Shown here: positions 1 to 64,000 of the stretch, piece by piece
Layout of the letters: each line of letters starts with the position of its first letter
Numbering within the stretch: position 1 is the first letter of the stretch
Notes under the pieces: model-generated
The model's input: the letters and a program-made list of their open reading frames with translations, nothing else
The model's database searches: none
Told to the model about the DNA's origin: nothing
Position numbers and translations under genes: made by a program
Assembly (NCBI RefSeq): GCF_000189635.1
Contig: NW_002476567.1
Span: 62,001 to 126,000, forward strand
Reading direction: 5' to 3'
Origin: Tetrahymena thermophila SB210
Lineage: Eukaryota; Ciliophora; Oligohymenophorea; Hymenostomatida; Tetrahymenidae
DNA length: 64,000 bases

Positions 1-239
1 TCTGTTACCAAGTGCATGTTTTGGATAAGCTATTAATCTTTTCCTTTCATAATAGCTGCCAAGTTTTTAAAATTTTTAGCTAATTTAATAAATCCTTCTT
101 TTTGATTCATAGAAAACATTTTGCCCACAAAAGGAGTTGAGTCAGGATACTTAGAATACAACTCACTTCTAGCTTACTTTACTTGCTAGTATAGGTTCTC
201 CCCTAAAATAGCCTTATTATAGAGAGTCCTTAAATCCAT
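1..239 (-). CDS. 5' exon of a gene running off the left edge, unknown function
   Basis: The reverse strand opens with ATG at 239-237 and stays open to the window edge when TAA/TAG are read as Gln. About 79 residues are visible, starting MDLRTLYNKAILGENLY, followed by a mixed charged helical stretch with no recognisable domain. Codon composition is richer in G+C than the flanking DNA, which supports real coding. The ATG is preceded by AT-rich, non-coding-looking sequence, so it is taken as the start. I do not recognise the family; the rest of the protein lies outside the window. Confidence 0.6.
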
Positions 240-1119
240 AATTTAGAAATATTAGCTAATATTTATATTTATTGTGTATGTATGCCTTTACTAAATCTTA
301 AACCTTTTAATTAATTACAAATTTTATTAATAAAAACTCTTTTGGAAATTAAATTTTGATGTCTTTTTTATACAATAGTTGTAAAAATGACTTGAAGTAA
401 GTCTTTATGAGTTCATCAATGATGTCAACATAAAATCTAAATGATTTTACCTCAAATATACAAAATTTAGCTAATAATTGCTCGTATTTTATCATAATTC
501 ACATACTTTATAAGTTAAATTTTAAATTTGTTGTAAGGAAACAATATATCTTCAAAGATTTAAAATTAATTTAATATTATTTCCTGAAACAGAACAAAAA
601 TTGAAGAATCATCAACTTTTTTTAAATTTTACTCATTAAAAAAATTTGATTTATTTTTGATGCTGTTTTTTGAATTTAAGTGAATAAATATATTTTATAA
701 ATTGAAGTATAATTTGTTTAAAACTAAAAAGTAAGTAAGTAAGTAAATAAGTAAGTAAGTAAATTAATTGTAATAAAATAAATATATTACATAAACATAA
801 ATATATTAAGATTGTTAGTTATTATAGGTTGAAAATAGTTTATAATTAATTTAATTAGTGATGTAATTTTATTTAGTAATTTGAAATAAATGAATAGAAA
901 ATATTTTCATTTATAACATTCTTTGAGCAGTAATCCGATTAGTTATTAATTATATAATTATATAATGTTTATTCGTATCTAGTAACATAGCATACCATAA
1001 TCAATATTAGTTTATATCTGATTATAAATGTTAATAAATAAATTATTCATTTATCTACAATTATCAATTTGTTTTTCATATAACATTTATAATTTTTTTG
1101 ATGCAGATAAATTTTTCAA
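240..1119. other. Intergenic AT-rich region with a GTAA-type microsatellite
   Basis: No conserved frame was seen on either strand. A simple repeat of gtaa units interrupted once by aata lies at about 731-763. The right part is the 3' flank of the first Aurora-like kinase. A 71-codon standard-code ORF here (1028-1243 +) runs antisense into the kinase tail and is not considered a gene. Confidence 0.6.
731..763. repeat. GTAA tetranucleotide microsatellite
   Basis: Tandem gtaa units with one variant unit (aata) in the middle, in intergenic DNA. Confidence 0.85.
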
Positions 1120-3380
1120 TCATTTCTTTTTGGATTTATCTCTTGAGATACACCCGAAGGCAATCATTATTTTGTCAAAGAAAGTTTCTTCTTCTTCTTA
1201 TTACTATACTTTTCTATTGTTCATTAGCTTTATTTTTTCATAGACACCACTGTGCATAAGAGAGGGCTCCTCTACTTCTTATATGCCTTAGAAAGCATAG
1301 CCCTTTTATCTATTATTTGAAGAGTAGGTACGCTTTTTATCCGTTTAGTCGGTATTCTACTTTTTATAGTCATGAGAATGGTTAGAGTTATTCCTTGATC
1401 TATCATTATTTAGTGTTTAAGCTCTGTTGACTCTTTCTTTAAGAGTGGTATCTAAATTTCCAAAGCTACTAAATGAATTCATAGAGCTCGGATGGTTGAT
1501 TCTTGCTTCTTATTATTAAAGCACTTGATTAATATCAATATTCATTTTCTTATATTGTCTCATCATCCATGGGTGGTCAAATATTTATGCCATTGTAAGT
1601 CTATACTCAGGGTTAGGCTGTAAAATATTTTTAATCAGATCTACCAAATCGAATTCGAGGTTAGGTCTAAATTAGATAGGCTTATTTTTGCTTATATTAT
1701 CTAACTTTTAGTTTTGGTTATTTCCTTAAAAAGGAGCGTATCCATGAACTAACTCAAATAGTAGAACCCCTAAAGACCAGATATCAATACGATGATCATA
1801 AGTCGAGCGCTTAACCATTTCAGGAGCCATGTAATCAACTGTCCCACAGAATGTTGTTCTTATTTAATTATTAGAATTTTCAGCACTCCATCCAAAATCG
1901 CAAACTTTAATATTGTTCCCTTAGTCTACAAGAAGATTCTCAGGCTTTTTTAAAATAAATTTTTAAATTATTTTTATTTGAGCCAAGTAAATAAATAAAT
2001 AAAATGAAACAATTGCATAAATTTTTAATAACAATTTATTTTGTAAGGTAAAGTTTGATATTTTTTTTAATTTTAATGAAAGGATATTCTATTTATTTAC
2101 ATTATGTACTAACTCAATATATCTTTAAAAAACCTATCAAAATTGCTAAAAAAATGAACAAATTAATGTTAATATTTTATAAGAGTCTATTTCTTTTAAT
2201 GGTTTATATTGTGAATCTAAATTCAGTTAATTTAAATTTTGCTACTATTATTCTCATATCTTTGTTAAGGAATTATTTCTGGAAAGAAGATGAAATATTT
2301 AAAGAAAATTAAGTTTTTGGCATTGTGTTAGAATCGAAAGTTATTCGTTTTAAATAATATAATATAAAATTTATTAATATTTTTTATTACTTTTAGATCT
2401 CTATGAATAATTTGGTTGTGATGCAAATGGTCAATAGCTAAGCAGGTCTAATAGAAATACCAGAAGGCTACAGACTCATCCATTTTATTAGCTTTTTTGA
2501 GAACGCTGAAAAGGTTGCCTCTTTGGGCATACTCCAGTACAAGATAAACATTTTGTTTATCTTCAAAATAATGAAATAATTTACAGATATTAGGATGGAC
2601 CATTCTTTTTTAAATTTTGATTTCTCTTTTCAAATTATCAATGGTGCAGAATTTAAAAATTTAAGACTTTTGCATCTTTTATTAAAAAAATTAGAAATAA
2701 TTTAACTTAACAAATTCAGTGAATTATAGATTCAATTATGAAAATAAATAGATAAACTAAGAATTAAATGCTGCATTCTAATTAAATAATTTATTTGTTT
2801 TCTTAATTTAAAAATGTTAAATAATTACAATTTTTATAGCAAATCTCTCTTTTGTGTATTTATCATATGCCAGTCTTACAACACCATAAGACCCAGCACC
2901 TAATTATCCAGGGTTAGCCCACTCATAATCATTGAGAGTTTTTCTCAAAGGTGATTACCTCGAGGAAACCGATTAAGAATCGGAATGATTAGCACTATTT
3001 TGTCTTTATGTGTTTAACTTAAGAGGCTATTCATTTTATGTATAGAGTTTGTCTGTTTAGTAATAGGTATCATTACCTGGGGTAGGAGTGACATATTAAT
3101 ATTCCTGTTGGCTTTTTATAATTATTCAAATATTTAATATTGACTCAAATTATCTATAAATTTCTTTTTAGCATAGTTGCTTTGATATTGTTTGTGCAGT
3201 TAATAGTTTGTAAAAATTTAAAATACAATATTCCATCATACTTCTTAATGCATTTATTTTAAATATTAAAAAAATAATTTACTTGTAAGGAGTTGCAAAA
3301 GCATTATTGTATTAATTGTAATCATTTGGACTTAGGTATTAAGGATTATACTAATTTTCTTTGTTTCTATTGACCCTCAT
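1120..3380 (-). CDS. Aurora-like serine/threonine protein kinase 1
   Basis: Predicted Ser/Thr kinase of the Aurora group, 496 aa. Exons on the minus strand: 3380-3283, 3111-2829, 2675-2391, 1944-1120; they sum to exactly 497 codons with the TGA. The N-terminus is Asn/Gln/Tyr-rich. The kinase domain shows a glycine loop (GAGSYGVV), the AIK lysine, HRDLKPENLL, the Aurora hallmark DFGWS, and an activation loop with RTTFCGT then APEM. Introns fall after AIKI and between HRDLK and PENLL. About 190 residues follow the APE motif; they end in an acidic patch and a short tail (IAFGCISRDKSKKK) that is also found in the second kinase at 7044. The DFGWS signature separates it from generic AGC kinases. 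Aurora kinases act in mitosis and cilium regulation; which role applies here is not shown. The start ATG at 3380 is the first in the open frame. Confidence 0.88.
1945..2390 (-). other. Intron in the HRDLK|PENLL motif of kinase 1
   Basis: A 446-nt GT..AG intron interrupting the catalytic loop in phase 0. The matching intron in the paralogue is 7824-8665. An 85-codon standard-code ORF on the plus strand (2055-2312) lies wholly inside it and is not a gene. Confidence 0.85.
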
Positions 3381-4888
3381 TTATTATAAATTTTTAATCT
3401 TAATTACTATTATTCTTTCAAAATGTTGATTGGTGCTATATCTAATCTTTTAATTGAAGTTAATTAATTAGTTTTTAATAATAATAATTATAAACAATAT
3501 TTACTTTTTACTATTGAATATATTATTATGTCAATCATTCTTTTATTTCTAATTGTTATTATAAAGGCTTAATTATGTTTACATAATCTCTTTTTTCATT
3601 TTGTTTCATTTCATAGGACCCTTATTGAAAAGTAATACAAAAATTTAAATGATTTGAAAATTCAAAGATAGATTTAAGCTAAATAAAGAGAAAGTAGAGT
3701 TAGTTATTAAGCCAGTACTGAAAGATTTTGTTAAAACTTTTATTGAGCAAAGAAAGAGCAAAAATTATATTAGTAATTATTTTAAACTAAATGCTTCAAA
3801 TGAGTTAATTTCATTTAATAGCTATTATTTCACCCAATTAAGTTTTTGTAAACATATTTGTTACTAAGAGCTTTATGTTATTGTTTTAAAAAAATTATAA
3901 ATTCATAATAACATTTTTAATTTACAGTTTAAGAGCACACATAAAATTTGGAAAAATTTTAGAACTTTTTTATCAATAAAATTATCTGACTATAAATTAA
4001 GGTTATAATCTGTAAATTACTTTTTTTTAAGGAATAAGCTTAAATGAAGTTACAAGCACAGATTGTTTTTATTTAATTTCTTAGCTAGTAAGTAGATATC
4101 ACTAAGTTAAAATGATTAGAAAGACAATTTATAGTATATTTTAAACTAAAATTAGTTAGTTAGTTAGCTGGTCTCAATTATTCTGATTTTCTTCTTAAAA
4201 ATACTAAGCTGAATATTTGATGGATTTCTAAAAGCGAAATAAACTTTCTGTAAATTTATATATCTTTAAATTTTTCCTATCCATAATATTTCATAAAATA
4301 TAATTTTAAAAATATTTGAATTTATTCATTCTGTAAAGAATAAAAATATTAGTCTTACCATTTTATTTAGTATTTGCTTCTTGATTGATTTATTTTAGTG
4401 TTCTACTAAAATAATCTTTATTCATAAATAAACTGTAAATATTACAATTTATGTTTTTTTGTAATTATTTTTAAGATTTATTTTTACAAAATCATATTTT
4501 TGGAAACATAAAATAAGATTTTTTAAGTCAGTAATAAATTCAAATAGCCAAAAAAAGGAATTCATCAAATTGTAGTTATATATAATATTATACATTATAT
4601 TAAGCAAATATGAAAATACTTTATCTTTACAAATCTAATCATAAATATATTTTAAAAAATAAAATTATATTATTATTTTAGTTGTTTTGGTCTGAAATTA
4701 AAAGATAAATAAATAATTTTGGTAAATAGTTGTTAATAATGGATTATGTAATAGAAAATTAATGATTAAGCTATTAATTAATAACTTTATAAGACTAAAT
4801 TTTGCTAGATATAATAATATTTCTAATAAATTTTCCAATAGTTTATCAAACTACTATATAAATATTACAAATCTATTTTATAAATTTA
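3381..4888. other. Intergenic AT-rich region
   Basis: Upstream region of kinase 1 and 3' flank of the MORN gene. A plus-strand frame is free of TGA from about 3654 to 4045, but it has no convincing start or motif. Open stretches of this size occur by chance when only TGA stops translation. No RNA gene or repeat was recognised, apart from a short gtta repeat near 4152-4166. Confidence 0.5.
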
Positions 4889-5694
4889 TCAAATCTACTT
4901 TATTATTTTATCATTGTGATATATACCTCTGCTAATTAATGAACCTTTGCTATATAATTCACCATATCCAAATCTTTTATTATCTTTCCAAAATCCATGA
5001 TATATTTCACCATTTTTGTAGAATTTTTTTCCATAACCATTGGCTTGATTATCATCATGTTCACCTATATATGATTCTTATAAGGGCCACTCTCCATATC
5101 CTTGATAGGCATCATCTTTATTATACCCTTAGTGAATTAATCCAGTAGAAGATATATAGTATCCCTTTCCACAAGCCTTGTCATTTTTAAAATACCCTTC
5201 ATAAAAAGCACCTAAGTTAATAATTAATATGCAATAAAATAAAAAAATTTTTATTTACCTGAGTCAAAAAACTCAATTCCTCTTCCATTTCTCTACTCAT
5301 CTTTCATTTAAAAATAACCACAACAATTAGTAAACTTTTTAAAAACTAATGCAGGAGCTTCAAAATTCTCTAATTCAACATTCTCAAAAAAGAAATCTCC
5401 TCTTTACTCTAAACTAGCTCTCACTTACTTACTTAATTTTTAAACAAGCGATTTTATATCTTGCGAGTTTTTTTACTTTTCTTTTTTGTATTACTCTTCT
5501 GCCACATTAGAAGAATCAAAAAATATTATACTTTTTAGTTTGTCTAATTAGTTATTTATTTGATTGGATATAAATAAAAAATGATTTTTAAATCTGTCTA
5601 ATGATATTTAGTCTTTCGAAACATTTTATTTGATTTGTTCCGTGAATTTCTTTATCTATGTCAGTAAGTTTTCTTAAAATTGATCCAAGTCCAT
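4889..5694 (-). CDS. MORN-repeat protein with N-terminal coiled coil
   Basis: Predicted 252-aa protein from two exons (5694-5259 and 5211-4889; intron 5212-5258, 47 nt, GT..AG). The sum is exactly 253 codons with TGA. The N-terminal half is Gln/Lys/Asp-rich and probably coiled coil. The C-terminal half holds several MORN-like units with the pattern Y-x-G-x-(W/F)-x-(N/D)-x-x-x-x-G-x-G; examples are GAFYEGYFKNDKACGKGYY, YIGEH..NGYGKKF and YHGFWKDNKRFGYGE. MORN repeats usually bind membranes or act as scaffolds in cortical and ciliary structures. A specific role cannot be told from sequence. The start is the first in-frame ATG of the open frame. The gene sits between the two Aurora-like kinases on the same strand but has its own spacing, so no co-regulation is implied. 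Confidence 0.85.
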
Positions 5695-7043
5695 GTTTTA
5701 AAAGATAGTATTTAATAAATTAAAATCTAAAATTAGTGATTCTTCTAATCAATCTATTTTTTAAATGTAAACTTTTAAATCAAAAACTGTAATAAAGTAT
5801 TTTTATTACCATTTATTAATTAAAATGATTAAATTGTTAAACCTTTATTCAAGTTTTTAAAATTATTTCATTTAGAAGGAATAGGTTAAAATATTTTTTA
5901 TTTTAATGAAATTTTTAATTTAATATTAATTCCTTAATTTATCTAAATATTATTTGTAAAATTTTTATAGATTCTTTTAATAAAGCTAAGTTAATTAACA
6001 AAATTATTTTTTATCTAGATAAAACACTTAATTAAATATATTATTTAAATTTGCATGAAAAATAATTTTGAATAAAATAAAATTCTAATTTTAGAAGTAG
6101 GATTGATTACCTAGTTTTTTAATAATTTAAAAAAAATGTATCTAAATAATTTTTTTTACATACTTCAAGCTCAAATAGCTTAATTATTTAGCAAAAACTT
6201 GTATTTTATAAATAAGATATTAAAAAATAAATCCAGATATCAAAACAAGAATATTTGTATGAATCATCAAAAACTCAAATTCTTTTTGTAAACAATATCC
6301 CTAAATAAATTGGTTATTATTTATGTTTGTTTGTTTGATTAATTAATCAGAATTTAAAAATAAATTCAAAATTTAAAAAAAAAAATTATTTTTTGAAAAA
6401 AGTTAAATTGAATTTCTTTATATTTTAAAAAATAACAACATTTATTTTAATATTTACTTTGCAGTGTACAACTAGAAGAAAAATGCACTAAAATATGATG
6501 AATTTTATTTAAATATAATGAACAATTTCAATTATTTAATTGATATATTTTAATAAACTTTGATTGTAAATATTGAGTGTAGTATGCACAATTAAATAAT
6601 TGAGATAAATAATTAATTCCTACTTAATCAAAATAGTTAATTGAAATAAATATAGACTCTGATTAATAAATGATTAAAATGTAATTAAGATATTACATCA
6701 TCTTTTATTACTAATTCTAATCATTTTTTTTTGTTATTATTCAAGACATATTGTAGTAAAAGTATATAGATATTATTAGTTTATTAATGCTTTATTATTT
6801 GTGTGTGTGTGTGTGTGTTAATAGATCAATATTTTATTCTGCCATCTTCTTTTATATTATTTAATTTAATTTATTTGCTTATATTATTTATATATTTGGT
6901 ATTTAATTTATTGTATTTTCACTATTGCTATTATTAATATAAATTATTATTATTACAGTAATTATTTATTTGTTCATTTTAATAGAATTTATTTTGTGTG
7001 TATTAAACAATCCATTTTGTAAATAAAACTTGCTTTATATTAA
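5695..7043. other. Intergenic AT-rich region with a (GT)9 microsatellite
   Basis: Separates the MORN gene from the second kinase. It holds a perfect GT dinucleotide repeat at 6801-6818. Otherwise it is homopolymer-rich A/T sequence without an extended coding signal on either strand. Confidence 0.6.
6801..6818. repeat. (GT)9 microsatellite
   Basis: Nine perfect GT dinucleotides in intergenic DNA upstream of nothing recognisable. Confidence 0.9.
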
Positions 7044-9697
7044 TCAGTTTTTATTTTTATCTCTTGTCATACAACCAAAAGCAATCAAGAATCTGTCTAA
7101 GAAAGACTCTTCTTTATTTTATTTTTCAGCTGTATTGTTTGGGTTTTATATAGGTTATTATGGAGCATAGTACATAGAGTTACTGTCCATGTAACGAGGA
7201 TAGATATTTTAATTTGAATTTTAAGAATAGTACATATTAGATTAATATTAATTTTTAGGGAAAGTCTACATTTTTTAGAATGATCTATCATTTGAAGAAG
7301 CAATGCTATCGTTAACTGAGTTGATTGATGGTTAATCAGCAACAATATGTTTAGTGTGTATGGATCTGGAGCCAAGAGTATTTTAGTTTTACTACTTCAT
7401 TACTTCATCAATATTGATACCAGTTCTTTTGTAAAACTTAACCATCCATCTGTGTCTAAATATATCATCCATTGATAATCTGTGAAGAGGATTATGTTAT
7501 AAAATACCACGAATTAATTCTTCCAAATCTTTTGGGACAAATGGTTCAAAGACTATTTCCTAGCGGTTGCGGATATTTTTTAATTTTGTTTAATCATCGT
7601 GACCCAAGAAAGGAGCATATCCATGGATAAGTTCATATAATAAAATTCCTAAGCACCATATGTCGACTCTGTGATCATGAGGTTGATTTTCGATCATTTC
7701 GGGTGGCATATAATCAACTGTTCCGCAAAATGTTTTTCTTACTATACTATTTCTTTATTCAGCACTCCATCCAAAGTCACATAACTTTATGTCTCCTTTT
7801 CCATCAATAAGTAAGTTCTCAGGCTAAATAATTTAGAAATAAAATTAATTTTGAATAAACAAACAATAATAATAAATCATTTCATTAAAAAAAGTTTTAA
7901 TCATATTTTTAAATTGAAAGTGAGTAATTGAGATGAAATTCTGTTGAAAATTGAAAAAAAATTTTTAATAATTGTTGATAAATTAGATTTCCCTTTGTTT
8001 TTCTAACGAAAATAGTGCTTTTTGGTGGGATTAATAATATTGTTTGTTACTTTAAATTTTCTATTATTGAATCTATATTTATTTATTAACTCAGCAAGCG
8101 TTTTGCTATTAAGTTAGATAGACAGAAAGACGGTGGGAGGAAGGATTGATTAATTGATTTAAATTGAAAAGTAATAATCTAAAACTAATATATAAATTAA
8201 ATCTATAATTATAATAGAGAGATGAATTGATTATTAATTATTACTATTTTAATTAACCAATTTTTTCTCAACAGTAATAAAGTATCCAACCGTCATTTCA
8301 ATCAAATATTGAAGTAGGTTTTTATTTTTTTTAAATTTTGATTTTATTTCTAAAATTAATGTCATGCTTGCTAATTATTTTTCTAATTTACACTAATACT
8401 TCTGAAAATAGATTTGATTAACTTTGCTAATAATGTTCATGCTTTGATTTTTAGTATAATAGCTTTTATGATACTTCTTCCCATAAATTTTTCATAAATT
8501 TAAATGCATTAAAAATCATTTAAGTAAGTCTGATGGAATTAAATATTATCCATAAAATCAAATTTTTATAATGTTAGACTGTTCTAGCACTTATTTTTCA
8601 CTCAATAACTCAACTTTTAAGATTTCATTTCATTAAAATAGAAAAATTTTTAGATAAACAAGTACCTTTAAGTCACGATGGATAATACTATTTTTATGAA
8701 GGTGATCTATTCCCAAGCAAGTTTGGTAAAAGAATCTGAATGCAAGTTCTTCAGAGAATTTTTTTACTTTACGAAGGTTATGGAATAAGCTGCCTTACTC
8801 AGCGTATTCGAGTACAAGATAAACATATTGCTTATCCTCAAAATAATGATAAAGCTTACAAATATTTGGGTGATTCATCCTCTTTTGAATTTTAATTTCC
8901 CTCTTCAAGTTATCAATCGTACAATATTGGAAAATAGTAGATTTATGCATCTAATTTATAAATTAAATTCATAAGACAATTGTATTTTATTACTGAATTT
9001 GAAATTAAAAAAGCTATTTTAACATAATGTAATTTAATTATTTTTTCATTTATTATCTCAGTTCCATTCAAAAATATGCTCAAATTCATTTGTATTTATA
9101 ATGCATTTATATTTTCTAAGACTCTAAATTGTAAATACATATTAACTCAATAATACTTCTGTCCAAATAAACCTAAATTTGAGAATTAATATAACAATTA
9201 TCTACCATTTTTATTGCGTATTTTTGTCCGTCTGATTTATCAATAGCCAATCTCACTGTGCCATAGGAACCTTGACCCAAAAATGCCTTTTTATCTTTTT
9301 GGTCTAAGAAGGTATAATCATCAACAGTTTTTCTAGACTAATTTCTAGTGCTTGTGGAAGACTAGTCATCTTTTGAACTGCGACTTGCTGCATAATTAGG
9401 TTTTGCTGCTTATTAGTTGTCTTTACTCCTAAACATTTTCAAAGGAAATAAGGATTAAAAATTTAGTATTCCATATAAAAAATTAGATTAAATCCATTTT
9501 CATTTAAAGTAAATAAGCAAAAATAAATTTTTTAGCTCCAAAAGTTAATCTTTTCTTATTTGGTATGCTTGAAAAATAAACAATTTCTACTGTAAAAAAT
9601 AATTTGTTAATTACCAATTTATATCTGAAATCGGCCTATTTTAGTAATCGCTATAGCCTCCATAATTATTTGGCTGTTGCTAAAGTGATGAATACAT
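7044..9697 (-). CDS. Aurora-like serine/threonine protein kinase 2 (paralogue of kinase 1)
   Basis: Second Aurora-type kinase, 456 aa in this model. Exons: 9697-9615, 9428-9206, 8950-8666, 7823-7044, summing to 457 codons with TGA. It has a Gln/Asn/Tyr-rich N-terminus, GQGSYGTV glycine loop, AIK lysine, HRDLKPENLL, DFGWS, activation loop RKTFCGT and PPEM. The C-terminal tail [15 protein letters not shown] closely matches that of kinase 1. Introns interrupt the same codons as in kinase 1 (after AIKM, between HRDLK and PENLL, and one phase-2 intron upstream), so the pair arose by duplication of an intron-containing gene. The 95-codon middle exon has exactly the same length in both. An alternative start is the ATG at 9436, inside what I treat as the first intron. 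Upstream of 9697 the frame stays open to a TGA at 9959-9961 without an ATG, so the 5' end is the least certain part. Confidence 0.85.
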
Positions 9698-11367
9698 TTG
9701 GTTATGATTCAAGTTTACTATTAACTCTAATTTTATTTTAAACCTGCCCTTATTCCTAGGTGCTTGTAGTTATTACTATTAATTTTTTACTTGCTTCCGT
9801 TTTGGATATATGATAAATTAATTGAATAAATCAATGTATAAGTTAGACTTTAAGCTTTTAGGTTTGTTTGTTTCTTATTTTTTTCTTTGTATATTGTTTT
9901 TAATTAATTTAATTTGTTTATCAATATTTTTTATGTGATCCTTTTCCTTTTTTATCACTCATAAAAATTCCAATTAAATTAATTTTTGGTTGAATGTCTG
10001 ATCCATCCCATTTAATTTCTAATCAATCATCTCTACATTTTACTTTAACTCATATGTACTTTGCTATTATCAATATTTTTTATTTCCAATTCTAACTTAA
10101 TAAATAAGGGTTTCTTTTTTTGATTGATACTATTACTTTTTTTAAGACAGCGGATGAAGTAAGTCCAAACTCGTAATTTAAAATTTACCTTGCTTGATTT
10201 TTTTTTTTCATCAACATGCTAAATAGATAAGCAATTGTTTTCATTCTCGTATTTAAAATTATTCTTCTGCTTTTACTAGTAAATTTTTTATGCAAATTAG
10301 CTAATTGAAGTTTAAAATGCAATTCATTCATACTTATTTTGTTAATTTTATAATAAATCTCGTTTTTATAAAACCAAATAGTATTTATGTTGTTGTTTTT
10401 TACAAATATTTACAATTATATTTAGCTAAATTATTATTAAATTTATGTTTATAAACAAACGAATACATTATAAAGTTAATTATATGTTTTTTTAAAAGAA
10501 AACCCTTTTTATTCAAAGTTTGCTAAAATAAATTATTTATATATTTCATGCAAATGTATTTATAAAATTCATGAAGAAGATACATAATAGATAAAATATA
10601 ATAGCTATCTTAATTAAGCTTTTGCATGAACAGAATTAATTTTAATTTTCGAATTCTGTCTTTAGCGTTGAGGCTAATCAATCAGATTTATTAATAGACC
10701 TTCTATTTCTGTCTATTTTATTAAAAAAGTAACAAATAAGCTATTGAGAATGCCTTTTTTTATCATTTTTATATGAATGGTTTATTATTATAATAATTTT
10801 TATTTAAAAAAAGAAAAAATTAAAAATCAAAGGTTTTAAATATTTAATAAATTTGAAATAACCTTTGATTAAAACAATTTATTATTTTTTTTAAAATAAT
10901 GTCAGAAAAGCGTTTTTTATTTGAAATTAGAGGTTTATTGCTTTCAAAATAATTCATAATTATAAAAAATTAAATAATAAGTTTTTAATCTTATTAAATT
11001 AGCAAGTATTTATTATTATTTTTTTACTTATTTTTCTACTCATCCATCTTTAATTTTATAAATAGGATTTTTGTCATAATTTTTTTTGAAAATTAAAAAT
11101 ATTAAATATTTGTTTGATAAATTTATTTTAGAAATGCTACTAAAAAATTTGAATATATTTCTATTCATTTATAATAAGATCCTTTATTAAATTTTTTTAT
11201 TTAACTCAAAACTAAAATAGATAGAATAATTAATATAAATATAGATAAAGATTTAGTTAAAAAAGTCATATTTATCAAATTAGACTATTGTAAAATAGAA
11301 TATAAAATTATAGTTGAAAGTGTAAGAAACAATTGACTTTTGTTAGAAAAATATTCAAAAGTAAAAC
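9698..11367. other. Mostly intergenic AT-rich region
   Basis: Contains a doubtful small gene or exon set at about 9959-10331 (listed separately). The remainder, 10332-11367, shows only AT-rich sequence with no clear coding signal; it includes the 5' flank of the small membrane protein gene at 11368. Confidence 0.45.
9959..10331 (-). CDS. Possible small gene or partial exons, unknown
   Basis: Two readings compete. (a) Two exons: one ending with the TGA at 9959-9961 (35 codons, 10063-9959, Gln-rich and coiled-coil-like), joined across a GT..AG intron (10064-10198) to an exon above 10199 whose start is unclear. (b) A single-exon frame with ATG at about 10331 and a TGA near 10046. The local sequence is less AT-rich than its surroundings, which favours some coding function. 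After the TGA at 9959 the same frame continues open into the first exon of kinase 2. I cannot choose between the models without transcript data. Confidence 0.25.
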
Positions 11368-11946
11368 ATGAGCTTAGAATTATATAACAGGTATAATCTC
11401 TCTAAATTTGCTAGAGTATAGTATTATTCATACTAAGATGATGGCGCATAATTAGATTTCTAAAATTATCTAGATTTATGGAGTTTTAATCCTAAATACA
11501 ACCTCATATCAATTGAAGATGATCAAGCCACAAGTGAATAACTAAATAATTTAAAAAATGCATAACATATAGCTAAATTTGCATCTTTTTTATCAATGGG
11601 ACTTTTGTATTATGTTGGTAATGGGTTCTAAACTAATTTACCTTGGTATTTTAAATATCCTAGACATATTATCTGCCTTACTATTGGAACAATTATTCTA
11701 CCAAAATATTTAATAGGGAATCGATATAATGAATATTTTATAGGCTTTAAAGAAAAATAAAACAAATATAATTAACAAATTTTATCTTAGTAATAAGATA
11801 TAGAAGAAATAAAGTAAAATTTTAAAAAACCTGAATATTTAATATAAATGATTTAAGCTGATCAAAACTTGCAAAACTAACAAAATGCATCAAGTGAAGA
11901 TTCTAATAATTTAGAAGATATTTTAAAAAATTAAAAAAGTAAATGA
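11368..11946 (+). CDS. Small membrane protein with two predicted TM segments
   Basis: Single-exon gene of 192 aa: ATG at 11368 and the only TGA at 11944-11946. The first 70 residues are soluble and polar. Two hydrophobic segments follow, around residues 78-97 (IAKFASFLSMGLLYYV) and 112-130 (HIICLTIGTIILPKYLIG), separated by a short Pro/Trp loop. The C-terminal 60 residues are Gln/Asn/Lys-rich. The size and two-helix plan resemble small membrane subunits found in ciliate organelle complexes, but no family motif is recognised, so function is unassigned. The start is the first ATG and is preceded by an A-rich stretch, as is common at ciliate starts. Confidence 0.7.
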
Positions 11947-12480
11947 GTTAGATTATCTGATGAGAGGTTTAATTAGAATAATTCAAGTTATTTAAATTCA
12001 TTATTTCAATAAAATTTAAAAGAGCGTTATGTGCCTTTTAAAAATAATAATATTTTAGTATTTTTCAATCTTAACTTTATATAATTATATCATATTAATC
12101 ATATATTTGTGTAAACCTTTGCTAGATAATTCTTCATTATCTTCCCTAATTGTCTTTAAATAATATTTGTTACTTAATTAAAATAAAAATTTTAATAAAT
12201 GGTTAATAACGCTTATTCTTCTTTATAAAATTACATTTTTCATATAAAAACTCAATTTGAATAAGGTGGATTTATCTGTATTATGCTATTTAAACTAAAG
12301 TTGGTTGCTTACAAAAATATATTTTGATTTTAGTTTTAATCATAAATTTTTCATTTCCATTTTATACAAAATATTTACATTGAATTTGATAAAAATATAA
12401 TTTTACTATAATTTGGTTTTTTAAAATGATATAAATATAATTAATTAAAATTTAAAATAAAACCTTAGATTTTTAAATGA
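11947..12480. other. Intergenic AT-rich region between convergent genes
   Basis: 3' flanks of the small membrane protein gene (+) and histidine kinase 1 (-). No motif, repeat or RNA gene was recognised. Confidence 0.6.
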
Positions 12481-15400
12481 TCAAGCTTATTTATTTTTAG
12501 ATTTTATTTTTTAAATGAGTTGATTAATTTAGTTTTTAAAATTTATTTTATCTGTTATTGGTTTTTGAATATAAGAAAGTATATTTAGGTTTTCCATTTC
12601 TTTTATGTAATAAGATTCACTTCCTGCAGATATCAGAATTATTTCAGGCTAACTTATACTTTTTTCCATATTTCTTACTAATTACACCAGTTAAATACCG
12701 CTGATAATGGGCATTTATATGTCAGTTAATATTGCATCATATGAATCGTTTTTTATAGCATTTAATGCTTTAGTAGGGTCAACAAATTCATCAATTTCTA
12801 TTTCATTTGAAAATTCTCTGAGATTAACTTTCAGAGAAAGTATGTTAAACTGAGAATCATCAATTAAAATCATTTTTATCATTTTTTTTATATTCAAATT
12901 TTATATTTAAATTTTTTCATTATTTTCTTAGAAAAAAAGACTTGCTTTTTTGGTATTTCCTTAAATAACTCTCCTTAATTAATTATACTCTAATGCAGAT
13001 TGTTCATCTAAATATTGATTGTGGTTTTCCAAAAATATTTATATACCTTCTTAATTGTTCTAGTCTGAGGTATGTTTTGATAATTTAAAAAGCTTATTTA
13101 AATTCTCTTAAGAATCTATAAAAACATAATTGCTTTCACTTTTTAAATAGTTTGATTCAGGAGTGCTATAGCTTGTTTGATTATGAAATACATTTTTATT
13201 TGATTCACACAAAGTATTTGAAGGATCTTAATTTTCTATTATTTAATTGTTTTTCACAACTTATTACTTAATATATTTGTTTAACTCAAAATAAAATGTT
13301 GTGCCCTTTCCTTCTTCTGACTTCACTTATATTTAACTGTAGTTACTCATTATTTCTATAAATTTTTTGCAAATAATTAAGCCAAGACCTATCCCTATTT
13401 ATTTATTTATATATATATAAAAATTATATTTATACTACTATTAAATAAATAAATAAATATTTAATTTCATATACCATTTGAATTTAAATTGTACTAATTA
13501 AAAGTTCCAAATTCCTTAAAGAGATTTTTTTAAATTGTAGTATTCATGCCTACTCCTGAATCTTCTACAGATATTCCAATTTTATTTTAAGATTCTTCAA
13601 ATTGTTCTATATTTATCTTAATGAAACCTTCTAATGTAAATTTTAATGAATTAGAGATGAAATTCATTAAAATCTATTTAAGCCTATTTCTATCTGTCTA
13701 TATTATGACTTAGTTTTCATTTTATGAATTAGTACAGATTAATTAAATATTCTTTGCTTGAGCTTAAATTTGGAAAATATCAAAAACTTCTAAAACAAGC
13801 TCTATTAAATTAAACTTTTAAATATTTAATTTTATGCTATTTGCTGACTTATTTAACTGACTATAATCAAGAATGTCATTTATCATTTAAAGAAGCATCA
13901 TAGAATTTGTGTATATGATTTTTAATAGCTTTGAATGGCTAACATTTATTTTATTTGAATACTATTGGTCTTCATTTTTAAATTATTTCAGATTTTTTTT
14001 TTTTAAAGGATAAAGCTAGTTTGTTTGTGATTAACTTTTAAAATGATTAAATTAGTTACCTAATGAAGAGTCCTAAACAGAACTAAAATTAAATTAATTT
14101 TGAGCAAAATTCTTTGGTGAATTCTATTCTTCTGATATTGTTGAGCAGGTAGATTAAGTTAAATCATTTTACAAATAATCAGTAATAGAAATAATACTAT
14201 TTAGAGGAGTTTTTAAATCATGAGAAACTGTTGCTAACAATTTATCTTTGTATTCATTTAGTCTCTCTAGTTACTAGTTTCTCCTTTCAATTGAATCATT
14301 ACTCAATAGGACTAGAATTGCGAACTTTCCTTACCATATACAACTAGCATACTTAGCTATATAAAATTAATCTTTAAGACTAAAGCATTTTCTAGATTCT
14401 TTTATGCTAAGAATTTTTAATTCAACATTTGAAGCTTTAGAGAAATCTAATGAATTTTCATTATTTTTATCATAAATTTACTATCCAGCTTAAAAATTTT
14501 CTTACAGGATATCTTACAAAATAGTAATTTAATTTTCTGCAATTTATACTTAAGGTTAAAGAGTAGAATTCATTTAAATTATGTTTTATCCTTAACAATC
14601 ATTAGACACCATTTAATTTAGTTTCTATTTTAATTAAAACTCATCATTTATTTCAAAAAGCTCTTTTGTTTTATTATTGAAGTGATTTATAATTACATCA
14701 TCCCATTTGTAGATTATTTTTTATTGTGGTTAGTTTTTTTATTCACTTACTACTGTTTTACTGGTTGGATATTAGCAAGTTTTGTTATTGGAGCTCTGAT
14801 AATTTTAATTCACTTTTTCGAAAGAATATGGTGGAGTGAATATTATCATTGAAGAAGGAATTAGTAAATCTATTATTTGCTGTTGAATACTAAACTTATT
14901 TAATTGATTGTAGTTCATCACAAATTAATTTTTCCTTTATTTTTCATCATAATATTATATAAATATTATTTAAAATTCCAAAAAAGCTATGATAAAAATA
15001 TAAGGCAGATAATATATATCATGATAGTGTATCTAAAAAATTATTGTACAGAAGCCAATTATCATTGCTTTGCTTACCCAAGACTAATAAAATCTTGTTA
15101 TAATGCAAAGACAGCAAGCTTTTGATAAAGGAAAAGGTAAAAATAAAGCTAAATTTTTTTAAAATTAAAAAATAATTACTGTACAAGCGCCAAATAAAAA
15201 CATTTTATTAAACTTCATCTTCTTTCTTAACATATAAATTGTACATAATTAAAGCCATTTAAATCAAAAGGATAAAGCACATGCCTTAGTAGGCCTATTT
15301 GAAATATTTCTTTTCTTAAAATAAGATTAATTTTAAAATGATTGAATAGTGAAGTCAAAAAATATATGAGTTAAAAGTAAAGTAGAATCGTTTTTAATGA

Positions 15401-15688
15401 AAAAGCATTTAACATTTAATAAATGTTAGTTAACTTACTAATAACACAGATAAAAATGGTACACAGCATTAAAATAGACATGACCAAAAATTATTGAACG
15501 TTTTTCAAGATTAGGGCGTTTGAGATCAAGAATGAAATCCCAACTAAAATTTAAACTATACAGAAATAGTTTAAAATTTTTTATTAGAATATATTTTAGC
15601 TATTTTAAAAGAGATCTGCTATAATTTTTTCTTTAATAGTAAGATAAAAACTACTTAATTAGCTTTCCTAGTTCTTGTTAGAATCCAT
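12481..15688 (-). CDS. Membrane hybrid histidine kinase with receiver domain, copy 1
   Basis: Predicted 990-aa hybrid sensor kinase. Exons: 15688-15439, 15314-15180, 15148-13475, 13394-12481 (introns of 124, 31 and 80 nt). The sum is exactly 991 codons with TGA. Residues about 40-230 form a block of hydrophobic, probably transmembrane segments. The dimerisation H-box SHDLKTPLN lies near residue 436, with His as the expected phosphoacceptor. The ATPase domain shows the N box (NFISNSLKF), G1 (DSGVGM) and G2 (GIGLGL). The C-terminal receiver has the DD pair (LIDDSQ, about 866), phospho-acceptor Asp in ILTDI (about 911), a Ser in ISAGS, and the Lys in QKP (about 964). In such hybrids phosphate passes from His to the receiver Asp. 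Input signal and downstream partner are unknown. It is a tandem paralogue of the gene at 16520-19890 with introns at the same sites. Confidence 0.9.
15149..15179 (-). other. 31-nt intron in histidine kinase 1
   Basis: The shortest intron supported here outside the microexon gene. It has GTAAT at the 5' end and TTTAG at the 3' end, phase 1. The paralogue has an intron of 95 nt at the same site (19351-19445), and removing the 31 nt is required to keep the frame aligned with the paralogue. Confidence 0.75.
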
Positions 15689-16519
15689 ATTTTAAAGTTT
15701 TAATATACAGAGTTTATTCTCTTCTTTCAGTATTTAATTAATTTTACAATTTAAAGAAATTTAGTTGATATGAATTATTTTTCAGATTTTTTTTTCTACT
15801 TATCAAATTAGATTTGTTTTAATCAAAAACTAATAGGAATAAATTAATTTTAACGTTAATTCAATTAGTGTGTTTAATTAAGGTAAAGTTTTACTTAATT
15901 TTTTGACTTTCTAAATCGAAAATAAAAATCCTTTTAATATAAATATTTGATTTAACTAAAATTATTTGTTTATTCTGTTTAAACAATTATAATTTGGCCC
16001 TATTTAATTATTCATACTTGAAGGTTTTTTCATTAGTCAAATAAAGTATCTATATTTAATTCTTTATTAATTTCTTTGTTTTATTAAAAATAAAATAAAC
16101 AATAAATTAAAAGATAATTTTAATTTATTTTTTAGATTGTAAAAATAAAATAACTTTATGACCATCCTAACAAATTTATTTTCATTTACAACTTTCAAAG
16201 AATTATTTAAATTAATTTTATTTATAAATTTAAATAAAAAATATTTAGTCGTAAATATTTAAAAAATACAAAATTGCTTTAATAAATTTAATTAATTAAA
16301 AATACTTACCAGTATTTTTTAAAATGGGTTAATTTATTTTATTTTAAAAGATTTTTATTTATTTTAATTAATTAAATACAAATAAATATAAATTAATTTT
16401 TAAATTAAAAAATTTAATATAATTTTATTTGCTTATTATTTTTTATTCGAAAATTAGAAATTATAATAAAAATAATTCATATTAAATGCCTTGAAAATAG
16501 CTTTGTTTAGTTTTTATTT
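15689..16519. other. Intergenic AT-rich region between the tandem histidine kinases
   Basis: About 830 bp of very A/T-rich sequence. It is the 5' flank of copy 1 and the 3' flank of copy 2. No coding signal or repeat was seen. Confidence 0.6.
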
Positions 16520-19500
16520 TCATAATTAGTCAATTAAAGAGTAGATCATATTTTGAAATTTAGATTTATCTACTATTGGCTTACTGATAAAAGCAGAAAT
16601 AGAAAGTCCTAGCAATTCATTATCATATTTTTCTTAGGTATCTGCTGAAACCATTATGATTAAAGGCTAGTGAATACTTTATCCTTTTTCTCTAATTTTA
16701 TGAGCAAACTAGATCCCATCCATAATAGGCATCTGCACATCAGAAAAGACAATGTCATAGTCTTTATACAAAAATTGTTTGAGAGCTTCTTCTGCAAATA
16801 AAAACTCATCTATACTCACACAACTAATAGGATTTAAATGCAATTTTAGAGTAATTAAATTATATTAAGAATCATCTACAATCATTATATTTATTTTCTT
16901 TTTTCTTTACTTCTTAGTATCCCTAATTTGCTGAGAGTTTTTGAAAATTTACTAAAAAGTATTTTTATGCTATATAATATTTCTCTACATAATAGCCTAA
17001 CTTAATGATGAACAATCTATTTAAGCAAGTTCAGTAGGAATATCGTCTTCTTATTCATAGTTAGAAGATAATTTTCTAATATTATTTGCTAAAATCGATC
17101 CCTTTTTATAAGATTAGCTAAAATTCCATTCTTAGGAGCTTGGAGAATTAGGTTGTTAATCAATAATTTTAGACAATTCAATATTCTATTGTTGTGATAA
17201 AATGTTGTTAATATTAAATTAATTTTAATTATTTTTAATTTAATCTTAGCTGTTACTATCTAAAAAATAATTATTCTTTTAAGAATATACTGTAGTAGAG
17301 TTTAGATTCAATATTCGAGGTTTTTCTATCTATTTTAATGGTGAGTCCATACCAAACTCATCTTTTATATAATGATATATATCGAATTCATTTTTCTCAC
17401 TATCATGAGTGTAACTTTTTAATATTTCAAAATAAAACTTTGATCCTTAACCTTCTGCTGAATCTACCGAAAATCCCGTACCTTTTCCAAGCATTTCAAC
17501 AAATTTTTTACAAATCGTTAATCCCAGTCCTATCCCTAATTTAAAGAAATTCCATTATAAATATGTAAATAAATAAGTTAATCAATAAATCAATCAATCA
17601 ATTTTTATAATAAATTATCTACCGTTTTGATTTAAATTTTCTTGATTAAATGTCTGGTAATCTTTAAAAAGTTGTTACTTAATTTTGTCTGACATTCCTA
17701 TTCCAGTATCCTCAACAGATATTCCAACAAGATTTTATTCTAAATTTTCTACTGCAGATACTTTAATGTATCCTTAAATTGTAAATTTTAAAGAGTTGCT
17801 CACTAAATTCATTATTATTTACTTTACTCTATTTCTGTCAGTGTTAAGTGTTATATTCATGTTTGAATCTAGAACCAGCTTTACTTATTTTGATTAAACC
17901 TAAAATGAGAAAATATCATAAACCTCCTGAATGACTTCTGATAATAGAAATTATGATACATTTGGTTTGATTTTAATTTTATTGTTAAATTTAGAATAAT
18001 CTAAAATATCATTAATCATATTCAATAACATCATAGAGTTATTATAGATTAATTATAAATACTCAAGTGATTGTTTTTTCTATTATTAATGGTTTTATTT
18101 GTTGCTACTCATTTTTTAATTCTATATTTAGTTGCTCTCAGAATTATAAATGCAATTTGAATTTGTAACTTCTAATTTAGAATCTAATAGATTTTAGTTC
18201 TTTTAGTTCTTTTAAGAAAATAGCGAAAGTTAATTTGGATATCTAATGTAAGATCCATTAATATCGGATTAGTTTAAATATTTAGTTGACCCATTAGCAT
18301 CAGATTGATTTTAATATTGAGAAGATTATTCACTATATGTTTGCATTTCTTATTATAAGTTTGTCTTGAGATAATCAGTAACTGAGATTATGCAGTTCAG
18401 AGGTGTCTTCAAATCATGTGAGACTGTTGCTAGTAGCCTATCTTTGTATTGATTTAGCTGCTACAAGTGATTATTCTTTTTTTGGAGAGACTCATTCAAG
18501 AACAAAAGTAGAATGCAGGGTTTTTTGCTCCAGATACAAATAGCATATTTAGCTCTAAAAAGTTGGGCATCAATTATAAAATGCTTTTTTGATTCCATAA
18601 CATCAAAAATCTCAAATTCTTAGTTTTAGTAATTGTTTTGTGCTTCCTAATTTTATTTAAATAAATCACTTTTCAGTTGGCATTATCCAGAAACTAGTTC
18701 TTAAAGGATATCTTCTAGGAGATATTAATTTGTTTGCTTCTCTTAGAAATTCATAGATCTTTCAGCAATTTTCTCATATGTATTGATTGTTTGGAGCTTA
18801 AATTTAATTTCAGACAAATCAGATGTTTTAAACAGCTCAGTACATTTTTAATTGGCGTATTCTATTTTAATTTCATCCCATGACATAACAGAATTGTTAT
18901 TTTCAAGGACACTGTTCTTTTTTTAATTATTATTTTACTGAAAGTATTATTTACTGCCATTTTAGCTTTAATTATCTGTATTGATCCCATTTAGTGTTTA
19001 TTTATTTAAGATGTTCAGTGAATTCTTTGTTAAATAAGATTATAATGACTACTGTAGATCATCTTTGGAAAGAATTATCATTGAATAAGGTATTAACTTA
19101 TCTATGAAATTCTATTGCAAAGACAGTTGCTAATATTTAAAATGAAACTAAATAAATTATTACTTTTCATTTTTATCTTTCATATAAAGTATCAAAAGAA
19201 GAGTTGCTTCAAAAAAGAGAGCATTAATATTTTCTTATTCTAAGAAATAACTGTAACCAAGGACTTATAGTACTATCATTGCCCCAACAATCAAAACAAA
19301 TTTAACAAGCCAATTAGAAATATAATTTAAAATCAATATCATCAATGAAGCTTATTTATTAAATACAAAATAATTTTTAATCAATTAAAAAATATTGTTT
19401 TTTGATTGGATATTTGTAATAAATCGAGATAAAAAGAAATTTTACCATATCTTCTAACATCAAGCAAAGTTTGGTTGAAAGAACATTCCATTTTTATTAA

Positions 19501-19890
19501 AATATTTGATAGTACAAGACCGAAAATAGTAAATATATATATATTCGTCATCCAATAAGATGTTTTTGGAAACTTTTTATCTATAAATAAATTATTTTTA
19601 AATTATTTCAATAAAATATATTTAATTCAGTTACTTATAATTATATTAATTATGCTAAAAATTAAGCTCAGAGAATAGATAACCCAATTAATCACATTTT
19701 TATACTATAATATAAGATTGACAACAAGACAAAATATACTATAAAAAAGGATGAGCTTTGAAAAAAGAACGGTAAACCCTGCTTGCAAATCAATCTAGTA
19801 TTTATTAAATAGATTGTTCATCCTCTTATCTTAAAGCTTCAGAGAATAATTATTTATTACATCTCTCATTTATTCTTTTCCTTCCAACAT
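16520..19890 (-). CDS. Membrane hybrid histidine kinase with receiver domain, copy 2
   Basis: Predicted 1044-aa paralogue of copy 1. Exons: 19890-19635, 19580-19446, 19350-17623, 17535-16520 (introns 54, 95 and 87 nt); the sum is exactly 1045 codons with TGA. The N-terminus holds about six hydrophobic segments. The H-box (SHDLKTPLN, about 442) is followed by an ATPase domain with an N box, G1 (DTGIGM) and G2 (GIGLGL) and by a Gln-rich linker. The C-terminal receiver has VDDSQ (about 926), the Asp in FSDVQMP (about 971), VSAD and ISKP (Lys about 1026). All catalytic residues appear intact. Introns occupy the same three codon positions and phases as in copy 1. Several ATGs lie near the 5' end; 19890 is the most upstream in-frame one that I trust, and starting further in would shorten the protein by up to 20 residues. 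Confidence 0.9.
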
Positions 19891-21841
19891 TTTATCTAAC
19901 AATTAATATAGGCTATCAATTAATATTAATTTACTTCTACTATATATATATAGATATACTGATTATTTATTTATTTAATAAAATCAATAACGCAAAAACT
20001 CCAAATATACTATTCTAATAATTTATTAACTTTTAATTCATTATCATATTTTTTGGAAAATAAATTAGCTTTATTCAGTATTATTGAACTCTTCTTTAAA
20101 ACTTAATAAAAATGTTCTCATTATAAATTCCTTCAATCAAAATAAATTATTTTTTATTTTTAATTTAACTTAATTATTTTTTTTTGTCTTTTTTCTCTTT
20201 TAAAAATAATCATGCAAAATCAATAGGGCTATAAAATAAGAAAAAATTGACTGTGTAATTAAAAGTCTTCATTTTAATAAAAAATTTAAATTAATTAGAA
20301 ACCAAATGTTAATTTATATTATGGATATCTATCTATCTTTATTTCTTTTGAAACTATTATAATTTATAGAATTAATTATATTTAAAAATACCTTTGAAAT
20401 AATGTGCATTAAATTAAGAATAGAAATATTAATAACTCAATTTTTGATTTATCTATTTTTGTTTAAGGCATTTTAGAAAAAGATTGTCAATATCTATCCA
20501 TCAATCTAATCTGCAAAAATTAGTTTGGATGATAATTTAGTTTAATTTTTTCTAGCAAAATAAATTTGATTAAAATCTATTAAAATAAATTAAATAAAAT
20601 AGCTATCAAGATAAGTAAAAATATCTTTTTTGTATTATTTCTAGCAAATATCTTTATATCAAAATAAGCTACCAATTGATTATGAAGTTATTAAATTTAA
20701 ATTTTTTTTGAAAAATGAATGTACTCCTAATTATTATTTTAATAAAACCTAGAGAATTTCTGCTATTATATTTTAATTATATTAATAATTTATTAAAATT
20801 GATATTATTTTAATATAAATTATACTATGAAATTTATTGATAGCAAAAAATGATATAGAATTTTTTATTAATTTTCGAAATTATAATTAAATTGAATATT
20901 TTACCTCTTAATTTTTTATAAAATGATAATAATAAAAAAATTAAAATGTATTTAAAAAGATTAAATTTATTTTATTTGATAATTTTTATATAAATTCTCA
21001 AACTAAAATAAAGAAGATATAATTTTATTGATGTCATATTAATGATTATATTTTTAAAAAAGATTGTTTCTTTTTTCTGTAATCTAAACTAGGAGTTCTA
21101 ATAAATCAGTAAAGATACCTAAAAAGTCAATAATTGAAGAATAATATATCTTAAAAAATAATTGATCTTTTTTAGGAATAAAAAATACAATCAGTAAAAT
21201 TTCTGATTATAACTTTTCTTTTATTTAAAAATCTTATTTTTCAATTTAAAAATATTTCTTATAAAGAAAATATAGTAAATGATAAATGATAATTGTAAGC
21301 TATAGTTATAATTCTTAAATACTATTAAATAATTCATACTAATTAATTTATCAAATAGCAAAAACTAATGGTTTAAAATCTAAAAAGAAGATTATTAGAG
21401 AGTAATACACATAATTTATATATAAATATAATTGTGGTTAAATTATAAGTATTCTAATTAGTGAGTAAATAAATATTAAAGTAAAGATTGTGGTTATAAA
21501 TAATAGAAACTCTATTCAATTATTATTTAAATACACCGCATTACATTTTAATTTTTAAATTTTGGTAGAGTACTCAAATAAGACGCAGATACAACAAGAT
21601 ATTAAATGTAATACCTAAAAATTAGTATTGGCAAATACCATAAAATTTAATAGAGTAATTATTTTTCTGAATATATATAAAAAATACAAGTATACTTTCT
21701 TTCCTCTACAACTAATCATATCAATTAAATAATAAAAAATATAAAAACAAGCACTATACACTTTATATATAAAGTAATACACAATACTAAATAATAATTA
21801 TACCTACTGTTGGATAGAACTTGTTCTAATACCATTTATCC
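19891..21841. other. Intergenic AT-rich region between divergent genes
   Basis: Almost 2 kb without a recognisable gene on either strand. It is the shared upstream region of histidine kinase 2 (-) and the furin-like gene (+). A/T content is very high, with short poly-A and poly-T runs and a TA-dinucleotide run near 19942-19950. Confidence 0.6.
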
Positions 21842-24800
21842 ATGCGAAAACTTAAGAAATAAATTTTAATTACTATTTTATACTTTTTAGTGTAATGCTT
21901 TGTTGAAGTATTAACAGGTTTTCTTTTTTTCAATTTTATCATCATTTTAAATGATCAAACATTTTTAATTATTTAATTAGTTGAGGTAGTGGTTGAATAA
22001 AGTTTAATTTAAGACTCAAGTTTTGATACAACTGGTTACTCAAGTTCATCAACTTAATCCTGTAGTAAAACTTCTGTATCTGAAGTAAATCATAAGTTTT
22101 TAGGACCAATTAGAAGCTCGAGCCCTGTAACAAAAACGTATACTAATCTTCCTCAACATTTTTTAGCATCTGTTAGAATTGATTTTGTTCTTGTTGATAA
22201 TTGGTATTAAGATCTATTTAATCTATACTTTGATGGTAAGTTGATCACTGAATAAAATTATAGTGCGGATTCTGGCCGTGATTTTTGCGGTTCTTCTCCA
22301 GATGATAGGTTTTATAGAGGTAAATTGTTAATAAATTGAAATTAATTTTTTATGGTATGATATTAAAATAACAATTTATTGATTTTTGATGCTAATCAAT
22401 AAGAAAAATAAATTATCACAATTTCAATAAAAATATAAAAGGTTATTGGTCTATGCCACACACAGCCTCTACTCTTACTCTTAAAGTAGAACTTTAAGAT
22501 GTTAATGGTAATCCAGATAAATATATTTTATTTAGATAGATCTAAATCTCCCTTGATACTTGTGACTAAAGCTGCTCAACTTGCTATGGAAGTTAATATA
22601 CCAACTGCTTGACATGTCCTAATGGAGTGACAGATGGAAGTGATAGATGCTATTGTCCAACTAATCAATATGCATCCAATTAACAATGTGTAGCTAGTTG
22701 TCCTACAGGATAAGCTCCTGACATCAATGGATTCTGTCAACCATAATGCACTCCTCCTTAATTTTAATTTTAAGGGATTTGCATTACACCAGATCCTAAT
22801 GTTAAAAGTAAATTTCTTTTAAAATAATCAAAGTTTTTTAATGAGTTATCTTAATAAATTAGATATTTAATATTAACTAGCTTATGGTTTGTTTTCAAAC
22901 AACTTTTCTGCTATAACTATCTTTAATATGGGTTGGAAAATATATAATATGGGATAAGTAGGAGTTTTTTCTGATTGTGGAACCAATAGAATATTCGGAG
23001 GTTTTGCCATCGTTAACAAAGGTACATACATGGAAATTGTTTTTGCAAATCTTCCTAAACATTATAACGTAAAAATTATGCTTAAGGCTCTGATGATTGA
23101 TTGGGATAGTAATGCAAATGTTACAATAAGTATAGATGGGACAGTTGTAGAAACACTTACTGCACCATCATCTGGTGGTACATAAATATGTGGAAATACA
23201 AACAAGAATGACTATGTTTATACTTTAAATAAACCTGCATATACACATTCTAATGCGTAGCTAACTGTTACGATTAATACTAATTACTAAAATACAGATG
23301 TTTACACTTTTGGATTTGGAATTAGAGAAATATAAATATATTTAGATTCGGTAATCATTTATTTATTATTTTAAATGATCTAATAAAAAATTAATAATTT
23401 AAATAAAGTGTCCACAAAACTGTTAATAATGTGATGCAACTGGCTGTATTAACTGCTTCCAAAATTTTTTACTATACAAAGGTAAGTGCTATTCTCCTTG
23501 CCCAGCAAAAACATTCCCAATTGCAACATTAGCTATACCTATTTGTTAAGACTGTTATTCAAACTGTGCTTCATGTTCAATAGGAAACGCATCCAATAAC
23601 TGTGATACTTGTAACACAGGTAACTTTTTACTCTTAGGAACTTGTGTTTCAGATTGTGGAGATTATTATTATGCTGATACCAACAATGTATGCCAATAAT
23701 GTGATTAAACTTGTCTTAGATGTTCGGGTCCTCAAGCTGATAATTGTACAAAGTGTTCATCACCTCTCTATTTAGATAAAACTAGTAACAGATGTGTATA
23801 GGGTCCAAACTGTCCTTCAGGTACATATCCAGAAGTTTCTAATAGAACTTGCATGCCTTGTAATGTAGTTTGTCTAACCTGTAATGGAAGTTCTAGTACT
23901 AACTGCCTTACTTGTACTAATTATTTAGATGTTAACACATGCGTCTCATAATGCTCAGTAATATATAATTTTTATTTATTTAGTATTTTTTAACAATATA
24001 TTTTTTTTAAAAAAAAGGTTGGAAAATATGCATACAGTTTAACAAAATCTTGTAAACCATGTGACCCTAATTGCTACGCTTGTAATATTTAGGCTACAAA
24101 CTGTATTCAATGCAGTGCTCCAAATTTTTTAGATAATTCCAAGTGTTCACCGAATTGCTCGGCTGGCAAATATGGTGATACTACTGATAGAGTATGCAAA
24201 GTATGTCCTAATAACTGTACTAATTGCTTATCAGGATCTCTTTCTGATTGCACTGGATGCTCTTAGGGTTATTTTTTAACTATCCTAAACACAACATTAA
24301 TTTCAGGTACTTGCGGATTAAGTTGTGCTAGCGGTTTTTGGACTGATACTACATATAATTAATGTAAGCCTTGCTTTAGTAATTGCGCTACTTGTAATCC
24401 TCCAGGAACATAAAACTCATGTTTAACATGTAATGCTAACTTTTATCTTACTGTCTAAAGCAGTTGTGATGCTAAATGTCCAGATAGGTATGTTAATATT
24501 TTTTGTATTCAAAATAAAAAAAATATTGTTAATTTAGATTCTTTCCAGACACTACTAATTTAGTCTGTAAACCTTGTCATAGCACATGTCTTTAATGTAC
24601 TAACTCAAGCAATTAAAATTGCACAAAATGTGATACAGGAAGATATTTATTGCTGATAACAACAAAAGAAGGCTCTTGTTATATTAATTGTCCAGATTCT
24701 TATTATAATGATGGTGTATCAAATTCTTGTTTAAGTTGCTTTGGTGGATGCAGGACATGTTCAGGACCTCTTAGTAATTAATGTGCAGCTTGTTTGCCTG

Positions 24801-27800
24801 GTAAATTTTGTCTAGTTTAATCACTTTTTCTCAATTTTTATTTAAATTAAATATTAATTACCATCAAAATAAACAGGTTTCTATTTTTATAATAATTAAT
24901 GTATAAAAAATTGCCCTGATGGAACATATGCAAACACACAAGCTCTTGTATGTGAAGAATGTAATTTAACTTGTAAAACATGCAATGGACCTTTAGATAA
25001 TAATTGTGCTAGCTGTGGAGGTACAAGATATATGCTTAACAATTAATGCATATCAAATTGTCCTGATGGTCAATATAATGATATACCTACAAATACATGC
25101 AAAAATTGTGATCCAACTTGTAATACATGTTATGGAGGTTAGCCAAACTAGTGTGAAACATGTACTAACAGTAGGTTCTTGAATACAAACACTCATACTT
25201 GTGACACTGTTTGCCCTAACGGCTAATATTCATAAAAGACTCCCCAGTAAATTTGTAAACTTTGTAATCCTATTTGTAATACATGCTTAGGACCATCAGA
25301 TTAATAGTGTTCAAACTGCCCAGATAATAGGTTTTTGTGGAATGGTTAGTGCTTGGCAAACTGTCCTATTGGATATTTCCGTATAAATAATCCAAATTAA
25401 TGCGTTACTTGTGATTCAACATGCGCTCGTTGCAACAACAGCCCTTTACCAACTTAATGTATTTCTTGCAATCCAGGAAGATATTTGTATAATTAAGAAT
25501 GTCTTTTGTAATGTCCAGATCACTACTATGGAGATACCACTTTAAATATTTGTAGTTTATGTGATAAAACCTGTAAAACTTGTACAGATGTTAATTATAA
25601 TAATTGCTTGAGTTGCTATAAAGGAACATATCTCCTTAAAAACACATGTCTAACTACCTGCCCAGTGCACTATGTTCCAAATGATTTTTCTTAAACTTGT
25701 ATAGAATGTCCTAAAGAATGCGCTACTTGCTTAGTAAGTGACCCAACCAAATGCACTAAGTGTTAAGTAAACTTATTTTAAAATCTATTAAATATAATTT
25801 ATAATAATTCTTTGAGGAAAGAAAACTTTGATTTGTAATTTTATTTAAATGAATATTAAAATTAATTAACTTTTTACAATTTATAAAAAATCATATCTAA
25901 TTAAATAGACTGGATGGTATTTACTTGACATGCAGTGCCTGTAAAGATGTCCTAATACATACTATACAGATTATGATACTTAAACCTGCCAGCCATGCTG
26001 CTAAAACTGTGAAGTATGTACTGGACCTAACCCATAAGATTGCTAAGTATGGTTTAGATAGAGTATATCGCTGTTAAATTTGCTAATATTTTGGATTTTT
26101 ATTGGAAAAAGCGCATATTGTGCAATTGTTTTCTTATTAGGTTATTACTTAGATTCTAAATTTAAACCCAAAGGTCCAAGATTACCATTTAAAGATCCAA
26201 GAGAAATTCTTCCATACACTAAAATTGCACCTTTACCTTAGATTGGAGCAAGTGGTAATGAAGTTGCAAATCGAAGAGGAAGAAATGGTACTTTAAACCC
26301 AAATACTATTTCATAAAATCCAAACGGATAAAACCCAGAAGATTAAGATTTTTAGAAGCCGCCAAATTTATTTGTAAAGAGCGGTGGTTTATTAGATGAT
26401 GAAAATCATGATGATGATTTCAATAGCCCAAATAAACAAGGAAAAAATAAGAAAAAACCATTCAATCCAAATACTCCAAAAAACCCTTAAGATGATGAAG
26501 ATGATGATAATGATGGTAGTGATGATGATTAAAGCCCTAATAAGCAAAACCCTAACGAAGATGATGATGATGACGACGACGATGATGAAGACTAAGTTTA
26601 GCCTAGAAATGCAGGAGATACATAAAAGTCAGAAATGTCAAATGGAAATCCAGAAAACTCCAATAATCCTAATAACCCTCAAAAGAAAGGAATGAAGTTT
26701 TTAAGAAAAGTTATACTCCGTCATGGTACTTTAATGAAATTAAGAGGTGATATCCGTAAGAAAACAGACAAAGAAGTTCTTGATTTGATTATTCCAAAAG
26801 GTGAAGAATCAGAAAACAAAAAGAAGAAAATTGGTGCAGATGGTATGGTTGTGGAAACTATTGATATGGTAGAAGGTGATGACAATAATCCCAATGAAAA
26901 TATTCCAAAAGCTTTCCAAAGAAAAAAATCAAAATAAGGAACTGTTACTTTTGATAATACTTCACCAAATAGCAAAAATAAATTAAGAATTAATAAGAAA
27001 AAAAATTCTACCATTCCTATGATAGGAGGAGGTGAAAATAATGAAGATGATGATGAAGATTAAGATGATTTTGGACATCTCAATAAAAATCCTCGAAATG
27101 GAAGTAGGTAAGGAGATTAAAATAAAAACGATAGGACATAATCTACTATTTTTAACCCTCATGCAAATGGTACAACAATGTTAAATCAAACTACTAATAC
27201 TCGTCCAGCAACTGCTAATAGTGGAATTTCAGATAATAAAGAATTATTACAGAATTAACCTACTTTAGGTATTTTAGCAGAAAAAGAGAGATCAAACAAA
27301 GCTAATCTTAAATTCCCTAACGGAGTTGGGTATTTTAGAACTCTTCTGGTAATTAAATTTGAATTAACTTATAAAAAATTAATTATTTTTTGTAATAGGA
27401 ATTCTATGAATTAACAACTATATTTATGCATTACGACTATGATTTAGAAAGACCTCTAAGAGCTCTTATTTTCTTTAGCAAGCTTCTTTTTATCTTTTGT
27501 ATAACAAGACCTTATGATAATGATGTATGTTATTATTTCTATTTAAATGCAAAAAACTTAAACTATATTCATTTTTAGGTTCCTTTAGTTGGTATTATTC
27601 TCTGTATGTTTGGTTTGAAGATTGTTATGAACTGTTTGGAAAGAATCATGACAAAAATATCCAGATTTTTCGACAAGTTACTTTTCATATTCTTTGCTAG
27701 TGCTGTCATATATTGCTTATTTAATACTTTTTATCTGTTTTTACCTGCCTTAGTTTGGGTTAGCCATTCTTAAGATTGGAGTTGGAGTTTGAAGTATTTG

Positions 27801-28121
27801 ATTACGTTTGGTGTAGATTTGCTGTTTTTCTAAATTGGCTATTTTACCATCTAATTTTATGTTACAAAGCACATTACTTTCTGCCATTTCTTAAGTTTAC
27901 CAATGAGATTATTAGGATATCTCTTTTTCAAAGAAAACATTTCTTAGTTCATTTCGTAAATTACAAATTTAATTATTATTTTATAAACATTATTTTTTTA
28001 TATAAAATAGAGTATGAAAATCTTTAGAAAATAACTAAGAAATGAGTTAACTAATAAAAATAATTTAATTATTACTTAAAAACTATATTAATACATATAT
28101 ATTTTCAAAATTATAGTTTGA
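21842..28121 (+). CDS. Furin-like cysteine-rich repeat protein with multi-pass C-terminus
   Basis: Predicted 1843-aa membrane protein from 11 exons: 21842-21917, 21981-22319, 22442-22807, 22881-23350, 23409-23957, 24018-24487, 24538-24800, 24877-25766, 25909-27348, 27399-27524, 27579-28121 (sum 1844 codons with TGA). A signal peptide (MRKLKKQILITILYFLVQ) is split from the body by a 63-nt intron. Two beta-rich extracellular modules with W, D and CG motifs (exons 2-4) flank a first Cys-rich block. Then come many CxxC..C..C furin-like/growth-factor-receptor-type repeats, typical of ciliate surface proteins. A TM helix follows near 1190-1220, then a long cytoplasmic linker with Asp-rich runs and an Asn/Pro/Lys-rich region. 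At least four C-terminal hydrophobic helices end the protein. The role is probably surface sensing or adhesion; the multi-pass part only loosely recalls polycystin-type proteins and that is not claimed. Confidence 0.87.
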
Positions 28122-28714
28122 TATAAATTAACTCATAATTAGAACTTTCTTTAAAATTTTTGAAAATAGAATTTCTTTTAAAATATCAAAAACAAAAACT
28201 AGAATTGGAGGTTTATTTTGTTTGTATTTTAAATAATATTTTTCCAACTCCAAAATTTTGATAAAAGTTGAAATAAAATTTTACTTTTATTTTAGATTGA
28301 GCCTCCCTCCATCGATGTGAGAGATTCGATTCTCATATAACTAAAATTTTTGAAAAAAGGAAATATTTTGATAATTTATTGTTTATTTTATCTAAATGAA
28401 AATACAATAGAAAATTTATAAAATTTATTTAATATTTTTTAATCATATTTTATAATTTTTACTAACTGAATTTTATTTAAGTATTTCAAATATTAAATAT
28501 TTGAAGTATTTTTTTTCTATTTTTTTGCTTTTTTTATAATTGATTAACTGATAAACATTAAAATAATTAAATTTTAATAAATACTTTGATGAATTTAATA
28601 AAATAATAATAATTTGAAAGGTTAGTTATTTATTTATTAAGTAATATATTGATAGAAATTTATAAAAGAATACACTTATTAAAATTTTTTGTAATACTCT
28701 ATTTATTCTATTAA
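28122..28714. other. Intergenic region with a less AT-rich hairpin-forming patch
   Basis: Between convergent genes. Most is A/T-rich, but 28295-28343 is clearly less so. It contains gagcctccctcc followed by a potential 8-bp stem (atgtgaga paired with tctcatat, one G-U) around an 8-nt loop. No gene family is recognised. Confidence 0.5.
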
Positions 28715-30940
28715 TCAATCATCTTTTTTATTTTTATAAACATCTGTCTCTTCCTAATAAGCTTTATAATGCTTAGATTTCTTCTTAGTTTCTAAAGGTG
28801 AATTTATATTTTCATCAGAGCTGTTATTTTAGTTATTTTTTAACTTTATATTATCTAAACTTTAGTTACTTAGATTATTAATACCTAAAGTAGAGGCATT
28901 TTCATCGTTGTAAAGCTACCTATTTATAAGCTGTTTGTAATAACCATTCAAATCTAATAATTCTTTATGAGAACCCTATTCTACTATTTAACCTTTTTAC
29001 ATTACATAGATTCTATCACAGTTAACTATGGTGCTAAGTCTATGTGCAACTACAATAATTGTCATTCCTCTTTTTTTAACAAGTTAATCAATGTACTGTT
29101 ATACTTAGAACTCACTTTCAGCATCTAAAGAGCTAGTTGCCTCATCAAATATCAATATCTTAGGTCTTTTAATTAATGCTCTAGCAATAGCAACCCTCTA
29201 TTTTTATCCTCCACTTAGTAGTAATCCCTTTGATCCAACTAAGGTATCTAATCCATCAGGGAATCTTTCTCTATCAAAAACAAATTCACTAACTCCTGAG
29301 ATGTCACATACTTCTTTGACAATTTCCATGCTAAAAGCATCAACACCATACACAATATTTTTTAATATAGTGGTATCAAACAATACAGGTTCTTATTGCA
29401 CAAGGCCAATTTAAGTTCTTAAGAGACCAATGCTAATATCTTTAACATTTTTACCATCTATCAATATTTAACCTTCATTGACATCATAAAATCTTTCAAT
29501 AAGTTTGATAATTGTAGATTTACCACTTCCACTTGTACCTGCAAATGCAATAAATTCTCCACCTTTAATCTAAAGACTAATATTTTTTAATACATATTCA
29601 TCTTAATTCCTGATATTGTATTTGTAGCAGACATTTTCAAATTCAATATCACCTAATAAATTTCTTCTTTTATTTTAATTATCTATTTAGCTTATTTAAT
29701 TTCTATCTGAGCTAACATCACTGTTTGTTACTTCATAACCTTAAATTGAAATTGTATTGTCATCCTTTCCTATTTGTAAAAATGAAGGCTTTAAAAATAA
29801 AAATTATGAATAATATGTATTACTTTCTGGTTAAGTAACATCAACATATATGTACTCAGACAGCCCTTATTCAGGTTTCTGATTGAAAAGTTTTACAATA
29901 GCTTCTACCATAAGATACATATTCTAATCATCAAGTCCTATAAGCTCTTTTATTGCATTATAAACCTGAATAAATGAATTAGAGTATTACAGAAGAGTTG
30001 TTATAGTACTCACTTATGCAGTCTTCTATTCCTAAATGAAATACATAGATCCATAATAAAGCACAATAATTTTTTGCAGCCTATCTAGAATTTCGCTAAC
30101 TGCATCCATTTTTGAGTTTTAGTATTAAATTTTAATACTTTGCTCAGATATTTTTTCTAATTATTTTTAATAAGTTTATATTTCTTTTGACTCTCTACCA
30201 AAAGCCTTCACAGTCATTACATTTTACATAATATCCTAGAATGTATTATCCCTATCTACCATATCTTTAAAATTATCTTTCGCTAGATTCAATTTCTATT
30301 TATTAGAATAGTGGTTCCAGAAACCTTTTAAAGCACAAAAGACCAATAAGCATAGTGAAATTTTAGTGCTTTTATAAAAAAGGAAGTAGCAATGACCTAT
30401 TGATCTAAAGATAGATTTAAGTTATCTAAATATTCTATCACCACAAGCTAAATCCATAACTGATCTAGCTCCTTAATTTGCTAATTGCTATATATGCACA
30501 AACTTAGTCATTTCAAAAAATGAAATATCTTTTGAGAGTATCTGCTAAAATATTTCAGATTGAATTTTTATTTCTAACCTTTTCTTAAATTTTGAAATAA
30601 AAATCTCTAATAAGGGCTCAGAGACGATTAAAAACAGATTTTAGTAAGCAAATACTTTGATGAGCTCTACCATCTCATCTGTTTTTCCTTAGATAGCAGC
30701 TTCGATAAAATCTTAAGTAAAGAATGGCTAATAAATATTAAAATATGTTTATACAAACAAAACAACTTAAGTTAAAAGAATCATCTTCCATTCAGATAAA
30801 AAGTATCTGAGCAAGAACTTCCTTATCTCAATCTTAGATACTTTATCAAACTAAGATTCTTTTTTTAAATTTTCTTTTTTCAATTCATTGTGAATCTTTC
30901 TATAAATGTGCTTTTCTGGTCCATAACCTTTTGTTTTCAT
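28715..30940 (-). CDS. ABC half transporter, ABCB type
   Basis: Single-exon gene of 741 aa: ATG at 30940-30938, TGA at 28717-28715. The first 420 residues contain the hydrophobic transmembrane block. The nucleotide-binding domain follows: Walker [10 protein letters not shown] (about residues 465-473), a Q-loop with LVQQEP, signature LSGGQ (about 575), Walker [17 protein letters not shown] (about 597) and H-loop VAHRLST (about 632). The C-terminal 70 residues are Asn/Ser/Lys-rich and unstructured. TM-NBD order and motif spelling match ABCB-type exporters; a half transporter would work as a dimer. Substrate and membrane are unknown, and no clear mitochondrial presequence is seen (the N-terminus is basic but not amphipathic by eye). 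All catalytic motifs appear intact. Confidence 0.92.
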
Positions 30941-31590
30941 TTATTGCAAATAACTTATTAATTAATTAACTTATATTTTTAATTACTAATTTTATTGGAA
31001 AAAAAAAAATTATTTATCAGCACAAATTAATAAACTCTATTAGAAGCAACAAAAAGATATGATCAGAAAAAAGAGTAAAATTTATCAATTAAATGTTTAC
31101 AATACGATAACTTTAAAAGGAGTCTTTATAGCCTGAATAATTTACTGAAAAATGTAAATAAGTAGAGTCTGCATATCATTTCATTTATTTAATACTAAGA
31201 GGAAAAAAATTTATTAAAAATTTAAAGTAGTTGCTCAATATCCATAAATTTTAAAAATGTATTGTACTTAATATTGAGAAATAAATTAAAGAAATTTAAC
31301 ATATTTAAATGTTAAATTGTAAAAATTATTGTTAAATGAAATATATACTATATGTTTTTAAATGCTAAGTCCACTGTTATCAAGAGATTGAATATATATT
31401 TAAAAATGAATAAAAACAAATTTTAAATATAAATTATTACATTTCTAAATTTTTCAAAATCATTAAAATTTACATTATATATTTATATACAAAAAGTATG
31501 GTTAATCAACAATAATTAAATTAATGATTTTTTCCAATATATTTTGTATATTTAATGATAAAAAATTTGAGTTGGTTTTCTACTGTAAAT
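30941..31590. other. Intergenic AT-rich region
   Basis: 5' flank of the ABC transporter and 3' flank of the TmcB-like gene. No further feature was seen. Confidence 0.6.
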
Positions 31591-34500
31591 TCATTTCACT
31601 GCTGAAAGAATCTCACCATGTAGGAAAGCATTTTTAAGAGAATCATGTTTTTATATAACTTCAACAGGAATCATATTTAACATTCCTTTTGTTCTCCAAA
31701 TTTTAATATTTATTCTAGCCATGTAAGGAAGCCAAATAAATATAAAAGCAGAGAGTATAACTGTTATATATATACAGAAAACTATAATCTCTATAGTAGT
31801 TCTGTAAGATAGATAATTCGGAGTCTATTCAATTAGCAGCTAAGTTAATTAATCCATCATAGGAATCATAAAAGATTATTAAACTGATAACTGTTAAAAT
31901 GAAGTAGATGTTAAAAAGGCTAGCTTTTATTGATCTGAAAGGTTAGTGGCCATAAAACTTGTTACAGAAGTTCTAAGGCCTTCTAAGAAATAAACAACAG
32001 CTGTAATAAAACCACTTTTTAGTATGCCTTTTAAAATTGTAGTTAATTTAATATACAAAAATATATTTATCTTAATTATAAAAGTAAAAATACTAAAAAA
32101 TATTAATATATTACCATTATTTACAGCAGTGCAAGTGGCTTAATCATTAGAATTGATATTATTAATTAAGTTACATATGTTTTAGGTTTAGGCCTACCTA
32201 AACTAATTTTAGTAAGTAGACATTTATCCTGGGAAAGAATAGCTATAATAATATCTTATAGAATTTTATGCAATATAAGTTTATTAGCTATAAAACTAAG
32301 CTAAATCTAACTAGGAAGTATTATCTAAGATGGCTCCGCCATTCTATATCTGCATTTATGAAAATAATTGAAACCATCTTTTATTTTACAAAAATATCAC
32401 TTAAAAAATAACAAATTTAATGTAAATAAATAATTTTTTCATAAACTGAAAAACTGAAATGAATGAATGAATGATTAATATTTTGGCTTGATAATTAAAT
32501 ATAAATTATTATTCAATTTAGATTAAAAAAAAATAAAAAATTATACTTTGCATATGAAGGATAAAGGCAAGATATTTAAAGGGTCGAGTAGATAGTTTAT
32601 ACTTTATCTATGTATTGCAAATCTAAAATAAAGTGGATGACATACTACAAAATAAACAGAGCAGCAACGAATCCAAATATCAAAATTACTGATTTTTTAC
32701 TTCCATCCTTTTGATTCAATAGCAAATTACTACGGTGATCTATAAACTCATGGTCTTCATTCTATTTATCTGTTTTATTTTCTTAATTATTTTTATTATG
32801 CTAATGATTTTTTTCTTCCAAACTTTTCATTCTTCCTTATTTTTTAAAATCTAAAGAATGAACTGCAGTATTATTTTTATCAGTTCCATTATCAATGCTT
32901 TTAATGTATTCAGAATTATTTTAATTATTTTCCCCATCAATCACTTCCTCTTTAACTTCATTTTGATTTTCATCTTTATCATCCTAACTATCAACATGCT
33001 CTTATCCTCTAATGCTAATATATTCTTAAATATAGATATCACACTTATCAGCTAATTATCTAATTTCAGGATAAGGTATATATCCAAAAAGTGATAAAAC
33101 TTTATTGTTTGTTCTGTTCACCTAGAATACAATAGGTATTAGGATAAATAGAGAAATTACAACGAATACAATAGCAATTATAAGAACTACAATATAGTTT
33201 ATTCTAAAATCATCCACTTTATTATAGTAATAATTGTAGAAATCGTTTGCTGTTTTGTTGCAAGCTTCTCTTTAACTTTAAAGCCCATTTTAATTTATAT
33301 AATAAAAGCTACTCGTTGCTTAATTTACTTGGCCTTTCTACAAAATAGATTATTATAAATAAAATATTATGAAAAGTATATTTATTAAGAAAGTAACTTA
33401 CAACAATAGAAGCTAAAGGTGACATTTGAAAGGTTGAACCACTGCTGATAAAAGTTAGTAAAGAATCAGTTAGTGTTTCTTAATCAGATGATAAAGTTCC
33501 TTAAGATGACATTTTTTGAATAGTAATTGTGAAATTTGGAGGACTTGTATTTTTATCATTGTACATAGATATTTGGTGTTTTATCATATTGTACATCTAA
33601 TCTTTTAAAGTGTTTAAGCTTGTACTTAACTATTTATTTATATAGATAATTACAATTTTTAGAATAAATAAAGGATATTTTTTTATTTACATTAGATCTA
33701 AATCCATTTGCATATGATTCTGCTGTCTAACCAGAAGGTGGCGTTATTAGATTACTTTTTAAAAGTTAAAAATAAATTCAAAAAGATAAATTTTAAAGTA
33801 ATATTTTGAATTACTTGGCGAGTTCATATAACATGTTTGAATAATAAATTGATGTACTTAATGTTTCAGATAGAACATATCCAGATTAAATTGCTTGTAG
33901 ACCTTCCTTAACAGTACTTTCATTGGAGACTTTAAAGCCTAAATCATAGGCAGATAAACCGCATAATATTAATAGCAAGAGCAAGGCAGTTCTGTTTAAA
34001 ATTTTAATTTTTCTAGGAACTGTCTTTTCAGAAATGAGAGTTTTAAAATCTTTTAATTGTCTCTGATCATCATTTACAGATTAACCAGAAATGTTAGAAC
34101 TTTCATCATCATATTCACCATTTTAATGTTCTCCCTTTTTATTTATTCATTTATTTTAAAATTTTGAAATAATTTTATAAATTTGATTATAAAAAATTTT
34201 TATGTTTCCAAACAAAAAAATACATTTTATGATTTTTGGTCATCTTTTCCAAAGGTAGTTTCACCTTTAATAACTGTTTTGTTATTGTTATTGAAAATAT
34301 GCTCTTCTATATTGTTATCTTAGGCTTAGAGTGTACTGTTATCTGTTTCAGTGAATGTTATGACATTTATTTTTAATCCTAAATCAAACTCTTACTCTAT
34401 AATAAGGTTCACCTTTATTTAAGCTTATCTAAATTTTTTAAATCTTTTTCTTTCAAAACCATTTTCTAAATCTTAGTTTAATTGTTAGTTATCATCTTTT

Positions 34501-37500
34501 TAAGCTTAACTTTCGAAATCTGAATCCTAATATCCATCTTCATCTTCTATCAAATAATTCATTTAAACATATGTACTGTCAATAGTTGTTATTAATCCTT
34601 AAACTGACATCATTTCTTCTCTATTTGCTACATCAGCAACACCAGGCATTATCTAATCGATAGTAAAATCAGAAATATTATTTGAATTTCCATAAACTAA
34701 TTAAGATGGTATTCCAAAATAATCATGAATACTTTGTGATATGCCTTATATTTATAAGTTGTCTTCCCTTTATTTAATAAAAATTCAAACAAAATAAATT
34801 TTATAAAAATTTTTATTTAATTTAAATTTTTTAAATAACTTTTGATAGTTGTTTCTTTGTGTAATTTATGAAAGCTAAATATTAAATTGAGAATTAAAGT
34901 AATTTGCAATTTTACCTGTAAATAAGATAGTGAATAACTTAGTCTTTTTCAATTTAGCTTTTAGATTCTTAATTATCTATTTCTTTCAGAAATCCAACAA
35001 TTTAAATTCCTTAATCTAAGTTAGGAAGTACTTTAACCATAATGGAAGTTGGAATTATATATCCATTTTTATTTAGACACATCACTGTTCTTTCCACTCC
35101 AATAACCTTAGGTTATGATGTTTCTAAAAATCTGTGAAACAAACTATCGTGAATATCTCCATATACTTTAGGCATAATTTTGTTTATATTTTATCCTATC
35201 ACATCGCTTTTTGAATAACCAAGTAATCTAATTTTAATAAAATTTGATGAAATAAAACATTTTTCTTAAAATATTACTGTTCGATTTCATTGTTTGTATT
35301 AACAACCATTCCAACTTAATTTAAATTTCCTGAAACACTAATAATTGAAGTCTAAGAATTCTCACCATATTTCAATTTTTCAACATCTACAAATTGCTTG
35401 TTTGCTTAATTACTCCTTTCAATATATTATGCTTTCTCTAATAATCTATTACCATCCTGCTCATCGTTAACAATTTCCTTTAAATAGTTTCCATATATTG
35501 TTAAGCTCTTAATATTATTTGAGTTTATTTCTTGTAGATTTTCAAAGATTTATGAATTGTTTTCAATAGAATTAGTAATTCTAGTTCCCAAAAGTAGAAG
35601 TTTATCTACATCAGGTATTTCTTCTAACAACTTATTCCAGAATTCTTAATAGTAGTTGACAGATTTTTCAATTGATCCTAAGAAATCAACAAATAAGGCT
35701 TAAAACTAAACTATGCTATTGACTTCAACTGTTTTATTTTCTGTATTTCTTAAATCATTTTCTTTTAATTCATCTTCAATTATATGATTATAGCTATAAA
35801 TAGAAAATTCCTCTTAAATATTAGGTTTTAATTCAGATGTATACATCAGCTCTAACAAAGACTTGAATTTGTTACTTAACTTTGCATGCTAAATATATGA
35901 ATTAAATAAATGTAAACGAGTGCTTTTTTAAAATTTATCAAAACTATCTAGCAGCAAGAATTTTACGAAATTATACCATTTAGTGGTACTGTTTAAGTTT
36001 ATTTGATTCGTGTTGTTTTAATACGTTTAGATGTCATCTTCTTTATCAAGGATTAAAGATTAACAATTGCAATTCACATCTTAAACTTTTGTGCAATATC
36101 TAGCATGAAATTTAAGTGCCCCATCTAGTTGAATACAATCTTCAGGATTGCTTCTATTTTCAATTAATCCAATAAGTAAAATTAGGTAGTATTCAAAATC
36201 AGTATCCTTCTTAAAATTCTTCATTGTTTAAGATAACACTTTGTTCTCTTTATATCTCATCAAAAAAATAATGGAGATAGATATAAAGGGTATTCCAGTA
36301 AAAATGTAGAGGATTGAAATACTTCCTGAATCTATAATAGCACAAACAAAAGAAATCCAAACTATCCATAAAAGCGATGAGTCAATTATCAAAGTAAAAT
36401 TTTGAATGCTCTTTGAATAATAAGGTAAAGAAAAAAATCTATTAGAAACCATGCAAATCAAATAAATTCCAAGACAAATTATGAAAGCTTTACCATAAAC
36501 TCCTTCAGGGTCAAAAGTAGTATAAATAGGTAAAGCTGTTTTCAAAACTGTTGAATAAGAAATAAAAAAATTAATACATTTTATAAATAAACTGTGTAAA
36601 AATAATTAAATAAAAAAAACATTTTTAAAATAATTTTTGAATTTGCAATTTGTATTTAAATAAATTTTAACACAAAATAAAAATAGTCAAAAGTTAAAAT
36701 TATTAATGTGTTAAAATAAATAAATATTAGGATATTAAAATTTTGATTTAATTTTTTAAATTATAGTGGCGATGTTCAGAGTAAATGTTTTATTACTTAA
36801 AATCTAAAATAATTCCAGTTCATATAAAACTTTTAGGATTTTATGTGACTTTGGCTTAATTTTAGAATTTTAGAATCAATATAATGTAAAGTCTATATAA
36901 GCATTAATTCAAATTCAAATTTATTAAAGTAGAAAAAAACTATGTTTTGATTTTAAATGATGAAAATTCATATTTTATAAGACTAAATGTGGATGGAAAT
37001 AAATTTAAATTAAATAGAGACTTTAAATTTATTATTAAATTTTACCTAATTTGATTATATCATTTATACTCTATGGATGGGCGTAAGGGATTTTAGAGCT
37101 AGGATTAAGATCTATATATAGCTTATAAAAGACAGTTTATAGTATTGAAAATATAATAAAGCCAACAATAGCAATAGAAAGATGGATAAAGTAATTTGAT
37201 TTGTAACATCCTAAAGATACTCCAAGATCAGTTGATGAGTTACAATAAAAAGTAGAGAGATAAATATTGATCATAGGAATATAGCCAACAGTGTTTGTAA
37301 ACAATCCATATAGCCATAAGTATTTTATGAAATAGTTAAAGAGACTTGATGTTTTTTTGTGTTTATGAGCAACACTATAAGAGCAATATATGGCTATTAG
37401 TAAAGTAATTAAATTGATAGATATCACTATGTAAAGTATCATTAAAAATACCTATTTATTAATTTAAAATACATTTATTAATTTTGATAAATTATTTAAA

Positions 37501-38145
37501 AACTAAAATATTTTTTATCTCTTCAATTAAAATTTTTTAATTTTATTTTATTATAAAATTATTAAAAATTTATTAATTTTTGACTATTTTAATATTTACT
37601 CTAACAGAAGTATCATTATTAATATGCTTATTATTTTATTATGGCTGGCTTTTTGAATATCCTTATAAAATTTGTTAATCAATCATATTTTTTTAATATC
37701 TCAATAAATGAGAAATTATATTTAATTGTTTTTGGTTGTTGAATTTTAAATTATTTTAAATATTTTATATATTGCTATTTTTTTTATATATGAAAATCGA
37801 ATTGCTTTGTTAAAGTTCTTTCTTAACTTCAAGATAATTTTAATAGTGCTTAAAATATCAATAAAATTTTACTGTTTAACCATTTTTTTAAATGGGCCCG
37901 TTGATCTAGAAATACTGTATAGCTTGCTGCATAACATTAGTCACAGAAGAAGACCACAGAAAGCTGAATGATGTGTTTATAGCGAAGAAAGCTATTTAAA
38001 GTGCTTCTATCAATAATATTATTTTGTAGATTAAAGGAGAGACTCTTTGTGAGTGCAAAATTTCATGAAATAGAGAATAGAGAATTCTCCTAACAGCTTT
38101 ATCCGTTTAAGACCAGAAAGAATCTTCATATTAATTATCAAACAT
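31591..38145 (-). CDS. TmcB-like multi-pass membrane protein with PAS domain
   Basis: Predicted 1635-aa protein from 11 exons: 38145-37873, 37451-37046, 36547-35278, 35227-34916, 34767-34224, 34134-33815, 33754-33691, 33629-33402, 33337-32547, 32377-32115, 32027-31591. The sum is exactly 1636 codons with TGA. The N-terminus has about six TM segments with a luminal Cys loop and the motif DLNPSSKIPYAHPQS. A helical, TPR-like region follows. A PAS domain lies at about residues 630-760 (GNLNQVGMVV, LGYSKSDVIGQNI, MPKVYGDIHDS, IQIVGFLKEID). The second half has further TM segments and the motif LFGYIPYPEI. This architecture is that of the large ciliate PAS proteins annotated as TmcB-like (tiny macrocysts family). 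The role is probably sensory. A 50-nt intron (35228-35277) splits the PAS domain. Two separate genes were considered, but the splice phases join throughout. Confidence 0.88.
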
Positions 38146-39290
38146 TTTCTTTTTTATTTGAAATATGTTAAAAAATGATGACGAAATTCAAAGTAAACAA
38201 GCTATAATTTAATAGTTTTTACTTAATTTTGATTTGATTTTTTAATTTGTAGATTTTACTATCAAGATACTTTCTAATTTCTTTTGTGATTAATATTTAT
38301 GGATTTCTAGATGTACTTTTCTTAAATATTATTTCTTAATGAAGTAAAATTAGTTCGTTGTAAGCTCTAAAGATTAATCTAAGTACTCAAAAAATTTTCA
38401 TAATAAATTACAAATATTTTCTCTAGAATACCAAAATATTACTTACAAACATTTAATTAATACAGTTCAGTCAATGTTTATTAATCCCTTCAATTTTTTG
38501 TAACTCTAAGTTTAATTTATATATTTTAACAGACAATCGCTTTTAATTTTGAAAAATAATTTTTATCACATTTGCTTCAATAAAACTATATAATTAAAAT
38601 ATAGCATTCAATAACCTTTTCTCCTTCCATTCTAAATTTATAAATTTAATTAGTATTTCTTTTATTATCATAAATATTACTTATTATAGATAACCTTTTA
38701 CTGTATTCAAGTAAATATATTCAATAACCTTGAGAAAGTAAATTTATCTCACTAAAAATTAGTAAATAGTAATCTAGCTATCGATTAGATTTATTTGAAA
38801 AATTAAGAAAATAAAATCAAAGTTATTTAAGCAAATTAGAATTTGTTCAAAAATTATAATATAAAATGTGAATTTTTACAAGTAAAATTTGTTTTGAAAA
38901 GATGCGTGCTACTTTATAACTTTTAAACCTAATAAAATAATAAATATTAAATAAAGAAACAAATATTTTAAAATAAAATGCTTAATATTATTGCATAAAG
39001 ATTAAAAAAGGTTTTTAAATTTACACAAACAAATTTCTAATTTATGTAATTAATTTTGATTGTATTAAAAAGTTAACAAAAAAAAATCTGTTTCTTTATA
39101 ATGCTAAATTTAATTCTACTATTTAATATTTATTCTTAAAATTTATTTTTAAATTTAAACTTAAAAAATTCAAAAAAAATAATCTGATTTTAAAAATTAA
39201 ACAATATAATAAAGATTTATTGATAAATTTATAATACTATTGAAGATATTTTCTTGATAAAAATATTACAGTTAAAATACAATCTCAAAA
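38146..39290. other. Intergenic AT-rich region
   Basis: 5' flank of the TmcB-like gene. No coding signal was seen; the tandem repeat block begins at its left end on the plus coordinate scale (39291). Confidence 0.55.
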
Positions 39291-40042
39291 GAAATAATTA
39301 ATCTTAGACTTAAAAATTTTTAAATAAAATATTCTGATTAAATCTAAAAATTATTAAATAATATAAAAAATAAATTTATGAATAATACTTTTAAAGATAC
39401 TTTCTTTTAGTCTGTAGTACTGATTTTAGATAATATAAACTAAAAAGAAATAATTAATCTTAGACTTAAAAATTTTAAAATAAAATATTCTGATTAAATC
39501 TAAAAATTATTAAATAATATAAAAAACGTTTTTATATAAATTTATGAATAATACTTTCAAACATACTTTCTTTTAGTCTTTAGTACTGATTTTAGATAAA
39601 ATATAAACTCAAAAGAAATAATTATTAATTAAAATACTTTTTTAATATTATGATTTAAAAATTATTAAATAATTTAATAAATATTTATTTATTATTTCAT
39701 TTATTTATATAAAATTTATTTTAAAAAATATTCCTATAGTAGACCATAAATAATATTGAGTGTAGATAAATACAAACTCAAATATATTAATTATTAATTA
39801 AATGTTAATTTTTGATTTGAAAATTATTTTATTTTCTTTATTCATAGCACTTGCATTTTAAAATACTTTTTTTAATATTATGATATAAAAATTTTTAAAT
39901 AATTGAAAAAATATTTATTTATTTTAAAAAATATTCTTTTAATAGACCATAAATAATATTGAGTGTAGATAAATACATATAAACTCAAAAATAATAATTA
40001 TTAATCAAATATAAATAATTTATAATTTATTTTATTTGACAA
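39291..40042. repeat. Two families of AT-rich tandem repeats
   Basis: Family A starts with gaaataatta at 39291, 39447 and 39615, giving periods of about 156 and 168 bp; the first two copies are nearly identical over most of their length, and both contain ttttagtctgtagtactgatt-like text. Family B has a period of about 203 bp. The text agaccataaataatattgag occurs at 39741 and again at 39944, and the poly-T/taatattatga segment at about 39631 and 39860. Part of family B resembles the 3' end of the adjacent gene: ttcatagca occurs in the repeat near 39841 and again in that gene's last codons near 40057. The block lies between convergent-free flanks, so local duplication is the simplest origin. Confidence 0.8.
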
Positions 40043-42866
40043 TCATTTTCGTTTATTCATAGCATTTATGCCTCTTTGTACTTTTAAATCATGGTTGTTC
40101 ATAATTTTTTACATCATAGCTTGTTCTTTCATTCTCTAATCTTAGTCTACCTGTTGAGCCCTTTGTATGTAACTTTAATTAATAGCTAATTATTTTTAAT
40201 TCATGTGATTTTAAGGGCTGTAATATTCTGGGGCAGAAGCATGTACTCTATGGAGATTTCCTACACTTGGAGAATATCCGTTTTTACCATAATTGGGGTC
40301 ATGTTTTTATAGATATCTTAAAGATGGACGAACAGGCTCTTTAATTTAACCATAATTTTCCTATCCTTTTTTATTTACCATTTGCTCTTATATTTTTCTT
40401 TATCTGTCTTCTTAAAGGTTATATTCAGCCAAATAGATTTTGTCCTCTTCGTCGTCATTTTCATTGAATAGGTCTGTAGGTCTAAATTATCCATTATTTA
40501 AATTTTTCATGTCTGAAAAGGATAACTGTTCTAATTATTACCAACTCACCCTATCAGTTTTATTATTTAAGTGTTAAAATAAATTATTGAAATCTTAATA
40601 AATTACTTTCCACCAGCATCTAATTTTCCTATCTAGTTTTTAATTTTCTTGTTAGCATAGCTACCTATTCCCCCAGGTTAGCTATACACAGATGACTGTT
40701 AAAGATTAGGAGTTGATCTTCTATTATTCTCCATACTTCTTGGAGCTAATTTGCTTTGATTTATATTTTTTTAATCCAATTGCATTATTTAGAGTGCTTA
40801 CTGTGATTTCTTAAATTCTTAAAATTGCTTTACTTTTTATCTCACAACAGGATCAACTTTTTTCAAGACAATATCTCTTCCTTGATCGAATGGTAGCAAT
40901 CTAAATCCATCTTTTACCTTTTAATAGAATTTTATTAATATTAATTAAGGATGTTAAAAATATTTTTTTTAAATAAAAAAAGTGAAATAAAATTTTAACG
41001 ATTTTAATGAATTAAAATATGAAAAAAAATTTATCAATAATTATCGAAAATAATTAAAATATTTTAATCATAATCTTAAAAAAAAATAAAGTAATAATTA
41101 CTTAAATATTAAAAGGCTGATTGAGCAATCCAAATTTTGAACGAAATTTGTGAATATTATCTATTTCAATATATTAGTAAAGCTTTTCTACTCTGTCTAT
41201 ATTACTTAAGTTTTCTTCCTCTTTATAGAAAGCAATTGCAACCTTTTCAATCATAATCTTAAAGTGATCAAGATCTAGCTCTTTATAATTCAGAGCATAT
41301 TTTTTAAACATAATTTAAATTTCCCTTTTCGTTACGTATTTATTCTTATTAAGAATGTTAAACTATTTGAGGAAAAGCATAAAGCATGCCAAGTTTATTA
41401 CGTTTTATTCATGAACTATTCTATCAAAAGTGAAAGCAACACCGGTTACATTTTATTACTTGCAGTAAAAGTTAAATGCTTCTTTTAAGTTTTTCATTCT
41501 TATTTATTCCTTTGTAAGATTTTTACCTTTTTTACCTTAATCCTTATCTAAATATTTTAAATAAAAATATTTATTAAATTTAAATAAAGGCATTGTTTTT
41601 TAATCATTTATTCATTAATTTTTAAATTTATATTGAAGTCAATTTTTAATAAAAAATTAATTGAGTATGGTTAAATGTACTATTTATTTTGTAAAAATTA
41701 TTTTTCTATGTTTAAATATTTTAGAAATTCTTTAAATATCAATTTAAATTAAAAACTCATTTTTTTAAACTAACCTTAAGATAAATTTTTTGAGTTTAGC
41801 GTAATCTAATCTTGATTTAAATAATTTATTCACGAATTTTAAATAACTTAATATTTATTTAAATGAAAATTTAAAAATAGAATATACTTAACAAAAGAGT
41901 TAATTGCTACTTCAAGTTCTCAATAGTATTCTAAATAATTAGCTTTTCTTAAGGGTTTGTAGTCTTTTTAAGCATGTTTTCATATTTGTCTATATTTTCT
42001 CTTAACTCCTTCTCAAGCTAACTTTCTTATTGTTGCTATATCCACAGTTCCTCTTTTCCTTACTGAGTAAGAAACAGATCATCGTTGTTTTCAATAAAAA
42101 AATAAGAGAATTCTACAAAATCACTGTAAGTAACCTTTGTTTCATTAGGATCAAAATTTCTTATGTTCCTCCTTACAGCGAAGAATTTTTGAAGTTGATC
42201 CATAATTGACTTATAGCTATTAGGCTTGTTGAATAATTCTTCTTAGTCGTTTTTTGTTGGATGAAAGGTAATGTTATCATAGTAAAATGATATTCTTAAA
42301 ACTAGAGGTACATCACTTGCTACGATGCTGACCTCTTTTTGACTTTGCTAGTTATTTTGCTTGGAGTAGAAGTTATTGTTTCCATTTTCTTAACTATCTT
42401 AAATCTGCTTTTACTAAAACTCGTTGAAGTAATTTTAAACTTCTCCTTAGTATTATTTAAAGAAATTATCTAGGATATCTTTGTTTCTTAGATAATTTTC
42501 ATTGTCATCAGGCTTATTAATCACTCCAAAATTAGATCCTCTCTTACTTGAAGATTATTAATCTTATTTATCATTTCTATTGCTGCCACCACCAGATAAA
42601 TAATCATCAAGCTCATTGCGCTTACCATCCTCTTCCTCGTCATAGTTATTGTTATTATCATTATTAACATTTTCATTTTGCTCACCTTATTCTTCTTCAT
42701 TAGCAGGATCATGCTCTTAATTTTCATCATTATCGTGGTTAGCATAATCTACTTACTCTTACTACTCATTATCTTCATTCTCTTCATTATGATTATATTA
42801 ATCATCATCATTATACTGATTCTCTTAATTTTCATTATTTTCTTCACTATTTTTTATTTTATTTAA
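40043..42866 (-). CDS. Acidic, Gln/Asn-rich conserved-type protein, function unknown
   Basis: Multi-exon gene. Exons: upstream of 41888 to about 42866 (5' end unresolved), 41547-41103, 40917-40607, 40550-40043 with TGA at 40045-40043. The N-terminal 100 residues are dominated by Glu, Asp, Asn and Gln. A globular-looking segment follows (VPLVLRISFYYDNITFHP). The 41547-41103 exon encodes a purely helical region that could be two degenerate EF-hand-like pairs (LKEAFNFYCKQQ, ACFMLFLKQFNILNKNKYVT), but no canonical calcium loop is seen. The C-terminus is Gln/Ser/Pro-rich. No family is recognised. In the 5' direction the frame reaches an in-frame TGA near 42900 with no ATG, so a further upstream exon is required; its position is not supported. 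Confidence 0.7.
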
Positions 42867-44071
42867 AAAAAAATCATTTTTTACATTAAAACGCTATCAT
42901 AACTTGTGAGATTTATAGATAGTATTCTATAAATTTCAAGTTTTTTATTTAGATAGATACACATCAGTAATTAAATGAATGCTATTAAATATCTTCTTAA
43001 ATAATTCGAATATTTTACCTCATTTTACCTAATCACTATCAAATTTATATTAAAGCTATGGATAATTTAGAGCTGCTTTTAAAATGCCAATCAAACTTTG
43101 TTTATTTTTGAGCTTGTAGCTTATTTATTATTTTTACTTTTTTTGGATTATTGATTTAGTTTCTTAATTTATGTGGCTTGGTTGCCTATTTAATTAATTT
43201 AAAGCTTAATGTATTTTTATTTTTTTTGAAAGCAGCCTTTAGATTTCAAGAGATTTTAATAACTTATTAAATCATTATTTTTTATAAATTATTAAAAAAA
43301 CAAAGTTTCATTCATTCATATATGCATACAAATAAACAACTCAACTCAAGTCAAGTCAGTCAGTGGTTTTAAGAATTATCTAACTTTAAAATCTAAGATT
43401 TTACTTATTATTAAAAATTTAACATGCAAACTTTTGTTTGTTTTTTACTCTAATTAGCGTGGTTTTAAATCAATTGTTTCATTAAAAGAAATAGGTATAC
43501 TTATTATAGATAAACATGGCTTTTTAAATATCTTATTTATTTTTAAACGTAGTTAATTCCTTTTAAATTTGTAAAATTTGTTTGTTTTAGCAATCAAACT
43601 TAAATATTAATTTTAAAAAATTTATATAAAAAAATATTTTAAAAATTATAAATATTTATCATTAAATAAATAATTTTAATATCTGTATAAAGTACAATGA
43701 ACAGACATCATTTGACATTTTTAAAAAAATATAATTTAAAAAAATTTTGTTTATCATGAGTGAGAATCAATAAAGATTTTAAATTCATTTTTACAGATAT
43801 TTTTTATAGATTGATTGAATAAGACATATTAGAACTAGATTTTTTACTCTCATGTTAAATTACTATAAAAAAGAAATAAATTTAATAATAACTTGTATAC
43901 AAATACAACCACAAATTAATTATATAGATATGATTTTTTCTAAAGTATTTAATGTTTTTATGGTGAATTAATAAGATATAATAACATTAAAAATAATTTG
44001 TATTGTATCAATTTACTAAAAAGAAATTTAAAACTTATTGCTGTTATTAATAAGTAAAATATAGTAAAAAG
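42867..44071. other. Intergenic AT-rich region, probably holding a 5' exon of the minus-strand neighbour
   Basis: Divergent 5' flanks of the acidic protein gene (-) and the microexon gene (+). A small first exon of the acidic protein gene must lie somewhere in its left part, but no candidate could be fixed. A short palindromic text, ctcaactcaagtcaagtcagtcagt, occurs near 43341-43365. Confidence 0.45.
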
Positions 44072-46824
44072 ATGTCTGTTTATACTCCTTCATTATAATA
44101 CTTACTTGAAAAAGTCAATAAGTATAAATATCCATTTTGCTCTAAACATGCTGACCAAGATCCTCTTAATATGATATGTTTAGATTCTAGATGTGAACAT
44201 GAATATCAATTAGAACCTATATGCTCTATATGTGCTGATAATAACACACACAAAAAATCATTTCATATTTAGCACAATGTTCGCCAAGTTCTTAAAGATT
44301 TACTCTATTAATGTGAAGCCTTCCCTATTTCCTCTTCTGATTATACAAGTAAAAATATCATCTATATTAATTAGTTACAAATTAAATAATATTAATATTA
44401 TTTTTTAATTAAAGCAAGCGAATGTGAAAGCAAGTTAAATTGGCTATAAAAAGAATTTCATAGACTAGGAGAAGAATGTTTTTAAATTGCTAATTCCATT
44501 ACCAAGGCTATAGAATAATATAAAATATCTTAAGAGAGTGAATATGTCGAAAAATTGAAGGTAAAAAAAATTGATAATTAAAGTAGAATAAACTTTTTCA
44601 CAATAAATTTTTAACAATTAAAACAAAATAAATAAATAAAACTATTAAAGATAAAAAAACTAATTGAGGAAATTTTGGAAGTAGAGACTGAGAGAACACT
44701 GAGAAAAAACATGCAAACGATATGGTCTTTATGCAAAGTTGAAAATGAAAAAGCAATAATAAATTAGGTGAATAACTTGATAACAAAAAGAAATGTAGAA
44801 TTGAATACTATGAAATATACAGAGAGACTCTAATATACTATCAATAAAATAAATGAGTTAAAATTGGAATAACTCATAGATATTCCTTCTTTTCATAAAG
44901 ACATAATTAGGAAAAAGCTTGAATTCGATATGGATGGTAAATTTAAAACTAAGACCAATTTATTATAAAATAATTTTTAAAATTAGAAACTCTTCTTTTA
45001 GAGCAAAGAATTAAGAGCAAGGCAGATTAGGCTGTAAAAGAATCGCTCTTAGTAAAAATTTATGTTTTAAATAACTAAATAAAGAGTTCTTTATTAAAGT
45101 TCAAAGGTAATACCTATCTCAGCCCATTGCTTTCATACAAGTAGTAGATAGATGTAATTAGCTGTTTCAATATTTTTCAATATTTAATGTTTATTTTTTT
45201 ATTTTTAATTTTAAGAATGCCAAAAAGAGAGCAGTAGCAGAAGCAAACGATAAAGGAAATCATGTAATTTTTTTAATCTTAAAATATTTAAAAAATATTT
45301 TTTATTTTTAAAAAAGCCAACTTCAGTAAATTGATTAGTTCTTTTTCAAATGATATTAAAAATAATTTTTGAAATAGTTGGTAATTTAGCACATATGAAA
45401 AAATAGCAATTTAATTATTCTTTAAATTGGGCAATAGTTTGTAAAATTTTAATTTTTCCATTTTAAAAATTAAATATTTTTTAAGTGGAAGGTAAAAAAG
45501 TATTTATTTTCAGGTTTAAGAGAAACTTTAAATATACTCATGTAAAACTTAGGACGTAATTATATTTAAATTTTGGAGAATGGGAAATTTAAATTATTTA
45601 TTCAATTAAATATTTTTAGTGGGTAATTAATATTTACTATTATTATCTTCATTTTTAATTGTTTTTATCTTATAAATAAATAGGAATCAGTAACATAAAT
45701 TTAAGATTTAAAGCTTTTTATTTAAATTATTTTTATAGTTGGTAAAATTATAATTAGATTTTGGAAGTATTTTAACTTTATTTAATTATGAAAGGCCACA
45801 AACAACGGAGTAAATATTATTGAAATATTTTTATTTTAACATTTCATTAATTAATAGCAAGTAAAATTAAATAAATCTCAAATTATTAAGTCTATTTAAA
45901 ATCTAAAAATGCTAATAATATAGAAAGTAAATTAGATTAAATTAGTGTAATTTTAAAGTGTTTTCTTTTAAAATAAGTGGGTAAGACATTTTATTAGCTT
46001 TCATAATGACTATAATTAATAAATTTTATATAAATAGGGGATTGAGGTAAAGTATATAATACATTTAAAGTATATTTATCTAGTAATATCTAATAGGGCG
46101 TAATATTTATATTTCATTAATTTAAATTTATTATTTTTTTTAATATAGAAAGTAAGTTATCTTTTTCACTTTTTAACAAAGTAAATGAAATCGTTTTTAT
46201 AAAAAGCATGTAAGGAAAGCTAAAATTTATAATTTTAATTAATGAATTTCTTTTACCAAATGAAATAGCAAGTAACTTTGTTTTATTTATTTAACAATTA
46301 TTAATTTTTTTTTTAAATAGATATTTGTAAGTTTATTTTGATGATAACAAAAAGATGAAAATTTATTTAAATTTAAGCCGGTAACAAATTTTTTGACAGA
46401 AACAAAGATAATTTATTTATGACAACTTGTATAAAAAGACTGTATTAATAAATATATTATTTAAATGTAAAATATCAATAAATATTTTAATTTAATGCAA
46501 ATAGTCAGTAAAATAATTCACACTTGAATGAATCAAATTAAAAAGTAAAAATAAATCTAATAAAGGGAGTAAAATAAACTTGAAGATTAAAATATTAATT
46601 AATTGAATATTTTATAGTGGGTAATAAACATTTAATTTATTTTAGAAAAATGGTTAATTATTTTGTTTAAATAGTGTTACAAATGTTATCCTATTTACTT
46701 TGAAGCACTGAGAGAAATAGAAGTTTTAAGAAAAGAATAAAACGTAAATTATAAAATATTTTAACAAGTTTAAAATTTCGTTTTATGCTTTTAGTTATTA
46801 GAAGACTCACCAAAAAAGTATTGA
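44072..46824 (+). CDS. B-box-like zinc-binding coiled-coil protein with a run of 23 microexons
   Basis: Predicted 374-aa protein from 30 exons. Conventional exons: 44072-44348, 44415-44560, 44651-44936, 44987-45153, 45216-45263; then 23 microexons (separate entry); then 46675-46743 and 46795-46824 with TGA. All lengths sum to exactly 375 codons. The N-terminus has a Cys/His pattern (FCSKH, ICLDSRCEHE, ICSICADNNTH) like the B-box-type zinc fingers common in ciliates. Exons 2-5 encode a Lys/Glu/Leu-rich region that is probably coiled coil. The microexons encode a Trp/Gly-containing stretch. The penultimate exon begins CYKCYPIYFEALREIE. Exon 4 must be read through to 45153, not stopped at 45105, to keep phase. 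Function is unknown; B-box proteins often mediate protein-protein contacts. After the TGA a further less AT-rich stretch (46845-46886) leaves the 3' end slightly uncertain. Confidence 0.8.
45317..46620 (+). other. Array of 23 consecutive microexons (3-15 nt)
   Basis: Microexons with encoded residues: 45317-45325 PTS; 45378-45380 L; 45438-45440 F; 45486-45491 WK; 45553-45555 D; 45620-45622 W; 45684-45689 ES; 45739-45741 L; 45795-45809 ATNNG; 45858-45860 Q; 45924-45926 K; 45978-45980 W; 46038-46046 GIE; 46097-46099 G; 46149-46151 K; 46207-46209 H; 46269-46271 Q; 46321-46326 IF; 46378-46380 P; 46439-46441 T; 46505-46507 S; 46566-46568 G; 46618-46620 W. Seventeen are a single codon. All are phase 0. 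Introns on both sides are 45-64 nt. Of the 25 introns from 45264 to 46794, 24 start GTAA and one (46442) starts GTAT; all end in AG, mostly TAG. Individual calls at 45553, 46207 and 46439 are weaker than the rest because nearby alternative AG sites exist. Confidence 0.78.
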
Positions 46825-47523
46825 AAAAAAAAAATTAGCTTAAAATAAAGAAGAGAAGACACACAGCTTAAGCTAATAAAGTGAAGGTAGCTTTTTAAAA
46901 ATATTTTATTTATTATTTTTTAATAAAAGAAGTAAAAACATATTAGAATTACAATTAAAAAATAATCTAATTAATAATATTTAAGTTGTATTTTTATGTA
47001 GAAATATATGTTTTTGTGATGTTATTTTTATAATTAAATATAATTTATATTTAGTTTTTTTTAAATTATTTGTGATTTTTAAAAAATAAAAATTTTGTTT
47101 GTTTTTAAGTTAAACATTTTTATCATATTTTATTTAATTTATTCAATTAGTTTTAATATAAAATTTTAATCAATTATTTATTTTTGATTTAAATAAAATT
47201 TATTTTTACATTTTTATTGTATTGAAAATTACAAGAGTTTTTTCAACTAATTATTAAAAATATTTAAAAAAATTAAAACAAATTCATAAGCATTTTGTTT
47301 AAATTATTGAAAATTCTACTAAATGTATATTTCTAACTCAAGAAATAATTTTCTGAAAATAGCCATAAAAATTTAATGAAAATAAATTTGTAAAAAGATA
47401 TGAATTAAAAACATTTTGAATTAATTTTTAAATTTGGCTATTTATTTGAATAAAATATCTTTAATTATTAATATTTGCTTGAGCCATAATCAACAAAGAA
47501 ATAAATATAATTAAATGCAATAA
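46825..47523. other. Intergenic AT-rich region between convergent genes
   Basis: The first 60 bp look partly coding (a lysine/glutamate/glutamine-rich text at 46845-46886 followed by gtagct), so a last exon of the upstream gene cannot be excluded. The rest is A/T-rich without features. Confidence 0.45.
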
Positions 47524-50500
47524 TCATGATGATAAATAACTTGAGATTAAATATGTATTAATTTTATATTTGCCTAATTTTGTGCTTAGTTCTATAATCA
47601 TATCTTTGGTTATTTTAGATTTTCTAGTAAAGTTTTCGTCAACGTATAATTTACATATTTAATTTGGTAGAAAAACATCTATATCACTATCCTCTGGAAT
47701 GTTTTGCTTTTTGATCATATCTATTGCTTCCTAGAAAGAATGGAAAAGACTTAGACTATAGTTTTATTTTATTTCCTTAGAAAATAAATAGCATTAGTTT
47801 ACTATGTTTTTAAAGTTTTATTATTTATTCATGATAATATAAGTATAAATATATTGCTCTTCTTCTTTTTTATCACTCGATTCAATATTGTAAAATAAGA
47901 AAATAGCATAGTCGCTTTGAAGTTCGCTATTACAAGAACTTTCAATTTTCATTTTATTTTTTTCATATTAATCTTAGACGTTTACTTCTTCGGAATTTTA
48001 GTCGCATTTTCTAGATATATTTATTAAAATAAATTATTAAATAAAAGCTAATAATACAAATTTACTTCTTCAGAAAACTAGGTTCTTATTCTATTGATTA
48101 ATTGTTCAAAGTTGATGATCTTTGTCTCTTTTAATTTAAATCATTTGGACTATTAATTTGATTTAAATTATTTTATTTGTCTGATGGAACTTCTAAGCTA
48201 TTTTATTTTATTTAATTATTTAAAGGCTATTGGTTTTATTATCTATGCTGCTATTCACTAATTTCTTTTTAGTTTAATATATTTTCATCATCTTTCAGAA
48301 CTTCAATTGTCCGATTTCGCTATCTTCTTTCTGTATTTATATTTTGTTAAAACTTTTCTATATTATTTTCAGGATTAAGCTTTATTTAGCCATTTAAAGC
48401 AGTTTAGTTTTAAGGATTATCATTAAAATTAATTTCTTTATCTAGCTTTTAAATAGTCTCGATTATCATCTCATCAGCTAATGAATTATTCTCCTTATTT
48501 TAAAGGCTTTATATCCCTTATTAAAGATTTTCTCTAAGCTCTTCAAATATCTTTTAGTTTTTCTATTCATTAAAATTTTATAATAATTATTTAAAAAATT
48601 TAATTTAATCTTATTAATTCAAAATTTGATGAAAAATTTACGCTCAATTCGTAATTTATGTCATATTAACTTTGAGCTGCTAATAATGTTTAATCAATTT
48701 ACTCTTTGTTTTATTGATACTAAATATTATTAATAGACTGCTAGCTTATATTATTTTTAGAATTGTTGCTGTCAAATTCTTATCTGTTATTTTAAGCCAA
48801 TCTTTATTACTAATATTGTATTTCTTATTGAATTAATTATTGTGTAGAAAGTTATTATTTTGGCTATTTAAATTAATTTTATTAAATATTCTATTAATAT
48901 AATGGAGGTAACATTAAACTTTTTTATTATTAAATTAACTTTTCTTGAAATTAACTTCTTTGATTTAATTGCATTTGATTTAATTATTACTATTGTTATA
49001 GAGATAGTTGTTATGAAGTTTATCTAGGTAAAGACTGTATATTTTACTATTACAAACCTTGTTACTAGATCTTATTTTAGGCCATTAAGCCTTACATTTA
49101 AATATTTTATTGCATTTATTACTGTTCTAACTAATTTCGTGGAGTTATTTGTGATGGAGGTAAGATTTTAGAATCACTATTTAAAAATTAATTTTGAGCA
49201 GATTACTAAAATGTATTATTTTAAACATTTTAAAGATTATTTATTGCTTTGTTTTGCATCTAATTTTTAGCAATTACATGGTTTTCTTAAGCTTTGATTA
49301 AGCTTTGACTTCTATTCTGTAAATGTTAATCAAAATTAAAAATGTTTTGATAATCAGATTTATTCATTGCAATCAGCTTTTATTACAAAGGATTCTCTTG
49401 ATTAAAATTTTATGGTTATGTTTTAGTGATATTTTAGTTTAAAATTTAAGTATCCTACTTTTATTAAAATTCTTTGGTGTTTGAGGTACTACGTTATAAT
49501 TACTATGATAAATCTTAATTACTAAGATTTACTCTCCTATATTAATCTTATTTTGGGATGGAATTAATATTATTTTGTTGATTAGAAAAAGATGTTACAT
49601 TTGTATTTACATCAATTCTTGAAATATCTTTTTAAGGTAAATTAATAGTATTTGTTATTTTATTTAAAGATTATACCCCATTAAATTATTACTAATTAGT
49701 ATTAGCTACTTAATTCTTATTTATTTCTTGAATCTTAGCATCTCCTAAGTTTTAGATTTAATTTACTTGCTATTCAGGTGCTCTATAGACAGAATTCTAT
49801 TACTATTACTACGAGCTATGATGTCTAATATTATTTTAGAAATATTATTGAGGTTACTATTTCTAGGTTTATTATAGCAAGATATTTTTTTATTGCCAAA
49901 GCTCTTTAATTTATCTTTAATCATTATTATCAAAACCATTTTAAATTATTTTAGCTTCATTTTAGCATTAATTAACATTTTAATTATTTAATATAATAAA
50001 AGTATTTTATTAATCTGATGAAGGTTATTGCTTTTATTGTTAATAAATTTAAGTGATATCTTAGTTTTGTGATACTTTAATCTATTGAATTTATTATGGA
50101 ATATTTTAAGTTTAAACTTTACTTTGTGCCTGTAAATTACTTATTAATGGTTATGTAATAGCTTGTTATCCCTCTTTTTAAACCTCAACATTTTATTTGC
50201 TTGTCTCTTTTATTTAAGTGTTTTCATTAGCGTTTTACAAGGCAATATTTTGTTAAGATTCTAATTATGTTTATAATTAAGATACATTATTGGTTTTCTC
50301 TTTTATTTCTATATTATTAATAGTATCCTTGATTTATTTATTATCACTTAATGGAACATTATTATTATTTTCCTACTAAATAATTAGAGTGTCTGCTGTT
50401 TCATCGTTCGAATCCAAATTAATCAATTTACTAACTTCTTCCTTCTTCAAATTATAATTACTGCTTTTCTTCTCTTATCTAAGTTGAGTATAATCATTAA

Positions 50501-50790
50501 AAATAAATTTTTAATAAATTGCAATTTAATTCTTACTTCTCACTAGCTATAGGGACACTTGGAGCCTCTTTTTTTTAATATATTTATTCACTTTATGTCT
50601 AGCTAACTTTAATATTATCACCTGACTTTTACTACTCTTATTATATTTTGTAATCAACCACTTATTTCTAAATTTTTGTTTTCTAATAAAGTAGAGCAAT
50701 CTCTAATTCAGCTATCAAATAAGGATTATCTACTTAATTTAAAATATAATGAAATTGTTTTAGCAAGTGCTGGTACTTTTCATCAGCCAT
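47524..50790 (-). CDS. Large Gln/Asn-rich protein, function unknown
   Basis: Multi-exon gene from ATG at 50790-50788 to TGA at 47526-47524. The first exon starts MADEKYQHLLKQFHYILNQV, a short helical and possibly globular segment. It is followed by a very long Gln/Asn/Ser-rich region in which most Gln are TAA or TAG. The last exons encode a compact mixed region (about 170 residues; for example YAIFLFYNIESSDKKEEEQY, IDMIKKQNIPEDSDIDVFL) that looks folded. Introns are supported near 50480-50545 and 48010-48070. Exact exon borders in the middle were not fixed because low-complexity text obscures the frame; one gene is more likely than two because strand, composition and phase agree. Prion-like Q/N-rich proteins are frequent in ciliates and no specific role can be inferred. 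Confidence 0.65.
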
Positions 50791-51334
50791 TTACTTATTA
50801 AGCTTTTTTGATTAGGCTTGTATCTATTTATATTATTATTACTAATATTTAAGCTATATGTACTTTTTATCTTTGCCTGAGATAAATTAATTTTTGTAAA
50901 GTTCTATTTATTAATAAATTAATATTTTTTACTAAAAAAGATTTTTGCAAATTAAATCTATCAGAAAAAAAATTAAGAAATATTTAATATTAAATTAAGT
51001 TCTAAAGGATATAATATTTTCCTTAAATTAAATTAAAAATCACATTTAAAATCTAAACATTTCTATTAATTGTTCTTCTTTTAGTACTCAATCAGAATTG
51101 AAAAAATTTTCTTTAGCAGAATCATACATAATTCTAAAATATGTAGGAAAAAATGATTTAGTTTTTAATTTGTTTGTTAAAATGTATTTTTTTCAAAAAA
51201 AAAAAATTAGAATTTAAAAAAATATTTTGAACAAAATTTTTGATTTTGAAAATCCATTAAAAAAATAAAAATTTAATTACAAAAATAAAAAATATGTATT
51301 TGAAATTTTGAGATAATTCTTTTTAATTATTTTA
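50791..51334. other. Intergenic AT-rich region
   Basis: 5' flank of the Q/N-rich gene and 3' flank of the LRR-kinase gene. A poly-A run of 12 occurs near 51196. No feature is supported. Confidence 0.6.
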
Positions 51335-54300
51335 TCATTTAAGTTGATCAGGAAATATCTATAAAAGATCTTCAGGAGTGATTCTAATGTCATAATTACA
51401 ACATTTTTCTATTAAAGCTTCTATTTAGACGGGTAACTTGTTTGTTTTATTCTCTTCATTAATATGTTATTTATAATGCTATAATATTGTTTTCTTTTGA
51501 GACATTACCTTTACTTATTGATATTCGCTCAAACCACTCCAAGGAACCTTTTTAAAATAAAAAATAACTTTTAAATACTCAAATTAAAAATATGCTTCAA
51601 ATTAAAAAAATCTCAAATAAAATTTAGGGTTTTTTTAAAATAAAGAATTCCTAAAATTAAAATTAAATTTATTAATGAAAGGTTTACTTCTCCAGTAAAT
51701 AAATGTAATAAAATGCATCCAAAGCTCCATGTATCTGTAAATTTATTAGTCTAGCCATCGAATATTTCAGGACCACTGTATTTAGGAGCAAATCCATGGA
51801 CAGATGTACTTTCTCCTTCTATTGTAAGCCATTTAGCTAGCTTAGCAATTCCTAAATCAGAAATCAAAGGATTTTTATACTCGAAGTCCATAAAGAGGAT
51901 ATTAGAAGGTTTTAAACCAGCATGAATAATTAAATTTCTTTAAAAGTATGTCAGAGTAATTAAAATGTCCTTAGCAATTTTTAAACATTGAGGGGTGTTT
52001 ATGCTATTCCTATCTTTAACATATTAGTAAAGATTAGTTTAAGCTATAGGCATAAATATATTTGTCTTCATAATGTGGGACTCGTTTATATCAAAACTCA
52101 TTCCTACTAAAGGCATAATTCCTTTATGGTCCATACTGCCGACTAAGGTATTCACTTATAGATATAGTGTTTATAAATCTTGCATTGCATTCTTTGTTTT
52201 TACTAAATCTAATTCTATTTACTTGAAAGCCATAACTCTTCCTCCAGCATAAACCTATTTTAATTTAATAATATATCACATATTTACTTATGATTAGATA
52301 AATAATTAACTATAGTAAATTTAAAATATTGGATTCAAAAATTAGCTCTATTTAAGATTTATTAATTGGTAGATGCACAATTTAAAATGAGAGAAGTATT
52401 ATTTGAATTAAATTAGTTGAGAACAAATAAATTAGATATTAAAGAAGCTTTACTTGATAAACAGGACCAAAAGAACCAACACCTAGTTGTTTTTGGATTT
52501 AATACTCCATATTAAATGGAAGAAGTAGGCACAATCCGTTTGCTTAAAAGTTAGATAAATTTATATTTTATCCTTAACCTGGGGGATATATTTTTGAAAT
52601 ATTAGAAAATGCAAGGTCATTATTTTAGGCATTCTGATTAGGGAAAGGTTTTCCTTCATTGCTAAATTATGTATAGCCAGTTTACCTCATTCCTTTACTA
52701 TTATTCATCATATTTCTATTTGCATCAACTTACATATCACTGGTATCTAGTAAATTTATTTAATTCATGTCAAACTCAGTTTCATTAAATGTTATAAAAT
52801 TTCTCCAGAATTCTGCATTTAATTCCATTGTATCACTAAATATTAAACTCAATTATTCTGGCTTCAAGTATTCTTCATAATTACTTGCATAGCTTCTTAA
52901 GCTAAGCATAATAGCTGAGTCTTCTAAAGGAATTAATTCTCTAGCTACCTCACTGACTCTGGAAATATAAGAGCATAATCCTGTATTAATTAATAAAATA
53001 GTTGTTTATAAACAATAAAACTGAAAATAATACATACCAATCGCATTTTATACTTTCATAGAAGTTGAGTGAAGTGCTCTTAAATTTTTGTTTGGTCCAA
53101 ATTTATACATGTATCCTTCCATTTGTATTCTTGGGAAGACCTTTTTCATATCTTTCAGTAAATTTTAGAAATCTCCTGATTAAACCTCATTTTTTCTTTT
53201 ATATTTAATAGATTTTTAAAATAAATATTAACATTTTCGAGTGTGATTTACGTAATATTTAGCAAAAGTAATCCAAGAGATGTCAGTTTTTTAATTGCAC
53301 TATTTAGTTTTTATGCTGAATTGACTGTCATTCCAACGTCGCTAATAAATATTAAGTTTAATATAAAATTAAATAAAATTAATAATAATGCATACAATTA
53401 ATTTTACTCGAAGTCTATCACTAATTTTTTGATACCATTAAAATTTGTGATCATATCTGTTAAGCTATTTACACCTTCCTCTTTAAGTGGATTATTGCTA
53501 ATAATTTTAATAGTTTTTATTTCATTTCATCTAAAAATTGAATTTTAAATTATTTTGTTTACTCGACAAATAAATAAAGACTTGTGAGTTGTTTTCCAAG
53601 CTTAGAAATGTGCTAAGAAATTGATTTGCTGCCAATAGGTCCTATTTTATTCCACCCTAATTCTAATTTTAAGCTTTTTAAGTTACTCAAGTTAGAAATA
53701 TTTTCAGCTATATACACAGCTCCATCGTCTCCAAACTAATTATGACTGAAAAAAATAATAATTTAAACATAAAATTCTAATAAAAATCTAATATTATACG
53801 CAATATTTACTGCTAAAGATTAAAGACATTCAAGTTTATGAATTTAAGAGAATAAAGATTTAATGCCATCACTGCCTATTTTATTATAGCTTCGAAAAAA
53901 TTATTACATTTAAATAGCTCTAAATAAAATCAGTAATAATACTCTAAATCAAGATTTAAATGAACGATAGTAGCTAGTGATTCCATAGCCACTGATAGCT
54001 CTTTAATACCAACTTCAGTTATGGAATTTGAACTATTTAAAAAAGAAAATATTTTTGAGAATAATATTAAAAATAACAATTAATTTACTCTAAACATAAA
54101 TGCAAGAAATTTATATATTAAAATTTAGCAATAGATTGAGAAAGTGTTTTAATTGAAGCATCAGTAACATTATTTTTCCTATTTTTATTAATAACAAGTA
54201 TTTTTAATAGAAGTTTGCATATTTAACTGCTATTTATTACACTACATTAATTAGCAAGCAAGTCAGGGAAGATAAACCTTATAAAGAAGTAGAAATATCA

Positions 54301-55016
54301 TTAACTCCTTTATCACCTAGTTAATTGTTTCTAAAAAATAAAATAAATATTTTACTCTTATCATTTATTTTAAAATTAAAAATTTATTTTCATTGTAAAT
54401 CTCAATAAAATCTTAATTTTTTTATGTTTTGTAAAATTAATTACTGAAATATAATTTCTGTGTATCTTAGACAATGTTTGCTTTTTAGAAATAGTGTTTT
54501 TATTGATTCACCGAGCTTTGCATCGTACTCTATTTTATTTGTGTCAAAGTTAAGAGTTAAGACTTTTAATTCCATATTTTTTAATTCGTTGAAAAGCAAA
54601 GATACTGATTACGAGTTCAATCCGCACTTTCTAAAAGATAAACTTAAATTATTCAAAGATGGGCAGTTAATCAAAAACCTTGCTAGATCAATAAATCCAT
54701 CTTTTGTAATTTCTAAGTTATTATCTAAAATTAAATGCAAAGATTTAATTTTGTTCTAAAATTGCTTATGGCTATCTAAAATCTACTTAATCGCTTGATT
54801 ATTGATTGCACATCCACCAAAATTGTAGAAAAGAGTTTTTATGTTAGGATATTATATAAAATTCTTCATATTTTTTGCTAAATCTGCTATATTCATCTTC
54901 TTTTTGAACTCATAATCCAAAACTATAGTGTCAATAATTGAAATGTCACCTAAATTTAAATCCTTCTACAAATTTTCAGGATTTCTTGAATAAAATATTG
55001 TCTATCTATTATACAT
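51335..55016 (-). CDS. Leucine-rich-repeat protein with C-terminal (pseudo)kinase domain
   Basis: Multi-exon gene, ATG at 55016-55014 and TGA at 51337-51335. The N-terminal half (about 55016-53200) encodes ribonuclease-inhibitor-type LRRs with short introns (for example LSNLKSLKLELGWNKIGPIG). A middle region (53200-52550) is helical and then Asn/Gln-rich. The C-terminal kinase-like domain starts LGVGSFGPVYQ, is split by an intron (about 52260-52460), and continues VMAFKQIELD. The catalytic loop reads IIHAGLKPSNIL, so the HRD motif is HAG and the catalytic Asp is replaced by Gly. The DFG equivalent is SDLG and the APE equivalent is SGPE. Lys of the AFK motif and Asn of KPSN are kept. Active phosphotransfer is therefore doubtful. 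LRR-kinase fusions are common in Tetrahymena. Many exon borders in the LRR part are approximate. Confidence 0.78.
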
Positions 55017-56024
55017 TTTTTTCCTTTTAATAAGTCCTATTTATTTTTTGAGGTTTGTCGATTTGTATCTAATTTTTAATAATATCAAATTTTTATATTA
55101 TTTTAAATTTATAATTAATTTTTTTGGTGGCTAAAGAACACTGCTAGATTTTATTTACTTTGAGGATTTTATTTAATTAGTAAAAAATAATTTATGGTGA
55201 AGCACAGAATATAAATTTATTTAATTAATTAATGGTAGCAAAAATACTAATCATCAGCTTCGAATTTTCATAAAATTAAATAAAATTCTGGTAAATATTT
55301 GAAAAACTTGCATCATTATTTAACTAACTTACCAATATTGTTAAATGATTATTTCACAAAGTATGATATCAAAACAGAATAATTTTTCAAATATTGTGAA
55401 AAACTTAAAAGAAATATCTAACAAATGCTGAAATCATTTTGATATATTAAAAATTTAAAAAAATTAAATTTCTTTAGTTTTATTTTTTAAATTAAAAAGA
55501 TATCTCTTACACTAGAAGGATATAAGATTAATTATTATTTTCTGAAATTTTTATCAACATAGTTATGAATCAATTAATTGATTTATTAAAATAGCAATAG
55601 TTACTTACAATGGATATAATCCAGATTAGATTGCTGTGAATAAATTTATTAATTTTTGCTAGTTTTTTTTTTCTTATATTAGTATTTTACTGCTTATTTG
55701 TTGATAAAAAACTTAAAAAGTATTTTAATTAAATATAAAATTTATGAAAATAAGTAAAAAATAAATAAATAAATTGTAATATTTAAAACATAAATAACAA
55801 CTTAAGGAAAGAAGACAAATAAATAAAAGTGCTTAAATTAAAAATAATGCATTGTAAAGTGAGTAAGCATAAGTAAGGCATTCATAAGAACGATACATTA
55901 AACAAAAACATAAAAAGATATTTGTTTTTCTTGCCTGTATTTTGTTTTAAGTAACTGGAAGTATAGAATACCCCTTTTTGTAATCAATCTAAATTATTTT
56001 TAAATGCTCTTATAGCCTTCCTGC
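55017..56024. other. Intergenic AT-rich region
   Basis: 5' flank of the LRR-kinase gene and 3' flank of the SURF1 gene. No coding or RNA signal was seen. Confidence 0.6.
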
Positions 56025-57994
56025 TCACTTAGCTAAGAACAAAAGAGCAGAAAAGACTGAACATCCAAGACCAAGTAAACTATAGTAACTAGCACTTTTG
56101 TTGAGGTCCCAGTACATTTATCCAGGTTGTTATAAGACACCACTTCTAGTGAATTTGTAAGGATAGTCTTCTTTATAGTCTGAGCAGATATCAATATGTC
56201 TGCAGTCTCTTTCGTCATTAGGAGTTTCAGTATTTACGTGTTCTAAGATGCAGCTTCTGACTTATTCTTAGTTAACAAAGCCTATTTTGTTTTATTATTT
56301 AAAAATTTTGCATAAATGATTTGCTATATTCTTGATACATAAACCTAACCATAAATGAATTAATTATATATTTTACCAGTGTGCTTGGCTAATTAGTCAA
56401 GATCAGCATATTCCCATTAGTTTTCGCATGGTTTGTTGCTAGCGAATAAACCACCTTATTCACTTAAATGCTTGCCATCAGTAACAACACAAGTGAAAGT
56501 TTATTCTTCAACATTTTCAACTCTAGCTCTTGCCCAGATAGGAGCATATTCTCTAGGGATGAAACCTTTTTATTAAAAAGATAGTTTTTTAATATAAAAA
56601 AAATGCTTTTTATCAAAGATCTATCAATTAGAAAAAGCTATAAAGTGTGCTGTTGAGATAAAATATATGATAAGCAATATCAATTCAATGAATAGCTTAC
56701 AAGAGGGTAATTAAGTAAATTATATCGAGGTTTATAATATAATAAAATATTTATTAATTTGATTTGATTGCTTTGCATTGTATTGTATTGTATTGCTTGA
56801 TTATTAAACAAAGGTAGTCAAAATAATTATATATCTTCAATAAAAATATTTAAGATTTGCTTTATGAATAAATAATCTTTTCTATTTAAATATAGGGTTT
56901 TGTTGTGTAGGAAATAAATGGATTTCATTCATTATTTTTTAATAATGTTAAATGGTTAATTTAATTTGCTAGAGTAATTATTGAAGAAACAAAAATCATT
57001 TCCAAAAGCTTGGTGCCATTTTTAGTTTGCTATACTTCAATCTCAAATTTTATACAATAAAACCTGCTTTTTTTATTTTATTTTTTCCTGAATTTGAGAT
57101 TCAATTAAAATTAACAATACTCTTTTGATGAAGATATCGCACCTATCATCCTACTATTTTAGATATTATTTAACATTCAGCTTATCTAACCCTTATTCAA
57201 TCTAACCATGCTATAATTTAAATCACTTTTATTGTTTATCGTTGAATAATCCAAATCAAACGAAATGCCTTTTTTTCAAATATCCTTATATCTAAAAGTT
57301 TATTCTTCTTAATAACTAACACATACATATAAATATTTTCTCCTTTTACTTATGAATATCTCTAACAATATAGCTTTTTTAGAGTATCTAGTGATAATAA
57401 GTTTGCAAGTAAATATGCTTGATGACAATATCTCAACCAAACTTTAATCGCAATAATAAAATAAAATTTTAAAAGCATCTTACCTAAATTCAAAATAAGA
57501 CCTTCCTAGACGGAACCATCTTCATTTTCCTTAGTGACAAAAGGAACGAGGTATTCAAAACCATGGAGACCATATGATTTAGCAGGAATCATCATACCCT
57601 TACCATGGATAGGACGACCAGTAATGGAAACGGTCTTATAGAGCCAGTCATTAATGTTCTTTTCAGTAAAAGGAGGATTTTAAGAATCAGCACCAGTTAA
57701 TTAAATAGTGGGCTTTGCCATTCTTTCCTTTCTAGTTTCAGTAGCAACCTTATTTTCTCTGGCCTTGGATGATTAATTGGCTCCGTATAAGAGAGTACCA
57801 ATACCAATACCAGCGAAGAAGAGCTTAGCTCTAGGATATTGAGAAGAGAAAGCAACCAATCTATTGCTAAATCTTTAAGCTTGAATTTAAGAAGCTAATT
57901 TTTCAGCTTCTTGAGCTTTATTTAAAACCTTGGGAGTTAAGTGAGAGTTTGTAACTTCACCTCCTTTTGACTTGCCAAAAACCTATTGAAGCAT
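56025..57994 (-). CDS. SURF1: SURF1 family protein, cytochrome c oxidase assembly
   Basis: Predicted 318-aa protein from three exons (57994-57484, 56565-56377, 56281-56025; introns 918 and 95 nt). The sum is exactly 319 codons with TGA. Two TM segments enclose a soluble domain, the SURF1 plan: TM1 around residues 67-86 (AKLFFAGIGIGTLLYGA) and TM2 at the very C-terminus (LLGLGCSVFSALLFLAK). The domain shows SURF1-type motifs: VSITGRPIHGKGMMIP, HGFEYLVPFV, and GLILNLGFIPREYAP, corresponding to the family's G-R-h-x-x-x-x-x-h, h-T-P-h and N-R-G-W-h-P segments (here NLGFIP, so the usual RGW is changed). SURF1 acts in the mitochondrial inner membrane in assembly or stability of complex IV. The N-terminus is long, Lys/Gln-rich and may hold the import signal. 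Codon use is clearly less AT-rich than neighbouring genes, suggesting high expression. Confidence 0.9.
56566..57483 (-). other. Unusually long intron in SURF1 with ATTGT repeats
   Basis: 918-nt GT..AG intron, phase 1. It contains a short run of tattg/attgt units near 56775-56795. No nested gene was found on either strand. Confidence 0.75.
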
Positions 57995-59531
57995 TTTTTT
58001 CTCCTAAGTGATATACTTGATTAATGTTATTCAATATTTTATTTTAATTTATTATCCTTTTTTCTTTTTACTTCTTTTTTTGTTTTTGCATTACTTATTT
58101 GCATTCATATAAGAATGCATACATACATACACATTATCTTATCTTTTTTACAATTTATTTTTCTTCTTTTTCTCATCTAATTAATAATCAATTGACCCTA
58201 TATTTTATTAAAAGACATCTTTATTTTCAATTATTTATTTATTTATATGTTTGAAATCAAAGATGTATGTAAAAAATATATTTCATCAATCAAAATATTT
58301 CTTTCAAATTAAAAGATAAATGATAGATACCTAATAAATATGTGAAAGATATTTATTTGGCATTAATTACCATATTGTTAACTTTATTTATTTTCAAACT
58401 AAAGCGATATTTTTTATTTGAAAAATCTTAATAAAATATAAGTGAAATGATATAAAAATAAATATGTAAAATTTATTTTAAATTAAATATTCTTTAAATT
58501 TATTACTTTTTAATTAAATTTTTTCAATATACTTACCATAAACAAAAATTAAAATAATTTCACATAACTTAATTAAATTTAAATGATAAATTATATTGAT
58601 CTAATTTTCAAAATTTATATAGATAATTGTTAAAAATTTTTTCAATATAAGAAGAATATTAAATTCTTTTTCTGTTTTCTGAAGTAAATTGTAAATAATT
58701 ATTTTATGAATAATTTTAAAAGAAAAATCAATTAATTATTCGTTTTAATTTTAAATAATTATTTTTTGGAAAAAATTACTAGATAAATTAACCCAAAAAG
58801 GATTTAAACAATAAGTAAATCAGTTATTAGAAACATAAATATAAGTTATTACTTCTAGCTTTAAATGGATTTTTAAATTGAATTTTTTTATTTTTAATAT
58901 TTAATTGATTTATAAATTAAAAAGGTAATATCTTTAATATAATTTTTTGCTTTAACAAATATTTTTTTAATTGGTTTTGTTAATTATTTTAAATAATTTT
59001 CTTTAAATAAATAGCAAGTAACTGATGTAAGTGTAATTAAAGCTAAACTTAGTATTACTTGTAAGAATAGGTTACTATTTCAAAAAATAGTGTTTTTAAA
59101 TTAATATCACTTATCGTAACCAATACAAAAGTAGTGATATTTTTTTCAATCTTTAATTAAATATTTCCAGTTTAATGATTAAGTTAACTAAATATGTATT
59201 TTTTTAAACAAAAAAATGTAAAGTTTTGAGAGATTTAAGAAATAATTGTGCTGTTCAAAAATCTGTTTAAATCAAAAATTCACTGCGTAAATCAATCAAT
59301 TTTTTACCTCATAAAAAGAATTTAATTTAGTGTAACAATACTATATTTACAATCCATAACTCATTTATTATTTTCTAAATTAGCAAATGCAGTTTATAAG
59401 AAATAATTATTAATTGGAATTTACTTTCTTTCTATTTTTTTTTGAAAAGTATATTTTAACTTTGTTATTAGTAGAGCTTTCAAGATAATCTAAAGAGAAA
59501 CAAATAAATACTTTCAAAAATATTTAACATT
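57995..59531. other. Intergenic AT-rich region between divergent genes
   Basis: Shared upstream region of SURF1 (-) and the cation channel (+). There are CT/TTC-rich stretches at about 58040-58170, directly upstream of SURF1, with a gcatacatacatac text near 58114. No conserved element can be named. Confidence 0.5.
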
Positions 59532-62500
59532 ATGATATAATTAAAGAATGACCATGATGAAATCTTTTAAAGTCCTAAAAGCTTAGATATAGATAGCGAA
59601 AGTAAAATAAGGATTGGAGCTGCTTCAAGAGGAAAGCTATTCTATGAAGTGGATTAAACTCCCTTTTAAAGAAAAATAGATATGCAAGAAAGTTTGTATT
59701 GGAGTGATAAAAACTCAAGTATTTCGATGTCTAAAACAGGAATAAATATGAATTAATATATTAATTAGCATAATGAGTATGATACATTTTCAAAACCTCA
59801 AATAATGGAATTAGATATTAACTATCAAAATAAAACTAGAAGCAAATCTAATATTACAATAAATGCAAACCAAATAACATCGCAATAGTAAATTGTGTAA
59901 AACTAAAGTCCTAACAATAAGACATAAGAGATTAAAGTAATTAATACACAAAAATCTTTGAACTATTAGGGAGAAAAGAAAGAATAGCAAAGTCCATTAC
60001 CATAAAAGGATTAAAAATAGCTAAGATCTGAGAAAACTATTAGAAATTTTAGAGTTATGATGCTTGCAAAAAAGTTTTAAAAAATAATGTTAAATAAATC
60101 ACAATCTTATGTATTTAGAAAAACACTAGATGATAGATATTCATTTTAACTTTTGGGTGATAAAGCTTTTGTATGGGAAGATTTTAAAAGGGAAATCGCT
60201 TTGAAGCTTTCAAGATATGTAATTTATGTTTATGATTGACATAAAATGCAAGTTTTATGCACTATTTTCTTTATTAAAAGATGACTAACGTTTTTTTATA
60301 TAATATCCTAAACAGAAAAAGCTCCTAAAATTATAATTTCTCATCTCAGATATAGTTTGTAATATTTTTTATTTAAATATTTCATACATTATTAAAGAAT
60401 TTTTTATATAAAGCTTACATCTCAATAATGTATTGTACTATTAATCCTGTAAATTAAATATTTAGTTCGTATCTAATTAATAATTTATTAATATTTCTAT
60501 AATTAAATAGTTCTCCACCACAAAATTTATATTTGACGTCTTAACATTTATAGTTATTTTAATAAATATTGCCTATTTGCCAATTAAACATTCCTATGAT
60601 GAGATATTCAACTTATTTTCTGAAGGGTATGTTGAAAAAATTACTTTATATTTTTTGCTTCTTGAAGTTTTTGTTAATATGAGCACTCAGTTTTATTCTC
60701 GTGGTTTATTAGTAAAAGATTAAATTCCTGTTTTAAAAAACTACTTACAAGGCAGACTGTGGTAATACATTTTTTAGTTTAAATTTGAAATACCATTTCA
60801 AATAAAATATTAAAAACAATGAAATTATTACTTAATATTAAACTTTAATTTTTAATCAAAAAGGATTGATTTAATTGTTGGAATCCCTTATTTGCTAAGT
60901 TAGCTCCATTCTAACTTAAAGATTTTAAATTTACTATACTTAATTAGGTTTTTAGACTTTTTGATAATTTTTAATAAGATAGACGATAAGTTTCTTAAAA
61001 ACAGTCATATTGGCGATGCAATAAAATGTATCTTCCTTATATTTTTTGTTGCTCATCTTTCTGCCTGCATTATTTATGAAATTTCAACTCTACCAAAATC
61101 AGACATTGAAAAAACATATCTTGATTCTATCGATGTAGATAGGACTTAATGGTTATAAGTTTATATATATTCTTTTTATTGGAGTATAATAACGATGACT
61201 ACAATTGGTTATGGTGATATTCACCCTTATTCTTACAGTAAATTAATCTTTTATAAATAATTAGCAAAGAGCACATTAATATTTTAATTTAAATGTATGA
61301 AAAATAAATAGGGGAAAGAGTTTATGCATCTTTTTTTGCTATTATAAGTTGTGTTGTATTTGGTTTTACTTTAAATTAAATTGGTTCAATTATGTCGAAC
61401 CTCTATATGAATTCGAATATGGTTAGAAAGAAATTAGCTATCATTGAGTCATATTTAAAGAAAAGGAATGTTTCTCCAGATATTTAAGTAAAAGTAAAGA
61501 AAAATATAGAATATATTCTTATGGATAGTAACTAGTAGGATAAAGTCGTTGAAGAGATGTTGAATAGTTTAACTATTTCTTTGCGAAGTTAGCTTAAGAT
61601 AGAGCTCTACAAAAATATTTTAAAGACAATATAAGCTTTTAATATTAATTTCAGTGATAGTTTTTTATCAGAGCTGTGTAATCTGTTTTAGGAGTAAACT
61701 TATAGTTAAGAGTAGTATCTCTTTTATGAAGGAGATCACCCTGATAGATTTTATTTTATTATAAGAGGAGAGATTGAGTTATATTATTAATCAAATAAGT
61801 GTCCTTGCACTATTTAAGTAAAATCTTTTTAAATATCAATTATTTATTCTAAGCTTAATTAAATATTTTAGTATTGCAAAAAAGGTGGGTGGGGGGGGGT
61901 AAAATCCGGGATTTTTGGACTGGAGTGAGAGGAAATAAGGATAATTTATCAAAATCCCTTTTATTTTTTAGTAAACCCAGATTTCCATCCCCCTCCCTCT
62001 CCCTTAAAAAATATTAAAACGAAATTAAATTTTCATTTAAATAATGTTATTAATTATTTGTAAAGTGAATATTTACTTACATCAGTCAGTTTTAAAATAG
62101 TTAATTTAGAAACACTATTTAAAAATTTCACTTTAAAATAAAATTTTGAAATATTTTAAAATTTAAAATTAGAAAAGAGAAAGTTTAGGTGTTGAGGAAT
62201 TTTTTTCTTAACAATGCAGAGTCCAATCTGCGAAGGCTTCTAGGGTAACAACTGTAGCATATATCTGTTATGAAGATTTTTGTTTATTACTAAAGAAATA
62301 TTAGCTTGATCTAGAAAAATATAGAATGATTTATGATAGTTTCAACATAAATAGATAAACTGTTAGAGTATTTGTAAGATGTTAAAACTGCTAGGGTATT
62401 TCGCATGTTACAAGTGATTGCCCTTATTTATTTTACATTAAAAATTATAAGAAAAACACTTTAAAAGATATAATTTAGGAGGCTAAAAAACCTCATATTC

Positions 62501-64000
62501 AAACTGAAAGATAGAAATTAGATAAGCTAAGACATGCTAAAAAATTCAACAGCAGAGACCAATAAGCTTATGTTTGGAAGAGACTTTTTGAGTATTTATA
62601 CAAAAATTTAGATGACATAGTTTAATTTTACGATGATATGGTCGACATATATAATAATTCACAATAAGAGAGTTAAGATGAAGATGGAGAGGATGATGAT
62701 CCTGAAAATGATGATCAAGAATAAAATGATTAGTAAGGAGAGGAAAATCAAAAGATGAAATAAACAGCTACAACTCTTTATAATGACAAAAGCGGTGAAA
62801 ATACTCCTTACAAAGCAATAGTTATGTTTAAATCTTAACATCTGAACAAATAAAATAACACCCTTTCGACTAATCTTAATACTGAATTTTCTGATAAATA
62901 AAAAGAATAGTTGGCAAAATTTTTTTTTTCATAATAAAATAAAAGTAACAGTGCTATTGATTTTTAGCATCTTGATTAATTTACTCATGTTCCAAGCTAA
63001 TAAGGATAAGAAATTAAAGATAATCCTTAAAATCTTCCTTCTGTAATTTAAAATATGTTTGATGTTTCATAAAAAAAAGATCTGAATCAACCAAACATTT
63101 TCTTAATGGAAAAAGATAATCATTTATATTATGATGGAAAAGTTACTCCAACTAACGCTGATTAAAAAAATCTGCTCTCAGTTAATCACCTTCTTAGCAA
63201 AGATAACACTTCTTTTTCTTTTGCTTAATAGTCATCGTTTTAAAGAGAAGAATAAGAAAATTAAAATTAACACCAAATTCGACTACATTAAAACTCCTCA
63301 AACTCATCAGATAAGAGCAACGTCACATTTATGAACATGAATTAGATGTAAAATTCTAATTTAAATTAAACAAATAATATCATGAATACTCCTTAAATTG
63401 ATCATAAACCTCAAAGCATAGCATTAAATATACCACCAATAAATTTAGATTAACATAAAAAATAAGATGAACACTTTTAATCTAAAAATATAGCTTCAAC
63501 TGAAATAAATTAAAATAACAATAATGCTATATATATTAGTAATATCAACCCTAGTATCAGTCATAATAATTAGTAACCTTAAAGCCATCCTGAAATTCAA
63601 AAAATAGAATCAAACTTTACAAATTTGTAAAGCAATAGCAAAAGTTTAAGCAATATAAACTCTTTAAGTAATTAAAATAGTAATAACACTCCTTAACAAT
63701 CTTCAGCAGTAGATACATTTAAGCGTAAGTCAAGCTATTTTTCTGGTTATAATAAAAGAAAAACAAGTGAAATTAAACGCGATGATCAATCTCATTCAAA
63801 ACTTCTAATGCCAGTAACAAATAATTAGTTTTCAGCAACGATAGACGATTCAAATCCTTCTCATCAAATCCCTCACGGAACATCTAATAATATAAGCTTA
63901 CTAAATTATTATGAGGGAAAAGATAATAAAGCTAGTAATTCAAATAATCTCTAGCCCTCTTCAGGATAAAGCAATATCAATCCCATGTCAAATCTACTTT
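59532..64000 (+). CDS. Cation channel with cyclic-nucleotide-binding domain (right-truncated)
   Basis: Multi-exon gene. ATG at 59532; the first exon runs to 60218 (229 codons, polar, Ser/Asn/Gln-rich cytoplasmic N-terminus). TM exons follow between about 60310 and 61390. They include a weakly charged S4-like helix (YLIRFLDFLIIFNKIDDKF), a pore helix and K+-type selectivity filter TTIGYGD, and an S6 (FAIISCVVFGFTLNQIG). A helical linker leads to the cyclic-nucleotide-binding fold (FYEGDHPDRFYFIIRGEIEL), interrupted by the intron 61818-62172 and resumed as KRESLGVEEFFSQQCRVQSA with the cassette Arg. A CxxC..H..C cluster (CQNCQGISHVTSDCP), an acidic run, and a long Asn/Gln/Ser-rich tail follow; the frame is still open at 64000. 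The channel is probably K+-selective and gated or modulated by cyclic nucleotides; ligand binding is inferred from the family only. Confidence 0.88.
61818..62172 (+). other. Intron splitting the cyclic-nucleotide-binding domain
   Basis: 355-nt GTAAAA..TTAG intron, phase 0, between the GEIEL-containing exon and the exon starting KRESLG. It carries the G-tract/C-tract inverted pair described separately. Confidence 0.75.
61878..62010. repeat. Inverted pair of A/G-rich tracts, possible IES-boundary control element
   Basis: Left tract 61878-61899: six A, then G runs of 2, 3 and 9 interrupted by T. Right tract 61989-62010: C runs (5, 3 and 3, interrupted by T) followed by tt and a run of A. Read on the other strand, the right tract is again a purine tract with G3, G3 and G5 runs. 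The tracts point toward each other with about 89 bp between them, and both could form G-quadruplexes on opposite strands. In a window that is about 80% A+T this is by far the most G/C-skewed spot. The paired inverted arrangement matches the flanking A5G5 tracts that control deletion of the Tetrahymena M element, which lie about 45 bp outside each deletion boundary. That interpretation is inference. Confidence 0.55.

Follow-up and report, generated by a model that had tools for sequence, protein, structure and literature searches.

Several described systems come close to the gene analysed here, each in a different respect; the comparisons hold for the accessible parts of the sources cited. The micro-exon genes (MEGs) of Schistosoma string together many exons of very small size, usually a multiple of 3 nt in length; most of these exons are 15 bp, the smallest being 6 bp according to the text and 3 according to the abstract, and their introns span 0.1-5 kb (PMC10526429). 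In the bicycle and megacycle genes of aphids, runs of microexons are nearly all in one phase, and one aphid gene has more than 100 microexons (PMC9168663). Within the genus Tetrahymena, LRR arrays are composed of uniform 90-bp exons with an extreme phase bias and old introns near 50 bp, against a background intron length of ∼50 bp, and the word "microexon" is absent from the accessible part of that text (PMC6564038). Single 1-nt and 3-nt exons, for example in Arabidopsis APC11, are evidence that even a minimal exon is accurately spliced, for which the APC11 authors put forward a model of intron definition and recursive splicing (PMC4674806). Finally, introners are near-identical introns present at many sites; neither "ciliate" nor "Tetrahymena" occurs in the accessible part of the introner text (PMC9860276).

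The gene described here lies in a 64,000-nt stretch of Tetrahymena thermophila SB210 DNA (the window; bases 62001-126000 of contig C13, in an assembly of 101 Mb and 445 contigs), and 17 of its 23 successive microexons are a single codon. Like the MEGs it has many successive very short exons, but unlike them it has a run made mostly of one-codon exons, with introns of 45-64 nt instead of long ones (PMC10526429). It shares with the aphid genes the restriction to one phase, but it is set apart from them by gene structure, with phase 0 in place of phase 2, single codons, and a single-celled host (PMC9168663). Exons of 3-15 nt in phase 0 distinguish it from the 90-bp, phase 2 exons of the Tetrahymena LRR arrays (PMC6564038), and a run of minimal exons, as opposed to an isolated one, distinguishes it from APC11 (PMC4674806). 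In contrast to introners, the introns of the window gene are not similar to one another. A second group of arrays in this genome, linked to protein kinase genes, does have near-identical introns at many sites, but unlike introners these copies are in tandem, separated by single codons and in the same phase (PMC9860276). The window gene is filed here among microexon genes as a new, extreme form, and the kinase-linked arrays may turn out to have no known counterpart. A preliminary description of this DNA had named no gene with such a run, and in the accessible part of the open PubMed Central literature we likewise found no report of single-codon-exon runs, in Tetrahymena or elsewhere. The accessible parts of papers on T. 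thermophila RNA sequencing and proteogenomics do not mention such runs (PMC3274533, PMC12615304); the mapping in the former used a microexon search option (PMC3274533).

Gene model and the run of microexons

The telomerase gene of this genome points to T. thermophila: one of its exons matches the telomerase chain of PDB 6d6v, the T. thermophila enzyme, without a difference over 237 aligned residues, except for a stretch presumed to be a read-through intron. A genome protein search with the window gene identified relatives on contigs C112, C78 (two genes, C78a and C78b), C426 and C4, and more weakly on C134. The gene itself occupies 44072-46824 of the forward strand, on which all features given below lie, and is modelled as 29 exons containing 375 codons plus a TGA stop. 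Exon 1 (44072..44348) has the start codon and a Cys/His-rich N-terminal part that is homologous to C112, C78a, C4 and C78b. It may be called B-box-like in a purely descriptive sense; a Pfam search with this exon gave nothing above the cut-off, with zf-Di19 as the best match (E 0.033). Exon 2 (44415..44560) and exon 3 (44651..45106; 152 codons) were placed by the gene model and the genome protein search. Exon 4 (45216..45263), the last conventional exon before the run, ends in DKGNH at a boundary common to C78a (ending SGH) and C78b (ending KGNH). Downstream of the run are a 69-nt exon (46675..46743) reading CYKCYPIYFEALREIEVLRKEQN, which is matched by CYKCFQIYQDALRSIEPLKKE in C112 and CFKCYPIYYEANKD in C78a, and the last exon of the gene model (46795..46824), with nine codons and the TGA stop.

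Between exon 4 and the 69-nt exon lies an intron-saturated segment (45264..46674), in which 24 introns surround 23 units (45317-46620) made of whole codons and bounded by AG and GTAA, or GTAT in one case. Seventeen units are 3 nt long, three are 6 nt, two are 9 nt and one is 15 nt, for a sum of 102 nt; all 23 are therefore within the 30 nt allowed for a coding microexon and carry AG and GT flanks. The introns are 45-64 nt long, near the background length for the genus, and each is phase 0, starts with GTAA (one with GTAT) and ends with AG. The 23 units with these boundaries, 17 of them single-codon, and the single continuous phase-0 frame leading from the 45216-45263 exon to the 69-nt exon had both been proposed in the preliminary description, and both were found in the sequence, the frame at 24 of 24 introns. 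The spacing proposed there, 49-67 nt, was slightly off at the lower end (exon starts are 48-67 nt apart), and the proposed total of 375 codons stands, followed by TGA, with 29 exons, which suffice, in place of 30. The model predicts that splicing adds a 102-nt insert, beyond a direct 45263-46675 join, that encodes a peptide of 34 residues reading PTSLFWKDWESLATNNGQKWGIEGKHQIFPTSGW. Two 42-nt exons (45514-45555 and 46400-46441) that would replace the single codons GAC and ACT were rejected: they would leave introns of only 22 and 19 nt, and the extra residues that they encode are absent from the alignment with the C112 paralogue.

One explanation for the run is a chance string of AG-NNN-GTAA within A+T-rich non-coding DNA. 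Segment 45264-46674 (1411 nt) has 17 occurrences of the motif AG-N3-GTA[AT]; Markov nulls made from it (2000 sequences for each order) never exceeded 5 at order 1, 7 at order 2 or 9 at order 3. Similarly, the longest chain has 23 units, 17 of them 3 nt long; none of 300 order-2 sequences exceeded 8 units in a chain or 3 units of a single codon. Isolated strings of this kind do exist elsewhere: over the whole window and both strands, the number of matches to AGNNNGTAA was 58, with 32.7 expected and no more than 46 in any of 100 shuffles; 16 of the 58 matches are inside the one run and 42 outside it. However, the nulls came nowhere near 17 units or a 23-unit chain, and the match of the encoded peptide to paralogues, presented below, already refutes an origin by chance. 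Thus, the earlier claim that the run lies far beyond chance was borne out, and we regard the chance explanation as negligible.

Ciliate genes can be split by internal eliminated sequences, and the intervening pieces could in principle be germline sequences of this type instead of introns. Among the contig starts inspected, those of C13, C4 and C10 carry CCCCAA telomere repeats, and for this reason the assembly is taken as macronuclear. Because C13 begins with such repeats, the window segment appears to be retained in the macronucleus; the pieces, far from being absent there, sit on a telomere-capped contig and seem to have persisted after elimination. Together with the GT..AG ends on all 24 pieces, this makes elimination hardly credible as an explanation.

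Paralogous copies and the origin of the split

C112 holds the equivalent of the microexon segment in one open frame, WRDWEELASNAKCGWGIDGKH, compared with WKDWESLATNNGQKWGIEGKH for the spliced window gene; in context, C112 reads KGNH GTANYWRDWEELASNAKCGWGIDGKHSTYP..CYKC and the spliced window gene KGNH PTSLFWKDWESLATNNGQKWGIEGKHQIFP..CYKC. In global alignments, the 34-residue peptide scored 89 against C112 (shuffled mean 4.3, sd 7.4; z 11.5) and 96 against C78a (z 11.7), values reached by 0 of 5000 shuffles in each case, so that the units show the protein conservation looked for in coding microexons. The alignment to C78b was the weakest (z 5.9, 0 of 5000), and its hand-picked pieces favour a match. 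With slashes for exon boundaries, the chain returned for C78a by an automatic chain finder is ASQ/K/Y/WNSWEE/LSTNNHQT/W/GLD/G/KH/A/TH/P/D/T/W, followed by its counterpart of the 69-nt exon. The C78b chain reads Y/WK/S/W/ED/M/IDNYG/A/G/W/SQD, followed by more short units; we selected these pieces by hand among the listed AG..GT sites, guided by the window gene, and two readings are uncertain: the first unit is ambiguous, and the last one given, SQD, may consist only of D. The exon-size pattern 6-3-3-6-3-15-3-3-3-9 is identical in C78b and the window. For C4 we read W/G/L/E/N/D/Y/K/F/I/G/N/DL/R/K, a similar-looking chain on C10 is uncertain, and on C426 array matches lie 3′ of the homologous part.

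The correspondence can be followed exon by exon. Microexon 1 (PTS, 45317..45325) is matched by ASQ in C78a, microexon 2 (L, 45378..45380) by K in C78a, and microexon 3 (F, 45438..45440) by Y in both C78a and C78b. Microexon 4 (WK, 45486..45491) is WK in C78b and WR in C112, microexon 5 (D, 45553..45555) is D in C112 and S in C78b, and the W of microexon 6 (45620..45622) recurs in C112, C78a and C78b, as does that of microexon 12 (45978..45980). Between these two, microexon 7 (ES, 45684..45689) pairs with EE in C112 and ED in C78b, microexon 8 (L, 45739..45741) with L in C112 and M in C78b, microexon 9 (ATNNG, 45795..45809) with IDNYG in C78b, which is also 15 nt, and microexons 10 (Q, 45858..45860) and 11 (K, 45924..45926) with A and G in C78b. 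Microexon 13 (GIE, 46038..46046) corresponds to GID in C112, to the 9-nt GLD in C78a and to three exons, G/L/E, in C4. Microexon 14 (G, 46097..46099) is G in C112 and C78a; microexon 15 (K, 46149..46151) is K in C112, microexon 16 (H, 46207..46209) is H in C112, and C78a has KH in one exon. Microexon 18 (IF, 46321..46326) is paired with TH in C78a and GV in C78b, each 6 nt, microexon 19 (P, 46378..46380) with P in C112 and C78a, and microexon 23 (W, 46618..46620) with W in C78a. Microexons 17 (Q, 46269..46271), 20 (T, 46439..46441, with the GTAT donor), 21 (S, 46505..46507) and 22 (G, 46566..46568) come from the listing of AG..GT units, and the codons T, S, G and W at the end of the run align poorly to C112.

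Because matching residues occur in the same order in the unsplit C112 and in the microexons of C78a and C78b, the single-codon units are probably coding exons, as had been proposed, and not a chance string. We conclude that 45264-46674 is very probably a real split coding sequence for a conserved part of ∼34 residues, with phase-0 introns at nearly every codon boundary. An alternative is that the microexons are fossils, formerly coding and now skipped as a block, with 45263 joined in frame to 46675, or only partly included. Such skipping would preserve the frame since all units are phase 0, and TGA triplets do occur in other arrays of this genome, but the peptide is still well conserved relative to C112 and C78a, all 24 introns keep GTA..AG ends and TGA is found in 0 of the 23 units. 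We consider the fossil explanation improbable.

The boundaries in C78a and C78b mostly coincide with those of the window gene, and several of them have no intron in C78a; the set of codon boundaries with introns thus varies among paralogous copies. We favor an ancestor that was already fragmented, from which C112 would have arisen by intron loss via a copy of spliced RNA. C112 is in a single frame over query codons 97-370, with a break only before codon 97, which is the 3′-biased loss expected from reverse-transcribed spliced RNA or cDNA recombination. If this account is true, cDNA-mediated loss in C112 would itself be evidence that the microexons were spliced correctly. The main rival is stepwise gain, in which C112 represents the ancestral unsplit form and the other copies acquired introns one at a time between codons. 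This rival fits the unbroken WNSWEE and LSTNNHQT of C78a opposite WK/D/W/ES and L/ATNNG/Q/K in the window, as well as the window GIE opposite G/L/E in C4, and the kinase-linked arrays described below carry one intron sequence between different codons, an indication that introns can spread without their codons. It is harder to reconcile with the frame of C112, which has the pattern of RNA-mediated loss, and with the finding that C112 is the only unsplit copy among the best candidates of a search with the C112 segment, the 69-nt exon of the window aside. Stepwise gain also sits poorly with the window introns, which are no more alike than shuffles (mean pairwise score 9.76 versus 9.52, sd 0.44, for shuffled introns). 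We give stepwise gain a serious but somewhat less than even chance. The same lack of similarity among the 24 introns led us to reject an introner origin of the window run.

Single-codon exons elsewhere in the genome

The window run is not unique, as many such arrays are present in the same genome. A pattern search of the 101-Mb assembly for three consecutive 3-nt exons gave 782 matches (492+290) compared with 17+22 in a reversed control; these matches are overlapping triples, and those listed include six simple repeats on C12. For 4-nt exons the same pattern gave 1+1 matches (7+15 in the reversed control). With a 5-nt exon placed between 3-nt exons there were 6 matches versus 7 in the control, all six on array-bearing contigs, and with a 6-nt exon in that position 40 versus 9, six of the 40 being the C12 simple repeats. 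In most array stretches inspected, the 3-nt class is very prominent on one strand, and some stretches also have a less marked 6-nt class. Arrays are present on at least 30 contigs, and runs outside the window reach 31 consecutive single-codon units, TGA triplets being included in that run.

Many of these arrays are associated with protein kinases. Kinase exons (Pfam PF00069) lie 5′ of the arrays on C26 and C29, at least 23 of 32 kinase matches in the genome have an array in the same sense 1.7-4.5 kb 3′, and among the arrays listed, those on 20 of 30 contigs lie 3′ of a kinase-family gene. We infer that kinase and array form one gene. One chain on C26 has 68 units, of which 59 are single-codon. 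One 69-nt intron is present in 176 copies at ≤3 mismatches (reversed control, 0), with at least 54 exact copies on at least 10 contigs, which gives the kinase-linked arrays the near-identical introns at many different sites that characterize introners. The kinases of C56, C161 and C320 are only 66-70% identical to the query (88 residues), yet the 69-nt intron is unchanged. Following 48 exact copies in stretches of seven contigs are 17 different triplets (mean difference, 2.04 of 3 positions), and the codons flanking an exact copy are identical in 5 of 47 cases, where composition predicts a fraction of 0.113; not all copies are independent, since a block on C440 repeats a C26 block almost codon for codon. 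Given this triplet diversity and neighboring codons that agree only as often as composition predicts, the intron seems to spread, or to be homogenized, without its codon. Simple tandem duplication of codon-plus-intron units was therefore rejected for the young arrays. One three-unit duplication (TTG TCG TGG) is visible in the kinase-linked arrays.

TGA was found in 12 of 338 single-codon units of the kinase-linked arrays, and some of its positions are common to paralogous arrays. Thus, not every array of this appearance is an open frame, and the kinase-linked arrays may consist in part of pseudogenes, of tails that are not translated or of units that are skipped; the window gene is unaffected by this result because its peptide is conserved. 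Triplets of the types TAN, GTN, NAG and A/T-only are scarce in the 338 codons relative to 2160 baseline codons, as would be expected if false splice sites were avoided; TGA shows no such shortage. Among 52 hand-listed codons from the window, C4, C78a and C78b (C10 was omitted because its chain is uncertain), A/T-only triplets were weakly scarce (13, p 0.016), TAN, GTN and NAG were not significantly scarce, TGG (8) and GGN (6) were in excess and TGA was absent. Between paralogous kinase-linked arrays, plain identity was 94.3, 89.6 and 87.5% for introns versus 69.8, 69.6 and 68.8% for exons. With stricter registering, which excluded 6, 11, 10 and 6 exons without clean registration in the four comparisons, mismatches numbered 24 versus 10.3 expected for C20/C7 and 40 versus 8.6 for C26A/C26B, and 8 versus 6.9 and 5 versus 2.0 in the two others. 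Two pairs thus exceeded expectation and two did not clearly do so, and because C20/C7 and C26A/C26B contain tandem blocks of unreliable register, we do not claim positive selection and set aside the idea that codons evolve faster than introns.

A more speculative reading, which we hold only tentatively and think doubtful, is that a phase-locked process places or re-copies introns at successive codon boundaries and so generates codon-intron arrays. The window would then hold old, drifted introns, and the kinase-linked arrays young, exact 69-nt copies whose codons form a fast-changing tail. If true, such placement would amount to intron gain of a categorically new kind and might serve as a system for diversifying peptides.

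Proposed splicing of the run and its significance

Both the splicing of the microexon run and the order of intron removal are proposed here from sequence features. Intron definition permits very small exons and has been argued for the 1-nt Arabidopsis exon, with neighboring introns removed successively, in the accessible part of that report (PMC4674806). In the window gene, each short A+T-rich intron would similarly be recognized as a unit. As two spliceosomes cannot occupy 3 nt at once, adjacent introns would have to be removed stepwise, one by one, more than 20 times. Every unit consists of whole codons, and skipping a unit would leave the frame intact, so that splicing errors would be buffered at a cost of one or a few residues; such frame-safe skipping may explain why the introns are phase 0 only.

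The window gene, from a species in routine laboratory use, pushes exon size to one codon repeatedly within one gene, at 17 of 23 units. Tiny exons are difficult to map, so errors are quite likely in the gene models and RNA-seq mappings of genes of this kind, the kinase family among them. Two questions can now be tested directly: how the spliceosome copes with a long succession of splice sites separated by 3 nt, and how introns are gained, since identical introns occupy many sites in the young arrays. These arrays therefore bear on the limits of small exon size and on the spread of introns.

Relatives and neighbors of the window gene

In the C112 paralogue of the window gene (L058, C112:560300-562300), codons 97-370 of the 375-codon query model lie in a single open frame, and from its sequence this copy may possibly have arisen by RNA-mediated intron loss. 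Matches to the array pattern, in which inferred single-codon exons are separated by short introns, were observed at C426:107616-108141, 3′ of another window-gene relative. Elsewhere in the window, the minus strand contains two open frames with HisKA/HATPase_c matches (13470-15263 and 17597-19459), spaced ∼2.3 kb apart, and an ABC transporter open frame (28718-31084).

Kinase-linked arrays and 5-nt middle units

Single-codon-exon arrays were also observed in other parts of the genome (L038, C26:1-10000; L039, L041-L043, L045 and L062-L067), where a protein-kinase family (PF00069) lies 5′ of most placed arrays and where, in several arrays, different codons are separated by exact copies of one 69-nt intron. 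The genome search for a pattern with a 5-nt unit between two 3-nt units returned six matches, a count not above that of the control; all six fall on array-bearing contigs (C195, C205, C287, C294, C320 and C419). These 5-nt units could be AGAG acceptors preceding a 3-nt unit.

TGA units

TGA is the sole known stop codon of the Tetrahymena genetic code. It accounts for 12 of the 338 single-codon units in the kinase-linked arrays (for example, in L038 and L039, minus strand), and some of these TGA units occupy positions common to paralogues. Unit skipping, decay or another reading are possible explanations.
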